A DNA stretch of 64,000 bases. Origin: Salinibacter sp. 10B (lineage in GTDB: Bacteria; Bacteroidota; Rhodothermia; Rhodothermales; Salinibacteraceae). Shown in pieces: positions 1-64,000 of the stretch (position 1 is its first letter; each line of letters begins with the position of its first letter). Both the position numbers and the translations under genes were made by a program. The DNA is taken from assembly GCF_002954405.1 (NCBI RefSeq), contig NZ_MQWC01000004.1:198318-262317 (forward strand). Direction: 5' to 3'. A model generated the notes under the pieces. It ran no database searches and was not told the origin of the DNA. It saw nothing but the letters and a program-made list of their open reading frames with translations.

Positions 1-95
1 TGGGAGTGGGGATTGCGGAATGATGCGTGATCCCGAAAAGTGCTCCCGGTCCGTCCACTCCACAGTCCGAATTCCAAATTCCACACTCGAACGAC

Positions 96-1079
96 ATGGC
101 AACGCTGCAATTTCGTGAGGCGCTGCGCGCCGCGATGACAGAAGAGATGGAGCGCGACGAGAATATCTTCCTCATTGGGGAAGAGGTGGCCGAGTACGAC
201 GGGGCCTATAAGGTGAGCAAAGGCATGCTCGACCAGTTTGGGTCCGACCGCGTGATCGATTCGCCCATCAGCGAGCTCGGCTTTGCGGGGCTCGGCATCG
301 GCGCGGCAATGAACGGCCTTCGTCCCATCGTCGAGTTTATGACGTTCAATTTCTCCTTCGTGGCCTTCGACCAGGTCATCAACAATGCGCCCAACATGCG
401 ATACATGTCGGGGGGGCAGTTTGACGTGCCCATCGTCTTTCGGGGGCCCAACGGGGCGGCCGGGCAGCTTGCGGCCACGCACTCGAATTCGACCGAGGCC
501 CTGTATTCGAACTTTCCCGGGCTCAAGGTCGTGGCGCCGTCTATCCCGGACGACGGGAAGGGCCTGCTCAAGAGCGCCATTCGCGACGACGATCCGGTCG
601 TCTTCCTCGAAAGTGAGCTCATGTATGGGATGAAAGATGAGGTCAGCGAGGAGGCGGACTACACGATCCCACTCGGCACGGCCCGCGTGGCCCGAGAAGG
701 GGACGACGTCACCATTGTGGCCCACAGCAAGAGCTATCATGTGGCCTTGCAGGCGGCCGATCAGCTGGCGGAACAGGGCTATGAGGCGGAGGTCATCGAT
801 CCGCGCACAATCAAGCCTCTCGACATCGAGACGATCGTACAGTCGGTGGTGAAAACCAACCGCCTCGTCGTAGTGGACGAGAGTAATCCTTTTGCCAGTG
901 TGGCGTCGGAGGTGACCCATCAGGTGCAGGACCGCGCCTTCGACTATCTCGATGCGCCCATCCTCCGCGTTACCGCTCCCGACACACCCGCGCCCTACGC
1001 GCCGAATCTGATGGACGAGTACATGCCCAGTGCAGAAGAAACCGTGGACGCCTGCCGTCGCGTCCTCTACGCGGAGTGA
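96..1079 (+). CDS. pdhB: Pyruvate dehydrogenase E1 component, beta subunit
   Basis: This is the thiamine-diphosphate-dependent decarboxylase beta chain of a 2-oxoacid dehydrogenase complex, most likely pyruvate dehydrogenase, making acetyl-CoA in the cytoplasm. The 327-residue protein has the usual E1-beta layout: a transketolase pyrimidine-binding domain with GEEVAEYDGAYKVSKG near residues 27-42 and SPISELGFAGLGIGAAM near 57, then a C-terminal transketolase domain from about residue 200. An in-frame ATG 69 bases upstream would add a low-complexity leader, so I chose the ATG at 96 because family members start at MATLQFREAL. E2 follows 90 bases downstream on the same strand. The E1-alpha gene is not in the window and would be expected just to the left. 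A branched-chain 2-oxoacid complex cannot be fully excluded. Confidence 0.93.
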   Translation: MATLQFREALRAAMTEEMERDENIFLIGEEVAEYDGAYKVSKGMLDQFGSDRVIDSPISELGFAGLGIGAAMNGLRPIVEFMTFNFSFVAFDQVINNAPNMRYMSGGQFDVPIVFRGPNGAAGQLAATHSNSTEALYSNFPGLKVVAPSIPDDGKGLLKSAIRDDDPVVFLESELMYGMKDEVSEEADYTIPLGTARVAREGDDVTIVAHSKSYHVALQAADQLAEQGYEAEVIDPRTIKPLDIETIVQSVVKTNRLVVVDESNPFASVASEVTHQVQDRAFDYLDAPILRVTAPDTPAPYAPNLMDEYMPSAEETVDACRRVLYAE

Positions 1080-1087
1080 CGTTTTTC

Positions 1088-1121
1088 GAGTGTCGAATTG
1101 TGAATTGACGAATCGACACTC
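1088..1121. repeat. Inverted repeat in the pdhB-E2 gap
   Basis: GAGTGTCGA (1088-1096) is matched by its perfect reverse complement TCGACACTC (1113-1121) with a 16-base loop. The rest of the gap is built of similar TCGAA/ATTCGA words. There is no T-tract, so it is not a classical terminator. It may be an mRNA hairpin between the two cistrons or one of the short palindromic elements scattered in the gaps of this genome. Confidence 0.5.
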
Positions 1122-1169
1122 CCCACCGTTCTCATTCGACATTCGAACCTCGCAACTCGAAACTGATTT

Positions 1170-2510
1170 ATGGCGATTCCGATCGAAATGCCGAAGCTGA
1201 GCGACACCATGGAGGAGGGGGTCCTCTCCGCGTGGCTGGTGGATGAAGGGGAAGAGGTGTCGTCCGGGGATATCCTCGCGCAGGTCGAGACGGACAAGGC
1301 GACGATGGACCTGGAGGCCTTCGATGAAGGGATACTCCTCAAGAAAATGATTGAGGAAGGCGATGCAGTGCCCATCGGGCAGCTGATCGCCGTGATTGGA
1401 GAAGAGGGAGAAGATATTTCTGATATCCTGTCTGAGCACGACGACGGCACGGGCGCCGCCGAAGAACCGGAGCCGGCGGACGAGTCGTCCGATGATGCTG
1501 CTGCACAGACCCCAGACACCGATGCCGTTGAGGAGCCGGTCGGGGACGGTCAGCTTTCGGACCGAACGCCGGAGCCGGTGCCCGCCGGAACGGACGCGGA
1601 GGGACGCCGCATTAAGGCGTCGCCGCTTGCTCGTCGAATCGCCGACGAACACGACGTAGATCTTCTCCAGGTCGACGGATCGGGGCCGGAGGGGCGCATC
1701 GTGCGCCGCGACGTAGAGGCGCGCATTGAGGAGCGGGAGCGCGCTCCCGAGCCGGCGCAAACGCCGCAACCGGCCATGGAGACGCCCTCGTACGACCTCC
1801 CGGACGACGAGGCGCTATACGAGAGCGAGAACATTTCGCAGATGCGGAAGACGATTGCCCGGCGTCTGGCGGAGAGCAAGTACTCGTCGCCGCACTTTTA
1901 TCTCACCGTCGACATCGACGTGGAGCGGGCCGTCGAGCTTCGTTCGGAGCTTAACGAGCTTGCCGAGCAGCAGGACCGTGCGAAGATTTCCTTCAACGAT
2001 CTCATCACGAAGGCCTGCGCGCTCTCGCTTAAGAACCATCCCTATGTTAATGCTTCCTATCTCGCCGACGAGGGCGAGATTCGGAAGCACAATCACGTGC
2101 ATATTGGCATTGCGGTGGCGATTGACGAAGGCCTCATCACGCCGGTGGTCCGCAATGCGGATCGGAAGGGGCTTACGGAGATTGCGCGGGAGACGCGCGA
2201 GCTTGCCGAGCGGGCGCGCAACCGCGACCTGGAGCCGGAGGAATTCGAAGGCGCGACCTTCACGACGAGCAACCTTGGCATGTTTGGGGTGGAAGAATTC
2301 ACGGCCATCATTAATCCGCCGAACTCGGCGATCCTGGCGATTGGAGAGATCCGCGACACGCCGGTTGTGGAAGACGGCGAGGTCGTGCCGGGCAAGCGCA
2401 TGAAGGTCACGCTCTCCTGCGATCACCGAGTCGTGGATGGGGCACTTGGGGCCCAGTTCCTCGACAGCGTCCGTTCGTACCTGGAGGAGCCGATGAATCT
2501 GCTGTTGTAG
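1170..2510 (+). CDS. pdhC: Dihydrolipoamide acetyltransferase, E2 of 2-oxoacid dehydrogenase
   Basis: This is the core acyltransferase that moves the acetyl group from E1 to CoA through a swinging lipoyl arm. Three domains are visible in 446 residues. An N-terminal lipoyl domain (about 1-78) has the lipoylated lysine in ETDKATMDLE (K43). A very acidic linker follows, then a peripheral-subunit-binding domain (about 148-190, ASPLARRIADEH and GPEGRIVRRDV). A C-terminal catalytic domain begins near 225 and carries the active-site DHRVVDG with His419. There is a single lipoyl domain. The Asp/Glu-rich linker fits a high-salt cytoplasm. The gene lies 90 bases after pdhB and is probably co-transcribed with it. 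It could serve branched-chain 2-oxoacids, but the alpha-keto acid class is certain. Confidence 0.93.
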   Translation: MAIPIEMPKLSDTMEEGVLSAWLVDEGEEVSSGDILAQVETDKATMDLEAFDEGILLKKMIEEGDAVPIGQLIAVIGEEGEDISDILSEHDDGTGAAEEPEPADESSDDAAAQTPDTDAVEEPVGDGQLSDRTPEPVPAGTDAEGRRIKASPLARRIADEHDVDLLQVDGSGPEGRIVRRDVEARIEERERAPEPAQTPQPAMETPSYDLPDDEALYESENISQMRKTIARRLAESKYSSPHFYLTVDIDVERAVELRSELNELAEQQDRAKISFNDLITKACALSLKNHPYVNASYLADEGEIRKHNHVHIGIAVAIDEGLITPVVRNADRKGLTEIARETRELAERARNRDLEPEEFEGATFTTSNLGMFGVEEFTAIINPPNSAILAIGEIRDTPVVEDGEVVPGKRMKVTLSCDHRVVDGALGAQFLDSVRSYLEEPMNLLL

Positions 2511-2534
2511 GCAGTGGCGTCGGGGACCAACGGT

Positions 2535-2640
2535 AGGGGCGGAGGTGTCGCCCCTGTGTCGTTTGAGCCCCGTATTGCCTATTTCGTATTCCGTCTTTTC
2601 GACGACTGGTATGCGGAATGCGCGATACGAAATACCGACC
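2535..2640. repeat. Two nested inverted repeats after the E2 gene
   Basis: AGGGGCG (2535-2541) pairs with CGCCCCT (2549-2555). A second repeat pairs TATTTCGTAT at about 2579-2588 with ATACGAAATA at about 2622-2631. Neither is followed by a T-run, so termination is uncertain. They fall between E2 and the next gene and resemble the other intergenic palindromes noted at 1088, 42522 and 44299. Confidence 0.4.
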
Positions 2641-2715
2641 GGTTGCCATTGCCAGATTTTCACCCGATTGGCGTTTCTTGACGGAGAAAATGTATCCGTA
2701 CGAAGCTGCTGAATC

Positions 2716-3528
2716 ATGACCCTCGCCCACCTGTCGGATCTGCATTTCGGGCGCATTGCCCATCCCGGCATTGTGGATGCTCTGGTTGACGAAGTGAATG
2801 GGGGGGCGGTTGAGCTTGTGGTGCTCAGCGGCGACTTGACGCAGCGGGCCCGGCACTCGGAATTTGAGGCCGCGCGGGCGATGCTCGATCGCATATCTCC
2901 GCCTGTTCTCGTCGTTGCGGGGAATCATGACGTGTATCCCTGGTGGCGCCCAGTGCGACGCTTGGCGACGCCCCTCCGGCGCTACCAGCGATACATCACC
3001 GCCGACCTGGCGCCGTCCTTCGTGACCGACGATGTGGCCGTGCAGGGGCTCACCAGTGCCTTCGGCGCCACCATAAAGGGAGGGCGGATTGGGCCGGGGG
3101 ATCGGCAGGTTCTCCGTACCGCCTTCGAGGACGTCGGGGCGGAGGCCTTCCGGGTGCTCGTGCTGCACCATCACCTCACGGAGCTCCAGTCCCTTGGGCC
3201 CCACGATGTGGCCCGTCAGGCTCGCAAAACGCTCGATGCCGCGGTCGAGGTTGGGGTGGATCTCATCCTCTGTGGTCATCTTCACATTTCCCAGATTGAG
3301 CCGATTACCATCATTCCGGGGGAGCGGCGCATCATCGTCGCGAGTGCGGGAACGGCCACGAGCAACCGGTGGCGAACGTCTCATGGACCCACAAATTTCT
3401 ACAACGTCCTCTCGATTGAAGACGAGGCGTTTCACATCGAAGAACGTCGATATGTCCCGTCGGACGAACACTTCGTGCGGGAGAGTACGACTCGTTTTGA
3501 CCGGACGCCGGCGGTCGTGTCTGGCTGA
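2716..3528 (+). CDS. Calcineurin-like metallophosphoesterase
   Basis: This is a binuclear metal-dependent phosphoesterase of 270 residues with no signal peptide, so probably cytoplasmic. All metal-binding blocks of the family are present in order: HLSDLHFG near residue 5, SGDLTQRA near 40, GNHDVY near 70, LHHHLTE near 150 and CGHLH near 185. The spacing resembles the 3',5'-cyclic-AMP phosphodiesterase (CpdA/Icc) group, but the substrate cannot be set from sequence. It stands alone between the E2 gene and the convergent transporter gene, whose stop lies about 120 bases downstream. Confidence 0.85.
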   Translation: MTLAHLSDLHFGRIAHPGIVDALVDEVNGGAVELVVLSGDLTQRARHSEFEAARAMLDRISPPVLVVAGNHDVYPWWRPVRRLATPLRRYQRYITADLAPSFVTDDVAVQGLTSAFGATIKGGRIGPGDRQVLRTAFEDVGAEAFRVLVLHHHLTELQSLGPHDVARQARKTLDAAVEVGVDLILCGHLHISQIEPITIIPGERRIIVASAGTATSNRWRTSHGPTNFYNVLSIEDEAFHIEERRYVPSDEHFVRESTTRFDRTPAVVSG

Positions 3529-3646
3529 TCTCCCGACTGGTCACGGTCCTACTTTGGCCGGTCTGAAGCGCCTGTGACCCCACCGCTGCGGCGAGGCGGA
3601 CGATGGACGTCATCAGGGAGCACCGCCCCGGATGCTCCCCGGGACG

Positions 3647-5965
3647 TTACGCCAATGCCGATTCGCGACCGGAATCGCGGACGAACATGCACGTCGAGTC
3701 GGTTTGGGTCACCAGGTCTCGGATCGTATCGAAGTCCGGGTCCGGCTGGAGTCCAAAGATGTTGAGGTCGGCCTGGGGGGCTTCCGGCACGTATTCGTTG
3801 AAGGGCTTGGGGCCCACGACGGCCTCCGCATTTGGGAACCGTCCCAGATCCATCAGCTTCTCCAGGAAATCCTGGGCCTTTTCCTGCTCGTTGGGATCGG
3901 GGACGGCTGTAACCACCCGCATCCGGGCGTTCCAGTTCTGCGACAGCTTGTAGGCAGTGAGGAGGGCTAGGTCCAGATTGCCGATCTCCATTGACAAGCG
4001 CCAGTCCGGCGTGCGGTCTTTGATCCAGACGTTGATGGTCTGCCGTTGTCCGAGCGCGGCCCGGGGGTGAGGAGCATACAGAAGCACGCCGACACTTTCT
4101 CGCTCGGCCTCCTGAATGACGTTGTGGTAGTCGGCCTCCCGGTCCGGCGAGTCCGGCATGCGGAGAAAGACGATGTTTGGGCGAAAGAAGGCCCCGCGGA
4201 GTGCCTGCATCCCCGCCCGGAGTCCATCGGCAAAGCCGCCGGCGTCGATGAGCGTAGCGGAGGCGAAAACCCCACGATCGCGGAAGGAGTCCGTGAGCGT
4301 TTCAATTTGCCGGTCCAGTACCTCGGGCGTGCCGTTGGGACTGAGGCCCACAATTTTAACCGATCCCTGCGGGTGGGTAAGGTCCTGGATGGTGAGGAAC
4401 GAGCCGCGGAGGTCGCTGGCCGTTTCGACGGGCACGAGCAGATTGGGCTTCCAGGCGCGCTCCTGCATGGTGGGGAGTTCCGTGACCTTCTTGGCCGCCC
4501 ATTCGGCCAGCGCGACGAACATGCCGCTGCGGACGTCCTCGAACGGTGCGTCGAGCTGTCGTCGAGCAAGAATCGCGTAGAAGCCGAGCGTGACGATCAG
4601 CGCGACGAAGCTAATCGTGGGATTGATAATGAACATGGCCAGCAGCGAGCCCAGCAGGCCGAGAAAAGAAACCCAGAGCGGAATACGAAGGCGGGGGCGG
4701 AAGCTTACGAGATCGAGGCTCTGTTCAATGAGCACCGCGGCGCAGATCATCGCGTAGGTGACCAGAAAGAACATTGTGATCAGTGGGGCGATGGCATTGA
4801 GGTCGCGCACCAGCAACGAGCCAAAGATTAGAGCCCCGGTCACCATCATCGAATGGCGGGGTTCTCCGTTTTCAGAGAGCTCGGCCAACCAGTCGGAGCC
4901 CGGCACCACTTGATGGGCGCCCATGGCCTGTAAGATCCGTCCGGCTCCCACCATAGACGCCAGGGCGGAAGAGAAGGTCGCCCCCAGCAGACCGGCGAGA
5001 ACGGCGGTTGGCCAGTAGGCCTTATCCATCATTACCGTGTAGTTGCTCGTCAGCTCCTGTGGGGTGGCCGAGCGCGCCAGCCAAATGGCCAGGAGCACGT
5101 AGATGACGAACGATACCCCGATGGCAGCGAGGGTGCCGATCGGGATGCTGCGCTTCGGGTCTTTGAGATCGCCACTCATGTTGGCGCCGGCCATAATGCC
5201 CGTCGTCGCAGGGAAGAAGACGGCAAAGACGATCCAGAAGGAGGACCCGCCGAAATCATTTTCCGGAGAGCCGACAAAGTCGCCCCAGAGCTGAATCTCG
5301 CCAAGGCCGTATTGCATGGAGCCGGTTGCGGCTGCCGTTCCGATGGATATGAGGGAGGCAACAATGACGCCCATGATGAGATACTGCACGCGGATGGCGA
5401 AGTCCGCGCTCACGTATGCAATGCCGTACAGCACGGCGAAGGTGGCGGCGTCGACGAGAAGTGCCGGATGGCCGGGGAAGAGGTAGAGCCAGCCTTCGCG
5501 GAAGCCGAAGATGTACATGGTCACAGCCAGGGCCTGCGACAGATACCGTGGGATGCCCACGCTTCCGCCCACCTCTAGGCCCAGCGACTGTGCAATGACG
5601 GCGTACGCCCCGCCCGCCCCAATCCGAATATTCGTGGTGATGGACGACATGGCGAGCGCCGTGCACAGTGTAATGCTGAAGCCCAGGGTGATGATGAGAA
5701 GTCCCCCGATCAGCCCTGCATTTCCGATGATCCATCCCTCTCGCAGGTACATGATGACCCCGAGAATCGTGAGGAGCGTCGGGGTGAAGACCCCTCCAAA
5801 CGTACCGAACTGCTTGCGGCCCGATATGGGGGCATCTTCGGGCTGGAGACTCTCGTCCAATTCGGCGGTATGCTCCGAGGCGGGAGAGGCGGCCTCTGGA
5901 GAATCTGAGTCCGGGGCAGACGACCCGTTGGAGGAGGAACCGGAACCACTCGCGGAATCAGGCAT
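3647..5965 (-). CDS. SLC12-like cation-chloride cotransporter
   Basis: This is a 772-residue APC-superfamily transporter resembling the eukaryotic Na-K-Cl and K-Cl cotransporters rather than plain amino-acid permeases. A Ser/Asp/Glu-rich cytoplasmic tail of about 50 residues precedes the core, which opens with FGTFGGVFTPTLLTILGVIMY, followed by about 12 hydrophobic segments to roughly residue 480. A soluble C-terminal domain of about 280 residues begins near WKPNLLVPVETASDLRG, a pattern typical of this family, and ends after two alpha/beta-like repeats. Electroneutral symport of K+ and/or Na+ with Cl- is inferred from family membership. An upstream in-frame TTG at 5977 is possible, but ATG at 5965 (MPDSASG) is preferred. 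Neither has a clear ribosome-binding site. It is divergent from the PtsN-type gene. Confidence 0.85.
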   Translation of the reverse strand: MPDSASGSGSSSNGSSAPDSDSPEAASPASEHTAELDESLQPEDAPISGRKQFGTFGGVFTPTLLTILGVIMYLREGWIIGNAGLIGGLLIITLGFSITLCTALAMSSITTNIRIGAGGAYAVIAQSLGLEVGGSVGIPRYLSQALAVTMYIFGFREGWLYLFPGHPALLVDAATFAVLYGIAYVSADFAIRVQYLIMGVIVASLISIGTAAATGSMQYGLGEIQLWGDFVGSPENDFGGSSFWIVFAVFFPATTGIMAGANMSGDLKDPKRSIPIGTLAAIGVSFVIYVLLAIWLARSATPQELTSNYTVMMDKAYWPTAVLAGLLGATFSSALASMVGAGRILQAMGAHQVVPGSDWLAELSENGEPRHSMMVTGALIFGSLLVRDLNAIAPLITMFFLVTYAMICAAVLIEQSLDLVSFRPRLRIPLWVSFLGLLGSLLAMFIINPTISFVALIVTLGFYAILARRQLDAPFEDVRSGMFVALAEWAAKKVTELPTMQERAWKPNLLVPVETASDLRGSFLTIQDLTHPQGSVKIVGLSPNGTPEVLDRQIETLTDSFRDRGVFASATLIDAGGFADGLRAGMQALRGAFFRPNIVFLRMPDSPDREADYHNVIQEAERESVGVLLYAPHPRAALGQRQTINVWIKDRTPDWRLSMEIGNLDLALLTAYKLSQNWNARMRVVTAVPDPNEQEKAQDFLEKLMDLGRFPNAEAVVGPKPFNEYVPEAPQADLNIFGLQPDPDFDTIRDLVTQTDSTCMFVRDSGRESALA

Positions 5966-6502
5966 CGGTGGGAGCAAGTACTGAAAGGGAGGTGTGAGAC
6001 CCTGAACATAGAGGCCCGGACGGAGAGTTGCTTAATTGGAAGGGCAGGACAATTGCATCCGCAAACTCGGACGGGACGATGGGGGCCGTCTGCCGTACCG
6101 TTTTTACTTCTGCCGGGATAGATGAGCGTATGGGAGAGGGGCGGAGCTTTCCGAAGGGATCGACATGAAACCGAGTGAAGATCCGATTGCGTTCGTGCGG
6201 GGCGAATGTCGGGATCCGACGTCGGAATCGAGGATTTCATGCTAACTTTGAGGGCAGACGGCGCAGGATGCACCGGAAGAGAAACGGGGCGCACCGTAGG
6301 GCATGACGGATATCGTTTTCGGTTTTTGTGGAATCCGGATCTAGGGCCCGTTCCTTTGAACACGTGAAATCGACCGGTCGTTGCCCTATTCTGTGGGGAA
6401 CGGTATCGCCTGCGCGATGGCCTTCCCCCGATGCGCGGGGTCAGCGCAAGTATGCCTCCGTATTCTCTTCCGCGTGCTTCCTTCATCGACCCGGTCGCGT
6501 GC
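5966..6502. other. 537-bp divergent intergenic region
   Basis: This gap separates the minus-strand cotransporter and the plus-strand PTS IIA gene and should hold both promoters. A perfect 12-base palindrome, TCCGACGTCGGA, lies at 6215-6226 near its middle and could be a regulator site. I see no credible coding sequence; open frames on both strands have no recognisable family content. Confidence 0.5.
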
Positions 6503-6988
6503 ATGCCTACTACTCAGACGACCGAAATCAATCAACTCCTACAACCCGAGCACGTGCGGATTGGACTCCCGGAGCGGTCAAAGACGGACGTGATTAATGC
6601 GCTCATCGGACTGCTAGAGGGGCACGAGGGGATTGACAACCTCGACGCGGTGCGCCAGGCGATTTTTGAACGGGAGGATATGATGTCGACCGGGGTGGGC
6701 AAGGGGTTAGGATTGCCCCACGCAAAAACTCCGGCGGTGACAGAAACGGTCGCTGCTTTTGCGACGACGGCCGAACCGGTGGATTTTGGGGCGATTGACG
6801 ACGAGCCCATTCGTCTTCTTCTCCTGCTGGTGGGCCCAGAAGAGCATAAGTCTCGGCACGTCAAAATCCTGGGACGCATTTCGCGCCTTGTGAGCCGCGA
6901 TTCTCTTCGTGAGCGGTTGATTGAGGCGCCGGATCCGGAAACGGTGATTGACGTGCTTCGCGAAGGGGAGGCGGAGCTCCGGGGGTAG
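6503..6988 (+). CDS. PTS fructose/nitrogen-type EIIA domain protein (PtsN-like)
   Basis: This is a stand-alone PTS IIA type-2 domain of 161 residues. The phosphorylatable histidine is visible in GVGKGLGLPHAKTPAV near residue 75. Helical segments LLQPEHVRIGLPERSKTDVI at the start and the C-terminal helix match the fold. I chose the ATG at 6503 (MPTTQTTEINQ) over one 72 bases upstream because the family begins with the LL..E.I/V region. No PTS permease is nearby, so a regulatory role like EIIA-Ntr is more likely than sugar uptake. In E. coli, EIIA-Ntr controls K+ transport, and here the gene is divergent from a cation-chloride transporter; a link is inference only. hisS starts 61 bases downstream. 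Confidence 0.85.
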   Translation: MPTTQTTEINQLLQPEHVRIGLPERSKTDVINALIGLLEGHEGIDNLDAVRQAIFEREDMMSTGVGKGLGLPHAKTPAVTETVAAFATTAEPVDFGAIDDEPIRLLLLLVGPEEHKSRHVKILGRISRLVSRDSLRERLIEAPDPETVIDVLREGEAELRG

Positions 6989-7049
6989 GGACCGAGCCCG
7001 ATGAAAAGGGGAATTTCATTCACGCACCACTATTTACGCTTCAGCTGTT

Positions 7050-8363
7050 GTGAGCCAGACGTTTCAGAACATCAAGGGAACCTTCGATATCTTGCCGGAC
7101 CCGTATACCGACGACGGGGGGACTCGTATCGCGCCCAGCGCTGAGTGGCGCTACGTGGAGGCGACGGTGCGCGACGTGATGGCGCGCTACAACTTTGACG
7201 AGATCCGCACACCGATTCTGGAGCCGACAGCGCTGGTGGCCCGCGGGGTTGGGGAGGCTACCGACATTGTACAGAAGGAGATGTTTGCGTTTGAGCGGTC
7301 GGACACGCAGTACGTCCTGCGGCCGGAGATTACGGCGCCCGTGGTTCGCTCCTACTTGCAGCACCACCTCGATCAGCGGGGCGGTGTGCAGAAGCTCTTC
7401 TACATTGGGCCGTGCTTTCGTGCTGAGCAGCCGCAGAAGGGACGTTATCGGCAGTTTCACCAGTTCGGGGTGGAAGTGCTTGGTACGGACGATGCCCGGG
7501 CCGACGCTGAGACGGTGGCTGTGATGATGGCCATTTACGACGAGCTCGGCATCAAGGACACGCGACTCCGCATGAATACCCTTGGCACTCCGGACCGACG
7601 GGAGGAATATGTGCACGCCCTTCGCGAATACCTGGAGCCGTACGCCGATGAACTGTCGGAGACGAGCCGACGCCGACTGAAGCGAAATCCGCTGCGCGTG
7701 CTTGATACGAAGCTCGACCACGAACAAGCCATTTTGCAGGATGCTCCTCAGCTCATCGATTACGTGAGCGATGAGAGTCGGGCGCACTACGACCGCGTAC
7801 AGCGCTTCTTGGCTGACCTCGGTGTGTCGTACGTGGAAGACCCACACCTCGTACGGGGATTGGACTATTACACGGAAACGACCTTCGAGCTTGAAAGTCC
7901 GGACCTTGGGGCGCAGAGCGCCCTGGCCGGCGGGGGACGATACGACCGTCTGGCAGAAGTGCTGGGCAGTGAGGAGCCGGTGCCGGCCATTGGCTTTGCG
8001 GCGGGAATGGAACGGTTGTTCCTGGCACTTGATGCGGCGGAGGCCGAACGGCCCGGTCTCCCGGCTCCGGATGTGTTTATTGCTGCTCTTGGGGAGGAGG
8101 CCGAGCAGTGGGTGTTTCGGACAACCCAGGAGCTTCGGGCGGCCGGTCTTCACGTGGCACTTGACCTGAAGGGACGGTCTCTCAAGGCGCAGATGCGGGA
8201 GGCCAATCGCCAGGAGGCGGATTATACGCTCATCATTGGAGGCAACGAGCTGGAGGCGGAAGAGGCCACGGTCAAGGAGATGGAAAGTGGGGAGCAGGAG
8301 GATGTGCCGTTCGCGGAGCTGTCCACTGTTCTGCTAGACAAGTGCCGCACAGAGCACGAGTAG
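7050..8363 (+). CDS. hisS: Histidyl-tRNA synthetase
   Basis: This class II aminoacyl-tRNA synthetase charges tRNA-His in the cytoplasm. The 437-residue length is normal. It opens with the family signature KGTFDILP. Motif 2 is FRAEQPQKGRYRQFHQFG near residue 125. The HisA signature LVRGLDYYTETTFE lies near 268 and motif 3 is GFAAGMERL near 315. A C-terminal anticodon-binding domain begins at about 345 (DVFIAALGEEAEQW). The start is a GTG at 7050 (sequence VSQTFQNIKG), supported because the family's conserved N-terminus follows at once and no ATG exists before it. It follows the PTS IIA gene by 61 bases and may share its transcript. Confidence 0.97.
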   Translation: MSQTFQNIKGTFDILPDPYTDDGGTRIAPSAEWRYVEATVRDVMARYNFDEIRTPILEPTALVARGVGEATDIVQKEMFAFERSDTQYVLRPEITAPVVRSYLQHHLDQRGGVQKLFYIGPCFRAEQPQKGRYRQFHQFGVEVLGTDDARADAETVAVMMAIYDELGIKDTRLRMNTLGTPDRREEYVHALREYLEPYADELSETSRRRLKRNPLRVLDTKLDHEQAILQDAPQLIDYVSDESRAHYDRVQRFLADLGVSYVEDPHLVRGLDYYTETTFELESPDLGAQSALAGGGRYDRLAEVLGSEEPVPAIGFAAGMERLFLALDAAEAERPGLPAPDVFIAALGEEAEQWVFRTTQELRAAGLHVALDLKGRSLKAQMREANRQEADYTLIIGGNELEAEEATVKEMESGEQEDVPFAELSTVLLDKCRTEHE

Positions 8364-8430
8364 CTGTGGCCGAGGGGAGCGGTCCGGACGGCCGCGCGTG
8401 CGTTCTGCTGCCCGCTTGGGGGAACGGGCC

Positions 8431-10050
8431 CTACCAGAAGATGACGTAGAGCGCGGCCGTAATGCCGAGAATGCCGAACGCAGCAACTTGGAAGATGGGG
8501 TCGGAGTCGTGCTCCACGTCGTCGAGGTCAATGGCCTTCGGGTGCGTCTCGCCCCGGTTTTCAACGTAGGAGATTCCGACAATCAACGCCACGGAGACAA
8601 AGAACACGATCAGCATTCGGTTGAGGAATGCAATCTCCGGGGTGAGGAATTTGAAGGCAGCCGAGAGCGGAATGGACAGCACCGCCGACACCAGCGCGGC
8701 GTTGGGCGTGGCCTTGCTCCAGAACAGGCCCATGACGAAGATGGCCAGCACCCCCGGGCTTACGAAGCCAGTGTACTCCTGAATGTACTGGAAGACCTGA
8801 TCGAGATCCGCCAGTTGGGGGGCCACGAGCGTAGCGACGACGATGCAGGCGAGAGCCACGATGCGCCCAATCCGAACCAGTTTGCTCTCCGACACCTCCT
8901 CCTCTACGTAATTGCGGTAGAGGTCCATGGTGAAGATGGTCGAGGCACTGTTCATCATTGAAGCGAGCGACGAGACGATCGCCGCGACGAGGGCGGCGAA
9001 GGCCAGTCCCCGGAAGCCAGTGCCCACGTACTGGCCCAAAAGCCACGGATACGCTTCGTCTCCCCGCTGGATGGGGGCGTCAAGAGCAAAGGCAACGATG
9101 CCGGGCACGACCACGATGAGGGGAAGGAGGAGCTTCAAGTAGGCAGCAAAAGCGAGTCCGCGCTTCGCCTCCTGCAGGTTTTTGGCCGCCAGCGCGCGCT
9201 GAATAATGTACTGGTTGCAGCCCCAGTAGAAGAGGTTGGCCACCCAGAGTCCGCCGAACAGCACGCTGAGGCCGGGCAGGAGTTGATAGGCGTCCTGCGT
9301 AACACCTTCGTCGTTCTGATACATCAACTCCCCCTCGAAGAGAATCATATTGAATCGGTTGGAGGCGTCCCCCATCAGTTGGGTAAGGCCGCCCACGGGG
9401 CCAGTACTGCTTCCACCGTAGGCATCAAGAGCGACCCAGGTTGTCAGCAGTCCCCCACCCACCAGTACAACAACCTGCACCACATCCGTCCACGCGACGG
9501 CCTTGAGCCCCCCGTAGAGGCTGTATGCGGTGGCGAAGAGCGCTAACCCCGCAATAGATCCCCAAAGCGGAAGCCCCATGATGATGTTCATCGAGAGGCC
9601 CCCCATGTAGAGAACCGACGTCAGGTTTACGAAGACGTACACCAACAGCCAAAAGATGGCGAGCAACATCCGCACGCGTCCATCATAGCGCTGCTCCAGG
9701 AACTGGGGCATCGTGAAGATTTCCTTCTCCAGATAAATGGGAAGGAAGAAGTACGCGATGACGAGGAGGGTCACGGCGGCCATCCACTCGTAGGAAGCAA
9801 TGGCCAGCCCCACCCGGAAGCCCGATCCCGACATGCCGATGAACTGCTCTGCCGAAATGTTGGAGGCAATCAGCGAGGACCCGATTGCCCAGAAGGGAAG
9901 CGATTTGCTGGCTAGGAAGTAATCGGAACTGTCTTTTTGCCGTCCTTCCTTCTCTCGGGAGACCCAGAGGCCGAGCCCGATAATGATAAAGAGGTAGACT
10001 CCGAAAATAATGTAGTCAAGCGCTGCAAATGGAACGGAGGCGGAGTCCAT
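8431..10050 (-). CDS. Sodium:solute symporter, SGLT-type
   Basis: This is a Na+-coupled solute symporter of the SSS family, 539 residues with about 14 hydrophobic segments. Features of the sugar-transporting SGLT branch (as in Vibrio vSGLT) are visible: YFLASKSLPFWAIGSSLIAS near residue 43, then NISAEQFIGMSGSGF, and SLYGGLKAVAWTDVVQ near 180. This points to a monosaccharide such as galactose or glucose, though the substrate is inference. It lies 256 bases downstream of the LacI-type regulator on the same strand, so the two probably form a regulated sugar-uptake unit. Na+ coupling suits a salt-rich habitat. Confidence 0.9.
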   Translation of the reverse strand: MDSASVPFAALDYIIFGVYLFIIIGLGLWVSREKEGRQKDSSDYFLASKSLPFWAIGSSLIASNISAEQFIGMSGSGFRVGLAIASYEWMAAVTLLVIAYFFLPIYLEKEIFTMPQFLEQRYDGRVRMLLAIFWLLVYVFVNLTSVLYMGGLSMNIIMGLPLWGSIAGLALFATAYSLYGGLKAVAWTDVVQVVVLVGGGLLTTWVALDAYGGSSTGPVGGLTQLMGDASNRFNMILFEGELMYQNDEGVTQDAYQLLPGLSVLFGGLWVANLFYWGCNQYIIQRALAAKNLQEAKRGLAFAAYLKLLLPLIVVVPGIVAFALDAPIQRGDEAYPWLLGQYVGTGFRGLAFAALVAAIVSSLASMMNSASTIFTMDLYRNYVEEEVSESKLVRIGRIVALACIVVATLVAPQLADLDQVFQYIQEYTGFVSPGVLAIFVMGLFWSKATPNAALVSAVLSIPLSAAFKFLTPEIAFLNRMLIVFFVSVALIVGISYVENRGETHPKAIDLDDVEHDSDPIFQVAAFGILGITAALYVIFW

Positions 10051-10306
10051 GAATCAGGCGCAGTGGTGTGAGAGAGCAACGCAGGAGTGACGAGGCGCTA
10101 ATCGTTCCCTGGCAGGGGACGGAGCCACAGGAGGATAGGGGATGTCGCCCAGGGAAGCAATTGGGGAAGCATTGGCCGGCCCGTCTCGAACGCACGGGGC
10201 TGTTCGCACAAGGAATCGGCACGAATCGGGGTAAGAGAAGTCGAACCGGTTTGGCGCCCGAATACGCTCCAATCTTCCAGAGAAGCACTTCGGGACACAG
10301 GGGACT

Positions 10307-11326
10307 TTACCGGGGAGGAGCCGTTGAGGAACGCTCAATAAGCTCCGCCTCCAGCGAAATGCGCTGGCACGTATCGGTTCCGTTTCCCTGGAGCTGATTG
10401 AGGAGGAGCTCAGTTGCCTTACGGCCCATCAACCGTTTGGGGACGCGGACGGTCGTGAGGGGGATTGGGAAATAGTCCAGCATGTTCAGATCGTCGAAGC
10501 CCACGACAGAGACATCATCCGGCACCGAGAGCCCAAGTTCGCGAAGGGCCTTCATTGTGCCGAGGGCGACGAGATCGTTGTAGCACGTCACCGCAGTGGT
10601 GGGCACATCCTCAGAGAAGTGGTCGAGGGCCGTGCGGTAGCCTTCTTCGAAGGAGTCGCCCGCCGGGAGAACGATCTCGTCGTCGAAGATGAGCGGAGAG
10701 CGGCTAAAGGCGCGGCGGATCCCTGCTACGCGCTCACTACTGTGTTTGGAATATTCCGGGCCGGCCAGGTGGATAATATGCTCGTGTCCGAGATCGAGCA
10801 GGTGGCGGATGGCCCGTGAGGAGGCTTCGACGTTGTCGATGTCGACGAGGTTGGCCTGAATGCCGCGGATGCCTTCGAGAAGCACAAACGGGATGTTGTT
10901 GCGTTTGAGCTCGAAGATGTGGGAAAGGTCCGTGTTCTCGTTGAGAATAGGAGTGATGATCAGCCCATCCAGGTCCTTGTTGGAGAACTGATCAATGATC
11001 TGCTTCTCCGTGTCGAAGTCTCCCTCCGAACTGCTGACGAACGTCAGGTATCCCTGCTCATTGGCCACCTCTTGGATGCCGACGAGGACCTCAGAGTAGT
11101 AGGGATTGTCCGCCTCCTTGATCACGAACCCAAGACTCTGGCCGTTCGGCGCTCGAAAGCCGCGTCGTGCCGAGCCCCGAGGCCGGTAGTCCAGTTTTTC
11201 AATTGTGTCGAGCACGCGTTGGCGCGTACTGTTTTTGACGACGTCGCGGTCATTAATCACAGCGGAGACCGTCGATTTGGAGACCCCCGCATGATCTGCC
11301 ACGTCGTCGATGGTGACGTCCTTCAT
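10307..11326 (-). CDS. LacI-family transcriptional regulator
   Basis: This is a 339-residue repressor/activator. The N-terminal helix-turn-helix is TIDDVADHAGVSKSTVSAVI (residues 4-23), followed by the hinge helix. A periplasmic-binding-protein-like sugar-sensing domain runs from about residue 66 (SLGFVIKEADNPYYSEVLVG) to the end. The ligand is unknown but is probably a sugar, given the SGLT-type symporter just downstream. A 15-base near-perfect palindrome sits about 70 bases upstream of the start and is a candidate autoregulatory operator. Length and domain order are complete. Confidence 0.93.
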   Translation of the reverse strand: MKDVTIDDVADHAGVSKSTVSAVINDRDVVKNSTRQRVLDTIEKLDYRPRGSARRGFRAPNGQSLGFVIKEADNPYYSEVLVGIQEVANEQGYLTFVSSSEGDFDTEKQIIDQFSNKDLDGLIITPILNENTDLSHIFELKRNNIPFVLLEGIRGIQANLVDIDNVEASSRAIRHLLDLGHEHIIHLAGPEYSKHSSERVAGIRRAFSRSPLIFDDEIVLPAGDSFEEGYRTALDHFSEDVPTTAVTCYNDLVALGTMKALRELGLSVPDDVSVVGFDDLNMLDYFPIPLTTVRVPKRLMGRKATELLLNQLQGNGTDTCQRISLEAELIERSSTAPPR

Positions 11327-11396
11327 CGGTTATTGGGTCAGGTGAGTAGGAGAGATGAACGGTGTCGGAGGGGAGGGAGGAAAGCTCTTCTAGAAT

Positions 11397-11411
11397 ACCG
11401 AATGATTCGGT
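11397..11411. promoter_or_regulatory. Candidate LacI-family operator
   Basis: ACCGAA-TGA-TTCGGT is a perfect 6-base inverted repeat with a 3-base spacer, centred about 78 bases upstream of the LacI start codon. Size, symmetry and place fit autoregulation. No second perfect copy was noticed in front of the SGLT gene, so the assignment is tentative. Confidence 0.45.
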
Positions 11412-11506
11412 TTAGGATCAAGCGCATGGTCCTGCCTGCACCCACGCGGACGTTTGTGCAGGGGGTACGAAGGCGTTCTTCTCACAATTCCCACAATGAC
11501 GGGTCT

Positions 11507-11535
11507 CTATGTAGACGTTGGCATTCGTTACATAG
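11507..11535. repeat. Inverted repeat CTATGTA...TACATAG
   Basis: Seven-base perfect arms, CTATGTA (11507-11513) and TACATAG (11529-11535), are separated by 15 bases. They lie 180 bases upstream of the LacI gene in otherwise featureless sequence. A regulator site or hairpin is possible; nothing in the sequence decides between these. Confidence 0.35.
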
Positions 11536-11872
11536 AGTAAACCCCTGGTAACGCCATCGAGACAGAAGAAGCAGGAACGGTTTGAGGTCCTCTGAATGTC
11601 CTCAATGATTCCAGTAAATATCCACGGCAAATTTCCCGCCACTTTAGAAGAGGGACGAACGTCCCATGCTCATCGATCTCCTGTCTTCGCTCGTTAAGGG
11701 GGAGTCCAAAAGCTCGGGTGGGAGAGCGAAGAAAGGGGATTATCGCCGATCAGAAATCGGAGGGGGGAGGAGATGCGAAGCGCATCTCATGAGGGCCGTT
11801 TCCTTTTGAACGGAACGGTTCGAGCGCCACTGATCCTCGGTCGCTGGTCGTACCTTCACGAGCGCACTCCCG

Positions 11873-13240
11873 CTACTCCAGGAGGGCTGAGGGGAAGACG
11901 ACCGGGCTTTCGTGTCCCGCTTCGTCCACTGCCGCTACGCCGAAAAGCCAGTTGTCGATCACGACGTTTTCGAGCGTGTGGCGGGTCGTGCCGGCGGGTA
12001 CAAATTTACTGTGCTGCCAGCGCGAGGCGGCCGTGCGACGCCAGTACACCTTGTATCCTGCCAGATTCTTGTGGTCGACCGGCGTCCAGGCGAGGGTGGT
12101 GGACGGCGAGACGGCTCCGCCGATTTTTACGCTGTCAGGGCGAGGGGGACCGGCAGCGATCGACGCCATCGTTGCGACGTTGACCCCGGTCAACTTCTCG
12201 GCGTACTCAAAATTTACGCCCTCGATCGTGTCGCCGTAGTCGATGCCGTTTTCAGTGCGGAGGTCCTGGTGCTGCCGGTTGTAGTTCTCGTGCGTTTCCA
12301 TCACGCGGACGGCCGGAAAGCCGCGATCGGCAAAGGGCATCTGATCGCCCCCGCGACCGAAGCGATCGAGGCGGTAAATGAGGATCGGATCGAGGTGGCG
12401 GCTGTAAGTTTCGGCCTGTGTGGCCACGTAACGGGCGAGTTGGCGCGAAGGCCCGTCGTTTTCGCCGCCGAAGTAGCGAGTGGCCCACGACTCCTCGTGC
12501 AGGTCCGGCGGCCGACGCTGAGAGAACACGCGGAACGTGGTATTTTCAATTACCCCGTCGATGCCGCGAATATTGCCGATCATGTCGTTATTGAGCACGC
12601 CGGCCATCGTCCAGTCTTTCTCCACCGCAACCTCTGCTGCATGCGTGCTGCCGAAGAGCCCTTGCTCTTCCCCGGTGTATCCGACGTAGACGATACTACT
12701 GGCAAAGTCGCGTTTCGATAGCACACGGGCGGCCTCTACGGCTCCGGCCACGCCCGAGGCGTCGTCGTTGGCGCCCGGCGCGCGGCTGGTGCTGTCCATG
12801 ATGTTGGAGACGCGAGAGTCGAGATGCCCGCCCATGAGGACGTATCGGTTCGGGTGTTCGGTGCCGCGCTGGATCGCGACAACGTTATAGACGGCCGTTC
12901 GCGAGGGGATGCGCTCCGTTTCGCTTGCGGGCACCACGGTCTTCTGAAATTTGACCTCCAGGCACCCGCCACACGCGCGCGAAATGCGTTCGAATTCGGC
13001 CTTCAGCCAGCGGCGAGCGGCCCCGATGCCGCTATCCTCGGAGGTGGTGTCTGAGAGGGTGTGGCGCGTCCCGAAGCTGACCATCGTTCGGATGTCGTCC
13101 TCGATCCGGCTGGCGTCTACCGAGTCGACCATCGCTTGGATGGCGGGGTCTGAGGACGGAGGAGGAGCATCCTGGCCCGATACGGGTTCGGCAAAAAGGA
13201 CGCAAAGAAAAGCGACTAAGAGAACAGCAGAATGCCTCAT
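11873..13240 (-). CDS. Secreted M28-family metallopeptidase
   Basis: This is a 455-residue exported zinc aminopeptidase-like protein. The N-terminus (MRHSAVLLVAFLCVLFAEPVSGQ) is a signal peptide, cleaved near SGQ-DA. Metal ligands of family M28 are visible in order: GGHLDS, PGANDDASG, GYTGEEQGLFGS, LNNDMIG and METHENYN. A C-terminal region after about residue 365 (SVKIGGAVSPSTTLAWTPV, LAGYKVYWRRTAASRW) looks like a fibronectin type III domain, often used for binding surfaces or polymers outside the cell. The start codon sits inside a perfect 14-base palindrome. It is divergent from the metallo-beta-lactamase-fold gene. Substrate peptides are unknown. Confidence 0.9.
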   Translation of the reverse strand: MRHSAVLLVAFLCVLFAEPVSGQDAPPPSSDPAIQAMVDSVDASRIEDDIRTMVSFGTRHTLSDTTSEDSGIGAARRWLKAEFERISRACGGCLEVKFQKTVVPASETERIPSRTAVYNVVAIQRGTEHPNRYVLMGGHLDSRVSNIMDSTSRAPGANDDASGVAGAVEAARVLSKRDFASSIVYVGYTGEEQGLFGSTHAAEVAVEKDWTMAGVLNNDMIGNIRGIDGVIENTTFRVFSQRRPPDLHEESWATRYFGGENDGPSRQLARYVATQAETYSRHLDPILIYRLDRFGRGGDQMPFADRGFPAVRVMETHENYNRQHQDLRTENGIDYGDTIEGVNFEYAEKLTGVNVATMASIAAGPPRPDSVKIGGAVSPSTTLAWTPVDHKNLAGYKVYWRRTAASRWQHSKFVPAGTTRHTLENVVIDNWLFGVAAVDEAGHESPVVFPSALLE

Positions 13241-13246
13241 GAGGCA
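13233..13246. promoter_or_regulatory. Palindrome over the M28 peptidase start codon
   Basis: TGCCTCA-TGAGGCA is a perfect 14-base palindrome that contains the ATG of the M28 peptidase gene. It could be a repressor site or could fold in the mRNA over the start. Its biological role is not shown by sequence. Confidence 0.4.
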
Positions 13247-13531
13247 ACAAGAATAAGGAAGGTCGTGTGCACCTCTTTAGGGTAGAGGTGCGGACCGGCA
13301 ATGTCTATCTAGGGGGCCTTACATCATTGAGATTGCTCTGGCACGTTGAAATTGGGAAGGGGGAGCGGGGGAGACGTAGAAACATGTCTTTGAGCGAGAA
13401 GGTAGCCCCATTACTGTCAGTGGGCGCTAGTCTGGCGTGGAAGGCTGTGCCAAGTGTCCGTCTCTACGGAAGAAGCGTTGGCCGTTTTGTTTTTTGCTCC
13501 GACCACCAATCACTCCTTCGTTTCCGCCGCT

Positions 13532-14431
13532 ATGCTTTCTCGACGGCACTTTCTCCAGACCCTCGGCATGGCAATGGCCGCTGCTCCGGCGGCTTCCTCA
13601 CTTTTCCAACGGGTGCCCTTAGAGGACACCTCCGACGGGTTCACGGCCCTTCGTCGCGGGGTGGGCATTTTCCGCAAACAGGGGGGGACCATCGGCTGGC
13701 TCATTCGGGACGGGGCCCTCGTGGTAGTGGATACACAGTCGCCCAAAACAGCCCCCGACTGCTGGACTGGGCTCCGAGACCGAACCGAGGAGGCACTCGA
13801 CTTCGTGATTAATACCCATCATCATGGCGACCACACTGGGGGCAATGGGGTTTTTGCAGAGTATACCGACCGCATTATTGCCCACGAAAACGTTCCCTCT
13901 CTTATGCGAGAGGCCGCTGATGACGAAGCCAACAGTGTATATCCTACTGAGACGTTTGAGAAGACCGTCTCCGAGCAGGTAGGCGACGAGACGATTACGC
14001 TTCGATATCACGGCCCGGCCCATACTGGAGGCGACGCTACCATTCACTTCGAGAAGGCCAATGTCGTACACGTAGGCGATCTGGTGTTCAACCGGGCCTA
14101 TCCCTTCATCGATGTGGAGGGGGGAGCCGACTCGAAGAACTGGATCTCGGAGCTTGAGACGATCCACGACCAGTTCGACGACGATACGATCTTTATCCAC
14201 GGCCATGCCAACCCAGAGTTTGGGCCAACGGGGGGACGAGAAGATTTGCTCGTGATGCGAGACTTCCTCTCGGCGCTCAACGAGTACGTACTGCAGCAGC
14301 GTCAGGCTGGCGCCTCTCTCAAAGAGATGAAACAGAAAACGGCCTTCGAGGGCTTCGAGGCGTTCAATTTTGACTGGGCATTGTCGCTCAGTGCCTGTAT
14401 CGAGGCAGTCTATCGTGAGCAAACGGGATAA
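13532..14431 (+). CDS. Tat-exported metallo-beta-lactamase-fold hydrolase
   Basis: This is a 299-residue MBL-fold enzyme with a twin-arginine signal (SRRHFLQTLGMAMAAAPAA, residues 3-21), so it is likely folded in the cytoplasm and exported to the periplasm. The zinc-binding HxHxDH block is INTHHHGDHTGGN. The following ligands are in GPAHTGGDATIHF and FIHGHANPEFG. The general arrangement matches the cyclase/Zn-hydrolase branch rather than true beta-lactamases. An upstream ATG at 13454 would give a 26-residue leader before the Tat motif. The ATG at 13532 puts the motif at the N-terminus and is preferred. Substrate unknown. Confidence 0.88.
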   Translation: MLSRRHFLQTLGMAMAAAPAASSLFQRVPLEDTSDGFTALRRGVGIFRKQGGTIGWLIRDGALVVVDTQSPKTAPDCWTGLRDRTEEALDFVINTHHHGDHTGGNGVFAEYTDRIIAHENVPSLMREAADDEANSVYPTETFEKTVSEQVGDETITLRYHGPAHTGGDATIHFEKANVVHVGDLVFNRAYPFIDVEGGADSKNWISELETIHDQFDDDTIFIHGHANPEFGPTGGREDLLVMRDFLSALNEYVLQQRQAGASLKEMKQKTAFEGFEAFNFDWALSLSACIEAVYREQTG

Positions 14432-14774
14432 GGGGGGCGCCAGTATGCCACGTCGTGAGGAGCCGACTTCGAAGGGGAATAACGTCCAAAGTTACTTCCG
14501 GACTGAGGTCAAAAATTCCCAGTTGATTGTCGAGCGTCTCTCCTGTCGCGCAGATTGAAACGTCATTTGGTAGACGTTCTGTAGGGGCGACGTCGCGAAC
14601 CTCGTGTATTATGGTTTCGGCATTCGACCGGTCGTTTCCCAACAGGACTCTTTTCGACCCCCGTTTGTACATTCTCCCACAGTGTCCCGGCGTTCACATC
14701 AATCCATCAAACAGACCTTGGCTCTGGTCGCGAAATGTGCAGAGCATCGAGTCGATTGGAGGCGGAGCCCCTGC

Positions 14775-14903
14775 TCATCGAGGGTCTTCGTCAAATGAGC
14801 GACCGTTGGACTCGAAAATACCCCGCAACGCTCGGTCATACTGCTGCTGACCCGACGGAATAAGCACGGGCTTGCCGCGCTTCTTTGCGGAGTCCGCAAT
14901 CAT
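14775..14903 (-). CDS. Possible small hypothetical protein (42 residues)
   Basis: A 42-residue open frame starts at ATG 14903 (MIADSAKKRGKPVLIPSGQQ) and ends RSFDEDPR. Composition is balanced and unlike the Arg/Ser-rich antisense shadows elsewhere. I do not recognise a family. It starts inside the inverted repeat at 14897-14929 and has no clear ribosome-binding site. It may equally be a leftover of a larger, decayed gene. Confidence 0.2.
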   Translation of the reverse strand: MIADSAKKRGKPVLIPSGQQQYDRALRGIFESNGRSFDEDPR

Positions 14904-14929
14904 TTTATATCGTCTACCGAAAATGATTG
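14886..14929. repeat. Two overlapping perfect inverted repeats
   Basis: TGCGGA-g-TCCGCA (14886-14898) overlaps the left arm of CAATCATTTT (14897-14906), whose perfect reverse complement AAAATGATTG lies at 14920-14929. Such a compact double palindrome can be a regulator site or RNA hairpin. No T-tract follows on either strand. Confidence 0.45.
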
Positions 14930-15233
14930 TACATTCCTGAGCTCTGTCCCGTCAAGAAATTGCCTTCTTTGAGAACACCGTCCTCCTGCGCTCCGATGCG
15001 GGATTTCGCCCGGGCGACGTGGATCCTCGAAGTCGATTTAGGCCCCGACGGTGTGTATAATCACCCCCAGTAGTTGATATTGGTGGAATCCGGCGTCGAT
15101 GACGGAGACAACGTCCTCGGAAATGGCAGTCCACGTCATTCTGATGCGAGTCCCGCTCCCGGGATCCCGACATTGTGAGTCGGATTTGTTTGAGCATTCG
15201 GTATCACTGCACGTTCACTAATCGTCTTCGCGA

Positions 15234-16661
15234 ATGGATTGGATCGTATTGTTGCCACCCGTCGTGGCAATTGTGCTGGCCCTTTGGACACGACAGATCT
15301 ATCTATCCCTTTTTGCGGGCCTTTGGCTGGGGACTACGATCCTGGCCGGGGGGAATCCAGTGGGCGGCCTTCGGGAGTTGGCCGATCAACTCGTGGCCGT
15401 CTTCGAAAGTGAAAGCAACACCCGAATTCTCTTGTTCTGCCTGCTTGTGGGAAGTCTCATCGCTCTCGTGCAGGCCTCAGGTGGCGTAAAGGGCTTCATC
15501 GCATGGGCCCGGGAACGGGAATGGGGGTCCAGCCGGCGCGGTGCCGAGCTTTTGGCCTGGAGCATTGGTGTGGTCCTTTTTGTGGAGTCGAATATTTCGT
15601 CTCTCACCGTGGGGGCAGTAAGCCGACCCCTTTTTGATAAGCTGAACCTTCCTCGAGAGAAGCTTGCCTATTACTGCGACGCCACCTGTGCACCGGTTTG
15701 CATGTCGATCCCATTCAACGGATGGGGCGCTTTTGTGCTGGGGCTCCTCGGCGCTCAGAATCTCGGAGTTTCTGCCGTTGCCGTGCTTGCGAAGGCAGTG
15801 CTCTTCAACTTCTTTGCGCTTTTCGCCATCGGGTTTTCCCTCATGTTGGCCCTGACCGGATGGCGCTTCGGGGCCATGCGACGAGCCGAAACGCGAGCCG
15901 AGGAGACGGGACAGGTCCTGCGGGAGGGAGCCCAGCCGATGGTAGAAGACGACGTGGCCCGCATCGAACCCTCCGAGCACGTAGAGCCGCAGGCGCGGAA
16001 TCTGCTTCTGCCGGTTGGGGTAATGGTTTCGATGATCTTCGTCGGCTTGTACGTGACCGGTCAGGGCAACTTGATGCAAGGCAGTGGGGCGACGGCCGTG
16101 CTGTGGGCTGTAGGAACAGCCCTGGGGGCAGCTCTTCTGCTCTACACAGTGCCGCGGTTTGGAGGGAAGCCACCACTGTCTGTGAGTGATGCCATGGACT
16201 GGGTTGTGAAGGGCGCGTCCGGTCTTGTGCCTGTCACGTTGCTTCTCGTGCTTGCGTTTGCGCTTGGGCAGGTGTCCCAGGCGCTGGAGATGGGGGCATA
16301 CGTGGTGCAGCTCGTAGGAGGACAGGCCGCGGCGTGGTGGATGCCGGTACTCGTGTTTGGAGTGACGAGCTTCGTCTCGTTCACGCTCGGCTCGTCCTGG
16401 ACGGCCTTTGCTATCCTTATTCCGGTCGTGATGCCCTTGGCTGCCGAGATTGCACTGCCATTGTCCTTGATGCTGGGGGCGGTGCTTTCGGGGGGCATCT
16501 TTGGGGATCACACCTCGCCCTTGTCGGACACCACCATTATTTCCTCAATGGCGTCGGCCTGTGACCACGTGGATCACGTCAACACGCAGCTGCCCTACGC
16601 GCTGGTACAGGCCGGGCTGGCCGCCGTTGCATTCATAGTGGCAGGGATCCTGGCTGGATAG
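15234..16661 (+). CDS. NhaC-family Na+/H+ antiporter
   Basis: This is a 475-residue inner-membrane protein with about 11-12 hydrophobic segments. Family features include ILLFCLLVGSLIALVQASGG near residue 65, the conserved GWGAFVLGLLG after YYCDATCAPVCMSIPFN near 150, and near the C-terminus SGGIFGDHTSPLSDTTIISS, the hallmark of the NhaC superfamily. It should exchange Na+ and H+, helping a halophile expel Na+. Some NhaC relatives exchange organic acids instead, so substrate is not certain. A similar gene occurs after the GH2 glycosidase, so the glycosidase is flanked by two members. Confidence 0.88.
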   Translation: MDWIVLLPPVVAIVLALWTRQIYLSLFAGLWLGTTILAGGNPVGGLRELADQLVAVFESESNTRILLFCLLVGSLIALVQASGGVKGFIAWAREREWGSSRRGAELLAWSIGVVLFVESNISSLTVGAVSRPLFDKLNLPREKLAYYCDATCAPVCMSIPFNGWGAFVLGLLGAQNLGVSAVAVLAKAVLFNFFALFAIGFSLMLALTGWRFGAMRRAETRAEETGQVLREGAQPMVEDDVARIEPSEHVEPQARNLLLPVGVMVSMIFVGLYVTGQGNLMQGSGATAVLWAVGTALGAALLLYTVPRFGGKPPLSVSDAMDWVVKGASGLVPVTLLLVLAFALGQVSQALEMGAYVVQLVGGQAAAWWMPVLVFGVTSFVSFTLGSSWTAFAILIPVVMPLAAEIALPLSLMLGAVLSGGIFGDHTSPLSDTTIISSMASACDHVDHVNTQLPYALVQAGLAAVAFIVAGILAG

Positions 16662-17169
16662 CCTTCGGGATCTGCTTTGCGGTAGGGCGTGCCTGACGAT
16701 GGTCATTAAGGAGGCAGACCGGGCGCCCCACCGATGGAGGCATTCTGAGGGGTAGGGAATGCTATTTGGGATTAATCGTGGTTCTTATTATCCTTCATCG
16801 AATCGAAATAATGAAGGTAAAATCGGTTCGATTTTGTCACCATTCTGTCTGAGGGAGATGAATGTTGGATGGGAGTCGAATCCGACTCCCCGGAGGATCG
16901 TCTTTGCGGCCGATTTTCTTGTTCACGCCCTGCCGAATCAAGTCCGATCCCCGTCGCTGTCTCGCTCCACAGTGGGAAGTCTCCCGGGCGGCTCTCGCCC
17001 TTGCAAGTGCCCTGTCCGAACCGATCAGGCCGCGCGCAGATGGCAAGGCACGCCTGCAGTAAGCATATTGTAGAGCACACTCCGTTTGTGGGTTGACGCC
17101 GCGTTCTTGGTCGTCCGCTCGGTACGAAAGACAAGTTCTGTTCTGACAGTCTTCCATCTTTAATCAACC
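16662..17169. other. 508-bp intergenic region upstream of the GH2 gene
   Basis: No gene is supported. A strong hairpin lies at 16871-16890 (GGGAGTCG/CGACTCCC, 4-base loop). A looser repeat pairs CCTTCAT with ATGAAGG across about 16795-16820, next to AATCG-gtt-CGATT. The left half is AT-rich. The promoter of the glycosidase is expected here. Confidence 0.45.
16871..16890. repeat. Strong hairpin
   Basis: GGGAGTCG and CGACTCCC form an 8-bp perfect stem with a 4-base loop. There is no following T-run on either strand, so it is not a standard terminator. It sits 280 bases before the GH2 start. Confidence 0.45.
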
Positions 17170-18990
17170 ATGACTAACGCGATGTCCCGAAAACATTGGC
17201 TGGTCGGTGGGCTGATCGCTCTTTTGTTCGGTGCGCTTCTTCCGATTCGTGCTGAGGCCCAGACCGAAAACTGGCGCCCGGCTGACAATCCGTTGATGAC
17301 CCGGTGGGCGGACGACGTCAATCCAGAGGAGCCTTTGCCGGAGTACCCTCGGCCCAAGATGAAACGGGAAGAGTGGACCAACCTGAACGGCCTGTGGGAT
17401 TTTCAAATCAGTGGGAAAGCGGGGAAGGGCGAGTACGATGATCAACTTCTGGTCCCGTACCCAGTCGAGTCGGCCCTGTCGGGGGTGAAGAAGACGGTGG
17501 GGGCCAAGAACCGTGTGTGGTACCGGCGCACGTTTCAGGCCGATCCAGCCGGGGACGAACGTGTGCTCCTGCACTTTGGGGCGAGCGACTGGGAGACCCA
17601 CGTCTACGTGAACGACCAGTATGTGGGAATGCACCAGGGCGGATACGATCCGTTTACATTCGACATTACCGACGAACTCGCCGAAACGGAGGAGCACACG
17701 ATCGAGGTCACGGTCTGGGACCCAACGGACAAGGGGAACCAGCCCGTGGGGAAGCAGACCCACGACCCGCGCAGCATCTGGTACACGGCGGTAACGGGCA
17801 TTTGGCAGACCGTGTGGCTGGAGACGGTGCCAGAGACCTACATTCAGGACCTGACGGTGACGCCGCAGATTGGGCAGGAGCGCGCCAGGATTGAGGTCGA
17901 CGTTGAAGGTGCAACGGACGACCACCGAGTACGCGCCGTCGTGAGTACCGACGAGGGAGAGGTGGCCCGCGCGACCGGCCATCCGCAGAACCGACTTCTC
18001 GCTGAGTGGGACAACCCCCGATTGTGGTCCCCGTCCGATCCGTTTCTCTACGATCTAGAAGTCCACCTGCTCGACGACGAGGGGACGGTCGTAGATGAGG
18101 TGAGCAGTTACGTCGGCATGCGGTCGGTGTCCGTGGCGGAGGCAGAGGATGGTCACACGCGTTTGTTTCTGAACGGAGAGCCGCTTTTTCACATGGGTCT
18201 GCTGGATCAGGGGTGGTGGCCGGACGGACTTTACACCGCCCCGACCGACGAGGCGTTGAAATACGACATTGAGGTCACTAAGGAGCTCGGCTACAACATG
18301 ATCCGGAAGCACGTGAAGGTCGAGCCGCAGCGGTGGTATTACTGGGCCGACAAGCTCGGAGTACTGGTGTGGCAGGACATGCCCAGCGGGGATATGCGCC
18401 CGGGACAGATTCCGGAGCGTTCTCCCGAGTCCGCTCAACAGTTCAAAGACGAGTACAAAGACATGATCGACGCATTGTATCACTATCCGTCGATCGTGAT
18501 GTGGGTGCCATTCAATGAAGGGTGGGGGCAGTTCCAGACCCGAGAAATCGTGGAGTGGACCGAGAGCTACGATCCGACGCGTCTGGTTGATAATGCGAGT
18601 GGTTGGCATGATCGCGGGGTCGGCGACGTGGTCGACGAGCACCACTATCCGGGTCCGGGCATGCCGGAGCCGGAAGAGAACCGGGCGTCAGTGCTCGGTG
18701 AGTTCGGAGGAGAGGCGCTCGTGGTTGAGGATCACCTCTGGATTCAGGATTTCTCGGAGGCGCCGACCCACTACGAGACATCTCAGTCGAAAGAGGCGCT
18801 GCATGGTACCTACGATCGGATGATTGCGGAGGTCGACTCGATGAAAGAGGAGGGTCTTGCGGCAGCGGTCTACACGCAGACGACTGATGTGGAGTCGGAA
18901 GTGAACGGCGTTATGACCTATGATCGAGCAGTCATCAAATTCGACGAGGCTCACATGCGGAAGATGCACAGTGCCCTCGTCAAAGAGTGA
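17170..18990 (+). CDS. Secreted glycoside hydrolase family 2 enzyme
   Basis: This is a 606-residue exported glycosidase. The N-terminus has a signal peptide (KHWLVGGLIALLFGALLPIRAEAQ). A sugar-binding jelly-roll domain (about 70-190), an immunoglobulin-like domain (about 200-310) and a TIM-barrel catalytic domain follow. The acid/base glutamate is in WVPFNEGWGQF (E450) and the nucleophile in SVLGEFGG (E511). At about 600 residues it lacks the extra C-terminal domains of LacZ and is closer in size to beta-glucuronidase/mannosidase-like members, so the exact sugar is open. It lies between two NhaC-type antiporters, and the uptake of released sugar by the SGLT-type symporter 7 kb away is a speculative link. 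Confidence 0.9.
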   Translation: MTNAMSRKHWLVGGLIALLFGALLPIRAEAQTENWRPADNPLMTRWADDVNPEEPLPEYPRPKMKREEWTNLNGLWDFQISGKAGKGEYDDQLLVPYPVESALSGVKKTVGAKNRVWYRRTFQADPAGDERVLLHFGASDWETHVYVNDQYVGMHQGGYDPFTFDITDELAETEEHTIEVTVWDPTDKGNQPVGKQTHDPRSIWYTAVTGIWQTVWLETVPETYIQDLTVTPQIGQERARIEVDVEGATDDHRVRAVVSTDEGEVARATGHPQNRLLAEWDNPRLWSPSDPFLYDLEVHLLDDEGTVVDEVSSYVGMRSVSVAEAEDGHTRLFLNGEPLFHMGLLDQGWWPDGLYTAPTDEALKYDIEVTKELGYNMIRKHVKVEPQRWYYWADKLGVLVWQDMPSGDMRPGQIPERSPESAQQFKDEYKDMIDALYHYPSIVMWVPFNEGWGQFQTREIVEWTESYDPTRLVDNASGWHDRGVGDVVDEHHYPGPGMPEPEENRASVLGEFGGEALVVEDHLWIQDFSEAPTHYETSQSKEALHGTYDRMIAEVDSMKEEGLAAAVYTQTTDVESEVNGVMTYDRAVIKFDEAHMRKMHSALVKE

Positions 18991-19257
18991 AAATCTGCTT
19001 GGCGGATTGTCCACGGCCTGCGATTTCGTGGATCTCGTGCAGAACGGCTTCTGCGGTCCTGGACATCTCTCTGGGATGGTGGAGAGGGGCCGCCCGACGA
19101 GATGGGATGCGCCTTGTGTGGTGCCACGAGAAAGGAGCAAGGGGACGCCTGGGCCATGCGCTCTTCCCCAAAACTCCGATTGTGGGTCCTATTGGCGTCC
19201 GTGCCTTTCAATTCGTTATTTGGGCTGAGTGATATCCGCACAATTTGCTCTTCGATC

Positions 19258-20865
<1,608 letters not shown>

Positions 20866-21553
20866 CCTGTCTGTCTTTATCCTTGCGCGGTTGGGGGAGG
20901 CGACGTTTCAGCTTGCTGCGATATCCGATGTTGTAGAAAGCGGTCCGGACCTCTTCGTGAGGGCACGATGTAGGGCCGCGTACGATCAGCGTCTGGTCTC
21001 TTGTAGGCTTGGCACAGGGGGGACGCAGGATCCGGGGACGGGTCTTCCTCGAGAGTGGTGCTGTGGCAGTGCCAGCAAGCAGCGTTGGATAGGTCCTTCC
21101 GTACTCCACCGTTGCCCGTCCCCGGAACCGGAGACGGATGCTCCGTAGAGCGAACGACGTGTGCCGTCACGCCCTTGGGTCTACTCGCGGAGCCGGACGT
21201 AGCTCCGACATGGTTATGAGCCAAAGGACGGGTACCGGCGTAGGGCCTGGAGTGGGATCATGTCCCCGGATGTACGTTCCACCGGAGGGATTTTGAAGAC
21301 TTCGGTTCTTGTTTTATATGAACGCCATTTCCTGGCGTATAGGGACTCTGCGCCGGTGGTGCATTGCAGGAAGCCCCCTTCAACATCTATTCACAATCCG
21401 TATATTCTGTGGGTAGGGAAGGCGCCGGGCTATCTTCAGGGTCCACCGCTGCGCAAGCGACGTGCTTTCGCAGAGTCGACTGAAGTTGTATCTGTATAGA
21501 GCCGACTGTCCCTTGCGGACCTACGTCCCATTCCCATCAGTCGGAGGTCCATT
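20866..21553. other. 688-bp intergenic region
   Basis: I see no supported gene. Frames on both strands are Arg/Pro/Ser-rich or broken. One minus-strand stretch (about 20880-21050) reads TRDQTLIVRGPT and FYNIGYRSKLKRR in one frame and could be an unrecognised relic. The right end carries the leader of the next gene, with a clear GGAGG ribosome-binding site at 21543-21547. Confidence 0.45.
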
Positions 21554-22171
21554 ATGAACGTTCTACGTTTTACATTAATTCGCGGAGGACTCGCGATGTG
21601 TCTCGTCGGCCTTTTGGCCGCCGGGTTGCTCGTCGCACAGTCCACATTCGCGCAGTCCACAACCGAACCCCTGACCCTCATAAAACACCTTCGAACCGAA
21701 CTCGGCTCGAAGGACGACGCCCGCCAGGAGCGGGCCCTTATCGACGTGATTGCCCTGGCGTCCTGCCAGGAGAGTTGCACCGTGTTCCTGCAATCGGCGA
21801 TGAACCGGAAGGTCCGGATCGCAAACGAATCCGGAACCGGGAATGTCGTCGATCTGGACGCACTTACCCCCGGCCTTCTTCGTGCCTACCGAAGTGGTCC
21901 GGGTGACGGCCACAAGCTTCTGGCCCTTTCGGCCCTCATTAATGTCGGTAACCAGAAAGCCCTCGAGAAACTCATCGAAGAGAAGGACGCGCAGAGCGCT
22001 GACGTGCAGAGGGTCACGAACATGAGCCTGGCATCATTCTACTTCGCAAAGTACCCGGATCTCACCGAACGGTCCATTCGTCGGCGCAGCCTCACGCTCG
22101 ACGACGTGCAGCGGGCCGAAGTCCTTCGTGTGCGGGCAGAGAGGCGTGCGCAAAAGGAGGGAGGGCAGTAG
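21554..22171 (+). CDS. Secreted HEAT-like hypothetical protein
   Basis: This is a 205-residue exported protein of unknown function. Residues 1-33 form a signal peptide (LAMCLVGLLAAGLLVAQSTFA, cleaved near FAQS). The mature part is almost wholly helical. The segments ERALIDVIALASC, KLLALSALINVGNQKALEKL and RVTNMSLASFYFAKYPDL have the helix-pair look of HEAT repeats. One cysteine pair (ASCQESC) could form a disulfide. The C-terminus is Arg-rich and basic, unusual in this acidic proteome. A strong GGAGG lies 7 bases before the ATG, rare in this window. No neighbour gives a hint of its role. Confidence 0.7.
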   Translation: MNVLRFTLIRGGLAMCLVGLLAAGLLVAQSTFAQSTTEPLTLIKHLRTELGSKDDARQERALIDVIALASCQESCTVFLQSAMNRKVRIANESGTGNVVDLDALTPGLLRAYRSGPGDGHKLLALSALINVGNQKALEKLIEEKDAQSADVQRVTNMSLASFYFAKYPDLTERSIRRRSLTLDDVQRAEVLRVRAERRAQKEGGQ

Positions 22172-22416
22172 GCGCCGGGAGGACCGGCTGCGCGTGTGCC
22201 AAATCCCTGGCTACCAGCTGCTGTTCTTAGTCCCCTCGGTCTGGAAGGAGGCGATCTGGAAAGAGGCGACTGTGGAGCATCCGCCCACGATCGACCGACC
22301 GCGATCACGCAGTCCCGAGGGCTGGCGGGGGCTCTGAGTTGATCGAACAGTCCGTATGCAAGGGTAGAGGCACTTTCACTACTCCGTTACGTTTTTCCTC
22401 TTGACCGGAAACAGCG
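22172..22416. other. Intergenic, upstream of the tRNA relic
   Basis: This 245-base stretch follows the HEAT-like gene and leads into the tRNA-like relic. No gene or terminator is visible in it. If the relic was once a functional tRNA, its promoter lay here. Confidence 0.4.
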
Positions 22417-22490
22417 GGGGGCGTAGCGTAGGGGTAGAGCATCACACTAGAGATGTGCTCTGCGTTCGAGACACAACGTAGCGCGATGCT
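22417..22490 (+). pseudogene. Degenerate tRNA-Gly-like sequence
   Basis: The stretch GGCGTAGC...GGGGTAGAGCATCAC (22420-22445) closely matches the 5' half of bacterial tRNA-Gly genes, including the D-loop GGTAGAGC. The D-stem no longer pairs (GCGT against GAGC), the anticodon region does not give a 5-bp stem, and the T-arm (GCGTTCGAGACAC) and 3' acceptor do not pair. It is therefore read as a decayed tRNA gene. A perfect terminator follows directly, as often seen after tRNA genes. Loss of this copy implies another tRNA-Gly elsewhere. The identity as Gly is inferred from sequence resemblance only. Confidence 0.5.
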
Positions 22491-22497
22491 TTAGAAG

Positions 22498-22530
22498 AGC
22501 CTGCCTCGGCCTAGCCGAGGTGGGCTTTTC
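22498..22530 (+). terminator. Rho-independent terminator after the tRNA relic
   Basis: A 13-bp stem runs from A22498 to T22526 around a CTA loop (core CCTCGGC/GCCGAGG, with two G-T pairs) and is followed by TTTC. It is the second-best terminator in the window and has stayed intact although the tRNA-like sequence in front has decayed. Confidence 0.8.
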
Positions 22531-22689
22531 GCATGGGGGCCTGTTCCATGTGAGCGCTCCTGTGTTGGAGGGAGGGTTGCCTGGGCCAGCTGGACGAGCT
22601 TTTCCCTGTCCCCAATTTTCTCGTCAAAGCCCGATGTTCTCGGCGGAATTGTTCTGAAAGGACCTCGCCTCCCCGGACGCAGCGGGTGA

Positions 22690-22800
22690 AGGTCTCTCAT
22701 GAGGCGTGGCCGGGGTGCAACTTCATGACTCGTTCGGTCCGGCACAGCCGCATCAATAACGACGTTTGTGTCGAATAGGACGCGGACAACTGGAAAAGTA
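22690..22800 (-). pseudogene. PIN-domain (VapC-like) relic
   Basis: The minus strand reads VRVLFDTNVVIDAAVPDR (from about 22787 downward). This is the typical opening of PIN-domain ribonucleases, including the first catalytic aspartate of the LFDTN motif. After about 20 residues the reading frame turns into unrecognisable sequence and no other PIN motifs follow, so only the N-terminal strand and helix remain. PIN toxins are often carried with antitoxins on mobile elements. None is visible next to it. Not functional as it stands. Confidence 0.5.
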
Positions 22801-22877
22801 GTGGCCAGAAAAGAAGGGGAAGAGGGCGTTGCCAGCTACCGATGCGGCACCGAAAGGGAGGCGGACTACCCGGCGGG

Positions 22878-23180
22878 CTAGCGGCCTGATCGATCTTCGA
22901 GCGGCCGAGGATAGAGGGGCACGCCCTCGCCTTCAACGAGTTGGGCGTCCTCGGTTGTCAGAACCACCAGCTCGCGTCGGCGAAGCGCGCCGGTCCAGCC
23001 GACCAAAAGAAGTGCGCTGTCACGAAGGGGGAAGCCTCAGCCGGCTTGCGGCGCATTCTCACGAGTCTGCCACAGCCGCTGATGGCCCTGCCGGCGTTTC
23101 TCTCGTTCTGGGGTTTGAGCCGGTTCTGCCCGTCGAGTTGGACTGGAAGGGATTCCACGCACAGGCGCCTATTCGGCATT
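22878..23180 (-). pseudogene. Tyrosine recombinase (integrase) relic
   Basis: In one minus-strand frame, 23024 down to 22878 reads RDSALLLVGWTGALRRRELV and continues VLTTEDAQLVEGEGVPLYPR. That is the diagnostic box I region of phage-type integrases, including its catalytic arginine. An in-frame TGA lies just upstream at 23037-23039, and the frame stops at 22878, before the His-x-x-Arg and Tyr boxes. The upstream part (to about 23180) is probably the decayed N-terminal region. Together with the tRNA relic and the PIN relic it suggests a former integrated element. Confidence 0.6.
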
Positions 23181-23220
23181 TCTTCACGGTCAAGTCAGTC
23201 ACGAGGGAAACACGCTGTTA

Positions 23221-23259
23221 ATTGATAAATTAATTGAGTAGAATTAATTATCGAGTTAA
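23221..23259. promoter_or_regulatory. AT-rich promoter and putative TetR operator before tetR
   Basis: This stretch is over 80 percent A+T in a GC-rich setting. It holds ATTGATAA (23221-23228), a second similar word, and ATTAATTATCGAGTTAA (23243-23259). The last is shared in 13 of 17 positions with the site in front of tolC. Its place 27 bases before the regulator start fits an autoregulated promoter. Confidence 0.6.
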
Positions 23260-23285
23260 AAACCATTCTAAACTCCGTCGGCACC

Positions 23286-23903
23286 ATGTCTTCACCGCGC
23301 AATGAAACCGAGTCTCGCATTCTAGAGGCTGCCCAAACTGTGTTCGTCCGGGAGGGAACCCGCGAGGCCAAGCTCAAGGAAATCGCCGAGGAAGCCGACG
23401 TCAACCAGGCGCTTTTGCACTACTATTATCGCGACAAGAAAACCCTGGCAGATACGGTCTTCGAGAAGGTGGCATCGGAATTTTTCCCTCAGTTGGAGGC
23501 TATATTGAACGCCGATCAAACGGTGGAGGAGAAGGTGAGAACGTTCGTCCCGAAATACATCAATCTCATTCAAGAAAACCCCTACTTGCCGTCCTACATC
23601 GTGGGAGAGTTAAATCGAACCCCGGCAGAGTTGAAAGATCGGGTCCGATCATTAGATCTAGCCCCGTTCGAAAAGCTTGGCCCCCTTGATCAGCAACTGA
23701 AGCGGCGGGCCGAGGAGGGAACGCTCCAGCCCATCTCGGCCCAGCAGTTCGTGGTGAATCTGGTGTCCCTCTGCGTCTTTCCCTTCATTGCGCGCCCCCT
23801 TCTTGAGGCCGCGTTGGGGATGGAGAGGGAGAACTTCGAGCATCTCCTGGAAGACCGGAAGGAGGCGGTGCCGACATTTTTCCTCAATGCTATTCAGCCT
23901 TGA
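23286..23903 (+). CDS. TetR-family transcriptional regulator
   Basis: This is a 205-residue repressor. The N-terminal helix-turn-helix region (residues 4-50) is typical, with SRILEAAQTVFVREGTREAK and ADVNQALLHYYYRDKKTLAD. The C-terminal helices form the ligand-binding and dimer part, here with a segment PFIARPLLEAALGMERENF. It is followed 161 bases later by a TolC-adaptor-ABC export module on the same strand, and shared AT-rich sites precede both, so it almost certainly controls that module. In this arrangement the inducer is usually a toxic compound or metabolite that the exporter removes; the actual ligand is unknown. Confidence 0.93.
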   Translation: MSSPRNETESRILEAAQTVFVREGTREAKLKEIAEEADVNQALLHYYYRDKKTLADTVFEKVASEFFPQLEAILNADQTVEEKVRTFVPKYINLIQENPYLPSYIVGELNRTPAELKDRVRSLDLAPFEKLGPLDQQLKRRAEEGTLQPISAQQFVVNLVSLCVFPFIARPLLEAALGMERENFEHLLEDRKEAVPTFFLNAIQP

Positions 23904-23962
23904 TGCCGCCGTCGGCGGTCGGCACTGCGGGACGCTTCCTCATCCCGACCGTCGATCTTTTT

Positions 23963-23991
23963 TTATCAATGAGGATTAATTATGAGATTAA
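23963..23991. promoter_or_regulatory. Putative TetR operator before tolC
   Basis: TTATCAAT (23963-23970), the reverse complement of ATTGATAA found before tetR, is followed by ATTAATTATGAGATTAA (23975-23991), which contains the inverted repeat TTAAT-N6-ATTAA. The same words occur before tetR. The site lies 74 bases upstream of the tolC-like start and gives the export module its own regulated promoter. Confidence 0.6.
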
Positions 23992-24064
23992 ATGGTTTGG
24001 GTAACGACCCTCATGCATACGGAGCTCTCTTTTCGTCGATGTTCTTTCGGTTTGACCAAGCGCC

Positions 24065-25534
24065 ATGCCCATGGAGACAATGACATTTTCCGTCTTCTCA
24101 CCCCTCACCACTTGTAGATGGCTGTTCGTCATGGCCGTGGTCGCGCTCGCCGTTGGGGGGGCGGCCGGGGCCTACGCTCAACAGGGGCCGACGACCCAGG
24201 CCGGACCGTCCGGGGCTGAGCCGGTTGCGACCGACGCGTCTATGACCGATTCGCTCACGATCGAGCGCGTGGTGGATCAAGTGTTGAAGACATATCCGTC
24301 GATCGTAGCGTCTCGAAAAGACGTAAATGCCGCGGAGGCCCGTGTTGGACAGGCCCGAAGCGGGTACTGGCCTCGGGTCGAGGCCGTGGGGACGTACCGC
24401 CGGCAGGACCCTGTGCCGGAAATTTCGGTGCCGGGGGCGCCCAGTGGACCGAATCAGTCTAGGGGGGGACGCACCGTAGGCATTCAGCCCAACAATCTGT
24501 ACGATGGACACCTCCAGGTGCGGCAGACGCTGTATGACTTCGGGCGGACGCGGGCACGGATTGGTCAGGCGGAAGCCGGCCGCACTGCGGCCGAGCGACA
24601 GGTCGACACCGAGCGCAGTGAGCTGGCCTTCCAGGCAATCCGGGTCTACTATACGACGCTCCTCGCCGATGCCCGAAGTCGAGTTCAACGAAGACAGATC
24701 GAGCAGCTCGAGCAGACACTGAAGGTGGTGCGTCGTCGACAGGACGCCGGGGCGGCCACTGAATTTGAGATTCAGTCGACGCTCTCGCGGCTCTCGGAGG
24801 CTCGAAGTCAACTCACTCGTCTTCAAAGCCAGCGAAAGAGTCAAGAGGCCGAGTTGGGGCGGTTGCTCGGACGCGCCTCGGACGATCCTCCGGCGCTAAG
24901 CAGTGCCCTTGATTCAGTTGTCGCGGTCTCCTCGCCCGTTGACGTTGAGGCACTCGCCGACAGCGCGCTTCTTCGACACCCGTTGGTGCAGGGTGCGAAG
25001 GCACGCCTTCGGGCGACGCGTCGGCAGGTGCAGGTGGCCGATCGGTCCGACGCCCCGACCCTTGCCCTCACCGCAGAGGGCGGCGTAAAAAATGGCTATC
25101 CGGCTGATTTGAACGAGCCGCGGCTGAATCACTCCGTCGGCCTTTCGCTGCGCGTGCCCTTGTTCGAGGGCTTTGCCACGGAGCGCAGAGTGGAAGAGGC
25201 CGAGGCGGAGGTGCAGGCGGCCGAGGCCCGGCTGGCCGATGTGCGACGGCAGGTAGAGACCCGTGTCGAGCAGGCGGCCTCGACGCTTCGGGCGCGTCTC
25301 GATCAGCTGGAGGCGACGAAGATGCGCCTCGAACAGGCCCGTATGGCCGCTCAACTGGCCCGGACGCGCTACGAGGCCGGTACCATTACGAACCTGGAGT
25401 TGCTCGAAGCGGAAACGGAACTCCGTCGTGCCCGACTGGCCCGGACCGAGGTGCAGTACGAGGTCGTGATGGGGCGGTACACGCTTCAGCGCGCAGCCGG
25501 CACACTGCTTCCCTTTGAGACACCCTCTCCGTAA
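24065..25534 (+). CDS. TolC-family outer-membrane efflux protein
   Basis: This is a 489-residue outer-membrane channel. A signal peptide (LFVMAVVALAVGGAAGAYAQ) ends near residue 40. Two repeats of the outer-membrane efflux domain follow, one starting near SLTIERVVDQVLKTYPSI (about 65) and one near PVDVEALADSALLRHPLVQG (about 295). Each is built of long coiled-coil helices that form the periplasmic tunnel and short strands that form the barrel. It is the first gene of a drug-export module and should dock with the HlyD-type adaptor encoded next. A second TolC-like gene lies at the right edge of the window. Confidence 0.92.
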   Translation: MPMETMTFSVFSPLTTCRWLFVMAVVALAVGGAAGAYAQQGPTTQAGPSGAEPVATDASMTDSLTIERVVDQVLKTYPSIVASRKDVNAAEARVGQARSGYWPRVEAVGTYRRQDPVPEISVPGAPSGPNQSRGGRTVGIQPNNLYDGHLQVRQTLYDFGRTRARIGQAEAGRTAAERQVDTERSELAFQAIRVYYTTLLADARSRVQRRQIEQLEQTLKVVRRRQDAGAATEFEIQSTLSRLSEARSQLTRLQSQRKSQEAELGRLLGRASDDPPALSSALDSVVAVSSPVDVEALADSALLRHPLVQGAKARLRATRRQVQVADRSDAPTLALTAEGGVKNGYPADLNEPRLNHSVGLSLRVPLFEGFATERRVEEAEAEVQAAEARLADVRRQVETRVEQAASTLRARLDQLEATKMRLEQARMAAQLARTRYEAGTITNLELLEAETELRRARLARTEVQYEVVMGRYTLQRAAGTLLPFETPSP

Positions 25535-25656
25535 CGCGGAGGCTGAATGCGCCACTCCCTCGCTCTTCCGACCCGCCCGTTCGATCTCCGAAGAACATGG
25601 TTGCCCTCACTGCTCCATCCGATCGCCACTCTCACACACTGTCCCAGACGACCATC

Positions 25657-26685
25657 ATGTTCTCATTTCGCATGTCCTCTTTCAGATTTTCCGTCCTGCT
25701 CGCGAGTCTTCTCGTGTTCGCCGTCGTCCTAGCCGGCTGCAATGGGGAGGACGAGGCCGACGCACACGGCACGTTTGAAGCTGACGAAGTGACCGTGTCG
25801 AGCGAGGCGGAGGGACAGCTCGTTCGGTTTTCCGTGGAGGAGGGAGATCGTCTCGCCGCCGCTCCACTGGGCAAAGGGCGACTGACACTTCGATCGTCGC
25901 AAGAGGATCCGGCGACTGGTCGAACCGTCGTTGGATTGGTCGACACGACGCAGCTTGCCCTGCAGCGCAGAGAGCTTCGGGCGCGTCGGCAGTCGATCCG
26001 TTCGAAGATGGCGAGCGTCACCGCGGAGGTTGAGGTTCGCGCGGAGCAGCTCCGGGCGGCGCGGCGCGAGTTGGAGCGCGTGCGGACGCTCCAAGAGGGG
26101 GATGCGGCTCCGCAGCGGCAGGTGGATCAGGCCGAAGACGAGGTGCGAGTGCTTCAGCGGCGCGTGGAGGCCACCCGGACTCAGAAGGCCAGTCTAGCCG
26201 ACGAGATAGACGCCGTAAACGAGCAGATTGCGCAGGTCAACGAGCGGATCCGCAAGAGCTGGGTCGCGAATCCCGTCGCCGGCACGGTGCTCACTACCTA
26301 CGCCGAGAAGGGAGAGGTGGTACGCCCCGGGGAGCCGCTCTACACTGTCGCTGCCCTCGACACCCTCATACTCCGGGCCTACGTGAGTGGGGGCCAGCTC
26401 TCGAACGTCAAGATTGGGCAGCGCGCCCAGGTGTTCATTGACGACGGCCCCGACCAGCGGCAGTCCTTGGAGGGGCGGGTGACCTGGGTGGCCGACGAGG
26501 CCGAGTTTACGCCGACGCCCATCCAGACGAAGGAAGAGCGCGTGGACTTTGTGTACGCCGTCGAACTTCGCGTTCCCAATCCCGAAGGCGCTGCCAAGAT
26601 TGGAATGCCCGCGGACGTTTCGTTCGGATCGGAGGACGTCACTTCTTCGTCTGCGGCGGCCTCCTCTGTGCCCAATCAACAGTAG
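25657..26685 (+). CDS. HlyD/YbhG-type membrane fusion lipoprotein
   Basis: This is a 342-residue periplasmic adaptor linking the ABC transporter to TolC. The N-terminus is a lipoprotein signal with lipobox VLAGC. A barrel-sandwich half-motif (GTFEADEVTVSSEAEGQLVR) precedes a long coiled-coil hairpin (about residues 105-210, rich in Arg, Glu and Gln). The second half-motif is NPVAGTVLTTYAEKGEVVRP, followed by a beta-barrel domain with VSGGQLSNVKIGQ. This matches YbhG-like adaptors. The 1089-base frame begins earlier, at 25597, but ATG 25657 puts the signal at the N-terminus. It sits between the channel gene and the two ATPase genes. Confidence 0.9.
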   Translation: MFSFRMSSFRFSVLLASLLVFAVVLAGCNGEDEADAHGTFEADEVTVSSEAEGQLVRFSVEEGDRLAAAPLGKGRLTLRSSQEDPATGRTVVGLVDTTQLALQRRELRARRQSIRSKMASVTAEVEVRAEQLRAARRELERVRTLQEGDAAPQRQVDQAEDEVRVLQRRVEATRTQKASLADEIDAVNEQIAQVNERIRKSWVANPVAGTVLTTYAEKGEVVRPGEPLYTVAALDTLILRAYVSGGQLSNVKIGQRAQVFIDDGPDQRQSLEGRVTWVADEAEFTPTPIQTKEERVDFVYAVELRVPNPEGAAKIGMPADVSFGSEDVTSSSAAASSVPNQQ

Positions 26686-26753
26686 GCACTAGGCCCGAGG
26701 GAATTCTTCCGGACAGGCATGCGTGAGCCAAAAAGATCAGATCAGTTGTCCTC

Positions 26754-27725
26754 ATGCAGAACAGGACGCACGCCCACAATCTAGATGGCGGCTCGACTGA
26801 CGACCCGGTCGTCTGGACGGAGAACCTCGTCAAAACGTACGGGGATGAAGTGGCTCTCGACGGCCTCTCCGTGAGTATTCAACCCGGGGAGCTCTTCGGG
26901 TTTATCGGCCCGGACGGTGCGGGGAAGACCACCCTCTTTCGCATCTTGACCTCCTTGCTGACGCCGGATGAGGGCACAGCCCGCGTGCTTGGGCTCGATG
27001 TCGTGGACGATTATCGTGCGCTTCGCCCTCGTCTCGGCTACATGGCCGGGGAATTCTCGCTGTATCCAGACCTGTCGGTCAAGGAAAATCTCCAGTTCTA
27101 TGCGTCGGTCTTCGGAACGACGGTAGAAGAGCAGATGGACATGATTCGGCCCGTCTACAAGCAGCTTAAACCGTTCGGCGACCGGCGCGCAGCGGACCTC
27201 TCCGGCGGGATGAAGCAGAAGCTGGCCTTGTCTTGCGCCCTCGTTCACCGCCCCGACTTGCTCATCCTCGACGAGCCCACCACCGGGGTCGACGCCGTCA
27301 GCCGCCGCGATTTCTGGGACACGCTCACTCAGCTTTCGGATGAAGGCCTGCCCGTCGTCGTCTCCACACCGTACATGGACGAGGCGAGTCGCTGCGACCG
27401 TGTGGCGCTTATCCAGGACGGATCGATTCTCACCGTCGATGCCCCCGAACAAATACAACGGGACTACGAGTGGCCCCTGGTTGCCGTGCGCGGCCCGGAT
27501 CACCACCAGATGTTGAAGGCTCTCCGCAGTGTAGACCACGGGCGGTCGGTCTTTCCGTTCGGGGATGAACTCCACTACGCCGACGCTCGGCACGATAAAG
27601 CGCCCGCCTCGGTGGCCGAGGAGGTGCACGCGTTCTTACGCGAGCAGGGGTTCGACGAGGCTGAGGTTCGGCCCATTGAGGCCGGGATTGAAGACGTGTT
27701 TATGGCGCTCGGCTCCGAGGCTTAA
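26754..27725 (+). CDS. ABC transporter ATPase, first half (YbhF-N-like)
   Basis: This is a 323-residue ATP-binding subunit of the export module. Walker A is GPDGAGKTT, the signature is LSGGMKQK and Walker B is LLILDEPTTGVDA. The order and the aspartate in the Walker A loop match the N-terminal half of E. coli YbhF, where both ATPase domains are on one chain. The C-terminal part after about 230 is a short regulatory extension with no extra domain. The second ATPase gene starts 61 bases later. Confidence 0.9.
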   Translation: MQNRTHAHNLDGGSTDDPVVWTENLVKTYGDEVALDGLSVSIQPGELFGFIGPDGAGKTTLFRILTSLLTPDEGTARVLGLDVVDDYRALRPRLGYMAGEFSLYPDLSVKENLQFYASVFGTTVEEQMDMIRPVYKQLKPFGDRRAADLSGGMKQKLALSCALVHRPDLLILDEPTTGVDAVSRRDFWDTLTQLSDEGLPVVVSTPYMDEASRCDRVALIQDGSILTVDAPEQIQRDYEWPLVAVRGPDHHQMLKALRSVDHGRSVFPFGDELHYADARHDKAPASVAEEVHAFLREQGFDEAEVRPIEAGIEDVFMALGSEA

Positions 27726-27786
27726 CAACGGCTGTCCGACAATTTTCCTCGCCTTCATTCATCCAAATACTCGTTCCTACCTCGAC

Positions 27787-28515
27787 ATGTCAGCAATCAC
27801 GGCACTGAACTTAACGCGCCGATTTGGGGACTTCACGGCCGTTGATCACATCTCCTTTGAGATTGAAGAGGGAGAGGTCTTCGGCTTCCTCGGGGCCAAC
27901 GGCGCAGGGAAAACGACCTCAATCCGGATGCTCACCGGCCTTCTGGAGCCGACAGAGGGGGAGGCGCAGGTGGCCGGGTACGACGTACGCACCGAGCCGG
28001 AGCAGGTCAAGCGTCACATCGGCTACATGAGCCAGAAGTTTGCGCTATACGATGACCTGACGGTAAAAGAAAATATCCGCCTGTACGGCGGCATCTACGA
28101 TCTTCCTCATAGCGAAATCCGAAAGCGCCGCGATCGGCTACTCCAGCGCCTTGGCTTTGAGCACGCGGCCGACGAGCGGGTCGGCTCCATTCCACTGGGG
28201 TGGAAGCAAAAGCTTGCCTTTTCGGTCGCGCTGCTCCACGAACCGGGCGTCGTCTTTCTCGACGAGCCGACGAGCGGCGTCGATCCCGTCACGCGCCGGC
28301 AGTTCTGGGAGATGATTTACGAGGCGGCTTCGGATGGCACCACGGTGCTCGTGACGACCCACTACATGGACGAAGCCGAGTACTGCGACCGCGTATCGAT
28401 CATGGTCGAGGGCACGATCGACGCGCTCGGTTCCCCTGCGACACTCAAGTCCGACTACGCGGCCGAGACGATGGACGACGTGTTTGTGAAAGTGGCGACA
28501 TCCGGTGAGTCGTGA
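27787..28515 (+). CDS. ABC transporter ATPase, second half (YbhF-C-like)
   Basis: This is a 242-residue ATP-binding subunit. Walker A is GANGAGKTT, and Walker B is VVFLDEPTSGVDP. The signature loop is degenerate: the usual LSGG is replaced by IPLGWKQKL, as seen in the C-terminal half of YbhF-type proteins, so this subunit probably pairs asymmetrically with the first ATPase. I chose ATG 27787 (MSAITALNLTRRFG) because the family begins there; the frame extends 222 bases upstream but that part overlaps the first ATPase gene. The next gene follows after 174 bases. Confidence 0.9.
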   Translation: MSAITALNLTRRFGDFTAVDHISFEIEEGEVFGFLGANGAGKTTSIRMLTGLLEPTEGEAQVAGYDVRTEPEQVKRHIGYMSQKFALYDDLTVKENIRLYGGIYDLPHSEIRKRRDRLLQRLGFEHAADERVGSIPLGWKQKLAFSVALLHEPGVVFLDEPTSGVDPVTRRQFWEMIYEAASDGTTVLVTTHYMDEAEYCDRVSIMVEGTIDALGSPATLKSDYAAETMDDVFVKVATSGES

Positions 28516-28689
28516 GGAGGAACGTCCGTACTCCAAACGCCCCGGGGATTGATTCCGGTGCAGAACCCTCGGCCTTGAATGTCTAGGAGGGAAGAAGTAA
28601 AGGACGACCTGCCAGACGCCCTCGCGTTTACCTGTACTCGATGCAGGAAGAGCAATTCGATTTGAAGCCACCCGTAACCGCAAGACGAC

Positions 28690-29796
28690 ATGATGAATGC
28701 ATTCTTCGGGCTCATCCGCAAGGAAGTCTACCACATTTTGCGGGATAGGCGCACGCTGACGGTTCTTCTCCTGATGCCGCTGGTGCAGGTGCTGCTCTTT
28801 GGGTACGCTATTCGGACGGACGTGGAGGACATTCGACTCGCCCTCGTGACCCCGAGTCCCGATGCAGAGACCCATCGGCTGAAGGCCACGCTCGAGGGCT
28901 CCGATCGTTTTCACGTAACCCGCTTGCTGCGGAGCACCGATCAACTGGAGTCGCTCTTTCAGCAGGGTGCCATCGACCAGGCCCTGGTCGTAGAGTCAGA
29001 CTTTGCGTCGGCGCTTCGAGCCCCGTCCGGCGCGGGGGTGCTTCTCATCACCGACGCCATGAATCCCAACATCGGGCGCATCCGGCAGGACTACGCACAG
29101 GCCCTGCTGGGCGACTACGAACAGTCCCTCAATACAAGCGCCGGAGGCATCCCTTTCCGAATCGAAACGCGCGCCCGCTACAATCCGACGCTCGAGTCGG
29201 CCTACTTCTTCGTGCCGGGCCTGCTGGCGTTCGTGCTCACCATCGTATCGGCCCTCATGACGGCCCTTTCCATTGCCCGTGAGAAAGAGACCGGTACTAT
29301 GGAGACGATGCTCGTCTCTCCCCTGCAGCAGTGGCAGGTGGTCTCCGGGAAAGTCGTTCCGTACGTGGTGGTCGGCTTTGCGAATGCGGTCACGGTACTT
29401 GGCGTAGCCTACTCGGTGTTCGACGTGCCCTTACGCGGAAGCCTCGGTCTACTGCTAGGGGAGAGCCTCCTCTTTGTGCTCGTGTGTCTCAGCCTCGGGA
29501 TTTTTATCTCCACGCGGACCGACTCCCAGCGAACGGCCATGATGGGGACGCTCGTCGGTCTCATGCTACCGACCACCCTCCTTTCGGGGATGATTTTTCC
29601 GATTTCGAGCATGCCGGATTGGCTCCAGCCGGTCACGCACGTCGTGCCGGCCAAGTGGTTCGTTCACATCATCCGGGAGATCCTGCTGAAGGGAGCCGGC
29701 CTCGACCTTCTGGGACTCGAGACGCTGGTTCTGGTCGGGATGGCTGGCGTTTTCCTGGGGGCCAGCACGCTCAGCTTTAACGTTCGCCTCGAATGA
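28690..29796 (+). CDS. ABC-2 type permease (YbhS/YhhJ-like), first
   Basis: This is a 368-residue membrane subunit with one N-terminal membrane helix (DRRTLTVLLLMPLVQVLLFGY), a large periplasmic loop of about 150 residues, and five C-terminal membrane helices. The family motif SIAREKETGTMETMLVSPL lies between the second and third helices. It should form the export channel with the second permease. The window from 29793 overlaps its stop by four bases. Confidence 0.92.
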   Translation: MMNAFFGLIRKEVYHILRDRRTLTVLLLMPLVQVLLFGYAIRTDVEDIRLALVTPSPDAETHRLKATLEGSDRFHVTRLLRSTDQLESLFQQGAIDQALVVESDFASALRAPSGAGVLLITDAMNPNIGRIRQDYAQALLGDYEQSLNTSAGGIPFRIETRARYNPTLESAYFFVPGLLAFVLTIVSALMTALSIAREKETGTMETMLVSPLQQWQVVSGKVVPYVVVGFANAVTVLGVAYSVFDVPLRGSLGLLLGESLLFVLVCLSLGIFISTRTDSQRTAMMGTLVGLMLPTTLLSGMIFPISSMPDWLQPVTHVVPAKWFVHIIREILLKGAGLDLLGLETLVLVGMAGVFLGASTLSFNVRLE

Positions 29797-29876
29797 CGGG
29801 GACTCTGAGTGGGGAGGAGGGGCGTCTCTTCTCTCCATTCATCCGATTGCCCTTGATATCTCCATCCGTGAGCGCC

Positions 29877-31004
29877 ATGCGCACAATCTTCTATCTGGTA
29901 CAGAAAGAGACCCTACAGGTCCTTCGAGATCGGGTCATGCTGTTTCAGATCATCATGATTCCGGTCGTGCAACTGCTTCTCGTGACGAGTGCAGCTACGT
30001 TTGAGGTGCGGCAGGCCGACGTTCAATTCGTAGACAACGACCACAGCCAGGCGTCGCGACGGGTGAGCGAGGCCTTTGCGGCCTCCGAGCGATTTTCGAT
30101 TACCGAGCATTCGTCTTCCGCGGAGAACGCGAGTCGAAGCCTTCAAGCGGGGCAGGTTGACCTCACGTTGCATGTGCCTGCGGGCTTCGACCGTGAGCTA
30201 AATCGGGGAGAGCAGCCGGCCGTTCGGCTCGTCGTGAGCGGCGAGAAGGCCTCGGCCGGCGTGATTCAGTCCTACGCCCAGCAAATTCTCCAGGGCGTGG
30301 CCGCGGACCTCGGTGCCGAGCAGTCGCCGCAACTCCAATCGACGGCTCCGGCGAAGCGGGCTCAGCTCGACGTGGGGGCCCGCTTGTGGTACAATGTGAC
30401 GCTCGAATACGACGACTTCATGGCGCCGGGCATCCTCACGATCCTCGTCACGATTATCGGGACACTGCTCACCGCTCAGAACATCGCCCGCGAGAAGGAG
30501 ATCGGAACCATTGAGCAGCTCAACGTGACGCCCCTCACGAAAGGAGAGTTCATTGTTGGGAAACTGCTGCCCTTCTGGGCGCTCGGGCTGCTGGAATTCG
30601 CTGTGGGATTGGGGATCGCGTGGCTCGCCTTTGACATCCCGTTCGAAGGCAGTCTTTTCCTTCTCTTCGGTGTGGCGGGAATCTACCTGACGAGTGCTCT
30701 CGGCATCGGGCTGTGGATTTCTGCGTCCGTCGACACGCAACAACAGGCCATGTTCGTCACGTACTTCGTGCTCGTCCTGTACCTATTTATGAGCGGCCTC
30801 TTTACCCCGGTCACGAGCATGCCGGCCTGGGCGGAGTGGTTCGCTGAGCTGAGCCCGCTGAAGCACTTCATTGAGGTCGTTCGGGGCGTACTCATGAAGG
30901 GCGCGGGGCCGATGGAGATCTGGCAGCCGACAGCCATCCTGTTGGCGTACGGCATTCTCATCCTGACGGTGGCCGTGCGGCAGTACTCGAAGACGAAAGC
31001 TTAG
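29877..31004 (+). CDS. ABC-2 type permease (YbhR-like), second
   Basis: This is a 375-residue membrane subunit similar in layout to the first permease: one helix (VMLFQIIMIPVVQLLLV), a periplasmic loop, then about five helices. The signature motif here is NIAREKEIGTIEQLNVTPL. An overlapping ATG at 29793 (in a TGA/ATG overlap) would add 28 residues, but MRTIFYLVQKE at 29877 is the likely family start. The two permeases are only distantly alike, so they form a heterodimer. It is the last gene of the six-gene export module. Confidence 0.9.
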   Translation: MRTIFYLVQKETLQVLRDRVMLFQIIMIPVVQLLLVTSAATFEVRQADVQFVDNDHSQASRRVSEAFAASERFSITEHSSSAENASRSLQAGQVDLTLHVPAGFDRELNRGEQPAVRLVVSGEKASAGVIQSYAQQILQGVAADLGAEQSPQLQSTAPAKRAQLDVGARLWYNVTLEYDDFMAPGILTILVTIIGTLLTAQNIAREKEIGTIEQLNVTPLTKGEFIVGKLLPFWALGLLEFAVGLGIAWLAFDIPFEGSLFLLFGVAGIYLTSALGIGLWISASVDTQQQAMFVTYFVLVLYLFMSGLFTPVTSMPAWAEWFAELSPLKHFIEVVRGVLMKGAGPMEIWQPTAILLAYGILILTVAVRQYSKTKA

Positions 31005-31243
31005 ACCCTTAATGGAATTGACCTCAGCACTCGGAACCCCCTTTTTGTCTTTCTTGCTCCACGCTGAATCTACGACGCATTCTTGTACTGATCGACGTTT
31101 CGAACGTGCTGGCCTGGCTCATGACTTGGCGCGTCTTGTTGCCGAGCAGCACGTTATTCACGTGACGCGAGATTCAGCGGAGACTGCTGTTTCTCAAAGC
31201 GGTAACTCTAAAAACCTGGGACACAAGCGCGTCCTCGACGCCA

Positions 31244-31651
31244 ATGACCGAAACCAGTCACATCCGAATTGCCCGGCATCTCGTTGCAATCGTTGCTGTT
31301 ACCTTCGGCCTTCTGACGATCTGGTCGGGAGGAACTGTGCTCTTTGGTGGTGAGGAGGCTCGGCAGGCGGTAGGAGACTTCATCCCTTTTGTCGTCTGGA
31401 GTAATTTTGTCGCCGGATTCTTCTATGTGGTGGCCGGCGTCGGACTGTGGCAAGGGTGGGAGTGGGCCCGTTGGGTTGCCGTCGCGATTGCTGGCGGGGC
31501 GGCGGGGACGTATCTTGCCTTTGGGCTTCACGTGCTGCAGGGCAGGCCGTACGAAATGAGGACGGTTGTAGCACTGGCCGTTCGTACGGGCATGTGGATC
31601 GGGATTGCTGTGTTTGCCTTCCGGTTGTTCGACTCGCTAAAGGACGCCTGA
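31244..31651 (+). CDS. Small four-helix membrane protein
   Basis: This is a 135-residue protein with four hydrophobic segments (about 10-30, 46-68, 75-96 and 107-128), no signal peptide and no recognised motif. The interhelical loops are short and mildly acidic. It follows the ABC operon by 239 bases on the same strand and ends 90 bases before the iron-sulfur lipoprotein. Function unknown. Confidence 0.65.
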   Translation: MTETSHIRIARHLVAIVAVTFGLLTIWSGGTVLFGGEEARQAVGDFIPFVVWSNFVAGFFYVVAGVGLWQGWEWARWVAVAIAGGAAGTYLAFGLHVLQGRPYEMRTVVALAVRTGMWIGIAVFAFRLFDSLKDA

Positions 31652-31741
31652 ACGACAAAACCGCGATGCCGATTGCTAAATAGTCCGTGGGGTGGACCCC
31701 TTTTTGTACCGATTCTTTTACACAGAACTCCCTATAATTCC

Positions 31742-32188
31742 ATGACTAACGAACTGAATCGCCGAGAAGCCCTCAAGTGGATCGGTAGTACCCTCATTGG
31801 AGGAAGTATGCTCACCGTTGTCTCGGGCTGTGGAGGGGGAGACGGAAACGATGGGGACGGCGACGGGGACGACTCTGCCGATCAGGGTCCTAGCCACGAG
31901 GTTCCGCATCCGAACAACGACACGCTCCCTGAGTCTGAAGCCAAAGGAGAGTCCCTCTCGGGGGCAACGCGTACGCGCGGCGGGCAGCAGTCGCAGGACA
32001 ATCCCGGAGTGGCGCTTCAGCACAAGCCCAGCGGGAATCAGTACTGTGGAAACTGCAGCCTCTACGTGCCGGACCAGAACGGAGATGGCTTCGGGGCGTG
32101 CCTCAGCGTGAAAGGAAAGATACATCCCTGCGACTGGTGCATTCTCTACACGGAGCACTCCGGAGAGGGCGTGGTGTCGTGTGCCTAG
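31742..32188 (+). CDS. High-potential iron-sulfur protein (HiPIP)-like lipoprotein
   Basis: This is a 148-residue exported protein with four cysteines arranged as in HiPIP. They sit in YCGNCSLY, GACLSVKGKIHPCDWC and the tail; the C-x2-C, then C, then C spacing and the aromatic residues around them match the family cluster-binding pattern. HiPIPs are periplasmic one-electron carriers that hold a [4Fe-4S] cluster. The N-terminus has a twin-arginine (RREALKWIG) and a lipobox-like VVSGC, so it may be Tat-exported and lipidated. A very acidic linker (GGGDGNDGDGDGDDSADQ) joins the anchor to the domain. I chose ATG 31742; an ATG at 31673 adds a leader without family support. Partners are probably a terminal oxidase elsewhere. 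Confidence 0.8.
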   Translation: MTNELNRREALKWIGSTLIGGSMLTVVSGCGGGDGNDGDGDGDDSADQGPSHEVPHPNNDTLPESEAKGESLSGATRTRGGQQSQDNPGVALQHKPSGNQYCGNCSLYVPDQNGDGFGACLSVKGKIHPCDWCILYTEHSGEGVVSCA

Positions 32189-32241
32189 GCCCAACTGAAG
32201 TCCCACAACCTCTCGGGGCAGCTCATTCGAGCCGACATCCG

Positions 32242-32355
32242 TCATTTATCGGACGGAGTTCCTTGATTGTAGAAGGGATAACCGCCAGAAAAAGAAGCAA
32301 AGGCCTCCAGGCGGTTGGTGGTCTCGTCGGAGAGCTGGATCGTGAGTGTGTTCAT
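32242..32355 (-). pseudogene. Truncated ribbon-helix-helix antitoxin-like ORF
   Basis: A 37-residue frame starts at ATG 32355 with MNTLTIQLSDETTNRLEAFA, the typical opening beta strand and first helix of ribbon-helix-helix antitoxins and repressors. It then shifts to unrelated sequence (GGYPFYNQGTPSDK) and stops. The second helix is absent, so it is probably the remnant of an antitoxin gene. No toxin is beside it. Confidence 0.4.
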
Positions 32356-32401
32356 GGCTTTGGTGGATGATTGATTTTTTACCTTCAGTGAACGAGTCGT
32401 T

Positions 32402-32692
32402 TCCGGTCCACAGCGACGGGAGCAGGTTACGGTGCAGGTGGCGAAGGAAGAAGGCGACGTTGTGCTGCACGTGTCGGACTCAGGAACTAGATCTGACCCC
32501 GAGGCCGCCGACCGGCTTTTCGAGCGCTTCTATCGCACGGGTGCGGCAGAGCAGTGCCGGTGGAGGAGGACTCGGGCTTCCCATCGTGAAGGCGCTTACG
32601 CAAAGCTATGGGGGAACGGTGACGGCCTGGAGTTTTTAGGCTACGAGGAGGGCAGTACTTTTGAGGGGGCGCCTCCCCAAACGTTAAGCTGA
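32402..32692 (+). pseudogene. Sensor histidine kinase C-terminus, frameshifted
   Basis: Three pieces of a HATPase domain are readable in two frames. Frame one gives EEGDVVLHVSDSGTRSDPEA, then RLFERFYRTG. A one-base shift near 32550 gives GGGGLGLPIVKALTQSYGGTV. A return shift before about 32640 gives GYEEGSTF, matching the end of the domain. The order corresponds to the G1 box, F box and G2 box of histidine kinases. The N box and everything upstream are gone and no response regulator is near, so this is a non-functional remnant. Confidence 0.7.
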
Positions 32693-33130
32693 AAAAGCTC
32701 TGGGCAGGTTGTATTGAACACGATCGGATTTCGGTACAAGTCCGGTTCAGACGGCGGTCAGAGCCGGTTTCTCAGTATCCAGATCAGGGAAGTCTCTCCG
32801 CTGAGCAGCGGGCTCGGCAGTACGGGGAAATGACCAACCGGAAGTGGGAAATCCCCACTCAACGTCGCAGATCCAGGCTGTCGGCAGTCCGGAAGGGGAG
32901 TGGAGATATCCGCCGTTTTAAAACCCAAACAGATGCACAAGTATTGATACTATTGGTTTTGAAACTCCGTTTGGAACGACCATGTCCCAGTTCAGAATCG
33001 CCCAAACGGGGTAGACGGGGATTCACCGTTCCGTTTCAGAAATCCCTTATTGAAGTGAAGTCATCGATGATTGTCATCTGCACCAAATAGGGTTATCCTC
33101 TCTCCTCATCATCAAGACAGTTCTTTGTGT

Positions 33131-33139
33131 GGGGGGGGG
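33131..33139. repeat. G9 homopolymer tract
   Basis: Nine consecutive G bases lie at 33131-33139 between the decayed region and an AT-rich stretch. Such tracts are prone to slippage. No promoter or start codon that would make this phase-variable can be assigned. Confidence 0.5.
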
Positions 33140-33224
33140 CATTTTTATTGTTTGTGTCTAAGTATAATAGTTATTTTTATACTTTTACGTATCTGTTATT
33201 GTAATATAAATTGTGAGCGCGCCT

Positions 33225-33851
33225 TCATTCAGATGAGGCCTGATGGTCGTAACTCAACACCTCGGTGAGACGCCATTCCTCACCATCACGAATCCAGACG
33301 TGGGTAAACTGGGCGATGCTGGTCTTGTAGGGCTGCTTCTCCGGCTCTTGGATGTAGAACTCATGCTGTCCAGACTGGAGGGCCCCGTACAGCGTGCCAT
33401 CGCGATAGAGGGGGAAAACCTCCATGCTTCCACCCACCAGTCTCCGGATCGGCTTTCGCTCGGGAGAAGAACAGATGTTCTGTTCGATGGCCGCCATGAA
33501 CTGAGGCTTGTCCTGAATACCGGACTGATCGTGGTAGAAGTCGAGTTCTTCAGCCAGGACCGAGCGGGTGGTCGAAAGGTCACAGCCGTTGAATCCCTCC
33601 ACGAAGAGCAGGCTATCCATCGTGGCAATCTCCCGAAAGAGCGGCGCGTCTTCTCCGACCTGCGCGTATGCGGGGCGAGGAGACAGAAGAACGGCCGGTA
33701 AAATGGCAGCTAAAAGGAGAGCGAGAAGAAGGGACGATACGATACTCCCTGAGGACTGCAGGGGAAATGGGAAAGGGCGCGTCAATGGGGGACCGGAAGA
33801 AGCGGGAATCAGTGGATTTCCATTGTTGTCGAAGAGCATGAAATTCTGCAT
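33225..33851 (-). CDS. Secreted NTF2-like (DUF4440-type) protein
   Basis: This is a 208-residue exported protein. The first 65 residues hold a long signal region with a hydrophobic core (IVSSLLLALLLAAILPAVLL) and an AYAQ cleavage site. The mature part has the layout of NTF2-like/SnoaL-fold proteins of the DUF4440 kind: an early helix (FREIATMDSLLFVEGFN), strands around FTHVWIRDGEEWRLTEVLSY, and a pocket. Homologues bind or process small molecules; no catalytic residues can be named. Start at ATG 33851; ATG 33839 is an alternative. It stands alone. Confidence 0.7.
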   Translation of the reverse strand: MQNFMLFDNNGNPLIPASSGPPLTRPFPFPLQSSGSIVSSLLLALLLAAILPAVLLSPRPAYAQVGEDAPLFREIATMDSLLFVEGFNGCDLSTTRSVLAEELDFYHDQSGIQDKPQFMAAIEQNICSSPERKPIRRLVGGSMEVFPLYRDGTLYGALQSGQHEFYIQEPEKQPYKTSIAQFTHVWIRDGEEWRLTEVLSYDHQASSE

Positions 33852-34355
33852 GCTCTTCTGGCTCGTTTAGAAACGCTTTGGGGCGCATCAGAAGACCCGC
33901 CTGGGCGACGCTCTTTCCACTCTGAACAGGATGACAAAAAAGGGTGGGTTGACCCGAGAGTCTCCTAAATCTCGCTGGACCTGAGATCCTGCAGGTATTC
34001 TTGAGGTAGTAGGGATTAGTGAGCTTACATATCCGCCAGATCTCCAGGAGACGGTTCCGGAGCGCCCCTGTATGCACCGTTGGCGAAACAGAGGAACGGG
34101 AAACCGCCCGATGAGGGGAGAAGAGGAGAAGTGATGCTTTGAGGAAACGAAGGGGAAATTTACCCCAAACAGATAAACTGTTCCCCCCGTGGTGTGTAGC
34201 AGCCGGTGGTACGCCATTCCCGGTCGCACAGGGGCCCTTTTTCATCCTCGCTCACCGGGGACCAGGGCATTGGCTGCGGTCCTGATACAGCACGACAGGG
34301 CCGGTAGCCCAATTGTTACCACACATCTTCTGCATTACACCATCCCGATACGCAC
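33852..34355. other. 504-bp intergenic region upstream of ahcY
   Basis: No gene is supported. Because ahcY follows, I looked for an S-adenosylhomocysteine or SAM riboswitch and saw no convincing core. The right end must hold the ahcY promoter. Confidence 0.4.
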
Positions 34356-35633
34356 ATGGACCACAAGGAAGGACAATACAAAGTTCGCGATCTCAGTTTG
34401 GCCGACGAGGGGCGCAAGCGCATTGAATGGGCCGAGAGCCGAATGCCCGTTCTCATGCAGCTGCGCGAAGAATATTCTGACTCAAAGCCGTTTGAGGGCT
34501 ACAAGATCGCCGGGTGTTTGCACGTGACGAAGGAGACTGCCGTGCTCGTGGAAACCCTGCAGGCCTGCGGCGCTGAGGTGGCTTGGAGTGGATGTAACCC
34601 GCTCTCGACGCAGGACGACATTGCTGCGGCGCTTGCCAACAACGGGACGGAGATTTACGCCTGGCACGGCCTCGACACCGACGACTTCTACTGGTGCATC
34701 GAACGGACGATCGACACGCCGCCGCACCTGACGCTCGACGATGGAGCGGACCTCATCTTTACGGTCCACTCCGACCACCAGGACATGATGGACCACATCA
34801 TCGGCGGCAGTGAGGAGACGACGACCGGCGTGCATCGCCTCCGCGCGATGGACAACGACGGCAAGCTGCAGTATCCGGTCTACGCCGTTAACGACGCCGA
34901 GACGAAGTGGGACTTTGACAACGTTTACGGCACGGGGCAGAGCACGATCGACGGCATTCTGCGCGCCACCAGTACCCTCATCGCGGGCAAAAACTTCGTC
35001 GTTGCGGGTTATGGCCACTGCGGCCGTGGCGTTGCCACCCGTGCGAAGGGCATGGGCGCCAACACGATCGTGACCGAGGTGCGGCCCGCGACGGCCCTCA
35101 AGGCCACGCTCGATGGCCATCAGGTCATGAGCATGGACGAGGCCGCTGAGAAGGGCGACATCTTCGTGACGGCCACCGGCATGAAGGACGTGATCCGCGG
35201 GCGCCACTTCCTGAAGATGAAGGACGGTGCGATTGTCGCCAATACGGGCCACTACGACGTGGAGCTCAACCTTGAAGAGCTAGCAGAGCTTTCCACTGAT
35301 GCCCGTGAGGTGCGTGAGAACAACCGCGAGTACACGAAAGAAAACGGCGAGCGCGTGTACGTTCTCGGCGACGGCCGCCTTGTGAATCTCGCCGCGGCGG
35401 AGGGGCACCCGAGCGAAGTGATGGACATGAGCTTCGCCAACCAGTTCCGCGCTCACCTCGATCTCGTCCAGCGCCACGAGTCCGGCGAGATGCTTGAGGA
35501 TAAGGTGTATGACATCCCGCAGGAGATGGACGACGAGATTGCCCGCGTGAAGCTCAACACGATGGGCGTTGAGATCGACGGCCTTTCCGAGGAGCAGGAA
35601 CATTACGCCACGGACTATTCCGCTGGCACCTGA
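34356..35633 (+). CDS. ahcY: Adenosylhomocysteinase
   Basis: This is S-adenosylhomocysteine hydrolase, splitting SAH to adenosine and homocysteine in the methyl cycle, using bound NAD. The 425-residue length is normal for bacterial members without the extra loop. Substrate and NAD regions are clear: LHVTKETAVLVETLQACGAEV near residue 50, WCIERTI near 112, VAGYGHCGRGVATRAKGMGA near 215, and GRLVNLAAAEGHPSEVMDMSF near 340. The C-terminal tail ends VEIDGLSEEQEHYATDY, somewhat longer and more acidic than usual. A strong terminator lies about 70 bases downstream. Confidence 0.95.
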   Translation: MDHKEGQYKVRDLSLADEGRKRIEWAESRMPVLMQLREEYSDSKPFEGYKIAGCLHVTKETAVLVETLQACGAEVAWSGCNPLSTQDDIAAALANNGTEIYAWHGLDTDDFYWCIERTIDTPPHLTLDDGADLIFTVHSDHQDMMDHIIGGSEETTTGVHRLRAMDNDGKLQYPVYAVNDAETKWDFDNVYGTGQSTIDGILRATSTLIAGKNFVVAGYGHCGRGVATRAKGMGANTIVTEVRPATALKATLDGHQVMSMDEAAEKGDIFVTATGMKDVIRGRHFLKMKDGAIVANTGHYDVELNLEELAELSTDAREVRENNREYTKENGERVYVLGDGRLVNLAAAEGHPSEVMDMSFANQFRAHLDLVQRHESGEMLEDKVYDIPQEMDDEIARVKLNTMGVEIDGLSEEQEHYATDYSAGT

Positions 35634-35701
35634 GCGAGTGCGGAATTCGGAATGTGAAGTGGAGAGTGAGCCCCTTTCTCTCTCGGGTCTTCGAAAACAG
35701 A

Positions 35702-35737
35702 AGCGCCGCTCCGGACGCTCCGGGGCGGCGCTTTTTT
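35702..35737 (+). terminator. Rho-independent terminator after ahcY
   Basis: AGCGCCGC-T-CCGGA and TCCGG-G-GCGGCGCT form a 14-bp stem around a CGC loop and run straight into six T bases. It is the strongest terminator in the window and should end the ahcY transcript. Confidence 0.92.
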
Positions 35738-35878
35738 GTTGTCTGCTTTTATCGGTCGGGAGGGGCGCGTTCAGAGCCGGACAGCTGTGGTTCTGAGGCG
35801 CAACCCCTCTGTTCATCCGGTGAGCGGCTTCTCACCCGCCGTGTCCTTAACATCACCGGACGTACTGCGCAACCGGGG

Positions 35879-36439
35879 TCACATCGGCTGAATGTCGATG
35901 TCCACCTTGGCACCGTTCGTAATCGTGTGGTAGACCGGTGAAAAGTCGGCCAGGCTTCGGAGCTTGGCCGCGTTGGTGGCGTCGGTTTTTACCCGATAGG
36001 TCATGCGGATGTCCGTGTAGCCTTTCGGCACGCCCATGTCGAGGCCCAGGAAACCGTTGAGGTCGATGTCGCCTTCCAATTCGGCTTCCATTTCCTCGAT
36101 TTCGATGCCGCGAACGGCCGCGTGCGCGACGATGCTCGTCGTCACACAGCTAGCCAGAGCATTGAGCAGGTGCTCGACGGGGTTGGGCGCCTCGTCGTTG
36201 CCGGCCAGGATGGGCGGTTCGTCGGCGTGCAACTCGAAGGACTGCTTGTGGGTCATTTCCTCCTTGGCAGTGTAAAACTCGGAAATAGTTGAGCGGTTGT
36301 GGTTGCCGCTTACCCACTTGTTACGGGCCCGAAACTGACTTTTGCCGAGGGCAGGGTCGTTTTGCAGGGCACTAATCGTTTCGTTGAGAACCTCCAGGTC
36401 GACGCCATTAAGCCGTTTTGATTCTTTGACTGTAGCCAT
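35879..36439 (-). CDS. OsmC-family protein
   Basis: This is a 186-residue peroxide-reducing or related OsmC-fold protein. The domain runs from about residue 40 (FRARNKWVSGNH) to the end. The redox cysteine is in ALASCVTTSIVAHAAVRGI; the usual first cysteine position near ILAGNDEAPNPVEHLLNAL carries no Cys, so this resembles the OsmC-like branch with only one of the two cysteines. I chose ATG 36439 (MATVKESKRL); the open frame upstream has no family content. It is divergent from the alanyl-tRNA editing gene. Confidence 0.85.
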   Translation of the reverse strand: MATVKESKRLNGVDLEVLNETISALQNDPALGKSQFRARNKWVSGNHNRSTISEFYTAKEEMTHKQSFELHADEPPILAGNDEAPNPVEHLLNALASCVTTSIVAHAAVRGIEIEEMEAELEGDIDLNGFLGLDMGVPKGYTDIRMTYRVKTDATNAAKLRSLADFSPVYHTITNGAKVDIDIQPM

Positions 36440-36820
36440 TGTCGTTCCGTTTGGATGATTCGAAAGCGGACGCCTGCTGGTGTGCCCCCTCAAGGAGATC
36501 CCCAGTCCAGGCCGTTCCGGATTGCGGACAAGATACGACGTGGCGGTAGCTGTTCGGGAGGGCGATTCCGCTTTCCTTTCGGCTCGCCGATGGAGAAGAA
36601 AGTGATTCGCCGGCTTCGGAATCAGGCCCATTGTTCGACTGTTTGGCGCAAAGAGGGAAGGCGGGCGGGCGGATGGTTCGGGACCACTGGCTTCCGGCCT
36701 CCAGGAATAAACACGACAGATCCGGCGGTGCTATTTTGGGAGGGGGAAACGGAACGAAATGGGTCGTTGCTGGTGCGGCTGATCGAGCCGATCGTTCGCA
36801 CACCCATCCGCATCGATACC
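36440..36820. other. 381-bp divergent intergenic region
   Basis: This gap lies between the OsmC and AlaX-type genes, which point away from each other, so both promoters should be in it. I see no palindrome or RNA element of note. Confidence 0.4.
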
Positions 36821-37549
36821 ATGACTGAACTCCGATATCTTCCCGACAACGACGACGTCACGTCTTTTACGGCAACGGTCGAAGAGGTCGCCGACGACTA
36901 CATGGTGCTGGATGGAACCTATTTTTACCCGGAGGGAGGCGGGCAGCCCGCCGATCACGGCACACTCCACTGGGACGGGGGAGCGGCGGAGGTCGTGGAT
37001 GTGCAGAAAGAGCACGGCGACGTGCGGCACTACTTGGAGGAGGTAAGGGGCGACCTTCCGGAGCCGGGCGACGAGGTGGAGGGCCAGATCGACGAGGCCC
37101 GCCGCATGAAGCTTCGTCGCATGCATACGGCTCAGCATGTGGTGTCGAAAGTTGTGTTAGACGTATTCGAGGCCCAAACAGCGGGCAATCAGATTCACCC
37201 CGATCGGTCTCGTATCGACTTTGAGCCCGCTGACTTTTCTTCGAACGAGGTAAACGCGATTGAGACCCGCTCGAATGCGATCCTCCAGCAAGACCTCCCC
37301 GTTCGAAAGACGGAAATGGCGCGGGAAGAGGCGGAGGAGCAGACCCCAGATGGGCGAGGACTTCTCGACTTAATCCCGGACCACGTTGACCCCCTCCGGA
37401 TGGTAGCCATTGGCGATTTCGATCTGTGTCCGTGCGGAGGCACCCACGTAGACCATCTTGCAGACGTGGGACGCATCCGGATCACCAAGCGGACCTCGAA
37501 AGGAGCGGGAGTCGAACGTATCGAATTTGAGCTTTCAGAGGAGGGATGA
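36821..37549 (+). CDS. Alanyl-tRNA editing protein (AlaX-like)
   Basis: This is a 242-residue stand-alone version of the AlaRS editing domain, expected to hydrolyse mischarged Ser- or Gly-tRNA-Ala in the cytoplasm. The zinc-binding pair HTAQHV (about residue 100) and CPCGGTHVDH (about 207) match the HxxxH and CxxxH sites. The N-terminus (LDGTYFYPEGGGQPADHGTL) is the conserved editing-core start. ATG 36821 is chosen; a longer frame upstream has no family support. It lies just before the Ppx/GppA-type gene. Confidence 0.9.
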   Translation: MTELRYLPDNDDVTSFTATVEEVADDYMVLDGTYFYPEGGGQPADHGTLHWDGGAAEVVDVQKEHGDVRHYLEEVRGDLPEPGDEVEGQIDEARRMKLRRMHTAQHVVSKVVLDVFEAQTAGNQIHPDRSRIDFEPADFSSNEVNAIETRSNAILQQDLPVRKTEMAREEAEEQTPDGRGLLDLIPDHVDPLRMVAIGDFDLCPCGGTHVDHLADVGRIRITKRTSKGAGVERIEFELSEEG

Positions 37550-37621
37550 TCCTGAGGCTTCTGTTTCTTTCCTTGGACAATAATCAAGCTTTTGTCCGCG
37601 CCCTGCGTTTCTATTTCCTCT

Positions 37622-39295
37622 ATGTCTGAGTCCGACGAGCGTGCCGCCTGTATTCTCGTGCCCGAAACCACGTATGGGGCCAACGGGACCCGGTCGCCTA
37701 TTCGCGTCTGCGTGATTGACTTGGGGACAAACTCCTTTCACGCTGTCATCGTGGACGCCCATGCCAATGGGAGTTTTCAGGTGGTGGACCGAATGAAAGA
37801 AATGGTGCGGTTGGGGGAGCACGGCCTCGAGGCCAATACTCTGCCGGAAGAGGCAATGGAACGAGGGCTGCGCGCCCTTCGGCGCATTCATCTGCTAGCG
37901 CGGGGCTGGGACGCGACCGAGTTTTTGGCCTTTGCGACGAGTGCCATCCGGGAGGCCGCCAACGGGGGAGAGTTTATCCGCCGGGTGCGACGAGAGTTGG
38001 GGCTGCGGATCCGCCCCATTAGTGGGGAGCAAGAGGCCAAGCTGATTTTCCAGGGCGTACGACGGGCCGTGGACCTTACGGCTCCGACGCTTCTGGTCGA
38101 TATCGGTGGGGGGTCGGTGGAATGTATTCTTGTATCGGGCGGAGAACGCGTGTCTGCGACCAGTCTAAAGCTCGGCGCCGCGCGGATGACCGAAAAATTC
38201 GTCCACGACGACCCACTGTCGGCGGAGGCCGAGGCTGAGATGCGTGCCCACTTCGAAGACGTGCTTGCGCCTGTGGTGGCGGCGTGTAAATCGCACGACG
38301 TGACGGGCATCGTGGGATCGTCGGGGACGATGAAAACGCTGGCTCGACTGGCGGCGGATTGGGCGGGAGAGGAGGGGCGCACCATCTTTCAGCAGCGGCT
38401 TGCCGTTCCGTCGGTTCGGGAGGCACTGGACTGGGTGATCGATTCAACGGCCGAGGACCGGAGGACGCATCCCTCTATTGATCCGAAACGCGTCGACCAG
38501 ATTGGGGCAGGGGCCGTACTGCTTGATACCCTTTTCGACCAATTGCCGGCGGTGGAGTCCCTTCAAGTCTCGTCCAATGCCCTGCGGGAGGGGATGGTCG
38601 TGCACTTCATGGACACCAACTACACCCGGATTCGTCGCATGGCGCCGTTTCGGGATCCCCGACGCCGGAGCGTGCACGAGCTTGCCTACCGATTTCAGTG
38701 GGAAGAGCGCCACGCGCAACACGTTGCGGCCACGGCGACATTTCTTTTCAATGTGTGTCGCCCCCTTTACGACGGCCCGGCCCGCGATGCCGAGCTACTG
38801 GAGTACGCGGCCTTGTTGCATGATATTGGGTACGTGATTAGCCACGACACGCATCACAAGCACTCGCGGTACCTAATCAAGAATGCGGATCTGCAGGGCT
38901 TTCAGCCCGAAGAGGAGGGGCTCATGTCGCTCGTGGCCCGGTATCATCGGGCAGCCTCGCCCACCGATGCACACGAGCACTATCGGGAGTGCACCGAGGC
39001 ACAGAAGCGACGGGTCCGACAGTTGGCGTCGCTTCTTCGGATTGCTGAGGGGCTGGATCGCAGCCACTTTCAGAACGTGGTTGCCTTGCGGGCGCGACTG
39101 ACGGACGAGACCCTTGCCCTTTCCATTGCGACGAAAGGAGATCCGCAATTGGAGGTGTGGTCCGGGAAGGAGGAAGGAAAAATGTTCGAGACGGAGTTTG
39201 GTCGAACCCTCACGGTCGAGCCGACGACGATGGAGGCTGGGCGGGCCTCCCAGCCCGAGCCCGCCGTCTCACACGCCACGATCTCGGCCTCCTGA
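37622..39295 (+). CDS. Ppx/GppA phosphatase with C-terminal HD domain
   Basis: This is a 557-residue protein of the exopolyphosphatase/guanosine pentaphosphatase family. The ASKHA core (about 25-325) has VCVIDLGTNSFHAVIVD and PTLLVDIGGGSVECILVSGG. The C-terminal HD-type domain (about 345-510) has YAALLHDIGYVISHDTHHKH and LLRIAEGLDRSH. Together they match polyphosphate- and (p)ppGpp-metabolising enzymes. An ATG at 37592 would add ten residues; both starts lack a ribosome-binding site. It is 174 bases upstream of the nuo genes but is not obviously related to them. Confidence 0.88.
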   Translation: MSESDERAACILVPETTYGANGTRSPIRVCVIDLGTNSFHAVIVDAHANGSFQVVDRMKEMVRLGEHGLEANTLPEEAMERGLRALRRIHLLARGWDATEFLAFATSAIREAANGGEFIRRVRRELGLRIRPISGEQEAKLIFQGVRRAVDLTAPTLLVDIGGGSVECILVSGGERVSATSLKLGAARMTEKFVHDDPLSAEAEAEMRAHFEDVLAPVVAACKSHDVTGIVGSSGTMKTLARLAADWAGEEGRTIFQQRLAVPSVREALDWVIDSTAEDRRTHPSIDPKRVDQIGAGAVLLDTLFDQLPAVESLQVSSNALREGMVVHFMDTNYTRIRRMAPFRDPRRRSVHELAYRFQWEERHAQHVAATATFLFNVCRPLYDGPARDAELLEYAALLHDIGYVISHDTHHKHSRYLIKNADLQGFQPEEEGLMSLVARYHRAASPTDAHEHYRECTEAQKRRVRQLASLLRIAEGLDRSHFQNVVALRARLTDETLALSIATKGDPQLEVWSGKEEGKMFETEFGRTLTVEPTTMEAGRASQPEPAVSHATISAS

Positions 39296-39469
39296 GGGGA
39301 AAAATCCAGGATTCTGGCTCTTCATCAACGATTTACCGGGCCGAATCTTGCCCCTACGACCATGGCGCGTTACTTTGCGCGTTGAACTTGCCCGCCGATC
39401 AGCAGGGCCTTGCTGTCTCTCGGCGGGTGCCTCAGCACCAACAGGCTTTCACTCAGCTCGGTCGGGTTT

Positions 39470-39979
39470 ATGGCGTCCCCCTTCATGTTTTTCTTCCTGG
39501 CGACGGTAGCGGTAGCGGCTGCTCTCGGCATGGTCATCGCTCGCAGTCCCGTTACGAGTGCCCTCTGGCTGGTACTGAATCTGTTCTGCATTGCGGGGCT
39601 GTACATGACCCTGAATGCTGCCTTTATCGGGGCCATCCAGATTCTGGTCTACGCTGGAGCCATCATGGTCCTGTTCTTATTTGTGATCATGCTGCTCAAC
39701 CTTTCGGCCCTCCCGGAGCTACACGAGATTGACTGGGCCCGGGTCGGGGGATTTATTCTGGGAATGGTGGTCCTGAGTCAGCTGCTCTACGTCGTGGCCC
39801 TGCAGTTTGACCTAGGGGTCGATCCGGTGACGCCCGAGACGGCTGCGGAGGTCGGAGCGGCCTCGACGCTGGGAGAGATCCTGTTTACGCGCTACGCCTT
39901 GCATGTAGAGGTCGCGGGCATTCTGCTCCTGGCGGCTACTGTGGGGGCGGTCATGCTGGCCCAACGCCGCTTCGAGTAG
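39470..39979 (+). CDS. nuoJ: NADH-quinone oxidoreductase subunit J
   Basis: This is a 169-residue complex I membrane-arm subunit with five hydrophobic segments. The conserved [21 protein letters not shown] lies near residue 25 and the family block [20 protein letters not shown] near residue 55. I chose ATG 39470 because NuoJ begins with the first helix; the ATG at 39410 gives an unlikely leader. It is the first complex I gene in this window; nuoA-I are absent here. nuoK starts 101 bases downstream. Confidence 0.93.
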
Positions 39980-40080
39980 ATCCAGGGATCCGTTGGTCGG
40001 TGGGGCGGGCGGGACGCCCCGTCGACGGCCAGTCATCTCAGCGATCCGCACGCACCGAACAACAACTAACCAGTAACAAA

Positions 40081-40386
40081 ATGGACGTTGCTATAAACTG
40101 GTACCTCGCGCTTAGTGCCGTATTGTTCTCGATCGGCACTCTCGGGGTACTTTTCCGCCGAAACGCCATCGTGGTGCTGATGTCGGTCGAGCTGATGTTG
40201 AACGCCGTGAACCTGACGCTGGTAACGTTCAGCCAGTCGATGGGCGACCCGAGCGGTCAGATGCTTGTGTTCTTTTCGATTGCCGTGGCGGCGGCGGAGG
40301 CGGCGGTGGGCCTCGCCATCGTGATCGCCATTTTCCGAAGCAAGGTGACCGTCGACATTACGGAGATCAATCTCTTCAAGCATTAG
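40081..40386 (+). CDS. nuoK: NADH-quinone oxidoreductase subunit K
   Basis: This is a 101-residue subunit with three membrane segments, as usual. Conserved features include [20 protein letters not shown] near residue 13 with [15 protein letters not shown] (the glutamate important for proton pumping) near 37 and [19 protein letters not shown] with a second glutamate near 71. It is followed by nuoL after 93 bases. Confidence 0.95.
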
Positions 40387-40479
40387 ATCCCCGGGCCGGT
40401 TGCCTGTTGAAGGGCCGACCGTTTGTGTGTGGGGCCTGCCTCGTAGAACTGCCTTTCGTCATTCGACACCGTTGCGCCG

Positions 40480-42477
40480 ATGGAGCCTGACCTTCTCATT
40501 CGTCTCATTCTGCTGCTGCCGCTGGCTGGGGCCGTTCTCAACGGCATTGCGCCCCTGTTTCTGCCGCAGTTTCGCACCCGAGAGACGCTCATTGGGACCA
40601 TCGGGACGACGGTCGTCGCGGTGCCATTTCTGCTGGCCCTCTACCTGTTTGTCACCTACGGCGGCGACCCGGTGGTCGCGGATTTCTATACGTGGATGGC
40701 GGCGGGAGACCTGGATTTGAGTTTTGCCTACCGGGTGGACGAGCTCTCGCTCATCATGACCCTGGTGGTGACGGGCGTTGGGGGCATTATCCACCTCTAT
40801 TCGATTGGGTATATGCATGGCGATGAGGGGTATTGGCGATTTTTCGCCTACCTCAACCTCTTCATCTTTGCCATGCTCAACCTCGTCTTGGCGAACAACC
40901 TGCCGGTGCTGTTTCTCGGTTGGGAAGGGGTGGGGCTTTGCTCGTACCTTCTCATCGGGTTCTGGTACACGGACCTGAGTAACAGCAGCGCTGCTAACAA
41001 GGCCTTTATTGTCAATCGCATCGGGGACTTTGCTTTCCTGGTGGCGATGTTCATGATCTTTCAGGCTCTCGGCTCCTTGAGCTTCGACGTCATCCTTTCG
41101 CAGGGGCCGCAGCTGCCGGTGGAGACGGTGAACTGGATTGTCTTTCTTCTCTTCATTGGGGCGACCGGAAAGAGTGCCCAGATTCCGCTTTTCGTGTGGC
41201 TGCCGGACGCGATGGCGGGTCCAACCCCTGTGTCGGCCCTCATCCACGCCGCAACCATGGTGACGAGCGGGCTTTATCTTCTGGCTCGGTTGTCGGTCGT
41301 GGTGTTGAGTGCACCGGTCGTGATGGCGATCATTGCGGTCGTAGGGGCGGTCACCGCGCTCATGGCGGCCACGATTGCGATTGCGCAGAATGACATCAAA
41401 CGCGTACTGGCGTACTCAACGGTCTCACAGCTCGGGTACATGTTCATGGCGGCGGGCGTTGGGGCTTTCTTCGTCTCGATCTTTCACGTCGTCACGCATG
41501 CCTTCTTCAAGGCCTGTCTCTTTCTCGGCTCTGGCAGCGTGATCCACGGCATGGAGGAGGTGGAGCACAGCATGGAGCACGAAGGGCATGACGTTGAGGA
41601 TTTCGATCCGCAGGATATGCGCACGATGGGGGGGCTGAAGGAGTACATGCCGGCGACGAGCACGACCTACCTGCTAGCCACGCTTGCCATTTCCGGCATT
41701 CCGCTGACGGCGGGCTTCTTCTCGAAGGATGAGATCTTATTCAAGGCCTTCGAGTTTGGCTATGCCGGGCACGGGTATGCCTGGGCAGTCTGGGGCGTGG
41801 GCATTGTAACGGCGCTCCTTACGGCGTTCTACATGATGCGCTCCTACATGCTCACGTTCGAGGGAGAGCCGCGCTGGACGGCCCCCGACCGGCACGAGCC
41901 CCACGAGTCGCCGTCATCAATGACGATTCCGCTCTGGACGCTCGGGATTCTTTCCATGGTTGGAGGCTTCATCGGGCTCCCGGCAGTCATCAAGGGAGGG
42001 AAGTGGAATTGGATTCATCACTATCTGGGGGCCGACTACGGCGGCCCGGTGGCCGAAGCGTCGCTGCACGGCCACGTGCCGCTGGTGTTGGAGTGGGGAC
42101 TCATTGGCCTTAGCTCCGCCATCGCGATTGGAACTGTCTACTACGCCTGGTCGGTGTATTCGGCCTACGGTCTTGAGTACGATGCACGCCTGGAACGGGG
42201 CGTGGGGGGGCTCTACCAAGTCTGGGAAGACACGTACTACTGGGACGACTTCTACAACAACGTCGTTGTGGATACCGTCATCGACGGCCTTGGTCGCAAG
42301 GCGTTTGCGGCCTTCGATACGCACGTAGTCGACGGGGCGGTGAACGGCGTGGCCCGATTGGCCCAGCGCGCCAGCGGCACCCTTCGGCTGGTGCAAACGG
42401 GCATCGTGCAGAATTACGCTCTTGGCCTCGTGCTGGGCGTGGTCCTGGTAATCGGGATCATGCTGTTTGGAATTTAG
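40480..42477 (+). CDS. nuoL: NADH-quinone oxidoreductase subunit L
   Basis: This is a 665-residue antiporter-like complex I subunit with about 16 membrane helices. Characteristic stretches include WEGVGLCSYLLIGFW near residue 147, GATGKSAQIPLFVWLPDAMA near 226, TPVSALIHAATMVTSGLYLL near 250, and DIKRVLAYSTVSQLGYM near 305. The C-terminal region carries the lateral helix that spans the membrane arm. Length and content are full. A long inverted repeat lies in the gap before nuoM. Confidence 0.96.
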   Translation: MEPDLLIRLILLLPLAGAVLNGIAPLFLPQFRTRETLIGTIGTTVVAVPFLLALYLFVTYGGDPVVADFYTWMAAGDLDLSFAYRVDELSLIMTLVVTGVGGIIHLYSIGYMHGDEGYWRFFAYLNLFIFAMLNLVLANNLPVLFLGWEGVGLCSYLLIGFWYTDLSNSSAANKAFIVNRIGDFAFLVAMFMIFQALGSLSFDVILSQGPQLPVETVNWIVFLLFIGATGKSAQIPLFVWLPDAMAGPTPVSALIHAATMVTSGLYLLARLSVVVLSAPVVMAIIAVVGAVTALMAATIAIAQNDIKRVLAYSTVSQLGYMFMAAGVGAFFVSIFHVVTHAFFKACLFLGSGSVIHGMEEVEHSMEHEGHDVEDFDPQDMRTMGGLKEYMPATSTTYLLATLAISGIPLTAGFFSKDEILFKAFEFGYAGHGYAWAVWGVGIVTALLTAFYMMRSYMLTFEGEPRWTAPDRHEPHESPSSMTIPLWTLGILSMVGGFIGLPAVIKGGKWNWIHHYLGADYGGPVAEASLHGHVPLVLEWGLIGLSSAIAIGTVYYAWSVYSAYGLEYDARLERGVGGLYQVWEDTYYWDDFYNNVVVDTVIDGLGRKAFAAFDTHVVDGAVNGVARLAQRASGTLRLVQTGIVQNYALGLVLGVVLVIGIMLFGI

Positions 42478-42521
42478 GAGTTCCCGGTCCGGGGGATTCC
42501 GGGGCCGGGCGTGATGTGTGA

Positions 42522-42598
42522 TCCGTGAAACGTGATGGGCGGAGGCAGACTCCGTTGAGTTGCAGCACCCTTACGCATTCCGGCTCACGTTTCACGGA
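42522..42598. repeat. Perfect 14-base inverted repeat between nuoL and nuoM
   Basis: TCCGTGAAACGTGA (42522-42535) is the exact reverse complement of TCACGTTTCACGGA (42585-42598). The 49-base spacer contains no gene. The words GTGATNNGTGAT/CGTGAAACGTGAT recur around the first arm. There is no T-run. It lies in an operon gap. Confidence 0.6.
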
Positions 42599-42664
42599 AC
42601 GACGATAGAGGACGGTGCTGCTTGCATGCATAGATTCACTGCGACCGCGTAGCTGATTGCTCAC

Positions 42665-44293
42665 ATGGACATTCCCTACCTCACGTCCTTGGTCATTTTT
42701 CTGCCGACAGTTGGCGCGCTCCTGACGCTGTTTATGCGGGAGGTGTCCAGCATCCGGTGGACGGCCCTGGCGACAACCACGCTCACGTTTGTGCTGTCGA
42801 TTGGCCTCTTCGTGGGCTACGATCCGTCCGTGAGTACCGCCATCGCTCCCCAGCTTGCGGACGTGTCAAGTGCCTGGTTCCCAGAGACATTCGATGTGAA
42901 GTACTTCGTGGGCATCGATGGGCTGAGCCTGCTCCTCGTTATGCTCACGACTCTCCTGGGACCGATTGTCGTGCTTTCGTCCTGGACCTATATCACCAAG
43001 AAACAGAAGGGCTACTACGCACTCCTGCTGCTTCTGCAAACCGGCATCACTGGGGTGTTCACGTCCTTCGACCTGTTTCTCTTCTACATCTTCTTCGAGC
43101 TTACGTTGATCCCGATGTACTTCATTATCGGGGTTTGGGGAGGCAAGGACCGGATTTATGCGGCGGTCAAATTCGTAATCTATACGCTGGTGGGGTCGCT
43201 GCTGATGCTGGTGGCCATCCTGTTTTTGGGCTACGAGGCTGGGGCAGCAGTAAACAACGGAGTGTTTACGACCGACTGGTATAAACTGCTGGAGTATAAC
43301 GTCCCGCTTGCCACACAGGGCTGGCTCTTTGCCTTGTTTGCATTCTCGTTTGCGATCAAGGTCCCGCTCTTTCCCCTGCACACGTGGTTGCCGGATGCGC
43401 ACGTACAGGCTCCGACGGGGGGCTCGGTCATCCTGGCCGGCGTGCTGCTGAAGATGGGAACCTACGGACTGCTTCGCTTCTGCCTGCCCTTCTTTCCGAA
43501 TGCGGCACAGAGCGGAGCTCTTCTAATCGGCATCCTCGCCGTCATCGGGATTATCTACGGCGCGCTCATCGCCCGGGTGCAGGACGATGCGAAGAGTTTG
43601 GTGGCGTACTCCTCTGTAAGTCACCTTGGCTTCGTGGTCCTTGGCCTCTTTGCCTTCACGACCGAGGCGATGCAGGGAGCGGTGATCCAAATGGTAAACC
43701 ACGGCCTCTCCACGGGCGCGCTCTTTCTGCTTGTGGGAATGCTCTACGAGCGGCGGCACACGCGGCTGATGGACGATTATGGGGGACTTGCGGCGTCCGT
43801 GCCGGTTTTGACCACGCTCATGGTCTTCAGCGTGCTCGCGTCTGCCGGGATGCCCGGACTGAACGGGTTCGTGGGGGAGTTTCTGATTCTCCTCGGCTCC
43901 TTCAAGAGCACCGTGCTCGACTCGACCGTCCTCGTGGTCTTTGCCACGACCGGCGTCATCCTTGCAGCGGTGTATCTCCTGCACATGGTGTATCGCACCT
44001 TCTTCGGAGAGCTGGACCATGAGGCCAACGCCAATATGGCCGACGTAAATGGACGAGAGCTCCTTCTGATGGCCCCTCTGGTGGTGCTCATGTTCGTGAT
44101 GGGCTTCTTCCCCAACCCCTTCCTGCGCCAAACCCAGCCCACGACGGAGTTTTTGCTGGAGACCATTGAGGAGAAACAGGCCGCCGCGCTGGAGCAGGCC
44201 GAGCCGTCGGATCCCACCGCGGAGTTGCCGGCCGCTCCGCCGGAGATGGATGAGGTGACGATCGATGCGGAGAAGTTGAAGATGCAGCCGTGA
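42665..44293 (+). CDS. nuoM: NADH-quinone oxidoreductase subunit M
   Basis: This is a 542-residue antiporter-like subunit with about 14 helices. Typical segments include FFELTLIPMYFIIGVWGG near residue 147, KVPLFPLHTWLPDAHVQAPT near 232, and DDAKSLVAYSSVSHLGFVVL near 306. The C-terminus has an extra soluble acidic tail of about 50 residues (EQAEPSDPTAELPAAPPEMD), longer than in most NuoM. The pterin dehydratase gene follows by 126 bases, before nuoN. Confidence 0.95.
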   Translation: MDIPYLTSLVIFLPTVGALLTLFMREVSSIRWTALATTTLTFVLSIGLFVGYDPSVSTAIAPQLADVSSAWFPETFDVKYFVGIDGLSLLLVMLTTLLGPIVVLSSWTYITKKQKGYYALLLLLQTGITGVFTSFDLFLFYIFFELTLIPMYFIIGVWGGKDRIYAAVKFVIYTLVGSLLMLVAILFLGYEAGAAVNNGVFTTDWYKLLEYNVPLATQGWLFALFAFSFAIKVPLFPLHTWLPDAHVQAPTGGSVILAGVLLKMGTYGLLRFCLPFFPNAAQSGALLIGILAVIGIIYGALIARVQDDAKSLVAYSSVSHLGFVVLGLFAFTTEAMQGAVIQMVNHGLSTGALFLLVGMLYERRHTRLMDDYGGLAASVPVLTTLMVFSVLASAGMPGLNGFVGEFLILLGSFKSTVLDSTVLVVFATTGVILAAVYLLHMVYRTFFGELDHEANANMADVNGRELLLMAPLVVLMFVMGFFPNPFLRQTQPTTEFLLETIEEKQAAALEQAEPSDPTAELPAAPPEMDEVTIDAEKLKMQP

Positions 44294-44298
44294 TTCGG

Positions 44299-44349
44299 GA
44301 GTCGTGACGACGGGGCTTGCGCGTTCTCGCGCGTTGTGCGTCACGACTC
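44299..44349. repeat. Inverted repeat between nuoM and the pterin dehydratase gene
   Basis: GAGTCGTGACG (44299-44309) pairs perfectly with CGTCACGACTC (44339-44349). The loop contains a smaller CGCG-rich repeat. The first arm begins 6 bases after the nuoM stop. There is no T-run. It may be one of a family of intergenic hairpins. Confidence 0.55.
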
Positions 44350-44419
44350 ACGGGGCAAAGGCATCAGCCTTGACTTCAACAATTGCCGCTTTTTCTTTCG
44401 GACAGAACTTCTTTCCCCC

Positions 44420-44716
44420 ATGCCTTCCCGCGACCCGCTTTCCGACGCTGAGATTGACGAGGCGCTTGACGATTTGCCCGGATGGACCTACGAGGACGAC
44501 AAGCTCAAGAAAACATTTGAGTTTTCGGACTTTCGGGCGGCGATCAGCTTCATCATGCGTCTGTCCTTTTACGCAGAGGAGATGATGCACCACCCCGAGC
44601 TGGAGAACGTGTACAACACCGTCTCGATTGCCTTGACGACCCACGATGCAGGAGGGAAGGTAACGGACATGGACGTGGAGTTGGCGTCGCAAATCGAGGA
44701 CTTTGTCTGGGTGTAA
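44420..44716 (+). CDS. Pterin-4a-carbinolamine dehydratase
   Basis: This is a 98-residue PCD/DCoH-like protein that dehydrates 4a-hydroxytetrahydropterin in pterin recycling. The family motif is recognisable (AEEMMHHPELENVYNTVSIA, residues 55-74, with the two histidines), and the C-terminal LTTHDAGGKVTDMDVELA fits. I chose ATG 44420; the frame extends upstream without family support. The gene sits between nuoM and nuoN on the same strand, an unusual place. No aromatic amino-acid hydroxylase is nearby. Confidence 0.85.
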   Translation: MPSRDPLSDAEIDEALDDLPGWTYEDDKLKKTFEFSDFRAAISFIMRLSFYAEEMMHHPELENVYNTVSIALTTHDAGGKVTDMDVELASQIEDFVWV

Positions 44717-44880
44717 TGCGGCCGCAGTTTGTCGCTGCGTTGGGCTCACAATCTGCCCCGACAGTCAAAAATGCCTTTTCCGGCGATGCCTCCGCATTCG
44801 TCCGGTTAGAGTAACGTGATACTTTGCCGATGAGTCTGCCGTAGATCAGTAGCAGACGACAAAATAGGATTACTTCGATC

Positions 44881-46377
44881 ATGGATCTTGCGAACGCGTA
44901 CGCTGCCCTTGTTGCTGACCTGCCCGCCGTCTTCTCGATGGGGATTGTGGCGCTGGTCGGTCTCGTGATGGTGGGGCTGGACTCTTTCCGCAACAACCAC
45001 CCGGCGATCCCCTGGATGGGCGTCGGGGCTCTTGCCCTCGGGGCCGTGTGGGAAGTCGCCCATCTTGGCGCGCCGCAGGGCACTGCCTTCTTTGACACGA
45101 TTCGGACGGGTGGGTTTGCGGCCTTCATCAACCTCATTGTTCTCCTCACGGGGCTGGCGACGATCCTGCTCTCAAATCCGTACCTGAGCCGACTCAAGCG
45201 CGACTACGGGGAGGTCTACGCCCTCATCATGTACGCGACGGTCGGGATGCTCCTGCTAGGCGTGGCCAACGACATGATCAGCATTTTCCTCGGCCTGGAG
45301 ACGATGTCGGTATGCCTATACGTTCTCACAGGGCTTGTGCGGGAGGACGAGGGCGCCGTCGAAAGTGCTCTGAAGTATTTTCTGCTTGGCGCCTTTGCGA
45401 CTGGCTTCTTTCTCTACGGCATTGCCCTGATGTACGGGGCCACAGGCACGCTGACGCTTCCGGCAATGGCACAGGCGGAGCTGGCTACCCCGACGAGTCA
45501 ACTTCTCTTCTGGGGTGGACTCGGACTTTTCCTCGTCGGCTTCTTCTTCAAGGTGAGCGCCGCGCCGTTTCACATGTGGACGCCTGACGTCTATCAGGGA
45601 GCGCCTACGCCGCTCACTGGGTATATGTCGACGGCGTCTAAGGCCGCAGCCTTTGCGGCGCTCATTCTCGTTTTGTTCTACGCCGTGCCCGGAGGGGAGG
45701 CCACGATGGTCTTGGCGGTCATCGCCGTGATCACGATGGTCTTGGGAAACGTGATGGCCCTTTCCCAGCGCAACGTAAAGCGTATGCTGGCCTATTCGTC
45801 GATTGCACATGCCGGATACGTGCTGGTCGGACTGGCGGCCGGATCGAGTGCGGGCTACTCCGGCGCTCTGTTCTACCTGCTCGTCTACGCCATCATGAAT
45901 ATCGGGGCGTTCGGCGTAATGGGACTGTTGGAGTGGGACGAGAAGCAGGGGCGTGAACAAACGCTTTCGTCGCTCGCCGGCATTGGAGAACAACGACCGC
46001 TGTTGGGCACTACGATGGGCATCTTCATGTTTAGTCTGATTGGCTTTCCGCCACTCGGGGGCTTTATCGGCAAGTACCTCGTCTTTGCCCCGGCGGTGGA
46101 AGCCGGCCTCACGTGGCTGGTTGTGATTGGGGTGCTCATGAGCGCGACCAGTGCGTACTACTACCTTCGTGTCGTGTATGTCTTCTGGATGCAGTCGCCC
46201 GATGACGTAGAGGCTGAGGGGTATACCGAAGCGGCACTGCCACAGGCCACTCCGGCCGCACTCGGCACGCTGGTCGTGTGTGCGGTGGCGCTTCTCGTGC
46301 TCGGGGTGTTCTTTGGCGGCGTGATCGAAACAACCGCTGCCTTCTTCGACGCAACCGCCATGGCCACGGCGCCGTAG
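44881..46377 (+). CDS. nuoN: NADH-quinone oxidoreductase subunit N
   Basis: This is a 498-residue antiporter-like subunit with about 14 helices. Conserved segments include LGLETMSVCLYVLTGLVR near residue 138, FKVSAAPFHMWTPDVYQGAP near 225 and QRNVKRMLAYSSIAHAGYVL near 295. It closes the membrane-arm cluster nuoJKLM-(PCD)-N. Complex I here would oxidise NADH and reduce menaquinone while pumping ions; H+ rather than Na+ cannot be decided from sequence. Confidence 0.95.
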   Translation: MDLANAYAALVADLPAVFSMGIVALVGLVMVGLDSFRNNHPAIPWMGVGALALGAVWEVAHLGAPQGTAFFDTIRTGGFAAFINLIVLLTGLATILLSNPYLSRLKRDYGEVYALIMYATVGMLLLGVANDMISIFLGLETMSVCLYVLTGLVREDEGAVESALKYFLLGAFATGFFLYGIALMYGATGTLTLPAMAQAELATPTSQLLFWGGLGLFLVGFFFKVSAAPFHMWTPDVYQGAPTPLTGYMSTASKAAAFAALILVLFYAVPGGEATMVLAVIAVITMVLGNVMALSQRNVKRMLAYSSIAHAGYVLVGLAAGSSAGYSGALFYLLVYAIMNIGAFGVMGLLEWDEKQGREQTLSSLAGIGEQRPLLGTTMGIFMFSLIGFPPLGGFIGKYLVFAPAVEAGLTWLVVIGVLMSATSAYYYLRVVYVFWMQSPDDVEAEGYTEAALPQATPAALGTLVVCAVALLVLGVFFGGVIETTAAFFDATAMATAP

Positions 46378-46411
46378 GAGGGAGGCTTCTTCTGTACTGC
46401 GTATCGAGGGA

Positions 46412-46993
46412 ATGATGACGATCACTGACCTCGTCCGGGACCGCGTCCCGCACGCGCCGCAACTGGGACTGTACGTGGCCCCGGACATTCCGTCGAAAAA
46501 GCTTCGACATGCAATTTCGGACTACGCGGCGGACGTCGAGCCGGCAGATGTCTTGGCCCTCTACGACGCCACCCTGAGTGGCACAGCGGGCGACGGGGCA
46601 CTATTGCTGGCGGATCGCGTCGTCTTTCAAAACAACGACCTCCAGTCCGCACAGACCGTCCAGTATCGGGATCTGGTGGGAGTTGAAGCCACGAGCCGGT
46701 GGTGGGGATTGGGAGGGAAAAAGGTCGATCTGACGGTGAATCGGGGACGAGCCACGTTTGATCTTTCCCTCGACTGTTCCGGATCTCCTGAGGCTGCCGA
46801 GTATATCGCGGACGTTCTTCATGCAGCCATGCTGAAGGATGTCGACCTGGGGCCCACAGATCGATCGGAGGAGACGGATTTCGAGGCCGTGCGGCGGGCC
46901 CTGGACCGGCTTCGGTCACAGCAAAAGCTCACAGAGGCTGACTATGAGCGCATGCTCCGAGCGCTAGGAGAGAATCGATCAGAAGAAGCGTAG
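46412..46993 (+). CDS. Hypothetical protein with SHOCT-like C-terminus
   Basis: This is a 193-residue soluble protein of unknown function. The middle (about 60-135) reads like a PH-type fold (GALLLADRVVFQNNDLQ, VGVEATSRWWGLGGKKVDL), and the last 30 residues (RLRSQQKLTEADYERMLRAL) resemble the short C-terminal SHOCT helix. The combination is known in proteins that bind membranes or oligomerise. It starts 35 bases after nuoN and may be translated from the same mRNA. Its stop overlaps the convergent aldehyde dehydrogenase gene by 15 bases. Confidence 0.6.
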   Translation: MMTITDLVRDRVPHAPQLGLYVAPDIPSKKLRHAISDYAADVEPADVLALYDATLSGTAGDGALLLADRVVFQNNDLQSAQTVQYRDLVGVEATSRWWGLGGKKVDLTVNRGRATFDLSLDCSGSPEAAEYIADVLHAAMLKDVDLGPTDRSEETDFEAVRRALDRLRSQQKLTEADYERMLRALGENRSEEA

Positions 46994-48421
46994 CACCCAG
47001 TCAGACACGCGGCTCGTTAGTCGACCATACGGAGGATACAGCGTGTCCAGAAGCTCGGAGCCGTAGGTGCGACGGAGAACCGATCGTTCGTTCGAGAACT
47101 CGCGGAAGCTCCGTACCCCATGGGCGCGTCCAATGCCGCTTTCGCCTTTCCCCCCAAACGGCAGGCGTGGATGGACGAAATGGACGAATCCTTCGTTCAC
47201 ACAGGTGCTGCCGGCCGTGGTCTGGTAGAGCACACGATCGACGGTCGACTCTCGTTCGGTAAATAGATACAGGGAGAGGGGGGCCGATCGGGCGTTGATA
47301 ATTCGGAAGGCCTCGTCGAGCGTCTGGAATGGAAGTACCGGGAGCAGAGGCCCAAAAATCTCCTTCTGCATGATTGGGGCCTCAAGCGGAACGTCGGTTA
47401 GAACGGTGGGAGCGACGTAATTTGTCTCCGCGTCGTGCTGGCCCCCGACCGCCACAGTCGCGCCAGCGTCAAGCGCCCCGGAAAAGAGGTCTAACACTTT
47501 TCGGTAGTGGTCTTCGTGCACGAGACGCGCATAGTCGTCGCTCGTGCGTTGTGCGTGCGGCGTTGCTCCGTAAAACTGGTGGATACGGTCTCGAAGCCGG
47601 TCCACAAGGGCGTCATGCACTGGGGCTTCCACGAGGACGTAGTCGGGGGCAATGCAGGTTTGTCCCGCATTTGTAAACTTGCTCCAGACGATGCGTCCGG
47701 CTGCCCGGTCGAGATCGGCGGTGTCGTCGACGATTGCGGGAGACTTTCCGCCCAACTCAAGTGTGACGGACGCCAGGTGCTCGGCGGCGGCCTTCATGAC
47801 CTTTCGCCCAATGGCGGGGCTTCCCGTGAAATAAATGTGGTCGAACGGTTGCCTCGTGAGGGACTGTGCCACGTCCGGCCCTCCAGTGAGCACCCGAATC
47901 TCTCGTTCCTCGAAGAGGTCATGGAGTAGGTCTTGCAGAACCGCTGCCGTGTTCGGCGTATGCTCGGAGGGCTTCAGTACAGCACAGTTGCCAGCCGCAA
48001 TGGCGCCCACGAGAGGGCCGAGTGTAAGATTCACAGGGTAGTTCCAGGGCGATAGGATCAGCACGACCCCTTTTGGCTCATAGTGAATGGCCGACCGGGT
48101 GCCCGTGAAAAGAAGGGGAGACCCTACTCGGTCCGGCTGCATCCAGTCCTCCAGATGGGCAATCGTATGTTCGATCTCCTTCGTCACAGTTTTGATTTCC
48201 GTGAGGTCGACCTCCACCGGAGCCTTTCGGAAGTCGGCGTGGAGGGCGTCGCAGAAGGCATCGCGCCGGGCGAGTAGTGCGTCGGCGAGCCGTTGTAGCT
48301 TGCGTTTGCGCTGCTCGGCGGTGGTCTGTTGTACAGCGGGGGCGTGTGAGCGGAGCGTGGAAAGAAGAGCGTCGATATCCTCGGGAGGCGAGGGGGGAGC
48401 GGACGTTGTTGCGGAAGCCAT
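46979..48421 (-). CDS. Aldehyde dehydrogenase
   Basis: This is a 480-residue NAD(P)-dependent enzyme oxidising aldehydes to acids. The active-site region is clear: VTLELGGKSPAIV with the general-base glutamate near residue 218 and NAGQTCIAPDYVLV with the catalytic cysteine near 252. The NAD-binding motif around PWNYPVNLTLGPLVGAIAAGN lies near 125. Lack of a longer N-terminal extension and overall pattern resemble the class 3 (fatty or aromatic aldehyde) branch. A long linker at the start is charged. Substrate not certain. Divergent from the nicotinamidase gene. Confidence 0.9.
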   Translation of the reverse strand: MASATTSAPPSPPEDIDALLSTLRSHAPAVQQTTAEQRKRKLQRLADALLARRDAFCDALHADFRKAPVEVDLTEIKTVTKEIEHTIAHLEDWMQPDRVGSPLLFTGTRSAIHYEPKGVVLILSPWNYPVNLTLGPLVGAIAAGNCAVLKPSEHTPNTAAVLQDLLHDLFEEREIRVLTGGPDVAQSLTRQPFDHIYFTGSPAIGRKVMKAAAEHLASVTLELGGKSPAIVDDTADLDRAAGRIVWSKFTNAGQTCIAPDYVLVEAPVHDALVDRLRDRIHQFYGATPHAQRTSDDYARLVHEDHYRKVLDLFSGALDAGATVAVGGQHDAETNYVAPTVLTDVPLEAPIMQKEIFGPLLPVLPFQTLDEAFRIINARSAPLSLYLFTERESTVDRVLYQTTAGSTCVNEGFVHFVHPRLPFGGKGESGIGRAHGVRSFREFSNERSVLRRTYGSELLDTLYPPYGRLTSRVSDWVLRFF

Positions 48422-48737
48422 AGGAGGAGCGGGGGTTCGTGAACGTGCAGTGGTTGAACCCCGAACCCATTCTCCTTGATCCTTCGCAGGCAGGGCCTTG
48501 TGTCGTTTCTGTACGACCAGCGTTCGTAGAGGGCAGGGGAGGTTGACGGCGTTGGTTTCTTCTTCCGTCGGAGACGAGCACGGGTGGTACGGTCAAACGG
48601 AAGCCAATGTGGCTAGCCGTCTATTTTGAATGTACTCGTTTCGCATCGACCAAACAACCCAGTGTAGTGAGGCGTATTTTTCCCGAAGCAGAAAGGATTG
48701 ACATCATTCCGCCACCCCAACGAATTTCCCTTTCGCT
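48422..48737. other. 316-bp divergent intergenic region
   Basis: This gap separates the aldehyde dehydrogenase and nicotinamidase genes, which point away from each other. Both promoters should lie here. No repeat or RNA element stands out. Confidence 0.4.
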
Positions 48738-49364
48738 ATGGATGCACTCCTGATCGTAGACCTGCAAAATGATTTCTGCCCGGGGGGGGCGCTCGCGGTG
48801 CCGGAGGGCGATGCGATTATCCCAGTTGTGAACGAGCTGGCCGAGCAGTTCGATCATGTACTTCAGACGCAGGACTGGCATCCCGAAGGCCATCAGTCCT
48901 TTGCGTCGTCGCACCCCGATCATGAGCCGTACGATGTGATTGAGGTCGACTATGGGGAGCAGGTGCTCTGGCCGGACCACTGTGTACAGGGGACGGAGGG
49001 GGCAAACTTCCATCCCGAACTGGACACCACGCATTCCGAGCTCGTCATCCGCAAGGGATTTCGGCCCGAGATTGACTCGTACTCGGCCTTTTATGAGAAT
49101 GATGGCGAGACCCCAACGGGACTGGCCGGGTACTTGCGCGACCGCGGCATCGATACGTTGTACCTCTGTGGCCTTGCGACCGACTTCTGTGTGAAGTGGT
49201 CGGCCGTGGATGGGCGACAGGAGGGATTTGACGTATACGTTATTGAGAACGCCACGCGCGGCATTGATCAAGACGGATCGCTATCTCAGGCCTGGGCGGA
49301 GATGAATGACGCCGGTGTGCAGGTCGTCTCTAGCGAAGCTGCACTGGATTTAGCGGTCGCTTAG
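48738..49364 (+). CDS. pncA: Nicotinamidase
   Basis: This is a 208-residue isochorismatase-fold enzyme that converts nicotinamide to nicotinate for NAD salvage. The catalytic triad is visible as D8 (IVDLQNDFC), K106 (VIRKGF) and C151 (GLATDFCVKW). The metal-binding site is in DWHPEGHQSF with the surrounding acids. Isochorismatase or pyrazinamidase relatives share this triad, but the pattern is that of bacterial PncA. It stands alone, divergent from the aldehyde dehydrogenase gene. Confidence 0.9.
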   Translation: MDALLIVDLQNDFCPGGALAVPEGDAIIPVVNELAEQFDHVLQTQDWHPEGHQSFASSHPDHEPYDVIEVDYGEQVLWPDHCVQGTEGANFHPELDTTHSELVIRKGFRPEIDSYSAFYENDGETPTGLAGYLRDRGIDTLYLCGLATDFCVKWSAVDGRQEGFDVYVIENATRGIDQDGSLSQAWAEMNDAGVQVVSSEAALDLAVA

Positions 49365-49428
49365 GCTGTTGCTTTCCGCGGGGCTGCCGTTGGCCATATC
49401 CCGTTTGCCATGTAGAATGCCCCGCGGC

Positions 49429-51030
49429 TCAGTTATTCAGCCGGATGAGGGTTTTTAGAATAGAGAGGGTCGTGTCGGGGGGCGACGCCTCGGTGTCGAC
49501 GCGCACGTGAAAGGGATCCTCGAGGGCGGTGGGGGGATGATAGCGGGCATTCAGCATGTCAAAATCGTCCGCTCGCGCATCGGAGGCGGTAGCAGATTCG
49601 GCGGAGCGAGTGGCGAGCCGTTCTCGGAGGACATCGTCCGGGGCACACAGTTCGACGAATGTGCAGGAGACGCCCGCGGCCCGGAGGGCGGTGCGAAGGT
49701 CCTCGCGTCGGTCCGGATCACTGTAGGTTGCATCGAGGATTGTGCCCTGGTGGTTGCGGCCGCGGTCCACCGCCCGTTGCTGCAGGGTTCTGTAGGTGCG
49801 CTCCGTCATGCGGTCGCTGTAAAGACGCTCCCGCTCACGCTCAGAGGCGCGCTTATGGAGGGGAAGGCCGGCGTGCGTTTTCCGTACGCGATCGGAGGAG
49901 AGGTGGGCCCAGCCCAGGTCGCGGGCCAGGGCAGCGGCTTGTGTGCTTTTGCCCGTTCCGGACCGGCCGAAGATCACCACGACGAGGGGGGCAGTGCCCG
50001 CCACCGCGTACCGGAGGGCCCACTGGAAATACCGATGGGCCCGGGCTCGACTCTGGGCACGCTCGTCGGCGGGCACCTCAGGATCAGCCGCGCGCATGCC
50101 TTCCACCTTGCCGCGGACGTACGCCCGATAACACTTGTAGAAGTCGATGATCTCCGTCAATTCCGGGTCCCCCAGCGTGTCGGCCATCGTTTCCACCAGC
50201 CGCTGCGCGAAGTCCGGACGTCCGCTATAGTCCAGGTCCATCGCAAGGAAGGCGACATCATTGGCCACGTCCAGGTGACGGAAGCGCTCGTTAAACTCGA
50301 TACAGTCGTAGATGCAAGTGTGCTCGTCGGTCAGATGAACGTGTTCGAGGCGGAGGTCGCCATGTCCGTCCACGATGAGTCCCCCGGCCCGCCGCCGGTG
50401 GAAGAGGGCCGTGTTCTGATCGTAGAATCGGTCGGTGTAGTACTGAAGCGCCTCGTACGACGGCTTCGAAAGCGCAGTCCCGACCTGTTCTGTCGTCTGT
50501 TCAAAGTTTTCGTCGGTGTTTTCCTGCAGGGAGTCAATCCACCCCGCAGTTGCGATTTTTGGGCTGGAGGTTTGCTTCTTGTAAAACTGGCAGAGCGTTT
50601 GGGCCAGTCGGTCGATGTCCGAGGCCGTCGCCTCGCCCCGGGACAACTGAGCGTCGAGAAACTTTTCCGGGTCGAGGTGCCGCATCTTTACAGCATACTC
50701 TACGACCGAGCTTGTCGAGGCCGACGCCTCTGGATCCACGCGCAGCCCATCCTTCGTTTCCACAATCGGCACCACGCCTTCGTACGTATGGTCGCACAAG
50801 CGACGATTGAGGCGGACTTCGGCTTCACAGTACGTGCGCCGTTGCTGTAAGGTCGAGAAGTCAAGAAAGCCTAGGTCCACCGGCTTCTTCACCTTGTACA
50901 CCCACGGCGGAACGAGGGCCACAAGGGAGATATGCGTTTGTTGGAGCTGGATGGTCTCCGGGGCGTGCGGGTACGCTTCGGGGGTGGAGAGAGCATCGCG
51001 CAGATCGGCGATCGACGGGGAGGCAGGCAT
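49429..51030 (-). CDS. APH-like kinase fused to a P-loop kinase domain
   Basis: This is a 533-residue two-domain protein. The N-terminal half (about 1-330) resembles aminoglycoside-phosphotransferase-fold kinases, with VYKVKKPVDLGFLDFS near residue 45 and the catalytic loop DGHGDLRLEHVHL near 217. The C-terminal half (from about 350) is a P-loop domain with Walker A VIFGRSGTGKSTQAAALARD and a likely Walker B region. The family is known as bifunctional aminoglycoside phosphotransferase/ATP-binding protein; true substrates are not established. No drug-resistance context is present. Confidence 0.75.
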   Translation of the reverse strand: MPASPSIADLRDALSTPEAYPHAPETIQLQQTHISLVALVPPWVYKVKKPVDLGFLDFSTLQQRRTYCEAEVRLNRRLCDHTYEGVVPIVETKDGLRVDPEASASTSSVVEYAVKMRHLDPEKFLDAQLSRGEATASDIDRLAQTLCQFYKKQTSSPKIATAGWIDSLQENTDENFEQTTEQVGTALSKPSYEALQYYTDRFYDQNTALFHRRRAGGLIVDGHGDLRLEHVHLTDEHTCIYDCIEFNERFRHLDVANDVAFLAMDLDYSGRPDFAQRLVETMADTLGDPELTEIIDFYKCYRAYVRGKVEGMRAADPEVPADERAQSRARAHRYFQWALRYAVAGTAPLVVVIFGRSGTGKSTQAAALARDLGWAHLSSDRVRKTHAGLPLHKRASERERERLYSDRMTERTYRTLQQRAVDRGRNHQGTILDATYSDPDRREDLRTALRAAGVSCTFVELCAPDDVLRERLATRSAESATASDARADDFDMLNARYHPPTALEDPFHVRVDTEASPPDTTLSILKTLIRLNN

Positions 51031-51083
51031 TGCAGTCGAGAGGAGAAGGGGGAGTCAGTGCAACAATGCAGAGAGAGGAAACA

Positions 51084-51103
51084 GGGGGAAATGTACCCCC
51101 CTA
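51084..51103 (-). terminator. Weak candidate terminator after fadJ
   Basis: On the minus strand GGGGG, a short loop and CCCCC are followed by TGTTTCC, directly after the stop of the beta-oxidation gene. The stem is only five G-C pairs and the T-run is broken, so confidence is low. Confidence 0.35.
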
Positions 51104-53278
51104 TCAGGAGGCCTCGTGGAATTGTGTGCCGTTCTCCTCGTGTTCTACAATTTGGTCTGCGGGAGCAAATCGAGAGCCGTACTGGTAGGCGAGGTCGCGC
51201 ATCCGGCGCGCAACGGCGGCCGGACCGTTCTGGTCGAGGTAGCGAAACGGGCCCCCCAGATACGGGGGGAATCCGAGCCCGAAGACCGCCCCCACGTCGC
51301 CATCTCGGGGAGAATGAAGAATGCCGTCCTGCAGACAGCGCACCGCTTCGTTCACCATCATGAGGGCCAGTCGATCCTGGACGATTTCCTTCGGGGGAGT
51401 CGTTCGGCTGGTCTGGCCCAGATTTCGATAAATGTCCTCGTTGAAATCTTTCCGATCCTTGCCGGTCCCGTTTTCGGCGGGCCCGTAGTGGTAGAAGCCG
51501 ATATTTGTTTTTTGGCCGAGCAGGTTCACATCGGCCAGGCGCTGTGCCGAGTCGCTGATGTCGACGTCATCGAGTGGAAAATGGGGCGCCATCACCTCCG
51601 TGATTTTGCCTGCCACATCCATCCCGACGAAGTCCAACAACTCAAACGGCCCCATCGGAAAGCCGTAGTCCGTCATCATTCGGTCTACGGTGGGCACGTC
51701 GGCCCCCTCCTCGAGCAGCAGCAGTGCTTCGTTGAGGTAGAGCGAAAGAATACGAGTGGTGTAAAAGCCGGGGCCGTCGTCCACAACAATGACCGTCTTG
51801 CCCTGCGTGAGAGCAAGGTCATAGGCCGTCGCCAAGGTGTCGTCGGCGGTGTGCTCGGTGGTGACGAGCTCGACAAGGGGCACGTCGCCCACCGGGGAGA
51901 AATAATGCATTCCGATGAGGCGGTCCGGAGCCTCGATCCCGTCCGCGATCTTCGTGATGGGAATGGAAGAGGTGTTGGTGGCAAGAATGGCCTCGTCCGA
52001 CACTTTGTCCTCAATTGCGGAGAGGACCTCTTGCTTCAGCTCCAACGATTCGGGCACTGCCTCTATGACGACATCGCAGTGGTCCATGCGGTGGTACGTG
52101 TCGGTTGGAACCACTCGCTCAGCAACCCGGTCCCGCTCAAACTGATTGACGATGCCTTTTTCCTTCTTTCGGTTCATGGCTGCCCAGACCTGTTTTTTTC
52201 CTCGGGCGGCCCGGTCAAGGCTTTGGTCTTTCAGGACGACATCGATGCCATTTGCTGCTGTCACCTCGACGATGCCGCCTCCCATCTGCCCAGCCCCGAG
52301 AATGCCGACGGTGCGCACCGGCCGGGCCAAGGAGGCATGCGGGTTGTCTTTGCCTTCCTGACGACCAAAGAACAATTGGACGAGTGCGTTCGATTCGTCG
52401 GTGGAGGCCAGCTCCCCGAAGTGACGCATTTCGGCGTCGAGTCCCCACTCCAGCCCTCGCTCCATGCCGGTCTGAACGGCATCTACGATGCGGGGCGGGG
52501 CCGGATAGTGGCCGTTGGTTCGGGATTCGGCGCGACGGCGGGCCTGCCGGTACACAAGGCGGCGACTGAGGAAGTTGCTTTCGAGCAACTGTTCTGTAAA
52601 CGACGGGGGAGAGCGGTCGATGGACACGTTGCCGTTTGCAATTTGCCGCACGGCGCGCTTCCCCGCTTCGTAGAGGCCCGGGGGGTGAATAAGGGCGTCC
52701 ACGAGGCCGATGTTCAGCGCCTTACGCGGATAGGTATTTTTCCCTGTGAGCATCAGGGTGAGCGCCTGCTGGAGCCCAATGAGTCGCGGGAGGTACTGCG
52801 TGCCCCCGCCCCCGGGCAGAAGGCCCAGGTTGACCTCCGGAAGGGCGAGTTTGGTGTCGTTGTGGGTGGAGGCAAGGCGGTAGTCGCAGCCGAGGGTCAG
52901 TTCCAGACCGCCGCCCATGCAGGCCCCTTCGATGGCGGCGACGGTTGGCATGTTCAAGTTCTGCACGCGCCAATGGAGGCGATGGGCGCGTCGGCTGACC
53001 CTTCTCACCGCCGCGGTGCTGTCAAGCCGTTGAAGCATATGAAGGTCTGCCCCGACGATAAACGACGCGTCTTTGGCACTGATGAAGACGACGCCCGCCA
53101 GGGAGGGGATCTGTTCCAGACGGCCCAGAACTTCCGAGAAGCCGTCGAGCGTTTTGCGGGAGATGGTGTTCACGGCGGCCGAGGGGTCGTCGATCCAGAC
53201 CGTCGCTACACCGCTGTCGTCTACCTCCAGGCGAAGCAGATCGGTGTTCAAATTAATCGAGTGGCTCATGGGCGCCAT
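51104..53278 (-). CDS. fadJ: Fused enoyl-CoA hydratase/3-hydroxyacyl-CoA dehydrogenase (FadJ-like)
   Basis: This is a 724-residue multifunctional enzyme of fatty-acid beta-oxidation. The N-terminal crotonase domain (about 1-190) has AAIEGACMGGGLELTLGCDYR and LPEVNLGLLPGGGGTQYLPR. The dehydrogenase part (from about 300) begins with the NAD-binding GILGAGQMGGGI and has the catalytic region GMHYFSPV. The C-terminal helical domain is complete. The open frame begins at a TTG at 53323, overlapping the thiolase gene. I prefer ATG 53278 (MAPMSHS); ATG 53269 is a second choice. Transcribed with the thiolase gene upstream. Confidence 0.92.
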   Translation of the reverse strand: MAPMSHSINLNTDLLRLEVDDSGVATVWIDDPSAAVNTISRKTLDGFSEVLGRLEQIPSLAGVVFISAKDASFIVGADLHMLQRLDSTAAVRRVSRRAHRLHWRVQNLNMPTVAAIEGACMGGGLELTLGCDYRLASTHNDTKLALPEVNLGLLPGGGGTQYLPRLIGLQQALTLMLTGKNTYPRKALNIGLVDALIHPPGLYEAGKRAVRQIANGNVSIDRSPPSFTEQLLESNFLSRRLVYRQARRRAESRTNGHYPAPPRIVDAVQTGMERGLEWGLDAEMRHFGELASTDESNALVQLFFGRQEGKDNPHASLARPVRTVGILGAGQMGGGIVEVTAANGIDVVLKDQSLDRAARGKKQVWAAMNRKKEKGIVNQFERDRVAERVVPTDTYHRMDHCDVVIEAVPESLELKQEVLSAIEDKVSDEAILATNTSSIPITKIADGIEAPDRLIGMHYFSPVGDVPLVELVTTEHTADDTLATAYDLALTQGKTVIVVDDGPGFYTTRILSLYLNEALLLLEEGADVPTVDRMMTDYGFPMGPFELLDFVGMDVAGKITEVMAPHFPLDDVDISDSAQRLADVNLLGQKTNIGFYHYGPAENGTGKDRKDFNEDIYRNLGQTSRTTPPKEIVQDRLALMMVNEAVRCLQDGILHSPRDGDVGAVFGLGFPPYLGGPFRYLDQNGPAAVARRMRDLAYQYGSRFAPADQIVEHEENGTQFHEAS

Positions 53279-53306
53279 CGAAAAGAGGAGGAGCGAGAAG
53301 GTGCGC

Positions 53307-54605
53307 TTAGGAGAGACGTTCAATAAGCATCGCGTGGCCCTGCCCGCCGGCCGCGCAGGCAGCCACGAGTGCCCACCGGCCGCCTTCCACTCGGAGGCGG
53401 TGGACGGCGGTGGTTACGAGCCGGGTGCCGGTGGCTCCGAACGGGTGGCCGAGGGAGAGAGAGCCTCCCCAGGCATTGAGGCGATCTAGGTCGACGGTCC
53501 CGACGGCGGAGGACCGGTTGAGGTGCTCCTCGGCGAAGGTGTCGGATTGCAGCGCTTCCAGCACGGCCAGCACTTGTCCCGCAAACGCCTCGTGGAGCTC
53601 GATCACGTCAATGTCGTCGAGGCGGAGGCCGGCGGCCGTCAGTACCTGCGGTATTGCGTAGGCAGGACCGAGGAGAAGCTCTGTTCCGGGGTCCTGCGCA
53701 ACGTAGGTATAGTCGCGCAGGGCAGCCCGAGGGGTGAGCCCATCGGCTTCCGCAGCGTCCGCGGAGGCGAGGAGTGTGGCCGAGGCACCATCCGTCAGAG
53801 CGGAGGAGTTGCCCGCCGTGACGGTGCCGAAGGGTTTGATAAAGGCGGGCGGGAGCTGCCGAAGCTGATCCAAGGAGGTGTCGTCACGGATTACATTATC
53901 CGTCGTGATGGGATCAAAGTCCGGCGGCACCGCGGCGGGATACAGCTCGGGATCAAGCAGGCCCTCGTCTCGCGCCTGCGCGGCTAAGCGATGGGACCGG
54001 AGGGCGTACTCGTCCTGTTCGCGGCGGGTGATGTCAAAGGCCGCAGCCAGCCGGTCGGCACTTTCGCCCATGACTTCGCCGGTCGAGAACTCTTCGATAG
54101 ACGGCGACTCGGGGATGATGTCCTTCGGGTCAAGCCCTTCCAGCAACTCCCAATAGTCCTGGGCGCCTTCAGCGTGGCGGGCCTCGAAGAGCCGTTTTCG
54201 CAGAGGCCGTGCCACCCGGATCGGGGGGTCGCTCAGGGTTTCGGTGCCTCCGGCAATGATGCGGTCGGCAAGCCCGGCTCGAATCAGATCCACACTGCTG
54301 GTGAGGGCCTGATTGCTCGAGATGCAAGCCATCGTCACCGTGAAGGCAGGCACCTCGTTCGGGATCCCAGCCGCCAGGGCCGCCTCACGGGCCACGTTGC
54401 TCGTTTGTACGTCCTGGATGACGGTGCCCATCACCACCCGATCGAGATGGTCGGGGGGGAGCCCCGTTCGGGTGAGGAGGCCGCGCAGAACCATACGCCC
54501 CATGTCGTAGGACATCAGGTCGACGTATCCGGAGCCAGATTGCTGGAAGGGAATCCGGCAGCCGTCGATCAGGACTGCTGTGTGTTTATGCGTATCGGTA
54601 CTCAT
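53307..54605 (-). CDS. fadI: Acetyl-CoA acyltransferase (3-ketoacyl-CoA thiolase)
   Basis: This is a 432-residue thiolase that cleaves 3-ketoacyl-CoA in the last step of beta-oxidation. The nucleophilic cysteine is in MACISSNQAL near residue 93, the histidine in GHPFGATGTRL near 387, and the second cysteine in AACAAGGQGHAML near the end. The N-terminus (RIPFQQSGSGYVDLMSYDMG) resembles the long-chain FadI/HADHB type. It is directly upstream of the fadJ-like gene in the same direction, so both enzymes act on the same acyl-CoA pool. Confidence 0.93.
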   Translation of the reverse strand: MSTDTHKHTAVLIDGCRIPFQQSGSGYVDLMSYDMGRMVLRGLLTRTGLPPDHLDRVVMGTVIQDVQTSNVAREAALAAGIPNEVPAFTVTMACISSNQALTSSVDLIRAGLADRIIAGGTETLSDPPIRVARPLRKRLFEARHAEGAQDYWELLEGLDPKDIIPESPSIEEFSTGEVMGESADRLAAAFDITRREQDEYALRSHRLAAQARDEGLLDPELYPAAVPPDFDPITTDNVIRDDTSLDQLRQLPPAFIKPFGTVTAGNSSALTDGASATLLASADAAEADGLTPRAALRDYTYVAQDPGTELLLGPAYAIPQVLTAAGLRLDDIDVIELHEAFAGQVLAVLEALQSDTFAEEHLNRSSAVGTVDLDRLNAWGGSLSLGHPFGATGTRLVTTAVHRLRVEGGRWALVAACAAGGQGHAMLIERLS

Positions 54606-54979
54606 CGGAAGGGACAGAAGGAAAGACGTGCGGCTGAGGATCCGCCTTCACAGTGATAGAGTAGGGTTTAGGTCTCCTAGGGTCAACCTATTGGGGCTGG
54701 GAGAATGCCTCAGCGGACGGCTTCACGGACTGTGAACATGGGAGCAGTGTTCTGAGACGCTTCTCGAAAGGTACGAAGCTTCAGGACGGACACCGCGGAC
54801 ACCTGCTGCGGGGCATTGAAGAGGGAGGGGAGGAGAGGCAGCCGTTCCTCGCTTGCGGACCGAGGGCTACCAGTGACGCATCCGACCTTCACGTGGATGG
54901 TCCCAGATTGCTGAACTTGTGCTCCAGAGGGAAGTAGCTTAAAGACGTTACGAGAGTTTCAGAGTCAAACAGATCTATT
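54606..54979. other. 374-bp divergent intergenic region
   Basis: This gap holds the promoters of the thiolase and rRNA methyltransferase genes, which face away from each other. A minus-strand frame of 60 residues has no recognisable content. Nothing else is seen. Confidence 0.4.
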
Positions 54980-55786
54980 GTGGAGTCCCTATCGGAAGAT
55001 GACACGGCTGCCGTCATTGGGCGGCAGCCCGTCCTCGAAGCCCTTCAGCGCGAAGACGTCGGCATTGAAAAAGTGATGCTTCGGCAGGGGGCGAGCGGCA
55101 GTCGGATTGGAGAAATCCGAGCCCTTGCTCAAAAGCGCCGCGCGCCCGTACAGTACGTACCGGAGGCACGGCTGCGGCACGAATCGGATGGTGCCGAGCA
55201 CCAGGGCGTGGTTGCGATTACGGCGCCGTTCCGCTACCGGGAGGTGGACGATATGCTTTCAGAGATCGCCCCCTCCTGGGCGGACGTGAAGGCCCAGACG
55301 CCGCTCCTCCTTGCCATCGACCGCGTGACGGATCCCCGCAACTTTGGGGCCATTCTCCGCAGCGCGGTGGCGGCGGGGACCGACGGTGTGATTGTGCCAA
55401 CGCGCGAGATGGCGCCCCTCAACGCCGCTGCGATCAAGGCCAGTGCGGGTACGGCCCCCCGCATTCCTGTAGCGCGCACCGACGACCTACCCCGCGTTCT
55501 CACCCAGGTCAAGGAGCGAGGCTATTGGGTTGTGGGAGCCGAGGGCACCGCGGAGACCACACTCTGGGACGCGGAGTGGGACCGCCCGATCGTGGTTGTG
55601 ATGGGGAGTGAGGGCGAAGGCCTAGCGCCGGACGTAGCAGAGGCCTGCGACGATCTCGTCTCTATTCCGATGCGCGGCCCCGTGGAGTCTCTCAACGTAT
55701 CCGTGGCAGCGGGCCTGCTTCTCTTTGCCGCCGCCCGTCCCCGAACCGAGTCTGGGAGTGCCCTTTCGGAGGAGACGGGCGGATGA
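54980..55786 (+). CDS. rlmB: 23S rRNA (guanosine-2'-O-)-methyltransferase RlmB-like
   Basis: This is a 268-residue SPOUT/TrmH-family methyltransferase expected to methylate a ribose in 23S rRNA. An N-terminal substrate-binding domain (VIGRQPVLEAL, residues 12-22) precedes the knotted catalytic domain with motif 1 VTDPRNFGAILRSA (about 114-127), motif 2 VVMGSEGEGL (about 206) and motif 3 SIPMRGPVESLNVSVAAG (about 230). The start is a GTG at 54980; no ATG is in a useful place. Other SpoU-family targets (tRNA) are possible but the domain order fits RlmB. Confidence 0.87.
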   Translation: MESLSEDDTAAVIGRQPVLEALQREDVGIEKVMLRQGASGSRIGEIRALAQKRRAPVQYVPEARLRHESDGAEHQGVVAITAPFRYREVDDMLSEIAPSWADVKAQTPLLLAIDRVTDPRNFGAILRSAVAAGTDGVIVPTREMAPLNAAAIKASAGTAPRIPVARTDDLPRVLTQVKERGYWVVGAEGTAETTLWDAEWDRPIVVVMGSEGEGLAPDVAEACDDLVSIPMRGPVESLNVSVAAGLLLFAAARPRTESGSALSEETGG

Positions 55787-55801
55787 GGGTCGCAAGAAGC
55801 G

Positions 55802-57214
55802 CTACTCACTGGCCTCCGTCGTACGCAGTGCCTCTGTAACCGACGTGAGGTTGAGGTCAAGAAGATCGGCCAGGGCCTCGCTTACATACGTGTTGTCGTG
55901 GTTGCCGACGAAGCGGTTTGCCCCCGGTCCGTACGCGTACAAGCTGACGTCCACGGCGGTATGGGCATGGCTCGTCCAGCCGACCAGGGCCTCTCGGTTC
56001 ACGATCGGAGAGACGGCTTTGCCGAGCGTGTACTTTCCTTCTACGTCCACGAGGCGGTCGAGGCGCTCGTCCGACAGGTCCGACACCCCAGTAAGCCGCG
56101 TCAACGTGTCGGCGATCCGTTGCCGCACCGTGGTCGGATCGGCGTTGGAGGAGCGGTGGGCGCGAATGCTATCGGCAATGGCGGCGCTGGAGGCCGTCAC
56201 GTCGGCAAGGGCGTCCGGATGCCAGGAATAGATGCCCTCTCCGTTTCGATTTCGGCCCAACGTGAGCCCCCCAGTCTCGTGATCAGACACGATGACCACG
56301 AGCGTATTCTCGTCGCGATGGGCGGCGTCGAGGGCAACATTGACGGCCTCATTGAAAGCGAAGATGTCGTGGAGATGGGCAGCGGCATCATTGGCGTGGC
56401 CCGCATGGTCGATGCGACTGCCCTCCACCATCAGAAAGTAGCCCTCCCGAGTGTCGGACAGAGCGTCGATGGCCGTTTCCGTCATGGTCGCCAGGCTCGG
56501 CTGCTGCGTCTGGTCGCGGTCGATCTCATAGGCCATGTGCCCGTCGCTGAAGAGCCCGAGGAGAGGGGCCGTGTTCGTTTGGCTGAGCTCATTGGCGGTT
56601 TCGACGATCTGGTACCCCTTTCGACGGGCGGTCTCAAAGAGGTTCCGCTCGTCGTTGCGGGCACTGTTCGCCATTGTTTCCGGAAGGAAGTGGCGTCGTC
56701 CGCCGCCGAGAAGGACGTCGATCTCTTTATTGAGCTGCTGCCGTGCGATTTCGTTTTCCTGGTCACGGTCCGGCACATGGGAAGAGAAGACGGCCGGCGT
56801 TGCGTGGGTGATTCGGCTCGTCGCCACAAGGCCCGTGGCCAATCCCTGGCGCTGGGCCCCTTCAAGCAGCGTGCCCACCGGCCGCTTCGTCGTATCCACT
56901 GCAATCGCTCCGTTGTAGGTTTTTACGCCGGTGGCAAGGGCCGTGCCGCCGGCTGCCGAGTCGGTAATGCGGCTCTTTGCGGAGAAGGTGCGACTGCTTC
57001 CGACGTGGAGGCTGTCGTAGGGGAGCTCCGTGGTGCCGTCGCGCCACCGCAAGAAATCGCGGGCCATCGTGACGCTCGCTGGACCGAAGCCGTCGGGAAT
57101 CATCAGGATGACGTTGGTTGGTCCGTCTTCAGCGGGTGCGTTCGGCGCACGCTGAGCATGAAGGGGGCCGGCGAGGGTGAATAGAAGAGAGAGGGCAAGG
57201 AGCAAGCGGGTCAT
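55802..57214 (-). CDS. phoA: Alkaline phosphatase
   Basis: This is a 470-residue exported phosphomonoesterase. The signal peptide is LLLALSLLFTLAGPLHAQ. The metal- and phosphate-binding motifs are seen: VILMIPDGFGPASVTMAR near residue 35, the nucleophile in RITDSAAGGTALATGV near 80, HVPDRDQENEIAR, VEGSRIDHAGHANDA near 265, and VIVSDHETGGLTL near 305. The frame could start at TTG 57217, but the ATG at 57214 is preferred. Its stop is close to that of the convergent rRNA methyltransferase gene. Role: phosphate release in the periplasm, possibly under phosphate limitation; no Pho box was identified. Confidence 0.93.
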   Translation of the reverse strand: MTRLLLALSLLFTLAGPLHAQRAPNAPAEDGPTNVILMIPDGFGPASVTMARDFLRWRDGTTELPYDSLHVGSSRTFSAKSRITDSAAGGTALATGVKTYNGAIAVDTTKRPVGTLLEGAQRQGLATGLVATSRITHATPAVFSSHVPDRDQENEIARQQLNKEIDVLLGGGRRHFLPETMANSARNDERNLFETARRKGYQIVETANELSQTNTAPLLGLFSDGHMAYEIDRDQTQQPSLATMTETAIDALSDTREGYFLMVEGSRIDHAGHANDAAAHLHDIFAFNEAVNVALDAAHRDENTLVVIVSDHETGGLTLGRNRNGEGIYSWHPDALADVTASSAAIADSIRAHRSSNADPTTVRQRIADTLTRLTGVSDLSDERLDRLVDVEGKYTLGKAVSPIVNREALVGWTSHAHTAVDVSLYAYGPGANRFVGNHDNTYVSEALADLLDLNLTSVTEALRTTEASE

Positions 57215-57791
57215 CAAAAGGGGGGGTTGCGATGCAGGAGACTGGACGCTACCATCCTTTCGGAATTGGATGGCGATGGGGCAGTTCCGTGGGCGCCCGA
57301 AGGCTGGAACGGAGAAAACAGAATCCTAAAGGTCCAGCTTCGCAGGAGCGCTTCAGGGGGCGAAAAAGAGGGCGATACTGTCGAGCACGTGAGGTTCCGC
57401 GCCGCAGAAATGAGCAGAAGGAGATCGGTCTCCGCGTGTGCGGAGGTACACTGCTCCAAATTGTCACCATTGCGGTCCGTTGGGCGAAATGCCCTCAGTT
57501 CGACCGGAACGAATGACACTCTGTCGCGGGGGGGGGATACATATCGTGCATAGATTCGCAAGGGAAAAGGAAAAATCCAAATTCCAGCAGACGTCCAGGT
57601 GCCCCTGTTCGTCTATGCTTGTTGCGCGTCCCTCAACGGCGAAGCGGACTCACACAACCAGAATACCAGTACACGTTCGTTTCCGATTGACACCCCCACC
57701 TGTGCTCCCTACTTTGCCGATACTGTTATATGCAGACCGTCGTGCGTCTGCATTCTGCTCATCCGCTTGCCCACGAATACCTTTGTTTGCC
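57215..57791. other. 577-bp divergent intergenic region
   Basis: This lies between alkaline phosphatase (minus) and the lipoprotein gene (plus). It has a G9 tract at 57528-57536 and no supported gene. Open frames across it are the upstream extension of the lipoprotein frame and unrelated short frames. Confidence 0.45.
57528..57536. repeat. G9 homopolymer tract upstream of the lipoprotein gene
   Basis: Nine consecutive G bases lie 255 bases before the lipoprotein start. Slippage here could change promoter spacing, but no promoter is defined, so phase variation is only a possibility. Confidence 0.45.
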
Positions 57792-58619
57792 ATGGTTCGA
57801 TCCTCAATCTCTCGCGTCCTCCAAGGGCCTCTCGCTCTTGTTCTTGCGCTGCTTTTTGTACTCGCCGGGTGTGGAGGCGGAAGTGGCGGAGGGGAAGGGG
57901 CCGGCGTCCAGATTGAGAAGGGCGAGCGTTCCCCTTCCATCAATGGGGCCGCCGCACTGATCACCGCTCCTGCTGATAGTGCTGTTCTCGATAGCCCGAA
58001 CGTGTCGACCGTCGTGGAGGCTGAGAATTTTGAGACTGGGATTCAGACGGATACGAAGCGTGCCGGTCAGATTGCCAATTCGAGCAATGGGCAGCACTTC
58101 CACCTCATCCTCGACAACGGACCATACATGGCCAACTATGAGGCCGGGGAATCCTTTGACTTGGGGAACTTGGAGCCGGGGGCCCACACGCTCTTTGCCT
58201 TCCCGAGCCGCTCCTACCACGAGAGCGTGAAGAGTGACACCAGCTACGACTACATCAACTTCTATGTTGGAGAGGAGTCCGGCGAGTTTATGCTGAACCT
58301 CGACGACCCTGCGATCATCTACAGCCGTCCAAAGGGCACCTACAGTGGCGCCGGGGCCGAACGCATCATGCTGGACTTTTACCTCCACAACGTGGAGCTC
58401 AGCAGTGACGGGTACAAGGCCCGCTACACAATTCGGGATGGAAATGGCAACGAGGTGGCCTCAACCACACTGTCGGAATGGGCACCTGCCTTCGTCACGG
58501 GCCTCTCTTCGGGTACCTACGAGGTGAACCTGCAGCTCCTCGACGGGGAGGGCAACGTTGTGCCTGGGCCCACGAACGACACGACCCGAGAGATTGAGGT
58601 GAAGACCGGCGGGGCGTAA
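57792..58619 (+). CDS. Unrecognised lipoprotein
   Basis: This is a 275-residue exported lipoprotein. The lipobox is VLAGC (about residues 23-27), followed by a Gly-rich linker (GGGSGGGEGAG) that probably holds the domain away from the membrane. The mature part is rich in Tyr, Asp and Thr strands. Two beta-sandwich-like halves can be guessed: one around residues 50-170 (VVEAENFETGIQTD, FHLILDNGPYMANYEAGESF) and one around 185-270 (IMLDFYLHNVELSSDGYKAR, YEVNLQLLDGEGNVVPGPTN). I do not recognise a family. ATG 57792 is chosen. The long upstream frame lacks a signal peptide. No neighbour shows its role. Confidence 0.7.
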   Translation: MVRSSISRVLQGPLALVLALLFVLAGCGGGSGGGEGAGVQIEKGERSPSINGAAALITAPADSAVLDSPNVSTVVEAENFETGIQTDTKRAGQIANSSNGQHFHLILDNGPYMANYEAGESFDLGNLEPGAHTLFAFPSRSYHESVKSDTSYDYINFYVGEESGEFMLNLDDPAIIYSRPKGTYSGAGAERIMLDFYLHNVELSSDGYKARYTIRDGNGNEVASTTLSEWAPAFVTGLSSGTYEVNLQLLDGEGNVVPGPTNDTTREIEVKTGGA

Positions 58620-58705
58620 CTGGCCGTCGTCGAGGGAACGTTGGAGGGGATCTGCCGGTCGGGGGAGGCGTCCACTTGTGCATCTGAACCGGACTTTACG
58701 CAGTG

Positions 58706-60358
58706 ATGAGATTTCTCCCACACTCTTGGCCAGCGGTGCTTCTCGGACTTGTCGGGAGCCTTCTGGTGGGGGCTGGGGCGTCCTGTGCCCAGCCCACGCC
58801 TGGCCCGGCTGCACGCCCCCAGCCGGGCATAGACGTGCAAGACTACGACTTCGACCTGACACTGGCTGACACGACCGATCGGATTGAGGGAACGGCTACG
58901 GTCCGACTCAACGTTACGACGGATACCCTTTCCGCCATCCGTCTCGACCTTGTCGGCCCCCCAGAGGCTTCGGACGATCCTGGCATGCGGGTCACGGCGG
59001 TGCTTGCGGACGGAGATTCGGTGTCCTACACGCACGCGAACGATATTCTGCGTATTACGCCGAGTGGGCTTGCCGATAATCAAACCCGTACCCTTCGGAT
59101 CCATTATGCCGGCGTGCCCGCCGATGGGCTTATTATTGGTACGAATCGGCACGGGGACCGGACGTTCTTTGGCGACAATTGGCCGAACCGCGCGCGCCAC
59201 TGGCTCCCCGTCGTGGATCACCTCGCCGATAAGGCGACCGTTGAGTTTGAAGTCACGGCGCCGGCGAAGTACGACGTGGTGAGCAACGGAGCCCTGGTCC
59301 ACGACTCCACGAGTGGGGATAATCGCGTCACCCACTGGCGTTCGGATGTCCCGCTGCCGCCGAAGGTGATGATTATTGGCGTTGCCGACTTCGTTGTAGA
59401 CACGGTGGCCACCGTTGATGGGGTGCCGGTGCAAAGTTGGGTGTACCCGGAGGATCAGGGGCCGGGCTTTCAGGATCTCGGACAGGCGCCCCCGATTGTT
59501 CGCTTCTTTGAAGAGAAGCTTGGGCCGTATCCCTACGAGAAGCTCGCCAATGTGCAGTCGGCCACGCGGTACGGCGGAATGGAAAATGCCGCCGCCATTT
59601 TTTACAGCGAGCAGTCGGTCGCAGATGGAAAGGATGATACGCCTCTTCTGGCCCACGAGATAGCGCATCAGTGGTACGGCAATACGGTGACGGAGGCAGA
59701 CTGGCCGCACCTCTGGCTCAGCGAGGGCTTTGCGACGTATCTTACGGGGCTTTATCTGGAGCACGCCCGGGGCGCGGACGCCTTCACGCAGTACATGACC
59801 AAGGCACGTGCACGGGTGGTCCAGTTTCACGAGCAGAGGCCGGACGCGCCGCTCGTCGATACTACGTACAGCGATCCCAACGAGCTGCTGAATACCAATC
59901 CCTACCAGAAAGGAGCCTGGGTCCTACACATGCTCCGACACAAGGTGGGTGTGGATACGTTTTGGGCGGGCCTGCAGACCTATTATGACCGTTTTCGCAA
60001 TCAGAACGCGAGCACACGAGACTTTCGGGCGGTCATGGAAGATGTGTCGGACCAAGATCTGAAGGCTTTCTTTGATCAATGGACGCGCCGTGCGGGGCAC
60101 CCGGTCATTGACGGGACGTGGCGATATGACGCCCCGGCCGGGGAGTGTGTCCTGTCACTCCGGCAGACGCAGGACGAGGCGCCGTTTCACGTGCCGGTGG
60201 ACGTTCAGGTGTCGGCACAGACGACCCGTACCACCACCGTCTCCCTAAACAGGCGGGAGACGACCACACGGGTCGACTGTCCGGAAGCACCGTCGTCCGT
60301 GGCGCTCGATCCCGACACGCGACTGCTGGCGGAATTGTCGATTTCGCAGGCTGAGTGA
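58706..60358 (+). CDS. Secreted M1-family aminopeptidase
   Basis: This is a 550-residue exported zinc aminopeptidase. The N-terminal signal peptide (LLGLVGSLLVGAGASCA) is visible. The substrate-binding GGMENAAAIFY and the zinc motif HEIAHQWYGN...LWLSEGFATYL are intact and in the expected order. The length is shorter than full M1 enzymes such as PepN because the C-terminal helical domain is absent; the protein ends after an immunoglobulin-like domain. A GTG at 58703 sits directly before the chosen ATG at 58706. Function: peptide trimming outside the cytoplasm. Confidence 0.92.
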   Translation: MRFLPHSWPAVLLGLVGSLLVGAGASCAQPTPGPAARPQPGIDVQDYDFDLTLADTTDRIEGTATVRLNVTTDTLSAIRLDLVGPPEASDDPGMRVTAVLADGDSVSYTHANDILRITPSGLADNQTRTLRIHYAGVPADGLIIGTNRHGDRTFFGDNWPNRARHWLPVVDHLADKATVEFEVTAPAKYDVVSNGALVHDSTSGDNRVTHWRSDVPLPPKVMIIGVADFVVDTVATVDGVPVQSWVYPEDQGPGFQDLGQAPPIVRFFEEKLGPYPYEKLANVQSATRYGGMENAAAIFYSEQSVADGKDDTPLLAHEIAHQWYGNTVTEADWPHLWLSEGFATYLTGLYLEHARGADAFTQYMTKARARVVQFHEQRPDAPLVDTTYSDPNELLNTNPYQKGAWVLHMLRHKVGVDTFWAGLQTYYDRFRNQNASTRDFRAVMEDVSDQDLKAFFDQWTRRAGHPVIDGTWRYDAPAGECVLSLRQTQDEAPFHVPVDVQVSAQTTRTTTVSLNRRETTTRVDCPEAPSSVALDPDTRLLAELSISQAE

Positions 60359-60528
60359 GTGTTGCTGGGAGAGGGAGGCGGGAGCACAACTCGTGCTGCA
60401 TGATTGTAGACCGTGATCGGTCGAGGGACGTCCCTCCCTGGGTTCAATCCGGTATTCTCTCTACAACCGGGAACTGATTATCGGGGCGGCCGAATGCCCT
60501 CATCTCCACACGCACAACCGTAGACCAC

Positions 60529-61842
60529 ATGAGCACCCCAATCTGGCATAAGGACGGTACCACGGCCGACGACTGGGTAACCCGTTTCACCGTGGGCGAC
60601 GATTATGAGTGGGACCGGCTGTTGCTGCCCTACGACGTGAAGGCAACCCGGGCACACGCCTGGGGACTTCGGCAAATCGAGGTGCTGACGGAAGCGGAGT
60701 GGCAGGAGGCACAGAGCGCCCTCGATGCTTTGCTGGCGGCCTTTGAGGCCGGAGAGGTGACCGTTACGCCCGAAGATGAGGACAGCCATACGGTCATCGA
60801 GCGGTTTTTGACCGAGGAGGTGGATGAAGTGGGACGCAAGGTCCATACGGGCCGCTCCCGAAACGATCAGGTGCTGGCAGCCCTGCGTCTTTATTTCCAA
60901 GACGCTCTCGCCCGGATTGGACGAGAGACGGCTGCTCTTAGCGATGCCCTCTGCTCGCTCGCTGATCGACATGAAGACGTGCTGCTGCCCGGGTATACTC
61001 ATCTGCAACGGGCAATGCCGTCTACGGTGGCGCTCTGGGCCCTCGGGTACGCCGAAACGCTGGCCGATGACCTGGACGCCGTGAAACACGTCCGCCGGAA
61101 AGTCAACGTATCGCCGCTGGGCAGTGCGGCGGGGTATGGCGTGCCGGTGCTGGACCTGCCACGGGAGGCGGTGGCCGACCGCCTGGGATTTCGCGGCGTG
61201 CAGACTCACGCTCCCGCCGTCCAACTGGCCCGAGGGAAGCACGAACTTGCTGTAGCGCATGCCTGCACGCAGGTGGGGGCCACGTGCAACCGGCTGGCGT
61301 CCGACCTCATTCTGTATACAACCGCCGAATTTGACTTTGTGGAGTTGCCCCCGGAGCACTGTACGGGCAGCAGCATCATGCCCCAGAAGCAGAATCCGGA
61401 TGTGCTGGAACTGGCTCGGGCGTACCACCACCGCCTGACGGCCGAGATGCAGTCCCTTGCCACGGGCCCCTCGAATCTGCCGGGAGGGTACCATCGAGAT
61501 CTCCAGCACACAAAGGGGGCTGTGATGCGCAGTCTTCAGATTACGAGCGATGTACTCACGGCCCTGCGGGAGATCGTAGAGGGCGTTACGTTCAAGACCG
61601 AACGGACCGAAGCCGCCTGCACGCCCGAACTCCTGGCCACATACCGGGCCCTTAAGCGCGTGGAGGCGGGGATCCCGTTTCGCACTGCCTACCGTGAGGC
61701 CGCAAAAGAGGAAGAATCGACGTCCCTAACTCCGGACCAGATTCTTGGGACGTACGTGACGGATGGCAGTCCCGGACACGAGCGTCCAGAGCTCGTCCGC
61801 AAGCGGCTTGCAACGCACACCGACTGGATTGGAAGCCCGTGA
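60529..61842 (+). CDS. argH: Argininosuccinate lyase
   Basis: This is a 437-residue enzyme of arginine synthesis splitting argininosuccinate into arginine and fumarate. The fumarase-superfamily signature GSSIMPQKQNPD lies at 280-291 with the catalytic serine (about S282). Other typical stretches are HTGRSRNDQV near 104, LPGYTHLQRAMPST near 152 and LPGGYHRDLQ near 318. It is about 20 residues shorter than E. coli ArgH, mostly at the C-terminus, which is normal for some phyla. No other arg gene is nearby. Confidence 0.95.
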   Translation: MSTPIWHKDGTTADDWVTRFTVGDDYEWDRLLLPYDVKATRAHAWGLRQIEVLTEAEWQEAQSALDALLAAFEAGEVTVTPEDEDSHTVIERFLTEEVDEVGRKVHTGRSRNDQVLAALRLYFQDALARIGRETAALSDALCSLADRHEDVLLPGYTHLQRAMPSTVALWALGYAETLADDLDAVKHVRRKVNVSPLGSAAGYGVPVLDLPREAVADRLGFRGVQTHAPAVQLARGKHELAVAHACTQVGATCNRLASDLILYTTAEFDFVELPPEHCTGSSIMPQKQNPDVLELARAYHHRLTAEMQSLATGPSNLPGGYHRDLQHTKGAVMRSLQITSDVLTALREIVEGVTFKTERTEAACTPELLATYRALKRVEAGIPFRTAYREAAKEEESTSLTPDQILGTYVTDGSPGHERPELVRKRLATHTDWIGSP

Positions 61843-62481
61843 TTCATATTCTGAGCTCGACTTTGGCCATTTGACTTCGACCAATCCTCGTTTCTAGAAG
61901 ATGGAGGCCGGTAGGCGTAGTATTTATTTGATGTCGGGGGCAAACCGCGACATGGAAATAATCAAAAAGTGCCTCAATCCGCTGGAATAGGCAGTTTTTC
62001 GGTCATTCGAAAGCGCCAAAGTCGAGCTGAGAGCTCGTGTTGGAATATGGAAGAGGGGCTGGTTTGGAAGGGAGCGCGGTCTTTGAAGGGCATCCTGACA
62101 CCTCCGCTAGGAATTGCGGATACGTGTGATCGGATATTTAAACCGATCTACTGGACAACGTACCGGTGTGACTATTTCGCTGAAGCCAAAAGGGGAGGCC
62201 CTCCGGATCCTTATCCGAGGAAGACTGCGTCCCTAGAGACTGTTTTGGTTTCAACGGTGGCAGTTTATGCAGAGCGCGACGACTGCAGATTGTCGCGATC
62301 CGACGGGGAGGTCCTCCAATCCCCGCGAAATTTCTCGTCGATTCTCAACCCGCTCAAAAATCAAAACAGTCTCCTAGAACTGAAATAATTTATTCAATTA
62401 GAGTTCACCCCCTACAGCCCGGGTTCTTCCTCGCGAACGCGAAGCAGTCTTGACATTCGAGCCCGGAGGGTGTTCACTAAG
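61843..62481. other. 639-bp intergenic region before the TolC-like gene
   Basis: No gene is supported. A 139-residue frame at 61969-62388 has no recognisable content. Small repeats include CGAGCT-GAG-AGCTCG at 62023-62037. The last 100 bases are AT-rich (near 62380-62410) and carry a GGAGGG ribosome-binding site at 62465-62470 before the GTG start. Confidence 0.45.
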
Positions 62482-64000
62482 GTGAAGCAAAAAGTTCATT
62501 TTCACGATCCGTATCGCGCCGTGATCTTCAGTCCTACTGCCGTCCGGCTATTTCCATTTCGCCTCCCGCTGGCAGGACTCCTGATAGCCCTTAGCGTTTG
62601 GGGCGTAGGAGGAGCGCCGAAAGCGGTTGCACAGTCGGAGGAGAAGGTGGTTGATTTAACCCTGGACTCGGCCGTTCGGTTGGCGCTGTCCAACAGCTAC
62701 CGCGTACGGCAACTCCGCATGAGCGTCAAGCAGAGCCAGAGCTGGCTGCAGGCCCGTCAAGCCCGGCTTCGGTCCAGCGCAGACCTTGAACTCAGCACCC
62801 CCGAGATCCGGTCGGTCTCGACTCGCCAGTGGAATTCGGACCAGGGCCGGTACGAAATCGTGCGGGAGGACAGTCGCCGATGGGACATGAATTTTTCGGT
62901 CCAGCAGCCCGTCATTCTGTTTGGCTATCCAACGAATGGCTACCTCTCCCTCAACAACAGCATGTACCGGTTGCAGCAGTTTACCAGTGAGGGGGGGAAT
63001 TTGCAGTACTACAATCGGTACTACGTTGAGTTGTCGCAGCCCTTTTTTCAGCCGAATGAGTTGAAGAACAATCTGGAAGAGGCCGAAATCAATCTCCAGC
63101 AGGAGAGACTGGACTTCCAGGACAATGTGGTCGACATCATCGACGACATCTCGGATGACTACTTCGAACTGTTTGAGTTGGCGTACGAGCGGGTTATTCA
63201 GCGTCGGCGGACCTCGGATCTTGAAACGGCCGTCCGGATTGCGGAGGAGGGGCCCCGTACCGGGATTGACTCGGTGGCATCCCAGCGCCTGAAGGTGGAG
63301 TTAGGCAATGCCCGGGAGCGGGTCAATCAACTGGAGAGCGAGTTTCGGCTTCAGTCGTCTCAGATGAAGCAGCAGCTCCGGTTGTCCGGAACCGATTCGC
63401 TTCACGTAGATCCGGAGCTCGACGTCAAGCCGGTGAATGTAGGGGTCGATCAAGCGGTGGAATACGGATACTCGCTCCGACCCCGGCTGCGTCGACTCAA
63501 GTTGAACCGTCGCGAAAACGAGCTTGCGCTTGCCAACACGAGGGGATGGAATTCTTTCCGGGCGGAGTTGGAAGCGACGTATGGGCTCGAGATGCGGAAT
63601 CGGAGCGTCGGGGCGCTCTGGAATCAGCCCGAAAATAGCTACTCAGTAGGGGTCAACATTTCGATTCCCATTTGGGATTGGGGGCGGCGGGAGTCTCAGA
63701 TCCAGGCGCGGCAGATTGGTCTCAAGAAGGCGCGACTTCGGATTGAAGAGGCGCGACGCGACATCCGCAACAACATTTCCAACGCGGTGCGGAGCCTCAA
63801 CGAATATCAGGATCGGGCACTGACGATGCAGCAGAATCTTTCGATGGCGGCCAACGTCAGCGAGACGAGCCTCAAGCGCTTTCAGTCTGGTGAAATCTCG
63901 GCCCTGGAGCTGATTCAGACGCTTAACAGCCAGACCGACACCGCCCAGAATTTGCTCGATGCCTACCTCGGCTACGAGCAGGCCCTGTTGGACCTGCTTG
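62482..64000 (+). CDS. TolC-like outer-membrane efflux protein (partial, runs off right edge)
   Basis: Open from a GTG at 62482, with no stop before the window end (506 codons). A signal peptide is visible (LAGLLIALSVWGVGGAPKAVAQ). The mature part has long alternating helices and a first repeat starting near VVDLTLDSAVRLALSNSYRV, a second near VDQAVEYGYSLRPRLRRLKL and a conserved terminal region with ISALELIQTLNSQTDTAQNL. This is the layout of the outer-membrane efflux family. An upstream GTG at 62470 is also possible. A GGAGGG precedes the chosen start by about 11 bases. The frame is not in the export module near 24 kb and its partner genes should lie to the right. Confidence 0.8.
   Translation, partial: MKQKVHFHDPYRAVIFSPTAVRLFPFRLPLAGLLIALSVWGVGGAPKAVAQSEEKVVDLTLDSAVRLALSNSYRVRQLRMSVKQSQSWLQARQARLRSSADLELSTPEIRSVSTRQWNSDQGRYEIVREDSRRWDMNFSVQQPVILFGYPTNGYLSLNNSMYRLQQFTSEGGNLQYYNRYYVELSQPFFQPNELKNNLEEAEINLQQERLDFQDNVVDIIDDISDDYFELFELAYERVIQRRRTSDLETAVRIAEEGPRTGIDSVASQRLKVELGNARERVNQLESEFRLQSSQMKQQLRLSGTDSLHVDPELDVKPVNVGVDQAVEYGYSLRPRLRRLKLNRRENELALANTRGWNSFRAELEATYGLEMRNRSVGALWNQPENSYSVGVNISIPIWDWGRRESQIQARQIGLKKARLRIEEARRDIRNNISNAVRSLNEYQDRALTMQQNLSMAANVSETSLKRFQSGEISALELIQTLNSQTDTAQNLLDAYLGYEQALLDLL

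Follow-up and report, generated by a model that had tools for sequence, protein, structure and literature searches.

The locus at positions 22374-23141 of the 64,000-nucleotide stretch of Salinibacter sp. 10B DNA analysed here (the window) probably comprises two unrelated things side by side: a copy of a gene for a small non-coding RNA (22374-22532) and a patch of gene debris (22624-23141). The window spans 198318-262317 of C4, a contig of 4.3 Mb on which all 47 tRNAs detected in the genome (G000) are located. The locus is flanked by a 205-aa gene of unknown family (21554-22171), for which no Pfam match was obtained, and by a TetR gene (23286-23903). Of the 13 genomes of the genus, none of the remaining 12 contained a match to the TetR gene at E <= 1e-30. 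Homologues of the upstream gene were 47-55% identical, with none of the three tested neighbouring window genes within ~1.5 kb, and searches of the genomes of the genus via these two genes revealed no syntenic locus.

The putative small-RNA unit lies on the plus strand and consists of a promoter-like region, a hairpin and a terminator-like hairpin. It is duplicated on another contig of the same genome (C5:80496-80652, locus L002), and the match, 84% identical over 159 nt, stops at the ends of the unit although the queries extended further on both sides. Two promoter-like boxes could be read from the sequence, TTGACC (22401-22406) and TAGCGT (22424-22429), corresponding to TTGACT and TATTGT in the C5 copy. 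Folding and alignment predicted a long irregular hairpin at 22435-22493, with a 9-pair base (UAGAGCAUC/GAUGCUUUA) and a 7-nt apical loop; in a longer fold, the minimum-energy structure of the window copy pairs the 5' arm otherwise. The 13-bp terminator of the original prediction was confirmed as a strong hairpin at 22494-22530, which forms 17 pairs counting G-U and ends in TTTTC. Two further copies were detected in another genome of the genus, G010 (C319:3095-3230 and C1:169-295; loci L016 and L018), and share 77% identity over 128 nt. In each of the four copies, TTGAC is followed by a TA...T box and, after 6 or 7 nt, by AGAG; then come a hairpin that closes with CTTTA and a terminator-like hairpin. 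Counted by eye, the spacer between the boxes is 17 nt in the two G000 copies and 19 nt in the two from G010. Two genomes thus contain four homologous copies of a conserved structured unit, as would be expected of a small RNA gene. As the terminator hairpin is common to all four, the supposed tRNA terminator most likely belongs to the small-RNA gene.

Every copy folded better than most of its shuffled counterparts. The z-scores were -3.38 for the window copy and -4.33 for the L018 copy (0/200 shuffles at least as good in both cases), and -2.49 for the C5 copy and -3.15 for the L016 copy (2/200 in both cases). An RNA model started from the G010 pair alone recovered the other two copies, that on C5 with an E-value of 7e-10 and that in the window with 4e-7; much of its score is due to the terminator, and looser cut-offs also bring in other hairpins. 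In a joint alignment of the four copies, 97.2% of 108 pair cells were standard pairs, compared with 45-58% when partners were slid, but shuffled 3' letters already gave 95.4% and the alignment itself is fitted to the structure. Covariation was slight, with 2/31 pairs changed on both sides, a value matched by 76/500 shuffles. Within the 59-nt hairpin the window and C5 copies differ at four positions, two of them in loops, one changing a U-A to a U-G pair and one opening the outermost pair, whereas 15/61 columns differ in the region upstream of the hairpin. This contrast gave a Fisher p of 0.011 for a 59-nt segment that had been chosen afterwards, and a p of 0.052 for the full 22435-22532. The pairing is preserved among the copies, and we infer that the unit may be transcribed and functional.

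The copies differ in their apparent state. Consensus promoter and terminator scans called neither element in the window copy, both in the C5 copy and only the terminator in the L018 copy, with its 19-nt spacer. Both the -10 box of the window copy (TAGCGT) and its T-tail (TTTTCGCATGG) look poorer than those of the C5 copy, and the terminator scan probably missed the window hairpin because just four T follow it. Judged from these elements, the window copy may be failing or silent. Similar ends were also observed at L036 ~1450-1570 (G002:C1:52471-52491), where a promoter-like stretch, TTGACA...TTTTCGTAT, and the terminator end GGCGGGCTTTTCGTATTTT occur without the hairpin core; such a terminator end may be widespread in the genus.

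Among 114 genomes of the order, the family was seen in two, G000 and G010, each of which has two copies. The patchy distribution, together with the weak promoter and tail of the window copy, would suit a repeat or a pseudogene that recombination has spread and that has no selected role. As the differences between copies mostly preserve pairing, we consider this unlikely and prefer a small RNA gene. A search for the conserved 18-letter core with at most one mismatch gave matches in 6/114 genomes of the order, four of which, besides G000 and G010, showed no unit by eye; a backward control also gave scattered matches with this pattern, and diverged copies could escape it. No match to the unit was obtained in named plasmids. 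In phages, one search gave none and another gave three records (E 0.04 over 32 nt), which were taken as chance, and in viral contigs one search gave none and another a single stretch in which the unit was absent by eye. In named genomes, nine matching stretches were obtained, i.e. the two G010 copies and seven without the unit by eye.

At E <= 0.1, RNA model R1 gave 13 matches in 9/27 genomes of the family, among them the four copies. The nine others were judged to be other terminators; four of these lie in candidate RNAs of the type found at L054:1330-1600 (plus strand; G005:C1:2636505-2636775). The L054 candidate is a 271-nt structured RNA with a fold z-score of -4.48 and no Rfam match. It had matches in 9/27 genomes of the family including its own, of which G003, G004 and G023 matched only a near-identical block of 28-30 nt, and was not found in the genome of the window at E <= 1e-5.

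No Rfam family reached its cut-off in the window. Below the cut-offs, leuA-Halobacteria was listed for 22100-23300 (14 bits, cut-off 47.9) and five matches were listed for L002, L016 and L018; on the C5 copy itself these were rnk_pseudo (23.7, cut-off 55) and RcsR1 (18.4, cut-off 60). All were taken as chance and not as the identity of the unit. A coding function was also rejected, since a short frame (MCSAF...) that was read by eye within the hairpin of the window and C5 copies was not seen in the G010 copies. Likewise, inspection by eye showed nothing consistent that would indicate a cis-antisense RNA to a gene on the opposite strand. No description of the putative small RNA was found among the titles listed for literature on Salinivenus or on small or noncoding RNA of Salinibacter, or in the text passages seen of PMC7002113, which deals with small RNAs of a halite community.

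The possibility that the unit acts as leader or attenuator of a downstream gene, and is not a free-standing RNA, was weighed against the surroundings of the copies. The hairpins are strong, and a same-strand frame follows both the C5 copy (386 aa) and the L018 copy (532 aa, by eye a phytoene desaturase). These two known downstream frames are, however, unlike each other, the contig ends beyond the L016 copy, and the next recognised plus-strand gene in the window starts ~750 nt past the unit, on the far side of the debris. A leader therefore appears distinctly improbable, and we retain the free-standing small RNA. As the contexts of the four copies differ, they do not suggest a target or partner. 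The spacer in G010 that contains one of the copies has a much shorter counterpart, lacking the copy, at the corresponding locus of G000. Two Xre/RES toxin-antitoxin pairs were also observed on C5, at L023:16327-17283 and L025:12095-13055, one at a distance of ~0.7 kb from the C5 copy of the unit, the other immediately following an integrase gene.

The transcript of the putative small RNA would be expected to start near 22435-22437. The predicted RNA would fold into a single long, bulged hairpin, the loop of which has 7 nt, followed by the strong terminator-like hairpin. CopA and RNAI are plasmid antisense RNAs. The putative RNA is similar to them in its length of ~90-100 nt, its long bulged hairpin, its short variable loop and its terminator hairpin, and also in that one copy, that on C5, is located on a contig which is probably a plasmid. 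It differs from them in that no replication gene was recognised beside the C5 and G010 copies among some nearby frames that were scanned. By this analogy, the most likely mode of action might tentatively be that of a regulator with a constant stem that displays a variable apical loop, in the manner of plasmid antisense RNAs.

The stretch that is here assigned to the small-RNA unit had originally been read as the 5' half of a tRNA-Gly gene, a claim that was not supported. A tRNA covariance model, built from 24 of the 47 tRNAs of the genome and run with filters off, gave 9.7 bits at 22417-22468 (E 0.89 for the window), ranking fourth of the 26 matches listed (E up to 10). This is chance level; the real tRNAs of one cluster scored 51-83 bits with the same model (n=5, four of which were in the model). 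ARAGORN detected no tRNA in the 64-kb window, and none was found either in an Rfam scan of the window at the cut-offs or in an E-value scan of 22100-23300. A tRNA-Gly pseudogene was rejected on these results. The sequence 22419-22448 is nevertheless identical to a real tRNA-Gly(TCC) at 26/30 positions (E 0.025), its best match in its own genome outside repeats of the unit and of the relics. The C5 sister copy is identical to the same tRNA stretch at only 21/30 positions, and no tRNA-model match was listed at the positions of the C5 copy or of either G010 copy. The likeness is a good coincidence, though not a negligible one; that a tRNA contributed to the window copy is unlikely but conceivable. 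Evidence for the involvement of a tRNA is not seen.

The original prediction had further proposed that an element integrated at this tRNA-Gly gene and that, after the decay of both, half a tRNA remained together with a terminator and relics of a PIN and an integrase gene. Besides the 26/30 match, GTTCGAGAC at 22463-22471 resembles a T loop by eye, and the integrase and PIN relics are both real. In addition to the chance-level score and the lesser likeness of the C5 sister, which has the whole unit, this account is opposed by the fact that a tRNA 3' half was not seen, and neither ARAGORN nor the tRNA model revealed a tRNA target for an integrative element in the window. A search for direct repeats in 22172-23290 gave one imperfect 15-nt pair, away from the tRNA-like stretch, and no att-like repeat within this span. 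The terminator, which was thought to have outlived the tRNA, is part of the duplicated unit. Integration at a tRNA-Gly gene is therefore highly improbable, and we hold to a small RNA gene beside unrelated debris.

In the debris, four relics were recognised by DNA and protein similarity: the C-terminus of a tyrosine recombinase with a stop in place of a Trp (22624-22718, minus strand), a PIN-type N-terminus between two integrase pieces (22710-22787, minus strand), the box I region of a recombinase of that family (22885-23029, minus strand) and a frameshifted ZIP metal transporter (23050-23141, plus strand). The integrase box I stretch and the PIN N-terminus had both been predicted on the minus strand and were borne out. 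In tblastn, the 316-aa integrase frame of C5 (L025), which itself matches Phage_integrase (PF00589, E 4.9e-13), was 78% identical over 41 aa at 23027-22905 (66 bits), and the PIN piece, at 22787-22710, shared 73% identity over 26 aa (40 bits) with a G002 frame of 86 aa. In the protein comparison, 50 shuffles gave a best score of 24.6 bits. Two pieces of the integrase C-terminus were recovered. The start of one, 22789-22676 (28 bits), overlaps the PIN frame and is probably over-extended; the other lies at 22671-22627 (22-24 bits). Besides the stop, this C-terminal relic has a Cys aligned with the Tyr that, by its position, is the presumed nucleophile of the recombinase. The ZIP transporter, missed in the original prediction, occurs in two plus-strand frames, 23055-23102 (33 bits) and 23105-23140 (22 bits), and its DNA is 76% identical to G001:C4:72775-72867. 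Considering the best shuffle, the two smallest protein pieces would not stand alone, but at the DNA level the integrase C-terminus is well supported, e.g. 80% identity over 95 nt (E 2e-17).

Profile searches gave a different result from the comparison with longer genes. Five open frames of the stretch and a trimmed integrase piece had no match in Pfam. The trimmed 26-aa PIN piece matched PIN_3 at E 0.032, and the homologue of this piece did so at E 0.0026, both below the cut-off. Neither a direct match to PF00589 nor an open frame was found for the recombinase, which is represented by fragments with a stop and frame changes. As the relics thus fail the profile test that had been proposed for them, the case for them is based on similarity to longer genes.

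The PIN and integrase DNA matches overlap by 10 bases (22709-22718), which suggests a join at microhomology. The recombinase, PIN and ZIP pieces would have been brought together by deletions and illegitimate joins, and plasmid-type DNA would probably have entered the chromosome before the debris formed. The DNA of the integrase pieces is 75-83% identical to DNA on contigs C5, C1 and C10. We infer that these contigs are plasmids from their size, their absence of tRNAs and their plasmid integrase and PIN relatives. The site-specific integrase of the S. ruber plasmid pSR116 (NZ_CP030365.1), which adjoins CopG/PIN pairs, is 84.8% identical to the 401-aa integrase of G002, one of two yardsticks for the window relic; unlike it, the window integrase is broken into fragments and carries a stop and changes of frame. 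The S. ruber plasmid pSR118 (NZ_CP030363.1) has an annotated PIN protein that is 54% identical to the G002 frame matching the window relic; in the window, only ~26 recognisable residues remain.

As an instance of mobile-type genes undergoing decay in a chromosome, the debris is ordinary. For the unit beside it, a tempting misreading is corrected, in which a probable hairpin RNA gene had been mistaken for half a tRNA, and a putative small RNA family without a match at Rfam cut-offs is named in a little-studied lineage. It is conceivable, but rather doubtful, that this family is a rare small-RNA cassette, a unit of ~130-160 bp comprising an upstream box, promoter, hairpin RNA and terminator that would move between plasmid and chromosome without flanking homology, with the stem base and terminator remaining constant while the apical hairpin diverges. 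If true, this would be the pattern expected of an RNA that owes its target or incompatibility specificity to its loop.
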